From contig DASUYB010000097.1 of assembly GCA_036377595.1 (NCBI GenBank), positions 1-36,608 on the forward strand: a stretch of 36,608 bases of DNA, in the 5' to 3' direction. Each line of letters opens with the position of its first letter. The stretch's first letter is position 1. Positions 1 through 36,608 of this stretch are shown here, piece by piece. This DNA is from Longimicrobium sp. (lineage in GTDB: Bacteria; Gemmatimonadota; Gemmatimonadetes; Longimicrobiales; Longimicrobiaceae). Under the pieces are notes generated by a model. That model searched no databases. It worked only from the letters and a program-made list of their open reading frames with translations, and was not told the DNA's origin. A program made the translations under genes and the position numbers.

Positions 1-36
1 GAATTTGGTTGATGCACCCCGATCGGTTCCACGATG

Positions 37-107
37 ACGTCATCCTGAGGCCGGCCAGACTGTAATCAGCGTCTGCGCAAGTGGTTGCAGGCCGAAGGAT
101 CTATCAT
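37..107. repeat. Dispersed intergenic repeat, GTCATCCTGAGG type
   Basis: The segment opens with GTCATCCTGAGGCCGG and closes with GGCCGAAGGATCTATC, the two ends being imperfect inverted copies around a variable centre. No coding gene covers it. The format matches the short palindromic intergenic repeats seen elsewhere in this window. Only one copy is present here, so its repeat status rests on resemblance to similar elements in related genomes. Confidence 0.45.
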
Positions 108-186
108 CGCGGCAGCACGAGATTCGGGGAAACGCACCAATCCTTCACCCGGACCTGGTATCACCCGCGATGGCCGGCATCGGTCC

Positions 187-337
187 GGGCGGGCAAACCC
201 GCGGCAACAACGACGAAAAGCCTCGCAAACCGCGCGAGGCTTCAACTGCATCCGGGCGATGTGACGGCGCGAATCTCGATGCCGCAGCCTGCGCAGCAGG
301 CTTCCCAATGTTCGAGCCGCGGGTTTACCCGCCTGTC
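187..337. repeat. Composite intergenic repeat, GGGTAAACCC family, copy 1
   Basis: Both ends carry a GGCGGG(C/T)AAACCCGC palindrome. Inside are a hairpin (AAGCCTCGC at 219-227 and GCGAGGCTT at 234-242) and the block GCAGCCTGCGCAGCAGG followed by CTTCCCAATGTTCGAGCC. A second copy in the opposite orientation lies at 2845-3019. Bases 1-365 hold only this element and the repeat to its left; no credible gene is seen. Confidence 0.8.
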
Positions 338-365
338 GGATGTCGGCCCGTCGCGATCTCCGCCC

Positions 366-1172
366 TCACTCGATCTTCTCCCGCCACGCGAGCACCTCCG
401 GATCCGCCTTCGGGAACTGCGGGTCCATCCGCCGCAACGCGCGGACGACGGTGCGGGCGACCAGGTAGTCGCGCACGCGCTTGTCGTCGGCGGGAACGAT
501 GAACCACGGCGCCCACGGCGTGCTGCAGCGCGAGATCACGTCGGCGTAGGCGCGGCTGTACTCGCGCCACTTCGCGCGCGCGTCCAGGTCGCCGGGGCGG
601 AACTTCCAGTTCTTCGCCGGATCGTCCAGCCGCTCCAGGAAGCGCTTCTTCTGCTCGTCCCTCGACACGTGCAGGAAGAACTTGAGGATGGTGATGCCGT
701 TCTCCGCCAGCATCCGCTCGAAGTCGTTGATCTGCCGGAAGCGCCTCTTCCACACCTTCGGGGGGACGAGCTCCTGCACGCGCGGCACCAGCACGTCCTC
801 GTAGTGCGAGCGGTTGAAGATGCCGATGTAGCCCTTCTGCGGGACGAAGTTGTGCACGCGCCAGAGGTAGTCGTGCGCCAGCTCGTCCTCCGATGGCGCC
901 TTGAAGCTCTGCACGTACGACCCCTGCGGATTGAGCGGGCCGAACACGCGCTTGATGGCGCCGTCCTTTCCGCCCGCGTCGCGCGCCTGGAAGACGACCA
1001 GGAGCGCGCGCTTCGCCTCGGCGTAGAGCGCGGCCTGGTAGCGCTCGAGCCGCTCGCCCAGCTGCCGCGTCTTCTCCTCCAGCACATCGTCGTCGGGCAG
1101 CCCGTCGGGGCGCGCGGCCTCGGCGTCGCGCAGGCGGATGCGCTCGCGCTGCTTCACCGGCTTCAGCTTCAT
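366..1172 (-). CDS. ppk2: PPK2-family polyphosphate kinase
   Basis: This 268-residue protein belongs to the PPK2 family, which moves phosphate between polyphosphate and nucleotides in the cytosol. The Walker A-like segment FQARDAGGKDG is at residues 61-71, the FNRSHYEDVL motif (Walker B region) at about 119-128, and the basic lid segment KRRFRQINDFERML follows. The length fits single-domain PPK2 enzymes. The start is the ATG before KLKPVKQRERI; the open frame extends upstream, but that part is arginine-rich, unlike the family, and overlaps the previous gene. It is the last gene of a minus-strand set, 7 bases after the membrane-protein gene. Whether it prefers AMP, ADP or NDPs cannot be decided from the sequence. 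Confidence 0.93.
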   Translation of the reverse strand: MKLKPVKQRERIRLRDAEAARPDGLPDDDVLEEKTRQLGERLERYQAALYAEAKRALLVVFQARDAGGKDGAIKRVFGPLNPQGSYVQSFKAPSEDELAHDYLWRVHNFVPQKGYIGIFNRSHYEDVLVPRVQELVPPKVWKRRFRQINDFERMLAENGITILKFFLHVSRDEQKKRFLERLDDPAKNWKFRPGDLDARAKWREYSRAYADVISRCSTPWAPWFIVPADDKRVRDYLVARTVVRALRRMDPQFPKADPEVLAWREKIE

Positions 1173-1179
1173 CCCGTCC

Positions 1180-1632
1180 TCACGACAAGGGTGGACTCGC
1201 CGCCGGCGGGGCCAGCGCCTCGGGCGGCGGGACGTGCGTGGTGAGGCAGAACACCGCCGCATCGGCGGGGACGTACCACGGCAGCGCGGCGCAGACCGTC
1301 ACCCCCAGCACGTACGCGAGCCGCCGGAAGCGCCCGGCCTGGCGAGGGCCCATCCACCGCCCGGCCAGCCGGGCGAGGTCGTAGGCGACGTTCGCGACGG
1401 CCAGGTAGCCCACGAGCTGGATCGCCTGGCCCACCAGCGCGAAGATGGAGAGCTCCACGTCCGTCCCCAGCGCCCACGGATCGCAGAGCGACAGCGCGAC
1501 GTGGTAAGCGATCCACGCTCCCACCCCGCTGATCGCCACGATCTTCGTGAACCGCCGCTGCCGTGGGCTCCACAACGCCAGCGGCTCGGCGTGCGGATCG
1601 GCGATCCCGCCGGCGGGGGCCTCGGCGCCCAT
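1180..1632 (-). CDS. Small multi-span membrane protein of unknown function
   Basis: This 150-residue protein is not recognised. About 30 N-terminal residues are polar, followed by three hydrophobic stretches: one starting near FTKIVAISGVGAWIAY, one around IFALVGQAIQLVGYLAVANV, and one around LAYVLGVTVCAALPWYV. A Pro-rich tail (PPPEALAPPAASPP) ends it. A short RRFRRL segment lies between the second and third spans. The start codon overlaps the stop of the E1 alpha gene by one base (TGATG), so translation is probably coupled. The ppk2 gene follows 7 bases later, which makes a three-gene operon likely. The protein is presumably in the inner membrane; its role is unknown. Confidence 0.72.
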   Translation of the reverse strand: MGAEAPAGGIADPHAEPLALWSPRQRRFTKIVAISGVGAWIAYHVALSLCDPWALGTDVELSIFALVGQAIQLVGYLAVANVAYDLARLAGRWMGPRQAGRFRRLAYVLGVTVCAALPWYVPADAAVFCLTTHVPPPEALAPPAASPPLS

Positions 1633-2729
1633 CACGCGGTGGCGTAGACGCCGAGCTCGGCCGTTTCGCCCGCGGGCATCGCCGCTTCCCGGCTCTTCAG
1701 CGCCTCCTCGGCGGCGGCGTCGACCTCGGCGGTGACCTCGGCCTCGATGCGCTCCAGCACGTCGCGGCCGACGCCCTCGCCCTCCAGCCACGCCTCGAAC
1801 ATCCCCACCGGGTCGCGCTTCCCCCAATCGCGGAAGGTTTCGGGGGGGAAGAGGCTGCGGGCCTCGCGCTCGTCGTGCGTGGCGTGGCCGCCCATGCGGA
1901 AGGTGTCGGTGACCAGGAGTGTGGCGCCCTCGCCGGCGCGCGCGCGGTCGGCGGCCAGGCGCGCGGCGGCGAACGCGTCGAGCACGTGGTTGCCGTCGAA
2001 TCGCCCGCCGGCCACGCCGTACATCGCCGGCCAGTCGTCGAACGCGCCGGCGGAGTGCACGCCCACCCTCGTCCCCAGCGCCACCTGGTTGTTCTGGATG
2101 ATGAAGATCACCGGCAGCCGCTTCACGCCGGCGAAGTTGATGGCCTCGTGGATCCCCGCGTTCTTGGTGGAGCCGTCGCCGATCCAGGTCATCCCCACGC
2201 GGTCCTGCCCGCGCTGCAGGAAGGAGAGCGCGACGCCGGCGATCACCGGCGGCACGTCGCCGATGTTGGAGATGGGCGGGAGGACGCCGTACTCCAGGTC
2301 ACCCACGTGCAGGTCGCGGCCGCCGCTGGGGCTGTCGGAGGTGCCCAGGTAGGTGCGGAAGATCTCGGCGACGGGCATCCCCATCTCGTGGCAGGCGCCC
2401 GCGTTGCGGATCATGGGGGCCACGACGTCGCGGTCCTCGCCGGTGCGCCGCAGCGCGTGCACGGGGCCGATGGTCACCGCCTCCTCGCCCACGCCCAGCC
2501 AGGCCTTGGAGATCACCCCGTTCTTCACCCAGCGCTTGAGCGCCACGTCGTGCAGCCGGTTGCGCAGCAGGCCGGCGTAGATGGCCAGCAGCGCGTCCTG
2601 GTCCAGCGCGCGGATCACCTCGCGGCGCGCGGGGTCGGCGTCGATCCGCTCGCGGTACTGGCGGAGGAGGTCGGGATCGGGGGTCCAGTCCAGGTACTCG
2701 GGCGGGTCGTAGGCGGCGAAGCGCTTCAT
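1632..2729 (-). CDS. Thiamine-diphosphate-dependent 2-oxoacid dehydrogenase E1, alpha subunit
   Basis: The protein is 365 residues long and is the alpha half of a heterotetrameric E1, which decarboxylates a 2-oxoacid using thiamine diphosphate. The ThDP/magnesium motif runs from GDGSTKN at 184-190 to the NN at 213-214. GVGEEA at 79-84 and RNAGACHEMGM at 108-118 are typical of branched-chain or pyruvate E1 alpha. The chosen ATG precedes KRFAAYDPPEYLDW; sequence upstream of it belongs to a repeat. No beta subunit, E2 or E3 lies beside it. Downstream on the same strand are a membrane protein and ppk2, with the next start overlapping this stop. The exact substrate (pyruvate, branched-chain acids or acetoin) cannot be told. 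Confidence 0.9.
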   Translation of the reverse strand: MKRFAAYDPPEYLDWTPDPDLLRQYRERIDADPARREVIRALDQDALLAIYAGLLRNRLHDVALKRWVKNGVISKAWLGVGEEAVTIGPVHALRRTGEDRDVVAPMIRNAGACHEMGMPVAEIFRTYLGTSDSPSGGRDLHVGDLEYGVLPPISNIGDVPPVIAGVALSFLQRGQDRVGMTWIGDGSTKNAGIHEAINFAGVKRLPVIFIIQNNQVALGTRVGVHSAGAFDDWPAMYGVAGGRFDGNHVLDAFAAARLAADRARAGEGATLLVTDTFRMGGHATHDEREARSLFPPETFRDWGKRDPVGMFEAWLEGEGVGRDVLERIEAEVTAEVDAAAEEALKSREAAMPAGETAELGVYATA

Positions 2730-2844
2730 CACAAGCAACGGCAGGCGGTTCAAGGAGATGGGATGCACCGGAGCATACCGCGGCGCCGGGGGATGGCGCA
2801 ATGGCGGGTGCGCGTGCCGGATATCGGGACGGGCGTGATCCGTA

Positions 2845-3019
2845 CGGGCGGGTAAACCCGCGGGCTGGAACATTGGGAAGCCTGCTGCGCAGGCTGCGGT
2901 CGCGGTCGCCGTGCACGAGGGCCGACCATTCCGCGCTGCCGCCGCGACCGCATGCGGTTGAAGCCTCGCGCAGTTTGCGAGGCTTTCCAATGTTCCAGCC
3001 GCGGGTTTACCCGCCTGTC
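2845..3019. repeat. Composite intergenic repeat, GGGTAAACCC family, copy 2 (inverted)
   Basis: Reverse-complemented, this element matches copy 1 at 187-337 at both ends and in the AAGCCTCGC hairpin and GCAGCCTGCGCAGCAGG blocks; the middle differs and is longer. It fills the divergent gap between the E1 alpha gene and the S41 peptidase gene. Confidence 0.8.
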
Positions 3020-3169
3020 CCAAGCCCGGTGAAGACGAGTATTAGCCGACCGTTAGCCGTTCATCCCCCCATCCAACCATCCGGCGGCGACGTGCAACCA
3101 ATCCCCGTCCGCTACCGTACGTGGCGCAAGCTTCCCGACGAACCCGAATCTCCGAACCGATACACGACG

Positions 3170-4537
3170 ATGCGCATCCGCACCCTCCTCTCCATCGCCC
3201 TGACCTCCGTGGCGATGACGGCACCGCTCGCCGCTCAGGCGCCGAAGCCGGCGGCTCAGCCCTCGCGGGCGCTGGACGCCGCCACCCGCCGCGCCGTGGT
3301 CGACAGCGCGGCGAAGCTGCTGGCCTCGAACTACGCCTTCGCCGACACGGGGCAGATGCTGGCCGCGCACCTGCGCGCGCGCCTGGCCTCCGGCGCGTTC
3401 GACGGCGCGCGCACCGAGGAGCAGCTCGGCGAGATCCTGACGCGCGAGATGCAGGCGTTCAACCACGACGGCCACCTGTACGCCGCGTACCGCCCCGCGC
3501 CGGGCTCGGCCGCGGCTGCGATGCTGGCGGCGTGGCGCAACGGCAACCCGCTGCGCGGCGACGGCCCGCGCCCCGAGCCGTCGGCCGAGGAGGTGGCGGC
3601 CATGCGCCGGCAGAACTACGGCTTCACCCGCGTCGACCGGCTGGACGGCAACGTGGGCTACCTGGAGATCACGGGCTTCACCTCCGCGCCCGAGGCCACC
3701 AGGGCGATCGACGCGGCGATGGCGTTCCTCTCCCACGTCGACGTGCTGATCGTGGACCTGCGCCGCAACGGCGGCGGCGACGAGATGGCGGACTACGTCG
3801 CGAGCTACTTTCTCTCCGACGGAACGAAGCTGGTGTGGAACTACACGCGCATCATGGGTGACACCATGCGCAACGTCTCCGGACCCGTCGGCGGCGCGAA
3901 GCGGCTGGACATCCCCGTCTACGTCCTCACCAGCACGCGCTCCTTCTCGGCCGCCGAGGCGTTCGCGTTCACCCTGCAGTCCGCCGGCCGCGCGAAGACG
4001 GTGGGGACGCGCACCGGGGGCGGCGGCTACAACAACATGATCTTCCCGCTGACAGACGAGATGGGAATCTCCATCTCCATCGGCAGCGCGTTCTATCCCG
4101 CGACGGGGCGGGGATGGGAGGGCGCCGGCGTGCAGCCCGACATCGCCGTGCGGGCGGAGGACGCGCTTGCGGCCGCGCACGCCGACGCGCTGAAGACGCT
4201 GGGCGAGCGGGAGACGGACGCGCGGCGGAAGGCGGAGCTGGCGTGGACGCGCGAGGTGGTGGAGGCGGCGCTGCACCCGCTGGCCGTTTCGGCGGCGGAG
4301 CTGGCCGCGTACGCCGGCACCTACGGCACGCGCGTGGTGACGGTGGACGGCGGCCGGCTGCTGTACCAGCGCCGCGCCGACCGCCCCACCGAGCCGCTGA
4401 CCGCGCTCTCCGCGACGGAGTTCGCGCCCACGGGGACGGAGCGCGTCGGCTTCGTCCGCGACGCATCCGGCGCCGTCACCGCGCTGGTCGTCCGCACCGC
4501 CAGCGGGTCGACGACGACGTACCAGAAGACGAACTGA
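3170..4537 (+). CDS. Secreted S41-family (C-terminal-processing/IRBP-like) serine peptidase
   Basis: The protein has 455 residues with a Sec signal peptide (MRIRTLLSIALTSVAM, cleavage likely after APLAAQA), so it is exported. An N-terminal helical region (about 33-125) resembles the cap of IRBP-like S41 proteins. The S41 core follows, with GNVGYLEITGF at 160-170, VDLRRNGGGD at 195-204 and the nucleophile motif TSTRSFSAAE with Ser260 and Glu263. The last 90 residues (AGTYGTRVVTVDGGRLLYQR) look like a small beta domain often attached to peptidases and hydrolases. It stands alone, divergent from the E1 operon and convergent with the OsmC gene. The start is the ATG just before the signal peptide; the longer reading would run through the repeat at 2845-3019. 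Confidence 0.88.
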   Translation: MRIRTLLSIALTSVAMTAPLAAQAPKPAAQPSRALDAATRRAVVDSAAKLLASNYAFADTGQMLAAHLRARLASGAFDGARTEEQLGEILTREMQAFNHDGHLYAAYRPAPGSAAAAMLAAWRNGNPLRGDGPRPEPSAEEVAAMRRQNYGFTRVDRLDGNVGYLEITGFTSAPEATRAIDAAMAFLSHVDVLIVDLRRNGGGDEMADYVASYFLSDGTKLVWNYTRIMGDTMRNVSGPVGGAKRLDIPVYVLTSTRSFSAAEAFAFTLQSAGRAKTVGTRTGGGGYNNMIFPLTDEMGISISIGSAFYPATGRGWEGAGVQPDIAVRAEDALAAAHADALKTLGERETDARRKAELAWTREVVEAALHPLAVSAAELAAYAGTYGTRVVTVDGGRLLYQRRADRPTEPLTALSATEFAPTGTERVGFVRDASGAVTALVVRTASGSTTTYQKTN

Positions 4538-4542
4538 TTGGA

Positions 4543-4612
4543 CTCACGCAGAGGGCGCAGAGGTCGCAGAGGCCTGATCGGTTCTCTGCGACCTCTGCGC
4601 CCTCTGCGTGAG
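4543..4612. terminator. Perfect 29-bp inverted repeat, probable bidirectional terminator (CTCACGCAGAG family)
   Basis: Arms at 4543-4571 and 4584-4612 are perfect reverse complements around a 12-base loop and are built of short GCAGAGG units. A T-rich tail (CTTCTTTT) follows on the plus strand. It lies between the convergent S41 peptidase and OsmC genes. Related hairpins occur at 7011-7072 and 25497-25574. Confidence 0.85.
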
Positions 4613-4628
4613 ACTTCTTTTCAGGATC

Positions 4629-5063
4629 TCAGGATGAGGATTCGAGCGTGGCCTCGAGCTGGATGTCGACGCCGGCGAGCGCCTTGCTGACCGGGCAGCC
4701 GCTCTTGGTGCCGTTGGCGATCTCCTGGAACTGCGCCTCGTCGATCCCCGGCACCACGGCGCGCGTGCGCAGCTTCATGGTGGTGATCCCGAAGCCGTCG
4801 CCCACCTTCTCCACGGTGCAGGCGGCGCGCGTCTCCACGCGGGTGGGCGCGTGGCCGGCCTTCTCCAGCCCCGCCGACAGCGCCATGCTGAAGCACGCCG
4901 CCTCGGCCGCCGCCAGCAGCTCTTCGGGGTTGGTGCCGCCCGCGTCGCCGAAGCGCGAGCCGAACGAGTAGCTTCCCCCGATCGCGCCGCTCTCCCCCTC
5001 GAACCGCCCGTTCCCCCCCTGCAGCCCGCCTTCCCAGACGGCGCTCGCGTTGCGTGTCGGCAT
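4629..5063 (-). CDS. osmC: OsmC-family peroxiredoxin
   Basis: This 144-residue protein matches OsmC, a cytosolic thiol peroxidase acting on organic hydroperoxides. The two redox cysteines are in EAACFSMAL (Cys57) and KSGCPVSKAL (Cys123), and the NPEELL segment at 45-50 carries the conserved glutamate. The N-terminus MPTRNASAVWEGGL is the standard OsmC beginning, which fixes the start; the frame stays open upstream but the extra residues do not fit the family. It lies 136 bases downstream of the metallophosphoesterase gene on the same strand, possibly in one transcript, and ends against the strong hairpin shared with the S41 gene. Confidence 0.93.
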   Translation of the reverse strand: MPTRNASAVWEGGLQGGNGRFEGESGAIGGSYSFGSRFGDAGGTNPEELLAAAEAACFSMALSAGLEKAGHAPTRVETRAACTVEKVGDGFGITTMKLRTRAVVPGIDEAQFQEIANGTKSGCPVSKALAGVDIQLEATLESSS

Positions 5064-5199
5064 CCCCGCCTCCCTCGTCTCACGGTTCCTGATCATCCGC
5101 CCGCGCGGCCCTCCGCCGACCGCGCGCGGGGCGGGGAATGTACCCAGCGCCCCGGGACCGGGCCAGCCCGCCGCTCCCTGTCCCCTATCCCCCCGCAAC

Positions 5200-6072
5200 T
5201 CAGTGGCAGGCGCCGTGGCCGCTGTCGCTGAAGCGGTCGTTCACGCCCACGAACTCCCAGTCGTAGCCGTCGGGGCGGAAGACGAGGCGCAGCACGCCGT
5301 GCACCTTGTTCTGGTGCACCTCGCTGTTGGGCTCGAGCTTCTCGCGGAAGTCGTAGAACGGCGCGCCGCCGGTGCCTACGACGAACTGCCGGATGCCGCG
5401 CTGCTGGTCGGGGTGCCCGTCGGGGTCCTGCGGCAGGAAGCGCTCGTACACGTGGTCGTGGCCGGAGAGCAGCACGTCCACGCCGCCCGCGTACATCGCG
5501 CGGAACGCGTACTTCACCCGCTCCGACTCGCCGTGGTCGCCCGAGCTGAAGCGCGGGCGGTGCATGTAGACGAGCGTGCACTTCACGGGGTGGGCCTGGA
5601 GATCGCCGCGCAGCCACGCCGCCTGCTCCGACGCGGAGTCCATCGCGGTCTCGCTGTTGAGGACGACGACGTGCCACCCCTCCAGGTCGTAGCTGTACCA
5701 CCCCTTGCCGCGCGGCCCGGCCGCGGCGCCGAAGTAGTCGTAGTACGGGCCGCCGTGGTCCGTGCGCATGTCGTGGTTGCCGACCGCCGGCCGCGTGCGC
5801 GCCTTGTGCCGGCCCCAGGTGGGCCCGTAGCAGTCGCGGTACTGCGCCGGCGTGCCGCCCTGGTACACGTTGTCGCCCAGCGGCGCCACCACGCCGCCGA
5901 TGTGGTCCAGCAGGCGCGCAGTGGCCCCGTCGCTGCGCCACCAGCACCCGGCGATGTCGCCCGCGGCCACGAGCGAGGTGTGCGGCGGCGGGCCGGGGCG
6001 GCGCTCCTCGCCCTGGCAGGCGGCCAGCACGATCAGGGAGATCAACAGCAGGGGGATGGAGATGCGCTGCAT
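5200..6072 (-). CDS. Metallophosphoesterase lipoprotein (calcineurin-like fold)
   Basis: The 290-residue protein begins with a lipoprotein signal (ISLIVLAAC, lipid-bearing Cys19), so it is probably anchored in the periplasm or outer membrane. All metal-site motifs of the calcineurin-like family are present: GDI at 38-40, GDN at 66-68, GNHD at 98-101, HRPRF near 171 and GHDH at 204-207. The GCWW and RSDGA segments after the first motif match acid-phosphatase-like bacterial members. It probably hydrolyses phosphomonoesters or diesters outside the cytoplasm; the natural substrate is unknown. It is divergent from the NRDE gene, with 131 bases between the starts. Confidence 0.9.
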   Translation of the reverse strand: MQRISIPLLLISLIVLAACQGEERRPGPPPHTSLVAAGDIAGCWWRSDGATARLLDHIGGVVAPLGDNVYQGGTPAQYRDCYGPTWGRHKARTRPAVGNHDMRTDHGGPYYDYFGAAAGPRGKGWYSYDLEGWHVVVLNSETAMDSASEQAAWLRGDLQAHPVKCTLVYMHRPRFSSGDHGESERVKYAFRAMYAGGVDVLLSGHDHVYERFLPQDPDGHPDQQRGIRQFVVGTGGAPFYDFREKLEPNSEVHQNKVHGVLRLVFRPDGYDWEFVGVNDRFSDSGHGACH

Positions 6073-6203
6073 GCTGCGGCCCGGGTGCGTCGCGTCGGGG
6101 ATTGCGTGGGATGATGCGCCTCGGCGGCACCGTGTGGGACAGAGCGGCGTCCGCTAGATTCCTCGCACCGAAGCTATCCTCCGCTCCCGCGCACCGCATC
6201 CCC

Positions 6204-6998
6204 ATGTGCCTGGTCCTGCTCGCCTGGGATTCGCACCCCGAGTATCGCCTGGTCGTCGGCGCCAACCGCGACGAGTTCTACGCGCGTCCCACCGCGCCGG
6301 CGGACTGGTGGCAGGATGCGCCCCACGTCCTCGCCGGCCGCGACCTGCGCGACGGGGGGACGTGGATGGGGGTGACGCGCACGGGCCGCTTCGCCGCCGT
6401 CACCAACTTCCGCGAGCCGCAGGCGTACCGTGTCGGCGCGCCGTCGCGCGGGTTCCTCGTCGCCAACTTCCTCATCAGCCGCGCGCCCACGCTCGGCTAC
6501 GCGGCGGGGCTGATGCCCATCGCGCCGACGTTCAACGGCTTCAACCTGCTGCTGTTCGACGGGGCGACGCTGGCCTGGTTCTCCAACCGCGCGGCGGGCG
6601 CGCGGACGCTGCCGCCGGGCGTCTACGGGCTGAGCAACCACCTGCTCGACACGCCGTGGCCCAAGGTGGTGAGCGGGAAGGCCGACCTCCGCGACGCGCT
6701 GGCCGGCCCCGCGGACGAGATGGAGGCCCGCCTCTTCGCCTCGCTCGCCCGCCGCGACCCCGCGTCCGACACCGATCTGCCGTCCACGGGGATCGAGCCC
6801 GAGCGCGAGCGGGCGCTCTCCAGCGCCTTCATCGCCACGCCCGAGTACGGCACGCGCTGCTCCACCGTCCTCCTCCTCGGCCGCGACGGTGAGGTGAGCC
6901 TCACGGAGCGGACGACGACCCTCCCGTCCGCCGACGAGTGGAGCGAGGTTCGCCACCGCTTCCGCATCGGCGAGCCCGCCGCATCTCCATCTCCCTGA
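6204..6998 (+). CDS. NRDE (TANGO2-like) family protein
   Basis: The 264-residue protein begins MCLVLLAWD and contains the family signature GANRDEFYARPTAP at about residues 18-31. In this family Cys2 sits where an N-terminal nucleophile hydrolase would have its nucleophile, and the DLRDGGTWMGVTRTGRFAAVTNFR stretch (read in two parts at about 49-73) is well conserved. Eukaryotic TANGO2 has been linked to heme handling and metabolism, but the bacterial role is not settled. The start is firm because Cys must be residue 2. It has no signal peptide. It ends 13 bases before a hairpin shared with the convergent gene to its right. Confidence 0.88.
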   Translation: MCLVLLAWDSHPEYRLVVGANRDEFYARPTAPADWWQDAPHVLAGRDLRDGGTWMGVTRTGRFAAVTNFREPQAYRVGAPSRGFLVANFLISRAPTLGYAAGLMPIAPTFNGFNLLLFDGATLAWFSNRAAGARTLPPGVYGLSNHLLDTPWPKVVSGKADLRDALAGPADEMEARLFASLARRDPASDTDLPSTGIEPERERALSSAFIATPEYGTRCSTVLLLGRDGEVSLTERTTTLPSADEWSEVRHRFRIGEPAASPSP

Positions 6999-7010
6999 AC
7001 GGATTGGATT

Positions 7011-7072
7011 TCTCACGCGGAGACGCGGAGACGCGGAGGGGCAGCCAGGCTCCTCCGCGTCTCCGCGTGAGA
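7011..7072. terminator. Inverted repeat, CTCACGCGGAG type, between convergent genes
   Basis: The right arm 7052-7072 is the reverse complement of TCTCACGCGGAGACGCGGAG-G; the left arm from 7011 has the same sequence with one additional 8-base ACGCGGAG unit, ending at 7039. It belongs to the same family as 4543-4612 and again lies between convergent genes. Confidence 0.8.
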
Positions 7073-7080
7073 TCGATCTT

Positions 7081-7944
7081 CTACGGCTGCGTAGGCTGCT
7101 GCGCCGGACGGGCGCCGGTTACGCGTCCCGCCTGGTCCACCGTGTACTCGATCAGCGCGCCCGACGCGGTGCGTACCGTGCGCACGATCTGCCCCGCCTG
7201 GTTCGTCGTCTGCCCGACCACGGGAAGGCTGGTGATCGCCCCCAGCGTGCGCGTCCCCACCACCTGCCCGGCGGTGCCCAGCGTCCGCTCGACCAGGTTG
7301 CCGGACGCGTCGAGCGTGGTCTGCACCGTCTGCCCCAGCGTGTTCACCGTCTGGCTGAGGACGCCGCCCGGCGCGGTCACGTTCTCCAGCGTCTGCCCCA
7401 CGACGCCGACCGTGCGATCCACCACGCCGCCGGGCTGCAGCGCCGTGTTGGCGATGCCGCCGACGGTGCCCACGGTGCGGTTCACCGTGCCGACCAGCTG
7501 CGTCACCACCTCGGGGTGGTTGTCGACGAAGGTCAGCGTGCGCTCGATCATCTGCGTCACGTTGTCGAGATCGACCAGCAGCAGCGCCTCGGCGTGCACC
7601 CCGCGGATCCCCACGTTCACCTGGGCGATGGAGACGTCGGCGCCGGCCTGCACGCGCACCAGGTTGGCCACGGCCGCGTTCAGCGCCACCCGCGCCTGCA
7701 GGTTGCTGACCTCCAGCGTGATGCGCTCGACGCAGAGGTCCGGCACCATCAGCACCACGTCGTACGCCTGGTAGGGCCCGGGCGGCGCCGTCTGCCCGGC
7801 GGCCACGTTCGCCGGCGCCGCGGCGGAGCGCGCGCACTCCTGCACGGCTGCCTGCTGCGGCGCGCGGTTGCGCTGGCCGGCCGCCCCCGCGGGCACCAGC
7901 AGCGCAAGCGCGAGCGCCCCTCCCCATCTCGCCCCTCTTCGCAT
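7081..7944 (-). CDS. Secreted repeat-containing protein, paralogue of the gene at 8518
   Basis: The protein is 287 residues with a signal peptide (WGGALALALLVPAGAAG). The family is not recognised. A conserved block (YDVVLMVPDLCVERI at about 61-75, then LDNVTQMIER) is followed by a C-terminal half of short degenerate repeats of the kind VGTVGGIANTAL, VDRTVGVVGQTLENV, LSQTVNTLGQTVQ, VERTLGTAGQVVG. These repeats recur in the same order in the plus-strand protein at 8518-9363, so the two are clear paralogues in opposite orientation. The V/T/G-rich periodicity could form a beta structure or amphipathic helices. It is likely periplasmic or surface-exposed; the function is unknown. Confidence 0.8.
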   Translation of the reverse strand: MRRGARWGGALALALLVPAGAAGQRNRAPQQAAVQECARSAAAPANVAAGQTAPPGPYQAYDVVLMVPDLCVERITLEVSNLQARVALNAAVANLVRVQAGADVSIAQVNVGIRGVHAEALLLVDLDNVTQMIERTLTFVDNHPEVVTQLVGTVNRTVGTVGGIANTALQPGGVVDRTVGVVGQTLENVTAPGGVLSQTVNTLGQTVQTTLDASGNLVERTLGTAGQVVGTRTLGAITSLPVVGQTTNQAGQIVRTVRTASGALIEYTVDQAGRVTGARPAQQPTQP

Positions 7945-8061
7945 GCTCCCCCTTCCGCGTCCCGGTGCGCGCGGCCCGGTCGGCCGCCGTCCGGCGCCAC
8001 CCGCCGGGCAGAAACCATGCCGGGAGAGGCACGGAAGTTGATCGCCCCGCCCGCCGTGAAC

Positions 8062-8407
8062 ATGCGTACCCAGCTCCTCGCCCTGGCCGCCGCGACGGCG
8101 CCTCTCCTCGCCGCGATCCCCGCGCGGGCGCAGCAGCCGGCGCCGTCGGTCTGCGTTTCGGCGAGTGGAGATTCGGCGCGCGCGGACACGACGTCTGCCG
8201 CCGGGCGGGCGGACGTGGTGATCCGCGCCGGCGTCTCCATCCGCGAGCTGCGCTTCGAGACGCGGCCGCAGGCGAGCGCGGCGGTACTCGGCTGCCCGCC
8301 GGGGACGCCGCGCCGCGCTCTCCGCCGATCCGGCGCTCGCGCTGGCGGGCGGCGGCCCGTGCGCGACCGTTGCCGGGGACAGCGTGCGCGCCCCGCCCCG
8401 GCCTTAG
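8062..8407 (+). pseudogene. Small secreted protein gene, apparently frameshifted
   Basis: From the ATG at 8062 the frame reads as a good signal peptide (MRTQLLALAAATAPLLAAI, then PARAQQPAP) and a mature part with CVSASGDSARADT and VIRAGVSIRELRF. After about 8305 this frame turns arginine-rich with poor GC3, while the next frame becomes coding-like (AALSADPALALAGGG, CATVAGDSVRAPP) and stops with TAG at 8405. A one-base indel between about 8295 and 8330 would join them into a protein of about 114 residues. It could be a true pseudogene or a sequencing error. No family is recognised; Cys residues on both sides of the break may pair. Confidence 0.5.
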
Positions 8408-8517
8408 CGGCGGACGGCACGGCCCGTGCTTCGCCGCGCGGCGGGGTGGGGGATGGGGATGACGTTCACGCCGCGGGGGCGGTCCCGGCGGCGGCCATGG
8501 ATTCCGGAGGTGGGGGG

Positions 8518-9363
8518 ATGAAGGGACCCGCAGTGCTGGCCGCAATCGCGCTGCTCGCCGCGTCCGCGCAGACGGCGATGGCGCAGCAGGATACGACCTC
8601 CGCGCGCATCCAGGCGCAGGCGCGTCCCGCCGGCCAGCCGGCGGCGCCGCTCGCCACGGCGCAGACCGGCACGCCGAACTACGACGTGGTGCTGCTCGTC
8701 CCCGACCTCTCGGTCGACTCCATCGGCCTCACCGTGCAGGACCTGCGCGCGCGGCTGGCGCTGGCCGCCAACGCCGCCAACCTGGTGACGCTCGACGCCG
8801 GCGCCGACGTCGGCATCGAGCGCGTGCGGCTGAGCATCGAGGGCGTGCGCGCCGAGGCGTACCTGTGGGTGGATCTCGACAACGTGTCGCGCGTGGTGAA
8901 CCGCGTGGTGGCCACCCTCGACCGCAACCCGCAGATCCTCACCCAGGTCCTGAGCACCGTCGACACGGCGGTCGGCGTCGTCGGCCGCGTGGGCAACACC
9001 GCGCTGGCGCCCAACGGCGTGGTCGGCCGTACGGTGGGCGTGGCCGGGCGCACGCTGAACAACGTCACCGCGCCGGGCGGGCTGCTGAGCCAGACGGTGA
9101 ACGCGGCGGGGCAGACGGTGCAGCGCGTGCTCCAGGGCGGCAGCATCGTGGAGCGCACGCTGAACGCGGCGGGGAGCGTGGTCGGCTCGCGCACCATCAC
9201 GAACCTGCTCTCGCTCCCCGCGCTGCGCGAGACGACGAACACCGCGGGCCAGGTCGTGCGCCAGGTGCGCGACCAGAGCGGCGCCGTGATCGAGCTGGTG
9301 CTGACCCGCGCCGGCCAGGTGGTGAGCTCCCGCGTCCTCTCCGCGGCGACCAATCCGCGCTGA
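8518..9363 (+). CDS. Secreted repeat-containing protein, paralogue of the gene at 7081
   Basis: The 281-residue protein has a signal peptide (MKGPAVLAAIALLAASAQ, cleavage near AMAQQ). The start is supported by GGAGGT six bases upstream. The core block YDVVLLVPDLSVDSIGL and WVDLDNVSRVVNR aligns with the minus-strand paralogue, as do the repeats VGRTVGVAGRTLNNV, APGGLLSQTVNAAGQTV, VERTLNAAGSVVGSRT and TTNTAGQVVRQVRDQSG. Both genes point away from the small gene between them. The function is unknown; export and the repetitive beta-like pattern suggest an envelope or surface role. A hairpin with a T tail follows the stop. Confidence 0.82.
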   Translation: MKGPAVLAAIALLAASAQTAMAQQDTTSARIQAQARPAGQPAAPLATAQTGTPNYDVVLLVPDLSVDSIGLTVQDLRARLALAANAANLVTLDAGADVGIERVRLSIEGVRAEAYLWVDLDNVSRVVNRVVATLDRNPQILTQVLSTVDTAVGVVGRVGNTALAPNGVVGRTVGVAGRTLNNVTAPGGLLSQTVNAAGQTVQRVLQGGSIVERTLNAAGSVVGSRTITNLLSLPALRETTNTAGQVVRQVRDQSGAVIELVLTRAGQVVSSRVLSAATNPR

Positions 9364-9377
9364 CTTTTCGGAGGATG

Positions 9378-9419
9378 AAGAAGGGACGGCCGCGCGCGAT
9401 GCGGGCCGTCCCTCTTCTT
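9378..9419 (+). terminator. Rho-independent terminator
   Basis: The arm GGGACGGCC at 9383-9391 pairs with GGCCGTCCC at 9404-9412, extended by AAGAA/TTCTT, and is followed by a run of T (TTCTTTTTC). It lies 15 bases after the stop of the secreted repeat protein. Confidence 0.85.
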
Positions 9420-9482
9420 TTTCTCGCGGCGAAGCCAGACTTTTCCGGCAGATGTTGGTCGCGCGTACCATCATCTCGTCCG

Positions 9483-9544
9483 AGCCGAAGCCGGTAGTCC
9501 GCGAAGGCGGACTTCGTGTCGTTGTTGCAGCGATTTCAATCGCC
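9483..9544 (+). repeat. Intergenic repeat, AGTCCGCGAAGGCGGACTTC family, left copy
   Basis: This 62-base element has the palindromic core AGTCCGCGAAGGCGGACTTC followed by GTGTCGTTGTTGC. The same 62 bases occur in inverse orientation at 10264-10325 with about ten percent mismatches, so the pair brackets the glycosyltransferase gene. Confidence 0.85.
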
Positions 9545-9562
9545 CCCTTCCCCCCTCCCCGG

Positions 9563-10243
9563 ATGCCGCCGCCGCTCTCCATCATCATCCCCACGCTGAA
9601 CGAGGCGGCGGAGATCGAGGCCGCGCTCGGCGCGCTGCAACCGCTCCGCGCGCGCGGTTGCGAGATCATCGTCGCCGACGGCGGCAGCGCGGATGCGACG
9701 GCGGAGCTCGCGCGCCCGCTCGCCGACCGCGTGCTGGCCGCCGGGTGCGGCCGCGCGCGCCAGCAGAACGCCGGCGCCGCGGTGGCGACGGGTGACGTGC
9801 TCCTCTTCCTCCACGCCGACACGCGCCTGCCGCCGGACGCGGACCGCATCGTGATCGGGGGATTGGAGACGAGCGGCCGCGGGTGGGGCCGCTTCGACGT
9901 GCGGCTGACCGGCCGCCATCCGCTGCTGCGCGCGATCGAGCGGATGATCGGCGTGCGCTCGCGCCTCTCCGGCATCGCCACGGGCGACCAGGCGATCTTC
10001 GCGCGCCGCGACTGGTTCGAGCGCGCGGGCGGCTTCCCCGACATCCCGCTGATGGAAGACGTGGCGCTCTCGAAGGCGCTCAAACGCCTCGGCCCGCCGC
10101 TCTGCCTCCGCGACGTCGTCACCACCTCCAGCCGCCGCTGGGAGCAGCGCGGGGTGATCCGCACGATGCTGCTGATGTGGCGCCTGCGCCTGGAATTCTG
10201 GCTCGGCGCGGATCCCGCCAACCTCGCGGAGAGATACCGGTGA
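9563..10243 (+). CDS. Family 2 glycosyltransferase (TIGR04283-like)
   Basis: This 226-residue GT-A enzyme begins with SIIIPTLNEAAEIEAAL at residues 6-22. The nucleotide-sugar site is seen as VADGGSADAT, the metal-site equivalent of DxD as FLHADTRLP, and the acceptor side as MEDVALSKAL. Its short length, the GRGWGRFDVRL segment and the ending with LRLEFWLGADP are typical of the TIGR04283 group, whose transferred sugar is not known. No transmembrane anchor is obvious. The start is the ATG immediately before PPPLSIIIPT. The gene stands alone between two inverted repeat copies, with no pathway partner next to it. Confidence 0.9.
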   Translation: MPPPLSIIIPTLNEAAEIEAALGALQPLRARGCEIIVADGGSADATAELARPLADRVLAAGCGRARQQNAGAAVATGDVLLFLHADTRLPPDADRIVIGGLETSGRGWGRFDVRLTGRHPLLRAIERMIGVRSRLSGIATGDQAIFARRDWFERAGGFPDIPLMEDVALSKALKRLGPPLCLRDVVTTSSRRWEQRGVIRTMLLMWRLRLEFWLGADPANLAERYR

Positions 10244-10263
10244 CATCCGGGCAGGTAGGTCGG

Positions 10264-10325
10264 GGCGAATAAATTCGCGGCAACAACCACACGAAGTCCG
10301 CCTTCGCGGACTACCGGCTTCGGCT
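10264..10325 (-). repeat. Intergenic repeat, AGTCCGCGAAGGCGGACTTC family, right copy
   Basis: This is the reverse complement of the element at 9483-9544 over its full 62 bases, ending in the palindrome CGAATAAATTCG. Confidence 0.85.
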
Positions 10326-10359
10326 TGATTGCGGGCACTCGTGCACCAGGCCGCCCCAC

Positions 10360-10411
10360 AGTCCGCGAAGGCGGACTTCTTGAAGTTCCAGCGGCAGGTT
10401 TCAACCTGCCG
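10360..10411. repeat. Partial third copy of the same repeat plus a short hairpin
   Basis: The palindromic core AGTCCGCGAAGGCGGACTTC recurs at 10360-10379. Right after it a perfect hairpin, CGGCAGGTT-TC-AACCTGCCG, occupies 10392-10411. The two lie between the convergent glycosyltransferase and SDR genes and may stop transcription from both sides. Confidence 0.7.
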
Positions 10412-10449
10412 TATCTCAACCTGCCGATCCTGGCGGACTCAGCACCCCA

Positions 10450-11463
10450 TCACCCCGTGACGCTCATCCCCTCCACCTGCTCGTCGTCGGGGACGCGGAA
10501 GGGCTCGGGCTGGGTGCCGTCCACGTCGGTGAAGCCGTAGATCCGCGCCAGCTCGCCCGCGGTCAGCACGCGGCCTGTCCACCGCATCGCCTCCGCGTCC
10601 TCCGCCAGCGCGGCCACGCCGCGGCCGGTGTACTCCGGGCTCTCGGTGGCGCTCAGGTCGAACGGGTGCTGCGCGTGCGCCGCCATCACCCGCTCGGTGC
10701 GCATGAACCCCGGCGCCAGCGCCACCGACGCGATCCCGAACCGCCGCAGCTCGCGCGACAGCCCCCACGCCATCCGCACCACCGCCGCCTTGCTCGTGTC
10801 GTAGTACAGGTGCCCCACGTAGCGGTCGAACAGCCACGCGATGGTGCTCACGATCAGCGCCCGCGCGGGCACCTGCCCGGCCTGCGCCACGCAGTCGTAC
10901 GCGTGGCGGAAGAACCCGCGCGTCCCCGGCTCCCACGCCTCGCCCTGCCAGATGTAGAGCCCGCACTTCGCGCATATGCCCACCATCCGCGGCTCTCGCG
11001 GCACCTCCGGCGGCAGCATCAGCGGCACGCCGTGGCGCGCGGCGAGGAGGTGGGCGCGCACGCCGGCCTCGAACATCCCCCGCCAGTGCACCTCCACCGG
11101 CTGCGTCCAGAACGGGCCGGGGAACTCGTGCATCCGCTCGTAGCCGCCCCATACGTTGTTCACCAGGATGTCGATGCGCCCGCGCTCGCGGCCGACGCGC
11201 TCGAACAGCGCCTCCACCTGCGCGCCGTCGGTGTGGTCGCACCGCACCGCGATCCCCTCGCCGCCGCGCGCGGTCACCTCCTCGGCCACGTCCTCGATGG
11301 TGCCGCCCACGCCGCCGGCCGTCTCCGCCTCGCGCGAGCTGCGGCCGGTGACGTAGACCGTGGCCCCGCGCTCGCCCAGCACGGCGGCGATGCCGCGTCC
11401 GGCGCCGCGGCTCGCGCCCGTCACCACCGCGATCTTCCCGCTCAGCGGCTTCCCGTCTCCCAT
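10450..11463 (-). CDS. Short-chain dehydrogenase/reductase (DHRS1-like) with an insertion
   Basis: The 337-residue enzyme has the NAD(P)-binding motif TGASRGAGRG at 15-24, the NN motif ILVNNVWGGYERM near 99-111 and the catalytic Y-x3-K in YYDTSKAA (Tyr221, Lys225). The order and C-terminal half resemble DHRS1-type SDRs. An unusual stretch of about 45 residues (roughly 152-200), with VGICAKCGLYIWQGE and a third Cys at 191, sits between the LAARHGVPLMLP helix and the ALIVSTIAW strand. ATG at 11463 is preferred over GTG at 11469 because GGGAGG lies at the right distance. It is divergent from a TetR gene that probably controls it; the substrate is unknown. Confidence 0.88.
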   Translation of the reverse strand: MGDGKPLSGKIAVVTGASRGAGRGIAAVLGERGATVYVTGRSSREAETAGGVGGTIEDVAEEVTARGGEGIAVRCDHTDGAQVEALFERVGRERGRIDILVNNVWGGYERMHEFPGPFWTQPVEVHWRGMFEAGVRAHLLAARHGVPLMLPPEVPREPRMVGICAKCGLYIWQGEAWEPGTRGFFRHAYDCVAQAGQVPARALIVSTIAWLFDRYVGHLYYDTSKAAVVRMAWGLSRELRRFGIASVALAPGFMRTERVMAAHAQHPFDLSATESPEYTGRGVAALAEDAEAMRWTGRVLTAGELARIYGFTDVDGTQPEPFRVPDDEQVEGMSVTG

Positions 11464-11504
11464 CTCCACCTCCCGTTCTTCTGGCGATCCGGTTTCCGGA
11501 GAAG

Positions 11505-11537
11505 TAATATAAATGAACGATCATTCGTGAATCGCAA
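11505..11537. promoter_or_regulatory. Divergent promoter region with TetR-type operator
   Basis: GAACGATCATTC at 11515-11526 is a 12-base palindrome with one mismatched pair. On the minus strand it lies between a possible -35 (TTGCGA, 11537-11532) and an AT-rich -10 (TTTATA, 11513-11508) reading toward the SDR gene. Such a position suits repression by the adjacent TetR protein. A perfect form, GAACGATCGTTC, occurs at 22527-22538. Confidence 0.6.
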
Positions 11538-11544
11538 GAGGCAC

Positions 11545-12156
11545 ATGTCCCCACGGCTGAAGACGGCGACGGACAGCGAGGTGCTGGAGGCGGCGATCCG
11601 CGCGATCTCCCGCACCGGCCCCGCGCGGCTGACGCTGGCGCACGTGGCCGCCGAGGCGGGGCTGGCGCCGGCCACGCTGGTGCAGCGCTTCGGCTCCAAG
11701 CGCGGGCTGCTACTGGCCGTCAGCCGCCACGGCGCGCGGCAGAACCGAGCGGACTTCGAGCAGGCGCGCGCGTCCGGCACGTCGCCGCTGGCCGCGCTGG
11801 TGGACGTGCTCGTGGCGGGGACGCGCTGGTTCGAGACGCCCGAGGCGCTGGCCAACCATCTCGCGTTCCTGCAGATGGACCTCACCGATCCCGAGTTCCT
11901 GGCGCTCGCCGTCCAGGCGTCCGACGCGGTCCGCGCAGGCGTCCGCGCGCTGCTCGACGACGCCGTGGCCGCCGGCGAGCTGGCGGTGCACGGGACGGCG
12001 CGCCTGGCCGCGGCGGTGCAGGCCGCGCACGACGGCTCGCTCCTCACCTGGGCCATCCACCGCGACGGGCCGCTGGCCGACTGGGTGCGGCGCGACCTGG
12101 AGACGCTGCTCGCCCCGTATCGCCGCCGCGCCCCGTCTCCATCCGTCTCCGCGTGA
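11545..12156 (+). CDS. TetR/AcrR-family transcriptional regulator
   Basis: The 203-residue protein has an N-terminal helix-turn-helix (LTLAHVAAEAGLAPATLVQR at about 29-48, then FGSKRGLLLAV), the canonical TetR DNA-binding layout. The C-terminal 140 residues are helical and Ala-rich, as in ligand-binding TetR domains, with WFETPEALANHLAFL and a final VRRDLETLLAPYRRR. The start is the ATG before SPRLKTATDSEV. It is transcribed away from the SDR gene, with an operator-like palindrome between them, so auto- and cross-repression are likely. The ligand is unknown but may relate to the SDR substrate. Confidence 0.9.
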   Translation: MSPRLKTATDSEVLEAAIRAISRTGPARLTLAHVAAEAGLAPATLVQRFGSKRGLLLAVSRHGARQNRADFEQARASGTSPLAALVDVLVAGTRWFETPEALANHLAFLQMDLTDPEFLALAVQASDAVRAGVRALLDDAVAAGELAVHGTARLAAAVQAAHDGSLLTWAIHRDGPLADWVRRDLETLLAPYRRRAPSPSVSA

Positions 12157-12340
12157 GGAACAATCACCCCCGCGCCGGGTCCCATCCGCCGTCATCACCC
12201 TCGTCTCCCGTGACGCGCGCAACCCATCCCCGTCACGGCGGGGACCATGGAGATGCGGGGAAGTCGCTGCCGCGCCGCGTGATTGCGCGCGGGCGCGGCG
12301 GTTGCGACTATTCCGATCCCGGCCGGCAGAAGGTCAGCCG

Positions 12341-13771
12341 ATGAACGACACCGACCGCACGATCATGCACCGCAAGCTCAAGAGCCTGGCGCTGGTGGCC
12401 GCCTGCGCCGCCGTCACGCTGGCTGCCTCGCAGTGCGCCTCGTCGTCGCGCAGCGGCGGCCAGGCCGCCGCCGGCGGCGAGGGCGCCGCGCCCGCCGGCG
12501 ACCCGGCCACCGCGCACTGGACGCGCGGGACCACCGCCCGCGACATCGCCGGGTGGACGCGCCGCAACTGCCGCCCGGCGTGGCACTACCAGGAGTGCGT
12601 CGAGAAGGCGCTGGTCTCGTCCATCGACTCCGCGGGGGTCGACAAGGCCATGGGCGCGCTGCTGCTCCTGGCCGGGCAGGACTCCAACATCGCCCGCGAC
12701 GGGCACGTGTTCGCGCACGGGATCGGCATCGCCGCGTACCGCTCGGCCGAGACGGTGGGGCAGACGTTCGCGCTCTGCACGGCCGACTTCCAGTCGGGGT
12801 GCTATCACGGCGTCATCCAGGCCTACTTCGCCGACAAGCGCGGCGGCGAGGCGGGCGTGACGTCGCAGAAGCTGAACGCGCTCTGCCAGCCCTACCGCAG
12901 CGCGTCCGGCCGCTGGCTGCAGTTCCAGTGCGCGCACGGCATCGGGCACGGGGTGATGGCGGTGGAGTCGCACCACCTGCTCCGCGCCCTCGACTCGTGC
13001 GACCTGCTGAACGACACCTTCGAGAAGCAGGCGTGCTGGGGCGGCGCGTTCATGGAGAACGTGGTCAACGCCACGCAGCCGCATCACCAGTCCGTCACGC
13101 AGGTGGCCGACGTCGACGAGCACGCCGGCCACCACGGTGCCGCGAGCGCCCCGGCCGATTCCGCGCAGAAGGGGCACGAGGGCCACGACATGTCGGGCCA
13201 CGAAGGGCACGACATGGCGGGGATGGACCACGGCGAGCACGGCGGCGCCACGGCGTTCAAGGCGCTGGACGCGGAAGACCCGCTCTATCCGTGCAACGTC
13301 GTCAAGGTGCAGCACCGCCACGCCTGCTGGCTGATGCAGACCTCGGCCATCCTCTGGCGCAACAACGGCGACTTCAGGGACGCCGCGGAGAAGTGCGGCA
13401 CGGTGAAGCCCGAGGAGTTGCAGCGCACCTGCTTCATCTCCCTGGGCCGCGACGCCAACTCGTGGGCCAGCGGCAACCGCGAGCGTGCCATCGGGCTGTG
13501 CGGCAGGGCGCCGGACGTGGCGCAGCCGTTCTGCATCATCGGCGTGGTGAAGAACATCGTCGACGTGACGGCGGACGCGAGGGACGGGATAAGCTTCTGC
13601 AGGATGGTGCCGGACAACAGCAAGCCGTCGTGCTACCACGCCGTGGGCCAGGAGATCGGCCTGCTGAACGCCACCGCCGCCGGCCGCGAGCGAGCCTGCC
13701 GCGACGCCGAGGGCTACGTCGGCGAGTGCCGCCGCGGCGCCGGCCTGCCGCTGCTGCCGACGGAGGAGTAG
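12341..13771 (+). CDS. Exported Cys/His-repeat protein with His/Met/Gly-rich insert
   Basis: The 476-residue protein has an N-terminal hydrophobic signal (LALVAACAAVTLAAS) and is presumably exported; the following Cys is not in a perfect lipobox. The body repeats motifs pairing Cys and His with glycine: FAHGIGIAAY, SGCYHGVIQAYF, QCAHGIGHGVM, KQACWGGAFMEN and PSCYHAVGQEIG. Between two repeat sets (about residues 258-303) is a low-complexity segment with GHEGHDMSGHEGHDMAG, which looks able to bind copper or another soft metal. The family is not recognised; similar CxHGxGHG proteins occur in diverse bacteria without known function. ATG at 12341 is chosen for its AGAAGG upstream; ATG at 12365 is possible. 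Confidence 0.78.
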   Translation: MNDTDRTIMHRKLKSLALVAACAAVTLAASQCASSSRSGGQAAAGGEGAAPAGDPATAHWTRGTTARDIAGWTRRNCRPAWHYQECVEKALVSSIDSAGVDKAMGALLLLAGQDSNIARDGHVFAHGIGIAAYRSAETVGQTFALCTADFQSGCYHGVIQAYFADKRGGEAGVTSQKLNALCQPYRSASGRWLQFQCAHGIGHGVMAVESHHLLRALDSCDLLNDTFEKQACWGGAFMENVVNATQPHHQSVTQVADVDEHAGHHGAASAPADSAQKGHEGHDMSGHEGHDMAGMDHGEHGGATAFKALDAEDPLYPCNVVKVQHRHACWLMQTSAILWRNNGDFRDAAEKCGTVKPEELQRTCFISLGRDANSWASGNRERAIGLCGRAPDVAQPFCIIGVVKNIVDVTADARDGISFCRMVPDNSKPSCYHAVGQEIGLLNATAAGRERACRDAEGYVGECRRGAGLPLLPTEE

Positions 13772-13784
13772 GCGGGCCCTCACC

Positions 13785-13839
13785 CGAAAAAACGCGCAGG
13801 GCGAGACGTAACAGCCGTCTCGCCCCGCGCGTTTTTTCG
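13785..13839. terminator. Strong bidirectional terminator
   Basis: Arms of 24 bases (13785-13808 and 13816-13839) pair with one mismatch. They start with AAAAAA on one side and end with TTTTTT on the other, so both strands show the stem plus T-run of an intrinsic terminator. Confidence 0.9.
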
Positions 13840-13867
13840 ACCTCTCCCAAAACAGACTGGGAGAGGT
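13840..13867. repeat. Small perfect hairpin
   Basis: ACCTCTCCCA at 13840-13849 pairs with TGGGAGAGGT at 13858-13867 around an 8-base loop, immediately after the terminator. It may be a second terminator stem or part of a repeat. Confidence 0.6.
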
Positions 13868-13919
13868 GACTGCGAGATGTAATACCAAATCTCCGGATCG
13901 ACTGTGCATGGAGGAAGGA

Positions 13920-14105
13920 ATGTCATTCCGAAGGCGCTGCGCCGTCCTGATCCTCCATGCCAGAGCCGTGGCGCCTGAGGAATCTGCGGCCGGCTTCCGC
14001 GCGACAGTCCGCCTTTCGCTCGGATGCAGGCCACAGATTCCTCGGGAGCCGCCGGAATTCTGTGCCGACGCGAGGGCGGTGCAGCGGCTCCGCTCGGAAT
14101 GACAT
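13920..14105. repeat. Composite intergenic repeat, TGTCATTCCGA family
   Basis: The ends are inverted (TGTCATTCCGAAGGCG at 13921 and CGCTCGGAATGACA ending at 14104). Inner inverted blocks are GAGGAATCTGCGGCC at 13977-13991 and GGCCACAGATTCCTC at 14029-14043, with one mismatch. This type of GTCATTCCGA...GAGGAATCT repeat is common between genes in several phyla. No gene is seen in 13772-14136. Confidence 0.75.
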
Positions 14106-14136
14106 GCTTCGGGCCTTTTCGCCGATCCACAGCGGA

Positions 14137-14904
14137 TCAAGGCCGCAGCGGCCGTCCCGTCACCTTGGTGATGAAGTGGTCGCTGGGCTCCGAGCACTTG
14201 CCGTGCGCGTTGCAGATCCAGCGCACCCGCTCCATCGGCACGCGCGCGAACAGGCCGATCAGGCTCTGGCGGTTCATCCGCGTGTCCAGGCTGAAGAACG
14301 GGTCCGCGCCGCCGTACCCGCGCAGCGGCTTCCGCGCCACCGCGTCGCCCACGAACAGGATGCCGCGGAAGAGGTAGGCCGCGCTCCCGATGGTGTGTCC
14401 CGGCACGGAGTACGCGCGCACGGTGTCGCCCCCGACGGCGAACGCGGTGTCGTGCGAGAACGCGCGCACGTCCACCTCGCCCGGCCGCGGTCCCGTTCGC
14501 CCGAGCACCGACCATCCCGCGCGCGAGGGGACGTCGGCGTGCCGCTTCTCGCCGGTGAAGAGCGGCGCCTCGGGCATCCACAGGTGGAAGCGCGCGCCGC
14601 GCACCGTCTTCCACGCCGCGATGTGGTCGCGGTGGCTGTGCGTGAGGAACACGTCCGTCACGTCGCCCGGTGCCGCGCCCATGGCGCGCAGCTTCCCCCG
14701 CAGCATCGCGCCCGCGCCCACCCAGCCCAGGTCCACGACGATGGTGCCGCTGTCCGTGCGGGCCGCGTAGACCATGCTCTGCCACGGCCCCGCCGTCGTG
14801 AACGCCACCGCCCGCCCCGGCTCCTGGATACGCGCCAGGTGATACGCGCAGCCGGTGAGCGACAGCGCGAGCGAGCAGGCCGGGAGGAGGCGTCGGAAGA
14901 TCAT
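14137..14904 (-). CDS. Metallo-beta-lactamase-fold lipoprotein
   Basis: The 255-residue protein begins with a lipoprotein signal ending in LSLTGC (Cys19), so it is probably membrane-anchored outside the cytoplasm. The metal-binding motif THSHRDH is at about 88-94, followed by the later ligands in VPGHTIGSAAY and FVGDAVA, and a final NAHGKCS near the C-terminus. Members of this superfamily hydrolyse lactams, thioesters, phosphodiesters and other bonds; nothing here proves beta-lactamase activity. The chosen ATG directly precedes the signal peptide. It lies 94 bases downstream of the chemotaxis receptor gene on the same strand. Confidence 0.87.
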   Translation of the reverse strand: MIFRRLLPACSLALSLTGCAYHLARIQEPGRAVAFTTAGPWQSMVYAARTDSGTIVVDLGWVGAGAMLRGKLRAMGAAPGDVTDVFLTHSHRDHIAAWKTVRGARFHLWMPEAPLFTGEKRHADVPSRAGWSVLGRTGPRPGEVDVRAFSHDTAFAVGGDTVRAYSVPGHTIGSAAYLFRGILFVGDAVARKPLRGYGGADPFFSLDTRMNRQSLIGLFARVPMERVRWICNAHGKCSEPSDHFITKVTGRPLRP

Positions 14905-14998
14905 CGGGCGGTGCGAAACGGCGAGCGGCGGCGAGGGTTGATTCTCGCCGCCGCTCCGCCTGTTCCGCAACTCGGACGATGTCTTCCGTTCGTCGATC

Positions 14999-16825
14999 CT
15001 ACGCCGCGGCCTCGAGGAGCGACGAGGGCTGAGGGGATGCAGGCGCCTCGCTGGCCAGTGCCTCCGCGGGCTCGCCCTCGCCGGTGCGGAAGCGGCTCGC
15101 CTCGTCCAGCAGCCCGCGCGCGATGCGGGCCAGGTCCTCGGCGTTGGCGGTCATCTCCTCCATGCTGGCGTTGATCTCCTGCACCGCGGCGGCGGCGTCC
15201 TGCGCGGCGGCGGCGTTCCCCTGCGCCAGCGTCAGCAGCCCCTGCCCGCCCGCGCCGTTCAGCCCCGCCGCCGCCATCACCGCCGCGCTCGACGCCGAGA
15301 TGTCGCGCGCCGCGGTGGTGATCTGGCCCACGTCGGCGGCGCTGCGCTCCACCACGCCCATGATCAGCTCCAGCGCCTCGCCCGCGTGCGCCGCCAGCGC
15401 CGAGCCGGCCTCCGCCTCGCCGGTGCCGCGCCGCATGCTCTCGGCCGCGCGGCCGGTCATCACCTGCACGCTGGCGATCAGCTCCGCGGCCTCGCGCGCC
15501 GAGTCGCCGCTCTGCGACGCCAGCTTGCGCACCTCCTCGGCCACCACGGCAAAGCCGCGCCCCTGCTCGCCCGCGCGCGCCGCCTCGATGGCCGCGTTCA
15601 GCGCCAGCAGGTTGGTCTGGTTGGCGATGAGCGCCACCGCCTCGGTCACGCGCCCGATGCGCTCCGTCACGCCCTGCAGCTCGGCGATCCGCTCCGCGCT
15701 CTCCAGCACCGTCCCGCGGATGCGCTGCAGGCTGCCCACCGCCTCGCCGATCACCCGGCTGCCGTCGCGCGCCGCGCCGGCCGCGCGCTCCGACTGCTCC
15801 GACACGCGGTGCGCCAGCCCCGACACCCCTTCGATCCGCTCGCCCATCCGCTCCAGCGCGTCGGCGATGGACTGCGCGGCGTGCGCCTGCTCCTGCGCGC
15901 CGGCCGCCACCTGCGTCACCGACGCGGCCACGCCCTCGGCCGCGCCGGTCACGTGCTCGGCGGTCTCGCTGAACCCGCGCGCCACGTCGGCCACCTCGCG
16001 CGAGCGCCCGCGCATCTCCCGCAGCGACGAAGCCAGCCGCGCCGTTCCCGCGTTGATGGCCTCCACCGCCTCGCCCACGGCGCCGGCGCCCTGCTCGGCG
16101 CGCGCGGCCAGGTCGCCCGCCCCCACGCGCCACGCCAGCGACACCAGCGCGTCCGCCTGCCTCGTCTCCGAGGCCAGCAGGCGCGCCATGTAGACGAGGA
16201 TCGTCACCTCGAACACCACCCAGCCGGCGTGCACCGCCACGATCCCCCATCCGCCCTGGTGCCCGAACACCATCAGGCGCCCGCCGGAGGCCTGGTCCAG
16301 GTTGAACAGCACGTGGTGCGCGGCCACCACCACGGCGCCCCACACCGGCACCCGCCAGTCGCGGTACATCAGCAGGAACGCCAGGATGGCGAAGATGTGG
16401 AAGTGCATCTCGATCATCCCCCCGGTCTGGTGGATGATCAGCGCCGAAAGGGTGAGCAGCGCCGTGGCGACGGTCATCCGCGACAGCACCGTCCCCCGCC
16501 AGAGCCAGGCGACGGTGACGCCCGCGGCCACGGTGGGAAGCCCCCACACCAGCACCTCGGTCCAGGTGCCGCGCAGGAAAGCCAGGGCCACGAACAGCGG
16601 CACGTGCGCCAGCAGCAGCCCGGACAGCATCCGGTCGGTGCGGCGGTAGTTCTCCGCCAGCAGCCGTCCCTCCGCGCCGCGCGGGGAGATCGAGGCGTCG
16701 GCGGGCGCCGGACCGGGCGCGGCGAACAGGCGCGGCACGGCCGCCGCGGGAATGCGGATACGGGAAGCGCTCACGTCGGGGTGGGTTGGGCGATGCGGAT
16801 GCCGCGGGGAGCCGTGGCCGTGCAT
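14999..16825 (-). CDS. Methyl-accepting chemotaxis protein with a multi-span membrane sensor
   Basis: About 608 residues if the ATG at 16825 is used; a GTG at 16774 is an alternative, and neither has a clear Shine-Dalgarno. The N-terminal third has about six hydrophobic spans with a histidine-rich segment ([11 protein letters not shown], later [13 protein letters not shown]), in place of a periplasmic Cache or four-helix domain. A HAMP-like linker and a long coiled-coil follow. The signalling tip is intact: [19 protein letters not shown], then [18 protein letters not shown] and AEEVRKLA. It should work with CheA/CheW to sense a signal within the membrane or cytoplasm. No other chemotaxis gene is nearby. 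Confidence 0.88.
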
Positions 16826-16992
16826 CGGGTGGGTGGACCGGAACTGGATGAATGGCGGGAAGATAGGGATTCCGAACGGGTTACGGATGCCCCTGCGTGA
16901 AAGCGGCCATCGCGCCGGACTCGCCCCAAGTCCCTGCGGAGACGAATGTTCCGGCGATGGATGCAGTCCCGTCACCGGATGATGCGGAGACG

Positions 16993-17027
16993 CGAGGAGG
17001 CGGCGCGTGGGCCGCGCCGCCTCCTCG
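16993..17027. terminator. GC-rich hairpin in the divergent gap 16826-17211
   Basis: A perfect 15-bp stem (16993-17007 with 17013-17027) has a 5-base loop and is followed by TTCTCCC on the plus strand. The remaining 386 bases between the chemotaxis gene and the next gene hold only this hairpin and the promoter at 17150-17185. Confidence 0.6.
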
Positions 17028-17149
17028 TTCTCCCGCTTCCCGCCGCTCCCCAAGCGGGTCGCTCGCTTGACGTGCGATCAATCCGCTCGTGGATGCGGAA
17101 ACACCGTCAGAACGTCCGTTGTAATGACGTTGAGGAGCGAAAAAATCTC

Positions 17150-17211
17150 TTGCCAGGCGATACTCTGGACACTATGCTGTCCAGACATTTTCTCGAGGAG
17201 CAAGTGTCCAG
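17150..17211 (+). promoter_or_regulatory. Sigma-70-like promoter overlapped by an inverted-repeat operator
   Basis: TTGCCA at 17150-17155 and TATGCT at 17173-17178 are separated by 17 bases. The inverted repeat TCTGGACA-N6-TGTCCAGA at 17164-17185 covers the -10 box, and a third half-site, TGTCCAG, lies at 17205-17211 directly before the start codon. The layout suggests repression of the two-gene module that follows. Confidence 0.6.
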
Positions 17212-17529
17212 ATGAAGAAAATGGCCCCCCGCGCGTCGGCGCCGTCACGAATTTTCCGCCAGGTAGTGGTGCTCGGGTTCTCCGTGGCCGCCGGTTTTCT
17301 CAGCGAGTTTCAGGTGTTCTCGTCTCTCGACGGTGATCGGCTCGTCAGGTTGCTCCTTTGGGTCAGTGTGGCCGTCGTAGCCATGTCGCTGGTTTCCCTC
17401 GGCACCGTCAGGCTTCTCACGTCCGACCGCTGGCGCAAAAAAGTGGACGCGACGGAAGCCCGGCTCGTCCGAACGTACAATAGAGTTCTCGATGAGAGCA
17501 GCTTGAACCCGGTTGCGCGATCCCACTGA
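17212..17529 (+). CDS. Small two-span membrane protein, first gene of a two-gene module
   Basis: The 105-residue protein is not recognised. It has a short basic N-terminus (MKKMAPRASAPSR), two hydrophobic spans (around FRQVVVLGFSVAAGFLS and LLLWVSVAVVAMSLVSLG) and a charged, helical C-terminal tail (RWRKKVDATEARLVRT) likely on the cytosolic side. GAGGAGC lies upstream at a suitable distance. Its stop overlaps the start of the next gene by one base, so the two are translationally coupled and probably act together. The base composition is less GC-rich than the neighbours, which hints at acquisition by transfer. Confidence 0.72.
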   Translation: MKKMAPRASAPSRIFRQVVVLGFSVAAGFLSEFQVFSSLDGDRLVRLLLWVSVAVVAMSLVSLGTVRLLTSDRWRKKVDATEARLVRTYNRVLDESSLNPVARSH

Positions 17530-18014
17530 TGGCCAAGGATGAAAGCCCTCCCGAATCCGAACCCCCCGACCCGTCCCGAGATCCTTCGGGGCGGGTCGTA
17601 GTAGCGCCCATTCCCACCGGTCCACTCGCGCAGATCGCCACCCGTACGGACCAACTCCTGGCGGATGTCGATCCATCGCCGTTCTCAAGCCCTGGTTTTG
17701 AAGAGCTCAAGCTCAGGATCGACAGCTACATCATGGAGCTTGTGAACGAGTCCCGGCGGATCGCGCGACGACATCAGGCGGACGTGATCTCGCCCGCTTA
17801 TGTACAACAGGCCAGCGACTATCTGGTTGCGCGAAAAAGCCGTCGCAAGTTTACACTGATGGGTTCCGTTGGGGGCATTTTTCTCGGAGCGGCCGTTTCC
17901 AGCTTCCTCGACATAGCTGCAGGCAAGCAAGTCTCCCCTCTGCAGGTGCTCGTATCCGCCGTGTTGGGGATGCTGGGCGCGTTCCTGATCGCGCTTCAGT
18001 TCGCCCGCGAGTAG
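17529..18014 (+). CDS. Membrane protein with N-terminal cytosolic helical region, second gene of the module
   Basis: The 161-residue protein begins with a Pro/Ser-rich disordered stretch (about 1-30), continues with a helical segment (IDSYIMELVNESRRIARRHQ and ADVISPAYVQQASDYLVARK, about 64-103), and ends with two hydrophobic spans (FTLMGSVGGIFLGAAVSSFL; LVSAVLGMLGAFLIALQF). The helical part resembles a histone-fold-like helix-strand-helix pattern (ARRHQADVISPAYVQQA), but this is a visual impression only. Start and stop overlaps show coupling to the gene upstream. The function is unknown; paired small membrane proteins of this type occur as accessory cargo. Confidence 0.75.
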   Translation: MAKDESPPESEPPDPSRDPSGRVVVAPIPTGPLAQIATRTDQLLADVDPSPFSSPGFEELKLRIDSYIMELVNESRRIARRHQADVISPAYVQQASDYLVARKSRRKFTLMGSVGGIFLGAAVSSFLDIAAGKQVSPLQVLVSAVLGMLGAFLIALQFARE

Positions 18015-18069
18015 TCACGAGGCGAGGGCTCGGCAGCCCGGCACTCCATCTGGCTTGGCTCACACCGTA

Positions 18070-18927
18070 TCACCCGGCGCTATCGCCGCCTTGCGTGCGC
18101 GCCCACAGCTCGCCGCGCGCGGCCCAGAGGAAGGGGAAGAACGACGCGCGGTAGGTGGCCATGCGGTCCAGGTAGCGCACGCCGGAGGTCGCCGCGGTGC
18201 CCTCCACGTCGGGGCCGATGGTGCGCTCGGCGGTGCGCGCGTGGACGAAGCGCCAGATCCGCACCTCCTCGTCGTACTCCAGCAGCGCCTCGGCCAGCAG
18301 CACCAGGTCCCAGTGCTCCGCGCCCGCGTGCGACGCCGCGTACGCGTCCGCCGGCGAGACCTCGCGGCGCTCGAACAGCGCCCGCGCCTCCGACGCGACG
18401 GACGGTGCGTCCCACAGCTCTGCCAGCCGCGGCGTCCACAGCCCGACGATGGGGCTCGCGGGATCGTCGGGATCGGGTTCGCCCTCGAGGAAGCGCCGCA
18501 GCTCGGGCTCGCGCGCGCCGGACAGGATCTCCACCTCGTGCCACTGCCCGCTCTCGCCGCCGCTGGCGGGGACGAGGTGGTGGCGGAAGGCGTAGAACCC
18601 GCCCAGCGTCATCGTCTCCAGCACCCGCATCATCGGCGCGAACATGCGGACGACCGCGGTGCAGCGCTGCATCAGCCAGGTCGCCATCCCCACGTCGTCG
18701 CGCCGCAGCGCGGCGATCACGCGCGGCAGGTCGGTGCGCAGCTGCGTGAACCACAGCTCGAACGACTGGTGCGTGACGACGAACAGGTGCTCGTCGGGGT
18801 GGCGCGCCGCCTCCGGCCCGGGCTGCAGCCGGAGCAGCTCGTCCAGCCGCAGGTACGAGCAGTAGTGCGTCTGCGCCGGGTCGCGCAGCCGGTGCCCGCA
18901 GGCGAGGGTGGTCACGTTGGACGACAC
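18070..18927 (-). CDS. Tryptophan 2,3-dioxygenase-like heme protein
   Basis: The 285-residue protein keeps the layout of tryptophan 2,3-dioxygenase, which opens the indole ring to N-formylkynurenine. Seen are HYCSYLRLDELLRLQ near the start, DEHLFVVTHQSFELWFTQL at about 45-63, the FYAFRHHLVPASG segment near 111-123, and the heme-side block WRFVHARTAERTIG with TSGVRYLDRM. In the usual GTGGTSGV motif this protein has GTAATSGV, and the typical FQSxQ is GGESGQ, so it may belong to a divergent subgroup with another indole or amino-acid substrate. The start appears to be GTG at 18927. It lies 38 bases downstream of the secreted hydrolase gene; a shared transcript is possible. Confidence 0.8.
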   Translation of the reverse strand: MSSNVTTLACGHRLRDPAQTHYCSYLRLDELLRLQPGPEAARHPDEHLFVVTHQSFELWFTQLRTDLPRVIAALRRDDVGMATWLMQRCTAVVRMFAPMMRVLETMTLGGFYAFRHHLVPASGGESGQWHEVEILSGAREPELRRFLEGEPDPDDPASPIVGLWTPRLAELWDAPSVASEARALFERREVSPADAYAASHAGAEHWDLVLLAEALLEYDEEVRIWRFVHARTAERTIGPDVEGTAATSGVRYLDRMATYRASFFPFLWAARGELWARTQGGDSAG

Positions 18928-18965
18928 GAATCAGTCACGGGATCTGAGGCGGAGCGCGCGGCTCG

Positions 18966-20249
18966 TCATCGCGCGGAAAGCCAGTGGACGAGGGTGGGAA
19001 GGTAGTCCGGCGCCGTCGACGGCCATCCGCTGGGGCCGGGAGCGAGCCGGAAGGTGTGGTCCGCTCCCGGGAAGATCCGGACCGTGACGTCGCCGTTCCC
19101 GGCGCGGCGCAGCGCGGCGGCGATGCGGGCGGCGCTTTCGCGGGCGGGGACGCGCTGGTCGTCCCCGCCGTAGACGAGCAGCACGGGGACGCGGATCCGG
19201 GCCCACCAGGCGAGCGGGTCGTACCGCCCGAACGCCCGCGAGAACGTCCAGTAGACGTTCCCCGGAGGTGGCGGCGGGAAGAACCACGCCCGGTCCCTGT
19301 ACGTGTTCGCCAGCGAGTCCAGCCGGGCGTGGCCGCGTCCGTGGTACGCGACGTCGACGAGCTCCGCCACGTACCGGGCCGCGTCCGCCGAGTCCGCGGG
19401 CGACTGCGTGGACGAGCGCATCGAGTTGAGGATGCTGAAGAGCTCGACCGAGTCCGTCGGCACCCCCGCCGCGGCCGAGGCGACCACGAACCTCACGCGC
19501 GGCGACAGCGCCGCGACCATGGGCGCCAGCGTCCCGCCCTGGCTGTGCCCGTGGATGCCGACGCGGCGCGGGTCGATGCCCTGCTGGGCCGCCAGAAATT
19601 CCACCGCGGCAATCGCGTCGCGGGCGAGGTCGTCCGGCGCAGCGGTGCGCCAGTCGCCGGACGAACCCCCGACGCCGCGCTTGTCGAAGATGAGCGCCGC
19701 GACGCCGTGCGTGGCGGCCTGCTCGGCGAGGAAGCGCGACGCGAACCGCCCCTCCCCTCCCGAGCCGTGCAGGAACACGACGCCCGCGGCCGGCGTTCCG
19801 CCCGCGGGCATCAGCAGCGTGCCGGCGAGCCGTACCTCCCCGTTCGCGAAGGTGACGTCCCGCTCGCTGAACTCCGCCGCCGAAACGGCCGCGCGCGTGT
19901 AGACGAAACGCCCCTCGGCGCCGTTCTCGGTCAGCGTGCCGGCGAGCGAGTCTCCCTGCACGCGCCCGGTGAAGGTCGTGGTGGTGCGGTCGCCGCGGAG
20001 CACCATCGTCACGTCGCAGCAGCCGTCGACTCGCGCCTCGGCGAACGGGATCCCGCTCACCCGCAGCCGCTCGGAGCCGAACGTGGCGCGGAACCGGCCC
20101 GGCGCCGTGTCCGGCCGCACCGTGAGCCGCACGGGCAGCGAGTCGCCGCTGCGGATCCAGTAGCCCTGCCACGTCCCCTCGAGCCCACGCTGCGCCTCGG
20201 CGCCGGGCGCGAGGGCGCAGACGAAAGCGAGGGGCAGCAGCATCCGCAT
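18966..20249 (-). CDS. Secreted alpha/beta hydrolase
   Basis: The 427-residue protein has a signal peptide (MRMLLPLAFVCALAPGAEAQ). Residues about 25-120 form an all-beta domain (GTWQGYWIRSGDSLPVRL and VQGDSLAGTLTENG), and the rest is an alpha/beta hydrolase. The oxyanion region VVFLHGSGGEG is at 157-167, the nucleophile elbow HGHSQGGTLAP has Ser236, the acid is in VYGGDDQRVP and the His in GADHTF. This is the layout of dienelactone-hydrolase/BAAT-like esterases and acyl peptidases. ATGs at 20249 and 20243 are both possible starts. The substrate is unknown; probably an ester or peptide in the periplasm or medium. Confidence 0.87.
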   Translation of the reverse strand: MRMLLPLAFVCALAPGAEAQRGLEGTWQGYWIRSGDSLPVRLTVRPDTAPGRFRATFGSERLRVSGIPFAEARVDGCCDVTMVLRGDRTTTTFTGRVQGDSLAGTLTENGAEGRFVYTRAAVSAAEFSERDVTFANGEVRLAGTLLMPAGGTPAAGVVFLHGSGGEGRFASRFLAEQAATHGVAALIFDKRGVGGSSGDWRTAAPDDLARDAIAAVEFLAAQQGIDPRRVGIHGHSQGGTLAPMVAALSPRVRFVVASAAAGVPTDSVELFSILNSMRSSTQSPADSADAARYVAELVDVAYHGRGHARLDSLANTYRDRAWFFPPPPPGNVYWTFSRAFGRYDPLAWWARIRVPVLLVYGGDDQRVPARESAARIAAALRRAGNGDVTVRIFPGADHTFRLAPGPSGWPSTAPDYLPTLVHWLSAR

Positions 20250-20474
20250 GGCGGAGCACCTGGATCGGAGGCAACGAGGGGTTGTCGAAGCCGGGAACTT
20301 CGTGGGGCCGCCCGTGGCCGTCAAGCGTATGTCCGTCACTACCAGCGTGCCCGGAGAGTCTGTCGGGCACCGAGTTCGTTGCGAATCAAGTGCGTTCACT
20401 GGTAGATTGAAAGCGATCCTTTCCGGATCTAAAGTTTTGGAAGCGCGTGTGAACTCCAATTCTAGGGGGTCCTC

Positions 20475-20699
20475 ATGAACACGCACAGGGCTGGAGCGTT
20501 GCTGTACGCGGCGGGTGTTTGCGGGGCACTGCTGTTCGGAGCGGCCCAGGCGAGTGCTGAAACGCAGGGCCGGGAAACCGTCGCTCGCCGGGCATGCGAC
20601 CCGGCGATGTGTGATTTCGTGTGCGTCGAATATGAGGGGGCAAGCTTCGGGTACTGCCGCGTGATTGACTACAACGTCTACTGCGTCTGCGTGTACTGA
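20475..20699 (+). CDS. Small secreted cysteine-rich protein
   Basis: The 74-residue product has a signal peptide (LYAAGVCGALLFGAAQASA) followed by a mature peptide of about 45 residues with six cysteines: ACDPAMCDFVCVEY, then GYCRVIDYNVYCVCVY at the very C-terminus. The even cysteine number suggests three disulfides formed after export. No family is recognised. It has its own upstream region of about 225 bases that is poorer in GC than the neighbours, with a weak promoter-like pair (TTGCGA at 20379-20384, TAGATT at 20403-20408). It could be a secreted effector, inhibitor or structural peptide. Confidence 0.65.
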   Translation: MNTHRAGALLYAAGVCGALLFGAAQASAETQGRETVARRACDPAMCDFVCVEYEGASFGYCRVIDYNVYCVCVY

Positions 20700-20751
20700 C
20701 GCAGCCGGCGGCGGCCGCGGCGGTGCTCCCTCCCGCACCCTCTATCACGAA

Positions 20752-20785
20752 CAGCGGGGTCCCTCTTCCTGGAGAGACCCCGCTG
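20752..20785. terminator. Hairpin between convergent genes
   Basis: CAGCGGGGTC at 20752-20761 pairs perfectly with GACCCCGCTG at 20776-20785. It separates the Cys-rich peptide gene from fumC and can serve both. Confidence 0.7.
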
Positions 20786-20811
20786 ATGCGTAGCCCGGAA
20801 GTCCGGGTCCG

Positions 20812-22242
20812 TCACCCCCCTCCGCCGCCCACCACGCCGCCGCCGGGAATGCCGGGCTCCGTCATCTCGCGCACGTTCAGCACCTGGTCCAGCTGGTCGT
20901 CGCTCAGCAGGCCGCGGCGCTTCACCACCTCGCGCACCGACTCGAAGTTCTTCGCCGATTCCTTCGCCACGGAAGCCGCCTCGTCGTAGCCGATGTAGGC
21001 GTTCAGCGCGGTGGCGATGGACGGGTTCTTCTCCAGCAGCTCGCGGCAGCGCTCGCGGTTGGCGCCGATCCCCTCCACCGCGTTGGCGCGGAAGGCGTCG
21101 CACGCCTTCGCCAGGATCTCCACCGACTGCAGGAAGTTGTGCGCCATCACCGGCATCATCACGTTCAGCTCGAAGTTGCCGTGCTGCCCGCCCACGGTCA
21201 CCGCCACGTGGTTCCCCATCACCTGCGCGCATACCATCATCATCGCCTCGCTCATCACCGGGTTCACCTTCCCCGGCATGATGCTGGAGCCCGGCTGGAT
21301 GGCGGGGAGCGTGATCTCCGCCAGCCCCGAGGTCGGCCCGCTCGCCAGCCAGCGGATGTCGTTGGCGATCTTCAGCAGGCTCACCGCCAGCGTGTTCAGC
21401 GCGCCGCTCGCGGAGACGTAGGCGTCCTTCGCCCCCTGCGCCTCGAAGTGGTTCTCCGCCTCGCGAAAGGGGAGGCCGGTGAGCGACGAGATCTTCTCGA
21501 TCGTCTTCGCGGGGAAGCCGGGGACGGCGTTGGTGCCCGTGCCCACCGCGGTGCCGCCCAGCGCCAGCTCCGCGAGCTCCTCGCTCGCGTTGCGGAGACG
21601 GCGGATCCCGTGCTCGATCTGGCTGGCGTAGCCGCCGAACTCCTGGCCCAGGCGGACGGGCGTCGCGTCCATCAGGTGGGTGCGGCCGCTCTTCACCACG
21701 TCGTCGAACTCGTCCGCCTTGGCCAGGAGCGCGTAGCGCAGCCGCTCCAGCGCGGGGACCAGGTCCTCGTGGATGGCCACGCGCGCGGAGACGTGCATCG
21801 CCGTGGGGATCACGTCGTTGGAGCTCTGCCCCATGTTGACGTGGTCGTTGGGATGCACGCGCCCCTCGCCGCCGCGCAGCTGCGTGGCGCGGGTGCCGAT
21901 CACCTCGTTGGTGTTCATGTTCGTGCTGGTGCCGCTTCCCGTCTGGTAGATGTCCAGCACGAACTGCGAATCCAGCGTTCCCGCGATCACCTCGTCGGCC
22001 GCGCGCACGATGGCCTCGGCGATGCCGGCGTCGAGCAGCCCCATCTCCTGGTTGGCCTGCGCGGCGGCCTTCTTGATGGTGCCCATGGCGTGGATGAACC
22101 GCCGCGGAAAGCGGATCCCGCTGATGGGAAAGTTCTCGACCGCGCGCTGCGTCTGCGCGCCGTACAGCGCGTCGGCGGGAACCCGCATCTCGCCGAGAGA
22201 ATCCTTCTCGGTGCGGAAGCCGCCGTTGCTCGTATCGCTCAT
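20812..22242 (-). CDS. fumC: Class II fumarate hydratase
   Basis: The 476-residue enzyme interconverts fumarate and malate in the citric acid cycle, in the cytosol. The superfamily signature GSSIMPGKVNP is at 318-328, with the catalytic loop serine in it. The substrate-site segments TGSGTSTNMNTNEV (101-114) and GRTHLMDATPVRLGQE (about 186-201, with His189) separate it from argininosuccinate lyase and aspartase. The length is standard except for a glycine-rich tail (GIPGGGVVGGGGG), which is likely disordered. It stands alone on the minus strand, divergent from the FAD-subunit gene. Confidence 0.95.
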   Translation of the reverse strand: MSDTSNGGFRTEKDSLGEMRVPADALYGAQTQRAVENFPISGIRFPRRFIHAMGTIKKAAAQANQEMGLLDAGIAEAIVRAADEVIAGTLDSQFVLDIYQTGSGTSTNMNTNEVIGTRATQLRGGEGRVHPNDHVNMGQSSNDVIPTAMHVSARVAIHEDLVPALERLRYALLAKADEFDDVVKSGRTHLMDATPVRLGQEFGGYASQIEHGIRRLRNASEELAELALGGTAVGTGTNAVPGFPAKTIEKISSLTGLPFREAENHFEAQGAKDAYVSASGALNTLAVSLLKIANDIRWLASGPTSGLAEITLPAIQPGSSIMPGKVNPVMSEAMMMVCAQVMGNHVAVTVGGQHGNFELNVMMPVMAHNFLQSVEILAKACDAFRANAVEGIGANRERCRELLEKNPSIATALNAYIGYDEAASVAKESAKNFESVREVVKRRGLLSDDQLDQVLNVREMTEPGIPGGGVVGGGGG

Positions 22243-22377
22243 CTTCGTCCTCGAATCGTTCGGGTGCCGTTGCGGGCGGGGAAGATGGGGATCGGGTGGG
22301 TTGCGCGAAAGTCCGGAACTGCGGGATTCCAGGATGCATCCTCATCCGCACCGAACCCTCTCCTCGCGCCGAGGTCT

Positions 22378-22407
22378 CCCCCTTCTCCTGCTGTCGGGAG
22401 AAGGGGG
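22378..22407. repeat. Hairpin CCCCCTTCTCC / GGAGAAGGGGG in the fumC upstream region
   Basis: The 11-base arms are perfect and the loop is 8 bases. This type of hairpin with a following GGATGAGGGG is a familiar dispersed intergenic element. The rest of 22243-22553 shows a GCGCGCGCAGCGCGC palindrome and the operator-like site at 22527, but no gene. Confidence 0.6.
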
Positions 22408-22526
22408 CCGGGGGGATGAGGGGCCGCGCGCGCAGCGCGCCCCCCGCCGTCGCCGCGTACGGATGAATATCCCGTGGCAGCCCCGCCTAGTCCGCACGCG
22501 CTGTTCTTCCTATCTTCCCCACATTC

Positions 22527-22538
22527 GAACGATCGTTC
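22527..22538. promoter_or_regulatory. Perfect TetR-type palindrome GAACGATCGTTC
   Basis: The 12-base perfect palindrome lies 15 bases before the ATG of the FAD-subunit gene. It is the exact symmetric form of the imperfect site at 11515-11526 between the SDR and TetR genes. A binding role is inferred from this likeness only. Confidence 0.5.
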
Positions 22539-22553
22539 AGCAGACGCGAAGCC

Positions 22554-23591
22554 ATGCTCCGGCTCCACGAATACACGTATCACCGCCCGTCAACGCTGGC
22601 GGACGCGCTCGGCCTGCTCGGCGGCGCCGAGGACGCCCTCCCCATCGCGGGGGGGACGGACCTGATGCCGAACATGAAGCACCGCCTCTTCACCCCTCGC
22701 CATCTCGTCGCGCTCAAGGGCGTGGCGGAGATGCACGGCATCGCCCTCGCCGACGCGGAAGGGAATCCGGTCGACGACGGCGCGCCCGACGCGGCGCAGC
22801 TGGTGATCGGCGCGGCGGAGACGCTGACGGCCGTGGCGCGCCATCCCCTCGTGCGGCGCATCGTCCCCGCGCTGGCGGACGCGGCGGGGCACGTGGCCGG
22901 GCCGCAGATCCGCAACGCGGGGACGATCGGCGGCAACCTCTGCCTCGACACGCGCTGCACCTACTACAACCAGAGCTTCTTCTGGCGGCAGGCGCTGGGC
23001 TTCTGCCTCAAGAAGGACGGCACCATCTGCCATGTCACGCGGGTGGGGAAGAAGTGCGTCGCCGCGCACTCCGCCGATACGCCGCCCGTGCTGATCACCG
23101 TCGGCGCCGTGGTGGACCTCGCCTCGCCGGAGGGGACGCGCACGCTGACGGTGGACGAGTTCTTCGTCGCGAATGGCGAATGGAACACGGTGCGCCGCCG
23201 CGACGAACTGCTGGTGCGCGTGCGCATCCCCCTCCCCGCGGAGAGCGTGCGCACCGCGTATCGCAAGGTGCGCCAGCGCGCGTCGGTGGACTTTCCGCTG
23301 CTCTCCATCGCCGTGGCGGCGGACGTGGCGCCGGACCAGACCGCGCGCTCGATGTCCGTCGTGGTCTCCGCGCTGGGCGCGCGCCCGCGCGTGGTGACGG
23401 GGCTGGAGCGCGTGGTCCCCGGCAGCCGCCTGCTCGACGTGGCGGACGCGGTGGGCGCGCAGGCGTTCAAGCAGTGCCACCCGCTCGAGAACATCATCGT
23501 CGACGCCGACTGGCGCCGCGCGATGGTCCCCGTCTACGTGCGCCGCGCCATCGAGGAGCTGGCCGCGTCCGCCGCCGCCCCGGCGCGGTGA
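22554..23591 (+). CDS. FAD-binding subunit of a molybdenum hydroxylase, 4-hydroxybenzoyl-CoA reductase beta type
   Basis: The 345-residue protein is a CO-dehydrogenase/xanthine-dehydrogenase flavoprotein: FAD motifs are IAGGTDLMPNMK (31-42) and NAGTIGGNLCLDTR (121-134). It also has the extra iron-sulfur loop known from 4-hydroxybenzoyl-CoA reductase beta, with cysteines at 135, 151, 159 and 168. Those spacings (16, 8, 9) equal, as I recall, the ligands of the [4Fe-4S] cluster in Thauera HcrB. Flanking residues (TYYNQSFFWRQALGFCLKK) also match. Neither the molybdopterin nor the [2Fe-2S] subunit is adjacent, so it is an orphan here. The start is the ATG before LRLHEYTYHRP. Confidence 0.85.
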   Translation: MLRLHEYTYHRPSTLADALGLLGGAEDALPIAGGTDLMPNMKHRLFTPRHLVALKGVAEMHGIALADAEGNPVDDGAPDAAQLVIGAAETLTAVARHPLVRRIVPALADAAGHVAGPQIRNAGTIGGNLCLDTRCTYYNQSFFWRQALGFCLKKDGTICHVTRVGKKCVAAHSADTPPVLITVGAVVDLASPEGTRTLTVDEFFVANGEWNTVRRRDELLVRVRIPLPAESVRTAYRKVRQRASVDFPLLSIAVAADVAPDQTARSMSVVVSALGARPRVVTGLERVVPGSRLLDVADAVGAQAFKQCHPLENIIVDADWRRAMVPVYVRRAIEELAASAAAPAR

Positions 23592-23837
23592 CGCTGCCGC
23601 ACGCTGCACGATCTTGCGCGGAGTGCCGTGCGGCGGTGCGGGAACTCGCCGCGCCGGGGAGGGTCCGACATCGCCGGCGATGCTCTGCGCCGTGGCCGAA
23701 ACCCCGCGGACGCGTGGCGACATCGCGCTTTCGCGAGGGCGCGCGCACGGGGCTAATCCCCAGGTGGCACTTGTCCTGCGGTGTACTCCGTGACCGCTGA
23801 GCCGGGTTCAATGCAAGGGCTCGATTGCTCTAAGTCC

Positions 23838-23866
23838 TTGCACCATGCGCACTTTGCCGCTAAATT
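23838..23866 (+). promoter_or_regulatory. Sigma-70-like promoter for the nitronate monooxygenase gene
   Basis: TTGCAC at 23838-23843 and TAAATT at 23861-23866 are separated by 17 bases, about 50 bases before the ATG. The rest of 23592-23917 contains no credible gene; the first part is GC-rich spacer. Confidence 0.55.
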
Positions 23867-23917
23867 GAGCATCCCCGGCTCCGTCAGCTGGTCGGTAACC
23901 TGTTTCCCCCCAAGGGT

Positions 23918-25423
23918 ATGACTGCATTCGGGATCGAGCATCCGCTCATCATCCAGGGCGGTATGGGCGTGGGTGTGTCCAACTGGGTGCTGGCCAAGGC
24001 GGTCTCCCTGCGAGGGCAGCTGGGCGTCGTTTCCGGCACGTGCATCGACACGGTGCTGGTGCGCCGCCTCCAGGACGGCGACGACGGCGGGCACGTCCGC
24101 CGCGCCATGGCGCACTTCCCCCTCCCCGAGGTGGTGGAGGACGTGCTGCGGAAGTACTTCCGTCCCGAGGGCAGGGCCGAGGGCGAGCCGTACAAGGCCA
24201 TCCCGATGTACAAGCAGGTGGTCAGCAAGGTACGCGAGCAGCTGACCATGCTGGCGTCGTTCGTGGAGGTGTGGCTGGCCAAGGAGGGGCACGACGGCGT
24301 GGTGGGCGTGAACCTCCTCACCAAGGTGCAGATGCCGAACCTGGCCACGCTCTACGGGGCGATGCTGGCCCGGGTCGACTACGTGCTGATGGGCGCGGGG
24401 ATCCCCAAGGAGATTCCCGGCGCGCTGGACCTGATGGCCGCGCACGAGCCCGCCGCCATCCGCTTCGACGTGGAGAGCGGGGTGAAGGACGACAGCGAGA
24501 TGCTGACCTTCGACCCGCGCGAGCACTTCGCCGAGCCGCCGGCGGGCGGCGTCAAGCGTCCGTACTTCCTCCCCATCATCGCCTCGAACTCGCTGGCGAC
24601 GATGCTGGTGCGCAAGGCGACGGGGCGCGTCGACGGGTTCGTGATCGAGGCGCCCACCGCGGGCGGGCACAACGCTCCGCCGCGCGTGTCCGGCGTCTAC
24701 AACGAGCGCGGCGAGCCGCTGTACGGCGAGCGCGACGAGGTGGACCTGGAGAAGATGAAGGAGCACGGGCTCCCCTTCTGGCTGGCGGGGAGCGCGGGGA
24801 CTCCGGAGAAGCTGGCCGAGGCGCTGGACGCGGGCGCCGCCGGCGTGCAGGTGGGAACGCTGTTCGCCTACAGCGACGAGAGCGGGATCGCGCCCGAGCT
24901 CAAGCGCGACGTGATCCGCCAGGCGCAGGACGACGCCATCGACGTGCTGACCGACGGCCGCGCGTCGCCCACCGGCTTCCCCTTCAAGGTGGTGCAGCTG
25001 GGCGGCACGGTGTCGCAGCTGCCGGTCTACGAGGCGCGCGAGCGCGTGTGCGACCTGGGCTACCTGCGCCAGCCGTTCAAGCGCGCCGACGGCCGCATCG
25101 ACTACCGCTGCGCCGCCGAGCCGGTAGAGACGTACGTGAAGAAGGGCGGCCAGCGCGACGACACCGTCGGCCGCAAGTGCCTGTGCAATGCGCTCTTCGC
25201 CACCATCGGCATGGGCCAGGTGCGCGACGAGGGCGTCGAGGAGAAGCCGCTGATCACCAGCGGCGACGAGCTGAAGAACATCCGCCGCTTCATCGGCAGC
25301 GACCGCGCCGGCTACAGCGCCGGCGAGGTGATCGACTGGCTGCTCTCCGGCCTCGAGCGCCTCTGCCACCCGCGCGCCTCCGAGGCGAAGCACGCCCGCG
25401 CCGCCGCGCCGGTCGTCGGCTGA
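23918..25423 (+). CDS. Nitronate monooxygenase-like flavoprotein
   Basis: The 501-residue protein belongs to the FMN-dependent nitronate monooxygenase / 2-nitropropane dioxygenase family, with a TIM-barrel fold. The N-terminus has the typical HPLIIQGGMGVGVSNWVLA; the barrel later shows GFVIEAPTAGGHNAPPR and AGAAGVQVGTLFAYS, which build the FMN phosphate site. It is longer than the usual 320-360 residue enzymes; the extra parts are an early insert (about 45-100) and a C-terminal region with RKCLCNALFATIGMG. This long class is common in bacteria and its natural substrate is uncertain. It has its own promoter and terminator. Confidence 0.87.
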   Translation: MTAFGIEHPLIIQGGMGVGVSNWVLAKAVSLRGQLGVVSGTCIDTVLVRRLQDGDDGGHVRRAMAHFPLPEVVEDVLRKYFRPEGRAEGEPYKAIPMYKQVVSKVREQLTMLASFVEVWLAKEGHDGVVGVNLLTKVQMPNLATLYGAMLARVDYVLMGAGIPKEIPGALDLMAAHEPAAIRFDVESGVKDDSEMLTFDPREHFAEPPAGGVKRPYFLPIIASNSLATMLVRKATGRVDGFVIEAPTAGGHNAPPRVSGVYNERGEPLYGERDEVDLEKMKEHGLPFWLAGSAGTPEKLAEALDAGAAGVQVGTLFAYSDESGIAPELKRDVIRQAQDDAIDVLTDGRASPTGFPFKVVQLGGTVSQLPVYEARERVCDLGYLRQPFKRADGRIDYRCAAEPVETYVKKGGQRDDTVGRKCLCNALFATIGMGQVRDEGVEEKPLITSGDELKNIRRFIGSDRAGYSAGEVIDWLLSGLERLCHPRASEAKHARAAAPVVG

Positions 25424-25444
25424 CGATCGCATCACCAGACACGA

Positions 25445-25477
25445 GAACGGGCCTCGCGCATATCGCGGGGCCCGTTC
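25445..25477 (+). terminator. Rho-independent terminator
   Basis: A 14-bp stem with one G-T pair (25445-25458 with 25464-25477) and a 5-base loop follows the nitronate monooxygenase stop by 21 bases; a run of T (CTATTTTTC) lies a little further on. Confidence 0.8.
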
Positions 25478-25496
25478 CCGTTTCAGGCATCCTATT

Positions 25497-25574
25497 TTTC
25501 TCACGCAGAGTCAGCAGGGTTAGCAGAAAAAGCAGATGACGACTCCGCTGACACTGCTGACTCTGCGTGAGAAA
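25497..25574. repeat. Inverted repeat, CTCACGCAGAG family, third copy
   Basis: The 21-base arms at 25497-25517 and 25554-25574 are perfect reverse complements (TTTCTCACGCAGAGTCAGCA-G and its complement). The arms share CTCACGCAGAG with 4543-4612. Unlike the other two copies it lies between co-directional genes. Confidence 0.8.
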
Positions 25575-25694
25575 TCAGGAGAGTCTGCCCCGCCGCGATG
25601 TCGGGGGAACTCCTCTGGCCCTTCCTCGCGGCGCTGGTGTATCATCGTCGCTCCGGAGCCGGAATCCATCTCCAGAAACGCGAATCTCCAACGG

Positions 25695-26435
25695 ATGCAA
25701 GCGCAGTCGCTCGGCCTGTTCGTCGCCTTCAGCGCGGGGCTGCTCAGCTTCCTCTCGCCCTGCGTGCTGCCGCTGGTGCCGAGCTACGCCACGTTCATCA
25801 CCGGGATGAGCCTGGACGAGCTCGAGGCGCAGGAGACCGCGCGCACCCGCCGCACCGTGTTCGTGCACGGGCTGCTGTTCGTGCTCGGCTTCACCCTCGT
25901 CTTCCTCGCCCTCGGCGCGTCGGCCACCTTCATCGGCGCGCTGCTGAAGTTCGCCAGCCGCTGGGTGCAGGCCGTGGGCGGCGTGCTGCTGATCCTCTTC
26001 GGCCTCTACCTCGTCGGCCTGCTGCGCCTCCCCGGCGCCGGGCGCGAGTGGCGGATGCATCTCTCCGAGAAGCCGGTCGGCTACCTGGGCACGCTGCTGG
26101 TGGGCGTCACCTTCGGAGCGGGGTGGACGCCGTGCATCGGGCCGGTGCTGGGCGGCATCCTGACCATGGCCGCCGCGCGCGGGACGATGGGGGAGGGGAT
26201 GGGGCTGCTGGCGGTGTACTCGGCCGGGCTGGCGATCCCCTTCCTCCTCTCCACGGTGCTGATCGAGCGCTTCCTCACCGGCTTCCGACGCTTCCGCCGC
26301 GTGCTGCCGTGGGTGAACCGCGTCAGCGGGGCGATGCTGCTGGTGCTGGGCGTGCTGATGGTCACCGGCTCGTTCACCACCCTCTCCGCGCTGATGGTGA
26401 AGTGGACCCCGGACTGGCTCTCCGCGCGGCTCTGA
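25695..26435 (+). CDS. ccdA: CcdA-type thiol-disulfide electron carrier (cytochrome c biogenesis)
   Basis: The 246-residue inner-membrane protein has about six hydrophobic spans and the two half-repeats of CcdA/DsbD-beta. The paired redox cysteines are in FLSPCVLPL (Cys23) and AGWTPCIGP (Cys147). CcdA carries reducing power from cytosolic thioredoxin to periplasmic thiol proteins that reduce apocytochrome c. The start is the ATG before QAQSLGLFVAFSAG; an upstream in-frame extension lacks the family pattern. No periplasmic thioredoxin partner lies next to it; the genes that follow encode small lipoproteins. Confidence 0.93.
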   Translation: MQAQSLGLFVAFSAGLLSFLSPCVLPLVPSYATFITGMSLDELEAQETARTRRTVFVHGLLFVLGFTLVFLALGASATFIGALLKFASRWVQAVGGVLLILFGLYLVGLLRLPGAGREWRMHLSEKPVGYLGTLLVGVTFGAGWTPCIGPVLGGILTMAAARGTMGEGMGLLAVYSAGLAIPFLLSTVLIERFLTGFRRFRRVLPWVNRVSGAMLLVLGVLMVTGSFTTLSALMVKWTPDWLSARL

Positions 26436-26531
26436 GGCGCCACGCTCTGGAACATCGGGGGATGACGAGCGGTTGAATCGACGGGATCGTCATCCCCTTC
26501 GTGCGGGCCCACCTTCACCCGCCGCCGTCCG

Positions 26532-26903
26532 ATGCGCACCGCCGCACCCCGTCTCTCCCCGATTCTCCTGCTCCTGCCGCTCTCCGCCTGCATGACGTGG
26601 CGCGGTCAGCCGATCCCCGCCGGGCCGGGCCAGCACGACTACATCGTCGGCACGGCGCGGGTGATCCGCACGGACGGGATGGAGTTCCTGCTCGACAACG
26701 TGAGCGTGCGCCCCGACAGCGTGGTCGGCGCCCAGCACGTGCCGCCGGCGCGGCGCATCGCCATCCCCACGGCCGAGGTCGCGCGCATCGACGCCCGCCG
26801 CGAGGACCCGTTCGGCACCGCGCTGGCGGTGGCGCTCGGGACGGCCGCCGCACTCGGCGCGTTCGGCATGGCGCTGTTCCTCATCTACGGAACGGGAGGC
26901 TGA
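26532..26903 (+). CDS. Small lipoprotein, member 1 of a four-gene paralogous array
   Basis: The 123-residue protein has a lipoprotein signal (PILLLLPLSAC, Cys20) followed by MTWRGQPIP. The mature part is a small beta-rich domain (ARVIRTDGMEFLLDNVSV, then RIAIPTAEVARIDARRED), and a C-terminal hydrophobic helix (ALAVALGTAAALGAFGM and ALFLIYG) ends it. The same plan is seen in the next three genes. The protein is thus likely attached at both ends, by lipid at the N-terminus and by a membrane helix at the C-terminus. The function is unknown. Confidence 0.75.
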   Translation: MRTAAPRLSPILLLLPLSACMTWRGQPIPAGPGQHDYIVGTARVIRTDGMEFLLDNVSVRPDSVVGAQHVPPARRIAIPTAEVARIDARREDPFGTALAVALGTAAALGAFGMALFLIYGTGG

Positions 26904-26946
26904 GACATCGCCGTCCCGGGCGGACCCACCTCCACCGCTGCTCGCC

Positions 26947-27303
26947 ATGCGCACCGCCGCACGCGCGCTCGCCACGATCGCACTCCTTCTGCCGCTCGGC
27001 GCCTGCACGACGTGGGGCAGCCGGCCGATCCCCACGCCGGGACAGGACCACGCCGTCGCCGACAGGGTGCGGGTGACGCGCACGGATGGGTCAGTGGTCC
27101 TGCTCGACAGCGCCACGATCCGCGCCGACAGCGTCACCGGCGCCGCGCACCTGTTCCCGCAGCAGCGCGTCGCCATCTCCACCGCCGAGATCCAGGAGCT
27201 CGAGACGCGGCAGGAGGCCGCCGCCCTCACCGCGCTGACCGTCGTCCTCGGGCTGGTGGGCGTGCTCGTCGCGGCACTCTTCACGGAAGGAACCGGAAGC
27301 TGA
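26947..27303 (+). CDS. Small lipoprotein, member 2 of the array
   Basis: The 118-residue protein starts almost like member 1 (MRTAARALATIALLLPLGAC, Cys20, then TTWGSRPIPTPGQ). The domain pattern VRVTRTDGSVVLLDSATI, DSVTGAAH and VAISTAEIQELETR is preserved, and a hydrophobic C-terminal helix follows (TALTVVLGLVGVLVAALF). It is the closest relative of member 1, so the two look like a recent duplication. It begins 43 bases after the stop of member 1. Confidence 0.75.
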   Translation: MRTAARALATIALLLPLGACTTWGSRPIPTPGQDHAVADRVRVTRTDGSVVLLDSATIRADSVTGAAHLFPQQRVAISTAEIQELETRQEAAALTALTVVLGLVGVLVAALFTEGTGS

Positions 27304-27353
27304 AACCTGTGCGGGCGGGGGTGACGTAGTCCGTCTGGTAAACTGGTGTTTCC

Positions 27354-27380
27354 GCGCGGGTGAGAATATTTTTCCCGCGC
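27354..27380 (+). terminator. Weak hairpin between lipoprotein genes 2 and 3
   Basis: GCGCGGG at 27354-27360 pairs with CCCGCGC at 27374-27380 around an AT-rich loop (GAATATTTTT). It may attenuate transcription between members 2 and 3; the AT-rich loop could equally be part of a promoter. Confidence 0.35.
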
Positions 27381-27433
27381 CGGATCTCCGGCGGACAGTT
27401 TCGCCCCACCCGATACATCGAGGGTTTTCGCAG

Positions 27434-27802
27434 ATGAAGATCGACCGTCTCGCGCGGCTTCTGCCCGTGCTGTTCCTCGTCGTTATGCTTCCCGGATGCG
27501 TGACGTACTGGCCGAAGACGCCGCCGGAGCCGGGCGCCACCGCCTCGTTCCCCGGCATCGTCCGCGTGACGCGCGCCGATGCGACCTCGACGCTGCTGGT
27601 CGACGCCCGCGTGCAGGGCGACAGCCTGCGCGGCACGGTGCAGGGCGACCCGACGCAAGAGGTCGCCATCGCGCTCGCGGACGTGAAGCAGGTGGCGGTG
27701 CGGGAGCATAACGGCAAGGCCACGGTGGCGCTCATGCTGGTCAGTGCGCTCCTCGCGTACGGCGCGTGGGTCGCGATCCTCTACGTCTCCACCACCACCT
27801 GA
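27434..27802 (+). CDS. Small lipoprotein, member 3 of the array
   Basis: The 122-residue protein has a lipoprotein signal (LPVLFLVVMLPGC, Cys22) followed by VTYWPKTPP. It keeps the array pattern: IVRVTRADATSTLLVDARV, GDSLRGTVQGDP, EVAIALADVKQVAVRE, then a C-terminal hydrophobic helix (ALMLVSALLAYGAWVAIL). The stop overlaps the start of member 4 by one base (TGATG), so the two are coupled. Confidence 0.75.
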   Translation: MKIDRLARLLPVLFLVVMLPGCVTYWPKTPPEPGATASFPGIVRVTRADATSTLLVDARVQGDSLRGTVQGDPTQEVAIALADVKQVAVREHNGKATVALMLVSALLAYGAWVAILYVSTTT

Positions 27803-28182
27803 TGCGGCACGCGATGAATGCGCGGCGGGCGATTCCCCGCATCGCCGGGCTGGCGCTGCTCGCGCTGCAGGCGGCGTGCGTCACCTGGATGGAGCGCCCC
27901 GCGCCGCGGCCGCGCGCGGCGGCGTCGCTCCCCGCGCGCGTGCGGGTGACGCGGATGGACCGCACCTCGATGGTCCTCATCGACCCGTTCGTGCGCGGCG
28001 ACAGCCTCCACGGCACGCGCGTGGACCCGCCGGTCCAGGACGTGGCCGTCGCGCTCGACGACGTGCTCCGCGTCGAGGCGCGGCGCGTGAACGTGGCCGC
28101 CACCGCCGGTGCCGTCGCGCTCGCCTGGCTGGCCGCCTACGGGATCCGCCTCGTCTGCCCCTTCTGCAATGGGGGGGCCTGA
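27802..28182 (+). CDS. Small lipoprotein, member 4 of the array
   Basis: The 126-residue protein has a lipoprotein signal (IAGLALLALQAAC, Cys26, then VTWMERP), the domain RVRVTRMDRTSMVLIDPFV, GDSLHGTRVDPP and DVAVALDDVLRVEAR, and a C-terminal hydrophobic helix that ends with a CPFC pair (LVCPFCNGGA). The C-terminal cysteines set it apart from the other three. Two starts are possible: the ATG at 27802, overlapping the previous stop, or the ATG at 27814. Confidence 0.74.
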   Translation: MRHAMNARRAIPRIAGLALLALQAACVTWMERPAPRPRAAASLPARVRVTRMDRTSMVLIDPFVRGDSLHGTRVDPPVQDVAVALDDVLRVEARRVNVAATAGAVALAWLAAYGIRLVCPFCNGGA

Positions 28183-28348
28183 CCCGGCGCGACCGTCCCG
28201 CACTCAGCACTTCCTCACACCCCCTCGCACCGCGCCGGACCTTCGGTGTAAGACGTTCGCGCGCTTGATTCTGCTTGCGCGTGCGGGTGCAGCGGGCCAG
28301 ATTCGGCACGCCCGGCGCCCCGCACACCTTCACACCCTTCCGGACGCG

Positions 28349-29005
28349 ATGGCGAAACAGATCCGCATCCTGCTGGTGGACGACCACGCCGTGCTGCGCG
28401 CCGGGCTGCGCGCGCTGCTCGAGGCCGAGCCCGGCTTCCTGGTGGTCGGCGAGGCGGGAACGGGCGAGGAGGGGGTGATGAAGGCGAAGCAACTCCTCCC
28501 CGACGTGGTGGTGATGGACCTGTCGATGCCGGGCGCGGGCGGGCTGGAGGCGGTGCGCGAGATCTCCGCGCTGGGAAAGGAGATCCGCACCCTCGTCCTC
28601 ACCATGCACGGCGAGGAGGAGCACCTCCTCCCGGTGCTGGAGGCGGGCGGCAGCGGCTACGTGAACAAGCGCAGCGCCGACGAGGAGCTGATCGAGGCCA
28701 TCAAGACGGTGGCCGGCGGCGACGTCTTCCTCTACCCCAGCGGCGCCAAGCTCCTGCTGCGCGGCCTCAAGCAGAAGGCCGAGCCGGGCGAGGACGACCC
28801 GCTGGAGAAGCTGACCGACCGCGAGCGCGAGGTGCTGGCGTTCACCGTGGAGGGGTTCAGCAGCAGCGAGATCGGGAAGAAGCTGTTCATCAGCCCCAAG
28901 ACGGTGGACACCTACCGCGCCCGCATCATGGAGAAGCTGAACCTGCACCACCGCAGCGAGCTGGTGCGGTTCGCGCTGAAGACGGGGCTGCTGAAGCCGG
29001 ACTGA
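28349..29005 (+). CDS. NarL/FixJ-family response regulator
   Basis: The 218-residue protein has a receiver domain (IRILLVDDHAVLRAG, acidic pair Asp11-Asp12, phosphorylation site Asp57 in VVVMDLSMPG, switch Thr in LVLTMHGEE and the conserved Lys in YVNKRSADEE). A LuxR-type helix-turn-helix follows (LTDREREVLAFTVEGFSSSE, then ISPKTVDTYRARIMEKL). It binds DNA when phosphorylated by a histidine kinase, but no kinase gene lies nearby, so it is an orphan. The start is the ATG before AKQIRILLV. Confidence 0.93.
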   Translation: MAKQIRILLVDDHAVLRAGLRALLEAEPGFLVVGEAGTGEEGVMKAKQLLPDVVVMDLSMPGAGGLEAVREISALGKEIRTLVLTMHGEEEHLLPVLEAGGSGYVNKRSADEELIEAIKTVAGGDVFLYPSGAKLLLRGLKQKAEPGEDDPLEKLTDREREVLAFTVEGFSSSEIGKKLFISPKTVDTYRARIMEKLNLHHRSELVRFALKTGLLKPD

Positions 29006-29013
29006 GAACCGCA

Positions 29014-29097
29014 GGGAACAGGGGACAGGGAACAGGGGACAGCCGGCGGTTTTCGTGCTCGCTGTCCCCTGTCCCCTGTCCGCTGTACCCCGTCCCC
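29014..29097. repeat. Inverted repeat of GGGGACAGG units
   Basis: Tandem GGGAACAGGGGACAG units at 29014-29042 face CTGTCCCCTGTCCCCTGTCC from 29062 onward. The arms pair over about 20 bases around a loop with GGCGGTTTTCGTG. The element lies between the response regulator and fabF and may terminate the first; such ACAGGGGACAG tracts are common dispersed repeats. Confidence 0.7.
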
Positions 29098-29117
29098 TTG
29101 AACTCTGGAGATCGAGG

Positions 29118-30374
29118 ATGCCGCAACGCAGGGTGGTCGTAACCGGCGTGGGGATGGTCACGCCGCTGGGGAACAACGCGGACGACACCTGGCGCAACGT
29201 GCTGGCCGGGAAGTCGGGGACGGGGCCGCTCACCAAGTTCGAGCTCGAGGGGCTGCCGCCGGAGGTGCGCGTGGCCGCCGAGGTGAAGGACTTCGATCCC
29301 GAGCCGGTGATCGAGCGGCGCGAGCAGAAGCGGATGGACACCTTCATCCAGTACGCGCTGGTCGCCACCGACGAGGCGATGCGCTCGGCCGGGATGGGCG
29401 GGATCGGGCCGGTCCCCGATCCCGAGAACACGGGCACCATCATCGGCAGCGGGATGGGGGGGATCGACAACATCATGCAGACGCGCACCCTGATGGACGC
29501 CAAGGGGCCGGGGCGCGTCTCCCCTTTCTTCATCCCCGCCAGCATCATCAACCTGGCCCCCGGGCAGGTGGCGATGCGCACGGGGGCAACGGGGCCCAGC
29601 TACTCGCCCGTGTCCGCCTGCGCCAGCAGCAACCACGCGATCGGCGAGGCCTTTCACGCCATCCAGCGCGGCGACGCGGACATGATGATCGCCGGCGGCA
29701 CCGAGGCGTGCGTCACCGCCATCTCGTTCGCCGGGTTCGCGGCGGCGCGGGCGCTGGCGAGCGACTGGGAGACGCCGGAGACCGCGAGCAAGCCGTTCGA
29801 CCGGCGCCGCAGCGGCTTCGTGCACGCCGAGGGCGGGGCGATCCTGATCCTGGAGGAGCTGGAGTCGGCGAAGCGCCGCGGCGCGCCGATCCTGGCGGAG
29901 ATCCTGGGCTTCGGGATGAGCGCCGACGCCTTCCACGTGACCGCGCCGCCCGAGAACGGCGAGGGCGCCGCGCGGGCCATGCGGCGCGCGCTGAAGAGCG
30001 CCGGCATCGCCCCCGAGCAGGTGGACTACATCAACGCGCACGGCACGGCCACGCCGGTAGGCGACGTCGCCGAGACGCGGGCGATTCGCACCGTGTTCGG
30101 CCCGCACGCGGAGAAGCTGGCCGTCTCGTCCACCAAGTCGATGCTGGGCCACGCGCTGGGCGGGAGCGCGGCCATCGAGGCGGGCGTCAGCATCTTCGCG
30201 CTGCGCGACGGGGTGATGCCGCCCACCATTAACCTCACCGAGCCCGACCCCGACTGCGACCTGGACTACGTCTCCGAGGGCGCGCGGAAGAAGGAGCTGG
30301 ACGTGGTCATCTCCAACTCTTTCGGCTTCGGCGGCGCCAACACCACGCTGGTGCTCAAGCGCTACGAGGAGTAG
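29118..30374 (+). CDS. fabF: Beta-ketoacyl-ACP synthase II
   Basis: The 418-residue condensing enzyme elongates acyl chains on ACP in fatty-acid synthesis. The active-site triad is complete: Cys168 in VSACASSNHAIGEAF, His308 in INAHGTATPVGD and His345 in SSTKSMLGHALGGS, with Lys340. The length is normal and the frame intact to the TAG at 30372-30374. The start is the ATG before PQRRVVVTGVGMVTPLG. Oddly, the last 103 bases of the coding sequence (30268-30370) recur at 31880-31982, and a foreign gene lies between. No acpP or other fab gene is next to it. Confidence 0.95.
   Translation: MPQRRVVVTGVGMVTPLGNNADDTWRNVLAGKSGTGPLTKFELEGLPPEVRVAAEVKDFDPEPVIERREQKRMDTFIQYALVATDEAMRSAGMGGIGPVPDPENTGTIIGSGMGGIDNIMQTRTLMDAKGPGRVSPFFIPASIINLAPGQVAMRTGATGPSYSPVSACASSNHAIGEAFHAIQRGDADMMIAGGTEACVTAISFAGFAAARALASDWETPETASKPFDRRRSGFVHAEGGAILILEELESAKRRGAPILAEILGFGMSADAFHVTAPPENGEGAARAMRRALKSAGIAPEQVDYINAHGTATPVGDVAETRAIRTVFGPHAEKLAVSSTKSMLGHALGGSAAIEAGVSIFALRDGVMPPTINLTEPDPDCDLDYVSEGARKKELDVVISNSFGFGGANTTLVLKRYEE
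30268..30370 (+). repeat. Direct repeat at the fabF 3' end, left copy
   Basis: These 103 bases of the intact fabF gene match 31880-31982 without gaps and with five mismatches (about 95% identity). Three of the four codon changes are synonymous; one turns Ala into Thr. They bracket 30371-31879. Confidence 0.92.
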
Positions 30375-30425
30375 TTGCATGGGGAGCCGGTCTCTAGACG
30401 GGATTACGTTAACCGAGGTTGCGGT

Positions 30426-31826
30426 ATGTCAAGTGAACTATTCGAACTGCTCGAGAATGCCGGGTTGATCAAGTCGGACGGGAGCGTTTCATCTGGTGCT
30501 GTCGATGCGCTCTCTGCGACGGATCTCGTTGACATTGGGTTGCAAAGCGCGGAACTGACCGCACCTGATCAAGGAGAGGACTATCGCACGTCCTTCTCCC
30601 ACTCGGCATCGCTCTCCTTAGCTGGAGGATCTTACCCCTGCAATGCGCTGAGATGTCGCTTAGAGCGCGCTGCGGAATTGGCTCAATTTGCGGCGTTTTA
30701 CAGTGATAAAGTGTACATTCATAATCATTTAAGTGATCTTGCAGCGCACCGCGAGACAACGTCTGAAACGGATGTCGCAAAGACTCGTCAGCAGCTCAAA
30801 GACGACCTTGAGATCTATCTGCTACTTAAGCCACTCATCGAGGCCGGGCGAATCGTTCCAGTTACGGCCCCCCAAAATTGGTGTCCACATTGCCTAAAGA
30901 ATCACTTAGCCGATGAAGGTGGCTTCGGCGAAGAAACTGAACTGGCCCTTGCCCGCGCAACGCGCAACTTGCGGGAGCGGTTTCTTGTTGACGCTTCGGT
31001 TGAACTTCAATTACGTGGTGGGGAATTTTGGGCCGTGCATCGTGGTCCCGAGGACCTGCTAGAGCACGGGTATCGGGCGGTGCGTTACCAGAGTCCACCA
31101 AAACAACTCCGGGATATTCCCGAAGTGATGCCAAGTCTGCTGCGGAACCGGTCTATCCATCTTTCTTCTCGCCAGCGCGAGAAGTTCGAGATGCATATTC
31201 GTGAAGCTTCATCAATTCTCGACAATGTCGTGTTCGAACTCACAATGACTCAAGCCTTCGGAGCGTCACTGCTGACGGAGCGGAAGATCCATGTAGACAT
31301 TCTGCGATCAATGTCCAGCGACTCGAGGCAAGAGCGGCGGAATGCGGCTCTTCAGAAGCATCTCACAACGGTAGTGCCATTTCTCTCAGGTGTCGTACCG
31401 GCCGACCTCCTTCATCTCAGGGAAACCGAGGGCGATGCGTTTATCGTCTTTCGGAATTCGATTAACAAGATGATTGATGAGGCTTTGTCACAACCAGGCG
31501 AGATAACAGAACGCGATGCACGACAGATCTACGGAGACTTGATAGAACCCGAACTGGCGCGATTGGACATAAAGATGAAACTAGCCCAAAAGACTCTTGC
31601 GAAGACTGCGCGACAAAGGATCGCCGCGTGGGTTGGAGCAATCGGAGTTGGCGTGTACACGGGTTTTGTTCCTAGTACCATGATCGCTGCTGCAAAGGCG
31701 CTCGGGCTTACCAAAGTTGTAGCAGATTTAGGAGAATTACTTCTCGGAATGCGAGCAAATCAGAACGCAATTCGAAGTGATGACCTTTACTTCCTGTGGC
31801 GGGTCCGCAAACTCTCGTCGCGCTGA
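30426..31826 (+). CDS. Unknown protein of foreign origin with C-terminal hydrophobic region
   Basis: The 466-residue protein is not recognised. The base composition is near 50% G+C by eye, with many A/T-ending codons, unlike everything around it. The N-terminal 70 residues are polar and Ser/Asp-rich; a helical part follows (RLERAAELAQFAAFYSDKVY, LKDDLEIYLLLKPLIEAGRI) and then a knuckle-like WCPHCLKNH at about 158-166. A long charged helical middle leads to a glycine-rich hydrophobic stretch (WVGAIGVGVYTGFVPST and MIAAAKALGLTKVVADLGEL) near the C-terminus that could enter a membrane. GAGG lies 7 bases before the ATG. It is a lone cargo gene inserted behind fabF; a defence or toxin role is possible but not shown. 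Confidence 0.75.
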   Translation: MSSELFELLENAGLIKSDGSVSSGAVDALSATDLVDIGLQSAELTAPDQGEDYRTSFSHSASLSLAGGSYPCNALRCRLERAAELAQFAAFYSDKVYIHNHLSDLAAHRETTSETDVAKTRQQLKDDLEIYLLLKPLIEAGRIVPVTAPQNWCPHCLKNHLADEGGFGEETELALARATRNLRERFLVDASVELQLRGGEFWAVHRGPEDLLEHGYRAVRYQSPPKQLRDIPEVMPSLLRNRSIHLSSRQREKFEMHIREASSILDNVVFELTMTQAFGASLLTERKIHVDILRSMSSDSRQERRNAALQKHLTTVVPFLSGVVPADLLHLRETEGDAFIVFRNSINKMIDEALSQPGEITERDARQIYGDLIEPELARLDIKMKLAQKTLAKTARQRIAAWVGAIGVGVYTGFVPSTMIAAAKALGLTKVVADLGELLLGMRANQNAIRSDDLYFLWRVRKLSSR

Positions 31827-31878
31827 CGGTGAGTTTATGTTCCTCGCCAGACAGGAACTGACTGAGCCGACCCGGTAC

Positions 31879-31986
31879 CACGTCTCCGAGGGCACGCGGA
31901 AGAAGGAGCTGGACGTGGTCATCTCCAACTCCTTCGGCTTCGGCGGGGCGAACACCACGCTGGTGCTCAAGCGGTACGAGGACTGA
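31879..31986 (+). pseudogene. Detached 3' end of a second fabF copy
   Basis: Thirty-five codons and a stop read as the C-terminus of FabF (HVSEGTRKKELDVVISNS, FGFGGANTTLVLKRYED). The match to fabF stops abruptly on the left, where the preceding bases are unrelated. The final codons differ slightly from the intact gene (GAC TGA instead of GAG TAG). It is followed by a terminator-like hairpin, so this looks like the original or donor 3' end of fabF pushed away by an insertion. Confidence 0.85.
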
Positions 31987-32010
31987 CCGTCACTGGGTCC
32001 TGGGACGGAC

Positions 32011-32046
32011 GCGAGCCCCTTCGCCACTCGCGGCGAGGGGGCTCGC
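32011..32046 (+). terminator. Terminator behind the fabF remnant
   Basis: A 15-bp stem with one wobble pair (32011-32025 with 32032-32046) follows the fabF-like stop by 24 bases. No such hairpin follows the intact fabF stop at 30374, which fits separation of fabF from its own terminator. Confidence 0.7.
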
Positions 32047-32250
32047 CGCGTTAAGGGAATCTTCATCGCCATGCGCACGGAGATTTCGCGTCGTGGAACG
32101 ATCGATGCGACGGCGGATAACGCGCGCTTCGGCGCGCTCCTGATCGTCTGCAGCCGGACTCCCACACGGTCCGCTCCGGATTGGCCGGACGGCCCGGCCA
32201 ACGCGTCGCGAATCGGCTCGCGGCGCGCACTCCAACGTGGGAGGTTCCCC

Positions 32251-32439
32251 ATGGACAAGCTGAAGCTGCCGGTCGACACGCTGAAGGTGGAGACGTTCGA
32301 CGCCGGCGAGGTGCTCGATGAGCGGGGCACCGTCGAGGCGCGCGCGTCCGGACCGGGCGGCGGATGCTGCACGCATCTTCAGACCGGGTGCAATCCCGAC
32401 ATCACCACGGTGTTCACCGGCAACTGCCACAACTGCTGA
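32251..32439 (+). CDS. RiPP (lanthipeptide-like) precursor peptide 1
   Basis: The 62-residue product starts MDKLKLPVDTLKVETFDAG, which resembles leader peptides of class I lanthipeptide-like precursors known from Bacteroidota and Longimicrobium-type bacteria. A GTVEARAS stretch follows, then a core rich in Cys, Thr and Ser (GGGCCTHLQTGCNP and TTVFTGNCHNC; five Cys). A good GGGAGG lies upstream of the ATG. It is a clear paralogue of the gene at 32601. No dehydratase, cyclase, protease or exporter is present in the window, so maturation enzymes would have to act in trans. The RiPP class is inferred, not proven. Confidence 0.75.
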   Translation: MDKLKLPVDTLKVETFDAGEVLDERGTVEARASGPGGGCCTHLQTGCNPDITTVFTGNCHNC

Positions 32440-32600
32440 GCTGGGACGAAGGAGCACCAGGGCCGGCCGCCGCGGGATGGGCCGGGCGGCCGGCTTCCCG
32501 GGGAACATGGATTTCCACCGGTCCGATGCGGGCGGGCGGGAATCGTCTGCCCGCGCGCCGCGAGGGGTTCGCGGCGCACACGCCAGCCGAGGGGGCACTC

Positions 32601-32780
32601 ATGGACAAGAAGCTGAAGGTGCAGGTGGACTCGCTGAATGTGGACAGCTTCGAGGTGGGCGACACCCGGAAGAAGGAGGGCACGGTGCACGCCCACATGA
32701 CGCCGGCGGGCGGCGTGTGCTGCACGGTGGACGGCACCGGGTGCCACACCGTCGTGGCCACGCACCCGTGCACCTGTTGA
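32601..32780 (+). CDS. RiPP (lanthipeptide-like) precursor peptide 2
   Basis: The 59-residue product has the same design as peptide 1: leader MDKKLKVQVDSLNVDSFEVG, a charged link with RKKEGTVHAHM, then a core with four Cys and five Thr (GGVCCTVDGTGCHTVV, ATHPCTC). The conserved positions are the KLK start, the VDxLxVxxF box, GTV and the CCT start of the core. The leader and core of the two genes have diverged, suggesting two different products rather than a simple copy. A perfect 14-bp hairpin follows 49 bases after the stop. Confidence 0.75.
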   Translation: MDKKLKVQVDSLNVDSFEVGDTRKKEGTVHAHMTPAGGVCCTVDGTGCHTVVATHPCTC

Positions 32781-32828
32781 TCGCAGCGTCACCGGCGCGG
32801 CTCCGCGAGTGAAACGCCCGCGCCATGG

Positions 32829-32870
32829 CGAAGCCGCGGAGGTTGGGTTCGGCCCGCCTCCGCGGCTTCG
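32829..32870. terminator. Perfect 14-bp hairpin after the peptide genes
   Basis: CGAAGCCGCGGAGG at 32829-32842 pairs exactly with CCTCCGCGGCTTCG at 32857-32870. No T-run follows, so it may work as a factor-dependent stop or protect the RNA end. Confidence 0.65.
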
Positions 32871-32904
32871 AACTGCGATCGATGGCCACCGGCCAAGCGG
32901 CGGG

Positions 32905-32951
32905 TTGACCCGCCCGGCCGGACCCGGTACCTTGGAACATGAAATTTCATG
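32905..32951 (+). promoter_or_regulatory. Promoter and palindromic operator of the toxin-antitoxin pair
   Basis: TTGACC at 32905-32910 and TACCTT at 32928-32933 have a 17-base spacer. The perfect 14-base palindrome CATGAAATTTCATG at 32938-32951 lies just behind the -10 box, where an antitoxin dimer could block transcription. Confidence 0.7.
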
Positions 32952-32967
32952 AACGCGTGGAGATCCC

Positions 32968-33261
32968 ATGATCAGCCTGAAGGACATCCACTCACTCTCC
33001 GACTTCCAGCGTAATGCGCGGGCGTACTTGGAGCATTTGAAGGAAACCGGCCGTCCGCAGGTTCTGACGATACACGGGCAGGCCGAGCTCGTGGTGCAGC
33101 ACGCGGACGCGTACCAGAAGCTTCTCGACCTGGCGGCCAATGCCGCGGCCATTGTTGGCATCCAGCGGGGCTTGCAGGGGATGTACGACGGGACCGGCGA
33201 AGATGCCGAGGATGCGTTCGCCTCGCTGGAACGTGAGCTCGGGATCGCGGAGCACGCGTAG
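32968..33261 (+). CDS. Phd/YefM-family antitoxin
   Basis: The 97-residue protein begins MISLKDIHSLSDFQRNARAY, followed by KETGRPQVLTIHGQAELVV and a middle helix (DAYQKLLDL), the layout of Phd/YefM DNA-binding antitoxins. The N-terminal part would bind the palindrome upstream and the C-terminal part (about 55-97) the toxin. Its TAG stop overlaps the GTG start of the toxin by one base, which keeps antitoxin and toxin production coupled. The start is the ATG 17 bases after the operator. Confidence 0.88.
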   Translation: MISLKDIHSLSDFQRNARAYLEHLKETGRPQVLTIHGQAELVVQHADAYQKLLDLAANAAAIVGIQRGLQGMYDGTGEDAEDAFASLERELGIAEHA

Positions 33262-33578
33262 TGTTCCGGGTCCGGATCGAGGCCGAGGCCAGGAACAATC
33301 TCCGGAAGCACTATCAGAACCTTCGGTCGCGCAATCCCGGTTCGGAGTACCCCGACCAGTGGTACTACGGGATCCGGGCCGCCATTCGGGATCTCGCGGC
33401 TTCGGCCGACCAGTGCGGGCTGGCTTACGAAGACCGCTTCTTCGCCGAAACCATCCGCCAGCGACTCTTCGATTCGTACAAGATCCTCTTCGCGATCCGG
33501 GAAGATACCGTCCACGTGCTCCATGTCCGGCACCAGGCGCAGGACCCCGAGGATCTGATGCCTGAGGCTGGGGGCTGA
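33261..33578 (+). CDS. RelE/ParE-superfamily toxin
   Basis: The 105-residue protein starts with GTG and reads FRVRIEAEARNNLRKHYQNL, a RelE/ParE beginning. The middle has IRAAIRDLAASADQCGLAYE, and the C-terminal strands LFDSYKILFAIREDTVHVL and HVRHQAQDP carry the basic and His residues typical of the family. Members either cut mRNA on the ribosome or inhibit gyrase; the sequence alone does not decide. It is the second gene of the pair with the Phd-type antitoxin and ends before a strong terminator. Confidence 0.87.
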   Translation: MFRVRIEAEARNNLRKHYQNLRSRNPGSEYPDQWYYGIRAAIRDLAASADQCGLAYEDRFFAETIRQRLFDSYKILFAIREDTVHVLHVRHQAQDPEDLMPEAGG

Positions 33579-33593
33579 GGAGCCGCAAGCATC

Positions 33594-33629
33594 ACGGCAG
33601 CCGCAGGGAATTCTTCCCGCGGCTGCCGT
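33594..33629. terminator. Terminator, first copy of a duplicated module
   Basis: ACGGCAGCCGCAGGGAA at 33594-33610 pairs with TTCCCGCGGCTGCCGT at 33614-33629 with one bulge, followed by TGTTTCG. A closely similar hairpin is at 34083-34113, in each case next to the 3' end of an RWWEVRD gene. Confidence 0.85.
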
Positions 33630-33651
33630 TGTTTCGTCGCTGGCCCTTCCC

Positions 33652-33870
33652 TCAAGCGGCGAGGCGCCGCACCACTTCGCGCGCACCCTTCCGGTACACG
33701 GTCAGGCACACCAGCTCGTCGTCCTGATCGCGCACCTCCCACCAGCGGCTGTGCTTCTGCTTGAGGCTTCGTGTCAGCGGCTTGGCTGAATCAGCAACCT
33801 CGCATCGGGGAAATCCGACTCCCACACCCGTCTCATGAGTATCCATCCCGGATGGTACTCCGGAAAGCAT
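33652..33870 (-). CDS. Tiny RWWEVRD-type protein, copy 1
   Basis: The family is not recognised. The conserved C-terminal part reads SRWWEVRDQDDELVC followed by LTVYRKGAREVVRRLAA and is almost identical in the second copy at 34134. The N-terminal part differs between copies, so its start is uncertain: ATG at 33870 gives 72 residues, ATG at 33846 gives 64, ATG at 33909 would overlap the plus-strand peptide gene. The basic end and aromatic pair suggest nucleic-acid or protein binding, but no function is known. It faces the toxin gene and shares the terminator with it. Confidence 0.68.
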   Translation of the reverse strand: MLSGVPSGMDTHETGVGVGFPRCEVADSAKPLTRSLKQKHSRWWEVRDQDDELVCLTVYRKGAREVVRRLAA

Positions 33871-33894
33871 CACCTCTAGCAACGGGAGACGATC

Positions 33895-34044
33895 ATGGCG
33901 GTAAAGCATCTACCCACGAACGAAGTACATCTGGGCAGCAAGGGAGGGAAGACCGGATGCGGTTTCGACACGACCGTCCACCCGGAAAACTGGGCCAATA
34001 CGACGGCGCCGATCACCTGTGATAAGAACGGCTGCAAGAACTAG
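33895..34044 (+). CDS. 49-residue peptide MAVKHLPTNEVHLGSKGG..., unknown
   Basis: A short gene starts at the ATG with GGGAGA placed 7 bases upstream and ends in TAG. The product reads MAVKHLPTNEVHLGSKGG, KTGCGFDTTVHPENWAN and TTAPITCDKNGCKN, without a signal peptide. It has three cysteines, two of them in a C-x4-C at the end, and many Thr and Asn residues. It might be a RiPP precursor, a small zinc protein or a stand-alone regulator; the evidence does not choose. It is flanked by two converging RWWEVRD genes and has the duplicated terminator behind it. Confidence 0.7.
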   Translation: MAVKHLPTNEVHLGSKGGKTGCGFDTTVHPENWANTTAPITCDKNGCKN

Positions 34045-34082
34045 CACCCAGCTCGTTCTGAGCATCTCCTGGCAACGGGTCT

Positions 34083-34113
34083 CGGCAGCCGCGGGTGATC
34101 CCTGCGGCTGCCG
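34083..34113. terminator. Terminator, second copy of the duplicated module
   Basis: CGGCAGCCGCGGG at 34083-34095 pairs with CCCTGCGGCTGCCG at 34100-34113 with one extra base, and resembles the hairpin at 33594-33629. It lies between the 49-residue peptide gene and the second RWWEVRD gene. Confidence 0.8.
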
Positions 34114-34133
34114 TGTGTTCCCCTCTGGCCTCT

Positions 34134-34319
34134 TCAGGCGGCGAGCCGCCGCACCACCTCTCGTGCGCCCTTCCGGTACACGGTCAGGCACACCAGCTCG
34201 TCGTCGAGATCGCGCACCTCCCACCAGCGGCTATTCTCCTGCTTGGTGATGGTGCAGGCGGGCTTCGCGGCGGCTGCGGGTGTGGGGTCCTTCGGGTCCT
34301 CAGGCATCGTGGGCTCCAT
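34134..34319 (-). CDS. Tiny RWWEVRD-type protein, copy 2
   Basis: The 61-residue protein begins MEPTMPEDPKDPTPAAAAKP and ends with the same block as copy 1 (SRWWEVRDLDDELVC, LTVYRKGAREVVRRLAA). The N-terminal half is Pro/Ala-rich and likely flexible, so the conserved 32-residue end is the working part. DNA from about 34131 to 34244 repeats 33651-33764 in direct orientation at high identity. Its function is unknown. Confidence 0.7.
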   Translation of the reverse strand: MEPTMPEDPKDPTPAAAAKPACTITKQENSRWWEVRDLDDELVCLTVYRKGAREVVRRLAA

Positions 34320-34340
34320 CGCTTGGCCGAGGCTGCTCCG

Positions 34341-34559
34341 TCGAAGGCGGGTTGGCAGCGGGATCTTTCTTTCCTTCTGCCGCGCCTCGCTGAGTTGCAT
34401 GAACGGCAAGGCGAAGTGGCTGTGGGCCTGTCGCTCGCGCAGGAGAGTCTCTCAATCGATAAGCGGTTGGCCTCACTTCATCCAACAAATGTCATTTGGA
34501 AGCACGACTTGGACGTGAGCCGCGCACTAGTTGAACGGCTCTCGGCCGGTAACCGATGA
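34341..34559 (+). pseudogene. Remnant of a tetratricopeptide-repeat protein
   Basis: The frame reads SKAGWQRDLSFLLPRLAEL, HERQGEVAVGLSLAQESLSI, DKRLASLHPTNVIWKHDL and stops at 34559. It follows the AGWQRDLS...L..Q......L..YR.SL.I...L...P.N..W..DL consensus of TPR repeats found in large signalling or conflict proteins. No start codon, signal or further repeat is seen upstream, so it looks like the broken 3' end of a larger gene. Confidence 0.65.
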
Positions 34560-34678
34560 GGGGATCTGCGAACGGTCGCTGGGCGGTCCGCCACTGAACT
34601 GGCGCGTTTACCTCCTCCCGGAGGGAATGGCCCAGTCGGGAGCACGGCCCGAATCGCCGTGATTGCCCCTTTCCGGGC

Positions 34679-34708
34679 TTGAACCCCCCTTCCCCCGCGC
34701 GATAGATT
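34679..34708 (+). promoter_or_regulatory. Likely leuS promoter
   Basis: TTGAAC at 34679-34684 and TAGATT at 34703-34708 are separated by 18 bases, about 80 bases before the leuS ATG. No T-box or other leader structure was recognised in 34560-34787. Confidence 0.5.
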
Positions 34709-34787
34709 GGATGTGCAGATGGGCCGTGGCCGGCGTGCTGGGCGCCGGGTCCGCGGCCCGCCTTTCATCTTTGCCGATTGCGTTTCG

Positions 34788-36608
34788 ATGAGCAGCGAGC
34801 ACCAGACCGACAGCTACAACCCCGCCGAGGTCGAGCGGGCGTGGCAGGCCCGCTGGGACGAGCAGGGCATCAACACGTGGACCGACGAGCAGCTCCGGTC
34901 CGCGCCGAAGCCCTTCTACAACCTGATGATGTTCCCGTACCCCTCGGCCGAGGGGCTGCACGTGGGGAACATCTACGCGTTCACCGGCGCCGACATCTAC
35001 GGCCGCTTCAAGCGCCTGCAGGGCTTCGACGTGTTCGAGCCCATCGGCTTCGACGCGTTCGGCATCCACTCCGAGAACTTCGCGCTCAAGCAGGGGGTGC
35101 ACCCGTCGGAGCTGATCCCCCGCAACATCGAGCGCTTTACGAAGCAGCTGCGCCGCGTGGGGTTCATGTACGACTGGAACCACGCGGTCGACACGACGGA
35201 CCCAAAGTACTACCGGTGGACGCAGTGGGTCTTCCTGCAGCTGTACAAGGCCGGGCTGGCGGAGAAGAAGGAGGCGCCCGTCAACTGGTGCCCCAGCTGC
35301 AACACCGTGCTGGCCAACGAGCAGGTGATCGGCGGCGAGTGCGAGCGCTGCGGCACGCCGGTGGAGATGCGCTACCTGTCGCAGTGGTTCTTCAAGATCA
35401 CCGACTACGCAGGGCGGCTGCTGGAGAACCTGAAGTGGATCGACTGGAGCGAGACCACGCGCAAGGCGCAGGAGAACTGGATCGGCCGCAGCGAGGGCGC
35501 CGAGCTCGAGTTCCCCATCGCCCGGCAGAAGGTGGCCGAGGACCGCCATGCGCCCGCCGAGATCCACCCCGAGAAGCCGGTGATCCGCGTGTTCACCACG
35601 CGGCCGGACACGGTCTTCGGCGCCACGTACATGGTGCTGGCGCCCGAGCACCCGCTGGTGGAGCGCATCACGACGGACGCGCAGCGCGAGGCCGTCGACG
35701 CGTACCGCAAGCAGGCCAGCGCGCAGGACCTGGTCAGCCGCCAGAAGACGGACAAGACCAAGACCGGCGTGGACACCGGCGCCCGCGCGGTGAATCCGGC
35801 GACCGGCCAGGAGATCCCCGTCTGGATCGCCGACTACGTGCTGATGGAGTACGGCACCGGCGCCATCATGGCCGTCCCCGGTCACGACGAGCGCGACTTC
35901 GAGTTCGCCACCGAGTTCGGCCTCCCCATCGTCCGCGTGGTCGCCGGCGAGGGGGACGACGCGCAGACCCCGCTGGCGGAAGCCTACGTCGGCCCCGGGC
36001 GGCTGGTGAACAGCCGCCAGTTCGACGGGATGGACGTGGAGGAGAGCAAGCGGGCGGTCACCGAGTGGCTGGCCGGGAAGGGGCTGGCAGAGGCGCGGGT
36101 GAACTATCGCCTGCACGACTGGACCATCTCGCGGCAGCGCTACTGGGGCCCGCCGATCCCGATCCTGTACTGCGACCAGTGCGGAACGGTGCCGGTGCCC
36201 GAAGACCAGCTCCCCGTGCTGCTGCCGCCGATCGAGGACTTCAAGCCCGACGCGAGCGGCGTAAGCCCGCTGGCCCGGCACGAGGAGTGGTACATCACCG
36301 AGTGCCCGTCGTGCGGCGGCAAGGCGCGGCGCGAGACGGACGTGAGCGACACGTTCCTGGATTCGGCGTGGTACTTCCTGCGCTACCCGTCGGCGAAGCG
36401 TGACGACGTGCCGTTCGACCCGGCCATCACGAAGCACTGGCTGCCGGTGAACAGCTACATCGGCGGCAACGAGCACGCGGTGCTGCACCTGCTGTATTCG
36501 CGCTTCATCACCATGGCGCTCAAGGACTTCGGGCTGATCGACTTCGAGGAGCCGTTCACCAAGTTTCGGGCGCACGGGCTGATCATCAAGGACGGCGCGA
36601 AGATGTCG
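34788..36608 (+). CDS. leuS: Leucyl-tRNA synthetase, 5' part (cut by window edge)
   Basis: 607 codons are visible and the frame is open at the right end. The class I signature is MFPYPSAEGLHVGNIY (48-63), where HVGN takes the place of HIGH, a known variant in bacterial LeuRS. A zinc-ribbon-like pair (NWCPSCNT and GECERCGTP) precedes the CP1 editing domain with FTTRPDTVFGATY. The catalytic fold resumes with YWGPPIPILYC, and the visible part ends with KDGAKMS, the first half of the KMSKS motif. The enzyme charges leucine tRNA. The start is the ATG before SSEHQTDSYNPAEVERAW. Confidence 0.97.
   Translation, partial: MSSEHQTDSYNPAEVERAWQARWDEQGINTWTDEQLRSAPKPFYNLMMFPYPSAEGLHVGNIYAFTGADIYGRFKRLQGFDVFEPIGFDAFGIHSENFALKQGVHPSELIPRNIERFTKQLRRVGFMYDWNHAVDTTDPKYYRWTQWVFLQLYKAGLAEKKEAPVNWCPSCNTVLANEQVIGGECERCGTPVEMRYLSQWFFKITDYAGRLLENLKWIDWSETTRKAQENWIGRSEGAELEFPIARQKVAEDRHAPAEIHPEKPVIRVFTTRPDTVFGATYMVLAPEHPLVERITTDAQREAVDAYRKQASAQDLVSRQKTDKTKTGVDTGARAVNPATGQEIPVWIADYVLMEYGTGAIMAVPGHDERDFEFATEFGLPIVRVVAGEGDDAQTPLAEAYVGPGRLVNSRQFDGMDVEESKRAVTEWLAGKGLAEARVNYRLHDWTISRQRYWGPPIPILYCDQCGTVPVPEDQLPVLLPPIEDFKPDASGVSPLARHEEWYITECPSCGGKARRETDVSDTFLDSAWYFLRYPSAKRDDVPFDPAITKHWLPVNSYIGGNEHAVLHLLYSRFITMALKDFGLIDFEEPFTKFRAHGLIIKDGAKMS

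Follow-up and report, generated by a model that had tools for sequence, protein, structure and literature searches.

What is encoded by a gene whose product strings together Cys- and His-bearing repeats, is broken midway by a His-, Met-, Gly- and Asp-rich segment, and matches no described family? Such a gene, for a protein of 476 amino acids, lies on the forward strand at positions 12341-13771 (ATG at 12341, stop at 13771) of the window, by which we mean the whole 36,608-nucleotide stretch of Longimicrobium sp. DNA that was analyzed. A sequence-only reading had proposed an exported protein whose repeats may bind metal or heme, interrupted by a segment that resembles copper-binding ones and looks like a fusion or an insertion. 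The features to which we refer are as follows, and the counts in them are of distinct family members.

12341..13771, forward strand: whole gene, 476 amino acids, with a possible alternative start ATG at 12365.
12341..12442, forward strand: N-terminal export segment, residues 1-34, charged then hydrophobic, with a strict lipobox-like VAAC ending at Cys22 and an imperfect lipobox at Cys32.
12569..12598, forward strand: Cys pair 77/86, repeat 1 (both Cys in 101, neither in 6, one in 0, of 107 members with letters at both positions).
12701..12727, forward strand: GHVFAHGIG with His122 and His126, repeat 2 (both His in 111/111).
12776..12811, forward strand: Cys pair 146/154 and SGCYHG with His156, repeat 3 (His156 in 111/111; both Cys in 101, neither in 9, one in 1).
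12884..12952, forward strand: Cys pair 182/197 and CAHGIGHG with His199 and His203, repeat 4 (all in 111/111).
12998..13060, forward strand: Cys pair 220/232 and GGAFMEN with Glu239 (Glu239 in 110/111).
13076..13276, forward strand: His/Met-rich linker, residues 246-312, with residues 258-301 below pLDDT 50 in the model.
13172..13216, forward strand: two GHEGHDM copies, residues 278-284 and 286-292, read from the sequence.
13292..13729, forward strand: C-terminal repeats with Cys pairs 318/329, 352/364, 387/398, 420/431, and 453/463, placed by alignment and model.

The sequence AGAAGG lies 7 nt upstream of the ATG at 12341. Because the position of residue 9 (window 12365) is Met in 94 of the 101 alignment rows that have a letter there, where homologue starts were picked by a simple in-house rule, the first 8 residues of the window protein are unsure. 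The proposal that the protein is exported was supported by a hydrophobic N-terminal stretch in 80 of the 88 family members that start with Met. Eleven of these 88 members, including the window protein (VAAC leading to Cys22), match the strict lipobox pattern. Inspection of the DNA upstream of eight close members revealed no common box. Elsewhere in the window, a glycosyltransferase encoded at 9452-10243 scores above the cut-off of TIGR04283, which is named for arsenosugar biosynthesis (E 1.2e-79).

Relatives of the window protein were detected by tblastn in at least 69 of 298 Gemmatimonadota genomes (E <= 0.001), which is a lower bound for a single-protein query with at most five candidates scored per genome. 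One of these genomes (G264) matches residues 10-50 only and was later dropped, leaving 68 family genomes in the co-occurrence counts given below. The source genome of the window carries three family copies. Two copies also occur within ≈6.6 kb in a genome of the same genus (L124, G286:C246), and two copies stand in tandem with a 137-nt gap at L132 (G247:C21). Among sampled Nitrospirota genomes, 18 of 198 match, four of these with distant, shorter forms. A profile scan of genome contigs returned 206 candidate stretches, of which 154 were confirmed and 80, from Gemmatimonadota, Nitrospira, and other Nitrospirales, were used; structure alignments contained the window protein and 55 (A2) or 52 (A3) of these 80. 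A still more distant member is encoded on a Kitasatospora purpeofusca plasmid (L183:3881-4804). A phage or mobile origin was rejected, since no relative was confirmed in the viral contigs and phages searched and only two plasmid records matched, a Gemmatirosa replicon and the Kitasatospora plasmid.

The window protein matched no Pfam or NCBIfam model up to E 1, and its only PHROG and PDB sequence matches had E values of 0.98 and 1.7, respectively. Likewise, a Pfam scan of the 56 A2 members and 10 distant members, and an NCBIfam 20.0 scan of the window protein and the 10 distant members, returned no described family. There was no significant match in Pfam-A, NCBIfam 20.0, PHROGs 4 (window protein only), or PDB sequences; the scattered weak matches reached E 0.022 at best in the PDB and E 0.003 in Pfam, the latter in one member. 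Tetratricopeptide (TPR) models were set aside as a candidate, as they matched single A2 members at E 0.11 and 0.41 only. By title and abstract, the literature retrieved for motifs such as SGCYHG and HGxGHG contained nothing about such a family, and a search combining Gemmatimonadota, copper, and histidine-rich found nothing.

Conservation was assessed in 111 distinct members, 92 close and 19 distant. Excluded were two fragments (L100 and L017b), both pieces of L173, the member L174, and rows that did not differ over their last 330 residues. Five His residues, His122, His126, His156, His199, and His203, are invariant in all 111, including distant members with ≈20% identity among themselves. Glu239 is kept in 110 of 111, and Gly129, Gly157, Gly202, and Gly235 are as constant as the His. 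The Kitasatospora homologue also keeps all five His, with Gln at position 239. The conservation of Cys and His, on which the sequence-only reading had staked its proposal, was thus checked and found, and few residues of the family are better conserved than these. The repeated C.HG.GHG-type motifs that it described hold in a looser form (CYHG at 154, GHVFAHGIG at 121), but the exact motif occurs once, at residues 197-204. With the second Cys of each repeat as register point, an alignment read by eye puts both His156 and His199 at +2 and puts His203 at +6, and repeat 2, which has no Cys at that point, fits the same register through His122 and His126. In repeat 3, the +6 position (residue 160) is occupied by Gln in 91 members and by Glu in 15, out of 111. 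The sole clear exception encountered to five-His constancy is L174 (L174:1203-2246), in which repeats 3 and 4, and with them three of the five His, are missing and the Met/His linker and C-terminal half are retained.

The Cys residues come and go in pairs, while the His stay. There are nine Cys pairs in the window protein, with partners 8 to 15 residues apart, and the mature part has an even Cys count in 108 of 111 members. Moreover, one pair has alternative positions. Cys121 and Cys150 are both present in 12 of the 111 members and both absent in 99, and neither occurs alone. In 9 of these 12 members (L164-L170, L178, and L179) they replace Cys146 and Cys154, and in the other 3 all four Cys are present; 98 members have only 146/154, and 1 has Cys154 alone. 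The Kitasatospora homologue likewise has the moved pair, and the neighboring His stay in place. We infer from this pattern that the Cys form disulfides, one of which has relocated, so that the shift from 146/154 to 121/150 would be a natural case of a moved bridge. The paired behavior speaks for an oxidizing compartment and against Cys as metal ligands. Given that Cys appear and disappear two at a time and that one pair has moved, with the five His constant, the Cys appear to serve as braces and the His as the site. The earlier proposal that the repeats bind metal or heme is therefore made unlikely as far as Cys ligands are concerned. Its heme part found no specific support, because no two Cys stand three apart in the window protein, so that CxxCH is absent; both Cys ligation and c-type heme were set aside on these grounds. 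The source genome contains 11 Cytochrom_C matches, all on other contigs.

Metal binding emerges as a likely theme of the protein, as the sequence-only reading had suggested. Five-His constancy, paired Cys, the shared register, a rich linker in 97 of 111 members, a confident model, and a hydrophobic N-terminus all favor an extracytoplasmic metal-capture protein (Cu or Zn), ZnuA-like in its working but not a ZnuA, and we put this reading forward tentatively, as one that may well prove wrong. The protein would be exported and probably membrane-anchored in the cell envelope, and would be an alpha-solenoid of successive helical hairpins, with a Cys-Cys bridge holding each hairpin together. At the equal place of the second helix, a His would be presented by repeats 2, 3, and 4 (122, 156, and 199), with a second His one turn on in repeats 2 and 4 (126 and 203) and a Gln or Glu there in repeat 3 (160). 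These five His may meet in space and, joined by Glu239 of the next repeat, could form one metal pocket, for either Cu or Zn. The disordered linker, which would begin just after the Glu239-bearing helix, may collect Cu or Zn with low affinity and hand ions to the pocket or hold them as a buffer. L174 counts against the metal-capture reading, as it lacks three of the five His and still has the Met/His linker. Strict constancy of the five His, Glu239, and the adjacent glycines is also seen more typically in active sites than in storage proteins and, together with the finding that the linker can be absent (14 of 111 members), would suit an envelope metalloenzyme or heme protein. In such a protein, a catalytic metal or heme would be bound by the five His with Glu239, and the linker would serve only as a metal reservoir. 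We consider such an enzyme or heme protein unlikely, as there is no enzyme family or fold match and no CxxCH.

The structure predicted by AlphaFold2 from 56 sequences is nearly all helical and confident (mean pLDDT 83.6, pTM 0.78), and the core alone (residues 66-250) was predicted with a mean pLDDT of 93.4 and pTM of 0.89. Residues 253-256 and 258-301 fall below pLDDT 50, which implies that the linker is disordered in the model of the window protein. Searches of PDB chains by Foldseek and VIA-align gave no clear match. The best Foldseek E values were 0.075 for the whole model and 0.44 for the core. The best VIA-align matches were both to designed proteins (whole model, Z 7.3, rmsd 4.9, 170 residues aligned; core, Z 6.2, rmsd 2.7, 101 aligned), and helical repeats with no known relationship can score above both Z values, according to the guidance given with the tool. 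Kinship with solved HEAT, ARM, or PC-repeat alpha-solenoids was judged from these matches. The core alone had no match at E <= 0.001 in the viral library. We read the predicted fold as a helical-repeat solenoid of no identified family, and the metal-capture reading is weakened by the fact that no known fold supports the pocket. Alpha-solenoids often bind proteins. This property and the weak fold similarity to designed repeats and HEAT-like proteins would suit an envelope protein-binding scaffold, with the His structural (helix packing) and the His-rich linker a flexible spacer. However, it is rare for structural positions to remain His in every member when the surrounding disulfides move, and nothing would oblige a neutral spacer to show His or Met enrichment in 97 of 111 members, which makes a scaffold rather improbable.

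The segment between the repeats was found where the sequence-only reading had placed it, after Cys pair 220/232 and before 318/329, and GHEGHDM does occur twice, at residues 278 and 286, within a His/Met/Gly/Asp-rich stretch. Eleven of the 24 His of the protein lie within the 67 residues 246-312 (hypergeometric p 1.1e-4), and residues 258-303 contain 9 His (p 1.5e-4). Across 112 alignment rows, some of them duplicates, the linker between Cys232 and Cys318 is 22-130 residues long, and 108 of the 112 rows have 3 or more His in it. Nitrospira members mostly have a short HHHH linker, whereas in one group of Gemmatimonadota it takes a Met form, for example HHGMPGMDMP. When a rich linker is defined by at least 3 His, or His plus Met of at least 5, 97 of the 111 distinct members have a rich linker, at a constant place, and 14 have a poor one; all 14 fall among the 19 distant forms. 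The comparison of homologues with and without the insert that had been suggested thus finds that the linker is not special to this gene. On a tree built without the linker columns, with distant members longer than 470 residues trimmed to their last 470, two changes of linker state suffice; the tree is quick, with long branches that meet, and gain and loss are indistinguishable on it. A fusion or local insertion was rejected, as it agrees neither with the constant place of the linker nor with only two changes of state; instead, an old gain, or losses, of the linker within the family is possible. Conservation of linker composition and place, but not of length and sequence, is as expected of a metal-collecting tether, and copper binding by the linker is plausible. 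The linker is not essential to the family, because 14 of 111 members are without a rich one, and this counts against the metal-capture reading. That the protein is a metal sponge only, with a linker that binds surplus copper or zinc for tolerance and a repeat body that merely displays it, is improbable, since conservation is higher for the pocket His than for the linker residues and these His remain in members with a poor linker, even though in some members the linker becomes longer and richer in His/Met, up to L045 (130 residues, 15 His, 10 Met), and L174 lost part of the pocket and kept the linker.

Gene neighborhoods are no help to function. Neighbor genes were called by our own composition rule in flanks of at most ≈6 kb for most loci, often shorter. 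Neighbors vary between lineages, and the commonest neighbor cluster, the family itself apart, occurs at 11 of 97 loci, some of which duplicate one another. A steady metal-gene neighbor was not found across the fetched loci, which counts against the metal-capture reading. The Kitasatospora family gene stands 106 nt before a gene for Caa3_CtaG (E 7.2e-74), an oxidase assembly family linked to copper. A search with this Caa3_CtaG protein (tblastn, E 1e-4) gave no match in the other fetched loci, at a sensitivity that could miss a distant form. Near the Kitasatospora gene there are also a gene for a penicillinase-repressor-type regulator and an M48-type peptidase gene annotated as M56.

Among the 298 Gemmatimonadota genomes, and uncorrected for kinship, the copper chaperone PCuAC occurs in 7 of 68 family genomes compared to 98 of 230 others (p 2.5e-7), ZnuA, with no clear preference, in 41 of 68 compared to 108 of 230 (p 0.07), and Caa3_CtaG more commonly with the family, in 64 of 68 compared to 170 of 230 (p 1.7e-4), where the 64 were counted by eye and the 170 are 234 less 64. 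The rarity of PCuAC, which would count against the metal-capture reading, may reflect mere kinship, as may the Caa3_CtaG excess and the ZnuA pattern; because kinship was uncorrected, none of these co-occurrences was used as evidence of function. We also entertain a wider reading, namely an undescribed envelope metal-trafficking family of at least three phyla, in which His at the same spot of successive repeats would form a metal center fed by a disordered His/Met linker, perhaps replacing PCuAC in copper delivery to respiratory oxidases, in view of the Kitasatospora gene pair; as a whole, this is improbable enough to count as speculation.

The family, common in Gemmatimonadota and also present in Nitrospira, occurs in groups that matter for soils and nitrification, yet the libraries searched contain neither a name nor a model for it. 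A set of five constant His, surrounded by Cys pairs that can move, may represent a new way of building an extracytoplasmic metal site from repeats and, if the protein is a copper or zinc carrier, it would close a gap in the picture of metal supply to envelope enzymes in these bacteria.

By the tests made, the family is neither ZnuA nor Sel1, and nothing files it with CopI or PA4063. The periplasmic copper chaperone PCuAC (PF04314), which has metal-binding features, is a possible functional counterpart only; it shows no sequence match and seldom shares a genome with the family. No Sel1 family stands among the Pfam matches listed up to E 1 for the window protein or the 56 members, so that Sel1 identity was rejected, and HcpC was absent among the fold matches listed for the model. 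Helicobacter HcpB and HcpC (Hcp/Sel1-like) are described as helical-hairpin repeats of 36-38 residues tied by disulfides (PMC3851747), and the window family would resemble them in its predicted helical-hairpin repeats of similar length (≈33-38) and putative disulfide ties; in contrast to the window family, neither an invariant His set nor a His-rich linker is mentioned for Hcp proteins in the excerpted text of that source (PMC3851747). In the periplasmic copper/zinc proteins CopI and PA4063, flexible His- or His/Met-rich segments are reported to bind Cu or Zn (PMC13308877, PMC8561739). The His/Met-rich, flexible linker of the family is like these segments, but CopI and PA4063 have cupredoxin and ferredoxin-like folds, without repeats. 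ZnuA identity was rejected because PF01297 is unmatched by the window protein up to E 1 in Pfam. Unlike ZnuA, moreover, the family has helical repeats and Cys pairs, not a two-lobe binding-protein fold, and no conserved transporter gene was seen beside it. The likeness to ZnuA and the other cluster A-I zinc-binding proteins (PF01297) would instead be one of working, not of membership. As described for ZnuA, three His and a carboxylate or water form the site, which is accompanied by a His-rich loop, 12 to 50 residues long, that is disordered and of low affinity (PMC4542158); the window family would share with these proteins an extracytoplasmic location and a His site combined with a separate, disordered His-rich stretch of variable length.

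Follow-up and report, generated by a model that had tools for sequence, protein, structure and literature searches.

Two orphan genes of a Longimicrobium genome are predicted precursors in a large, scattered class I lanthipeptide family

The two small tandem genes analyzed here lie in a 36,608-nucleotide stretch of Longimicrobium sp. DNA (the window). Very probably they encode class I lanthipeptide precursors that carry a pinensin-type leader and are orphaned from their enzymes, and they count among more than 200 substrates that would be modified in trans, most likely by one or two enzyme sets from other loci of the genome. They most likely belong to a genome-wide system of the diversity type, and from the sequences we infer that thioether rings form on the window peptides. 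We lean slightly toward a stronger view, in which one enzyme set of the type encoded at C103 processes more than 200 scattered substrates per cell with a CHG-type and not a CCG-type cyclase. This would be the largest such library known and the first in class I.

The two window genes and their surroundings

The precursor genes and their start signals were located as follows; the Shine-Dalgarno-like sequences were read from the sequence.

32156..32250, + strand: 5' region of precursor 1, homologous (blastn) to the 5' region of precursor 2 at about 32509-32600
32240..32244, + strand: Shine-Dalgarno-like GGAGG of precursor 1
32251..32439, + strand: precursor peptide 1, 62 amino acids, MDKLKLPVDTLKVETFDAGEVLDERGTVEARASGPGGGCCTHLQTGCNPDITTVFTGNCHNC; leader about MDKLKLPVDTLKVETFDAGEVLDERGTV, core region EARASGPGGGCCTHLQTGCNPDITTVFTGNCHNC
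32590..32595, + strand: Shine-Dalgarno-like AGGGGG of precursor 2
32601..32780, + strand: precursor peptide 2, 59 amino acids, MDKKLKVQVDSLNVDSFEVGDTRKKEGTVHAHMTPAGGVCCTVDGTGCHTVVATHPCTC; leader about MDKKLKVQVDSLNVDSFEVGDTRKKEGTV, core region HAHMTPAGGVCCTVDGTGCHTVVATHPCTC

An earlier sequence-only reading of the window had described two peptides with a common leader, a GTV link and a GG.CCT core start, followed by unlike cores. Peptide and DNA comparisons confirmed this description. Both products have the pattern K-L-K-x-x-V-D-[TS]-L-x-V-x-[TS]-F, the GTV link and a core that starts with GG-x-CCT, and they are unlike thereafter. The DNA of the two genes was 70% identical over 157 bp (blastn, E = 3e-13), an alignment that spans approximately 95 bp of upstream DNA plus the leader codons, and the sole other clear match between the coding sequences was 18 of 20 positions at the GG.CCT core start. 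The 5' regions are homologous: the leader and the DNA upstream of it were duplicated together. The GC3 of precursor 1 was 0.90. Longer in-frame open reading frames (122 and 138 amino acids) are also present at these genes; we preferred the ATGs given above because they fit the family and are preceded by a purine-rich, Shine-Dalgarno-like sequence.

In a whole-genome search with a leader profile, peptides 1 and 2 matched with E = 2.1e-10 and 1.3e-10, values that are favorable because both leaders are among the 56 family members from which the profile was built. There were no matches at E < 1 in an equal amount of Markov-resampled DNA. A direct scan of the two peptides against NCBIfam and Pfam matched no family, the pinensin model included.

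The sequence-only reading had also stated that the window encodes no dehydratase, cyclase or transporter. This held: searches of the 36.6-kb window (tblastn, E < 1e-3) with the LanB, LanB elimination domain, LanC and ABC exporter of the same genome gave no match. The window pair thus departs from the usual, though not obligatory, class I arrangement, in which a precursor is clustered with its enzymes. The nearest neighbors of the precursors are fabF, a low-GC open reading frame of unknown function and a Phd/ParE-type toxin-antitoxin pair.

Several other features of the window were noted. The last 115 bp of fabF (30257-30370) recur 1.6 kb downstream at 31868-31982 with 93% identity, and the two repeats bracket the low-GC open reading frame, which encodes 483 amino acids of unknown family and has a GC content of about 53% compared to about 70% around it. 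The arrangement suggests that this reading frame was inserted at the 3' end of fabF. The Phd/YefM antitoxin and ParE toxin genes (32968-33578) are directly downstream of the precursors, followed by two small paralogues on the minus strand (33652-33909 and 34134-34409) that end in SRWWEVRD.DDELVCLTVYRKGAREVVRRLAA and match no Pfam family. Further upstream (26532-28182) there are four tandem, lipoprotein-like small paralogues (...C-x-TW...VTRxD...) of unknown function.

A family of precursors dispersed over the genome

The genome is a 7.2-Mb draft of 208 contigs with an estimated contamination of 4.8%, and the window contig fits the pattern. We counted family members by profile searches and in 74 stretches of DNA (1.3 Mb in total, including the window). 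With peptide 2 as the query, 128 matches at E values up to 10 were obtained in the genome that encodes it. An iterated profile over the 1.3 Mb identified 198 distinct precursors, of which 186 had E < 1e-4. They are distributed over 53 contigs and form 82 clusters; 44 of these are single genes, and the largest has 24. The whole-genome profile search added 23 places outside these stretches, giving at least 221 precursors on about 63 contigs. The true number may be greater, since only 150 of the 327 candidates were scored in that search. A search for more leader copies, proposed with the sequence-only reading, therefore yielded more than 200 beyond the window pair. All 198 of the fully read precursor sequences differ from one another.

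Only 14 of the 198 precursors are within 12 kb of a locus for modifying enzymes, and mining restricted to the vicinity of LanC would overlook about 93% of them. No modifying enzyme recurred among the genes beside orphan precursors; the recurrent neighbors were other precursors, ABC proteins and unrelated families. An upstream motif, CACCTGC, was considered as a promoter and rejected. Its occurrences are scattered from -170 to -50 and one strand is followed, so it is most likely an artifact of Thr-Cys codons in the preceding tandem cores.

No orthologue of the window pair was seen within its genus, so the pair could be short-lived or inactive copies. The orphan genes in general might be decaying or silent copies that meet no enzyme, relics of a family that was once clustered, which would agree with their distance from the enzymes, the missing orthologue and a rapid turnover. 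We consider this quite unlikely. The majority of copies retain an ATG, a Cys/Thr-rich core and a leader that is intact. A Shine-Dalgarno-like stretch is present at -18 to -4 in 172 of 185 family members; for a control interval, the figure is 25 of 185. Free decay would erode these features.

The composition of the family members separates leader from core. The leader (about 28 amino acids) is almost devoid of Cys across the family, and 158 of 160 members carry Ala or Gly at the second position after GTV. The core has a median length of 41 amino acids and a median of 6 Cys, with 14.8% Cys and 12.3% Thr, and all but two of the 198 precursors have at least two Cys and at least two Ser/Thr. In random pairs, mean identity was 48% for leaders and 22% for cores, compared to 19% for shuffled cores. 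When ten siblings were compared with the NCBIfam model NF038180 (leader_pinensin), which has a curated cut-off of 24 bits, two scored above it (28.0 and 25.6 bits) and two near it (21.6 and 21.0 bits). The window pair did not match this model directly; its match to the family profile built here was at approximately 1e-10.

We analyzed the spacing of core residues in 64 cores, one per locus, and compared the counts to shuffled expectation. Ser/Thr directly preceded Cys 205 times (85 expected, z = 15) and stood five residues before Cys ([ST]-x4-C) 153 times (78 expected, z = 10). In contrast, CxC and CxxC were below expectation (z = -3.6 and -3.1). The cores look like LANTHIPEPTIDE cores, and the repeated [ST]-C-x-x-[ST]-C layout fits thioether rings. 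Metal binding by unmodified peptides had been raised as an alternative with the sequence-only reading, and the high median Cys number could suggest this or disulfide formation. Unmodified Cys-rich peptides of either kind are very unlikely. The depletion of CxC and CxxC does not fit zinc or metallothionein spacing and thus disfavors metal binding, and the enrichment of [ST]C and [ST]-x4-C also speaks against such peptides. In addition, Cys is nearly absent from the leader, which probably belongs to a lanthipeptide family and tracks LanB, and the window pair matches no Pfam family.

Modifying enzymes and their link to the leader

The sequence-only reading had placed the enzymes at another locus, with several substrates for one enzyme set, and had been made contingent on RiPP enzymes being present in the genome. 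A search of the rest of the genome revealed operons with both LanB and LanC at C98 and C103, in support of that proposal; we infer the modification itself. LanB matches were found at C98, C103 and C1 (weak and of a different type), and LanC-like genes at C98, C103 and C145. LanB and LanC are separate (PF04738, PF14028 and PF05147), as in class I, and no full-length LanM was seen among the three LanC-like genes.

The C103 operon reads, on one strand, LanB glutamylation protein, separate elimination protein, LanC, ten family precursors and ABC exporter. It has the pinensin-type split of LanB into glutamylation and elimination proteins:

L063:5242-8466 (C103): LanB_N, encoded by a gene separate from that of the elimination protein
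L063:8450-9478 (C103): Lant_dehydr_C elimination protein, a separate gene

The C98 locus contains LanC, an exporter, two precursors with divergent leaders and C-S-[ND]-C repeats (L062:10825-11397, between exporter and LanB), LanB and an elimination protein. A similar C-S-[ND]-C precursor is present beside the C98-type set of one relative (G007). The zinc motifs of LanC are intact at both loci (WCHG and CHG at C103; WCHG and CCG at C98). LanC aligned to LicM2 and also matched NisC, and the LanC domains are closest to LanM cyclases. At its C terminus, the C103 LanC is extended by about 230 amino acids (L063:10900-11600); the only match of this extension, below threshold, was NGO1945_C. The LanC-like protein at C145 has, by eye, a kinase-like part and is therefore probably class III-like.

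The elimination protein scored above the cut-off of TIGR03891 (thiopep_ocin), which might point to a thiopeptide-like pathway making azoles or pyridine rings. Such a pathway is extremely unlikely: YcaO (PF02624) is absent from the genome, LanC adjoins the elimination protein, and the pyridine-synthase model scored 60 bits against a cut-off of 325.

The distribution of the leader among genomes follows LanB. Of 61 relatives, ten have the leader, and LanB exceeded the cut-off in exactly the same ten. Under random placement this co-occurrence has a probability of 1e-11, which is only indicative because the relatives are not independent. Of 346 sampled genomes of the phylum, 19 have LanB, and these include all ten in which the leader was found. 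Three genomes of the same genus (G004, G005 and G006) have a LanC-like gene, no LanB and zero leader copies, so a LanC-like gene alone does not predict the leader.

Copy number follows the C103-type LanB. Eight genomes have at least 11 leader copies, and all have a C103-type LanB at 55-84% identity (or are G000 itself). G007 has only the C98-type LanB and a single copy of the leader. In two leader-containing genomes outside the taxonomic family (G192 and G194), a leader gene is within about 4 kb of LanB. Leader genes are within about 4 kb of the same split LanB/LanC set in other families of Gemmatimonadota (L163, L164), on two contigs of Acidobacteriota (L185, L186) and on one of Ignavibacteria (L188), so that operon linkage of leader and enzymes, which is typical of class I, is seen at C103, in other families and in other phyla. 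At L188, a LanB elimination gene and LanC are accompanied, within 10 kb, by about six candidate precursors, of which two are weak. The leaders of these candidates are more divergent, and the locus represents a more distantly related branch of this system. There was a weak leader match about 5 kb from a split LanB/LanC set in Fulvivirga.

Together with the C103 operon, the genome encodes two other candidates for the modification of the orphan precursors, the C98 set with its CCG-type LanC and the class III-like protein at C145, and among LanMs it is the CCG type of cyclase that is promiscuous (PMC10027976). That the window peptides are substrates of either is unlikely. The large leader expansions track the C103-type LanB, G007 has one copy with the C98 type only, and the precursors at C98 itself have a divergent leader and C-S-[ND]-C repeats; the three genomes with LanC-like genes and no LanB have no leader. 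It is thus more likely that the C103 operon, rather than C98, serves the window peptides. Since the expansions follow the CHG-type C103 set, a CCG-type cyclase is not favored as the cause of promiscuity.

Proposed pathway and relation to known systems

In the pathway that we propose, the shared leader (KLxLDxxxLxVxSF...GTVx[AG]) would be bound by the split dehydratase of C103. The leader most likely brings the dehydratase and cyclase of C103 to the peptides in trans, much as scattered ProcA peptides recruit ProcM. LanB would use Glu-tRNA to glutamylate core Ser/Thr residues, from which the separate Lant_dehydr_C protein would then eliminate glutamate, leaving dehydro-residues. The LanC zinc cyclase would then join Cys thiols to these residues, forming (methyl)lanthionine rings in a pattern set by the core. 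The peptide would be exported via the ABC exporter of the C103 operon, and a protease would remove the leader near GTVx[AG]. New products could arise as the 5' region and leader are duplicated and the core changes rapidly.

Pinensins are class I lanthipeptides that were first known from Bacteroidota. The precursors described here are probably like pinensins (NF038180) in leader family, with some siblings above the cut-off. The split LanB is also stated for pinensin (PMC7268733), and the LanC domains of the pinensin group, as here, are nearest to LanM cyclases (PMC7268733). Unlike in pinensins, there are hundreds of scattered precursors without a cluster, in another phylum, and their cores are mutually unrelated.

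The prochlorosins and synechococsins (made by ProcM and SyncM) are alike in having one leader, hypervariable cores, and single or tandem precursors far from the enzyme. Their hallmark, a class II LanM with a CCG motif acting on a Nif11 leader, was not found; here there are class I LanB and LanC, a pinensin-type leader and CHG (C103). The numbers also differ, with more than 220 precursors here and 29, 79 or up to 83 per genome for the prochlorosin type (PMC10783134, PMC10027976). Unlike in prochlorosins, most members lack a GG cleavage site. Since GG precedes CCT in the window pair, cleavage of the GG type by a C39 peptidase was considered, but it was rejected: GG stands between GTV and the first Cys in just 8 of 160 members. 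No leader protease was found; the three C39 peptidase genes of the genome (C13, C17 and C68) are not beside precursors.

Already known, then, are the pinensin-type leader, the split LanB and, from prochlorosins, the scattered strategy of one leader and many cores. As far as the literature searched shows, the novelty lies in the occurrence of this strategy in class I and in Gemmatimonadota, and in a scale of more than 200 precursors per genome; the precursor expansion was nowhere described in that search, which covered subscription journals little. Three lanthipeptide regions have been predicted by antiSMASH in Longimicrobium terrae (PMC7291104), which is of the same phylum and probably of the same family; only clusters are listed there, and scattered precursors are not mentioned.

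The greatest numbers of natural substrates on record for one lanthipeptide synthetase are 79-83, all in class II and from marine cyanobacteria (PMC10027976, PMC10783134, PMC12328550). The substrate set proposed here would be far larger than any described for this enzyme class. If a class I system does act on more than 200 substrates, then substrate-scattered, diversity-oriented biosynthesis evolved separately with LanB/LanC, the source of promiscuity becomes testable outside the LanMs with a CCG motif, and there is a natural set of hundreds of cores under one leader.

Two contigs stood out among those with precursors. An 11.7-kb contig (C20, L044) carries 24 precursors, several with related cores of the TC..C CPSA/CPTA type, and is possibly a birth site of new precursors. 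On contig C29 (L046, offsets 6851-7744, minus strand) there is a subfamily in whose leader (MLNPDDLxVxSF) the N-terminal KL part is missing. Its core, CCTGCVSGCGINPTAGGC, is nearly constant and similar to the GG.CCT start of the cores of the window pair.
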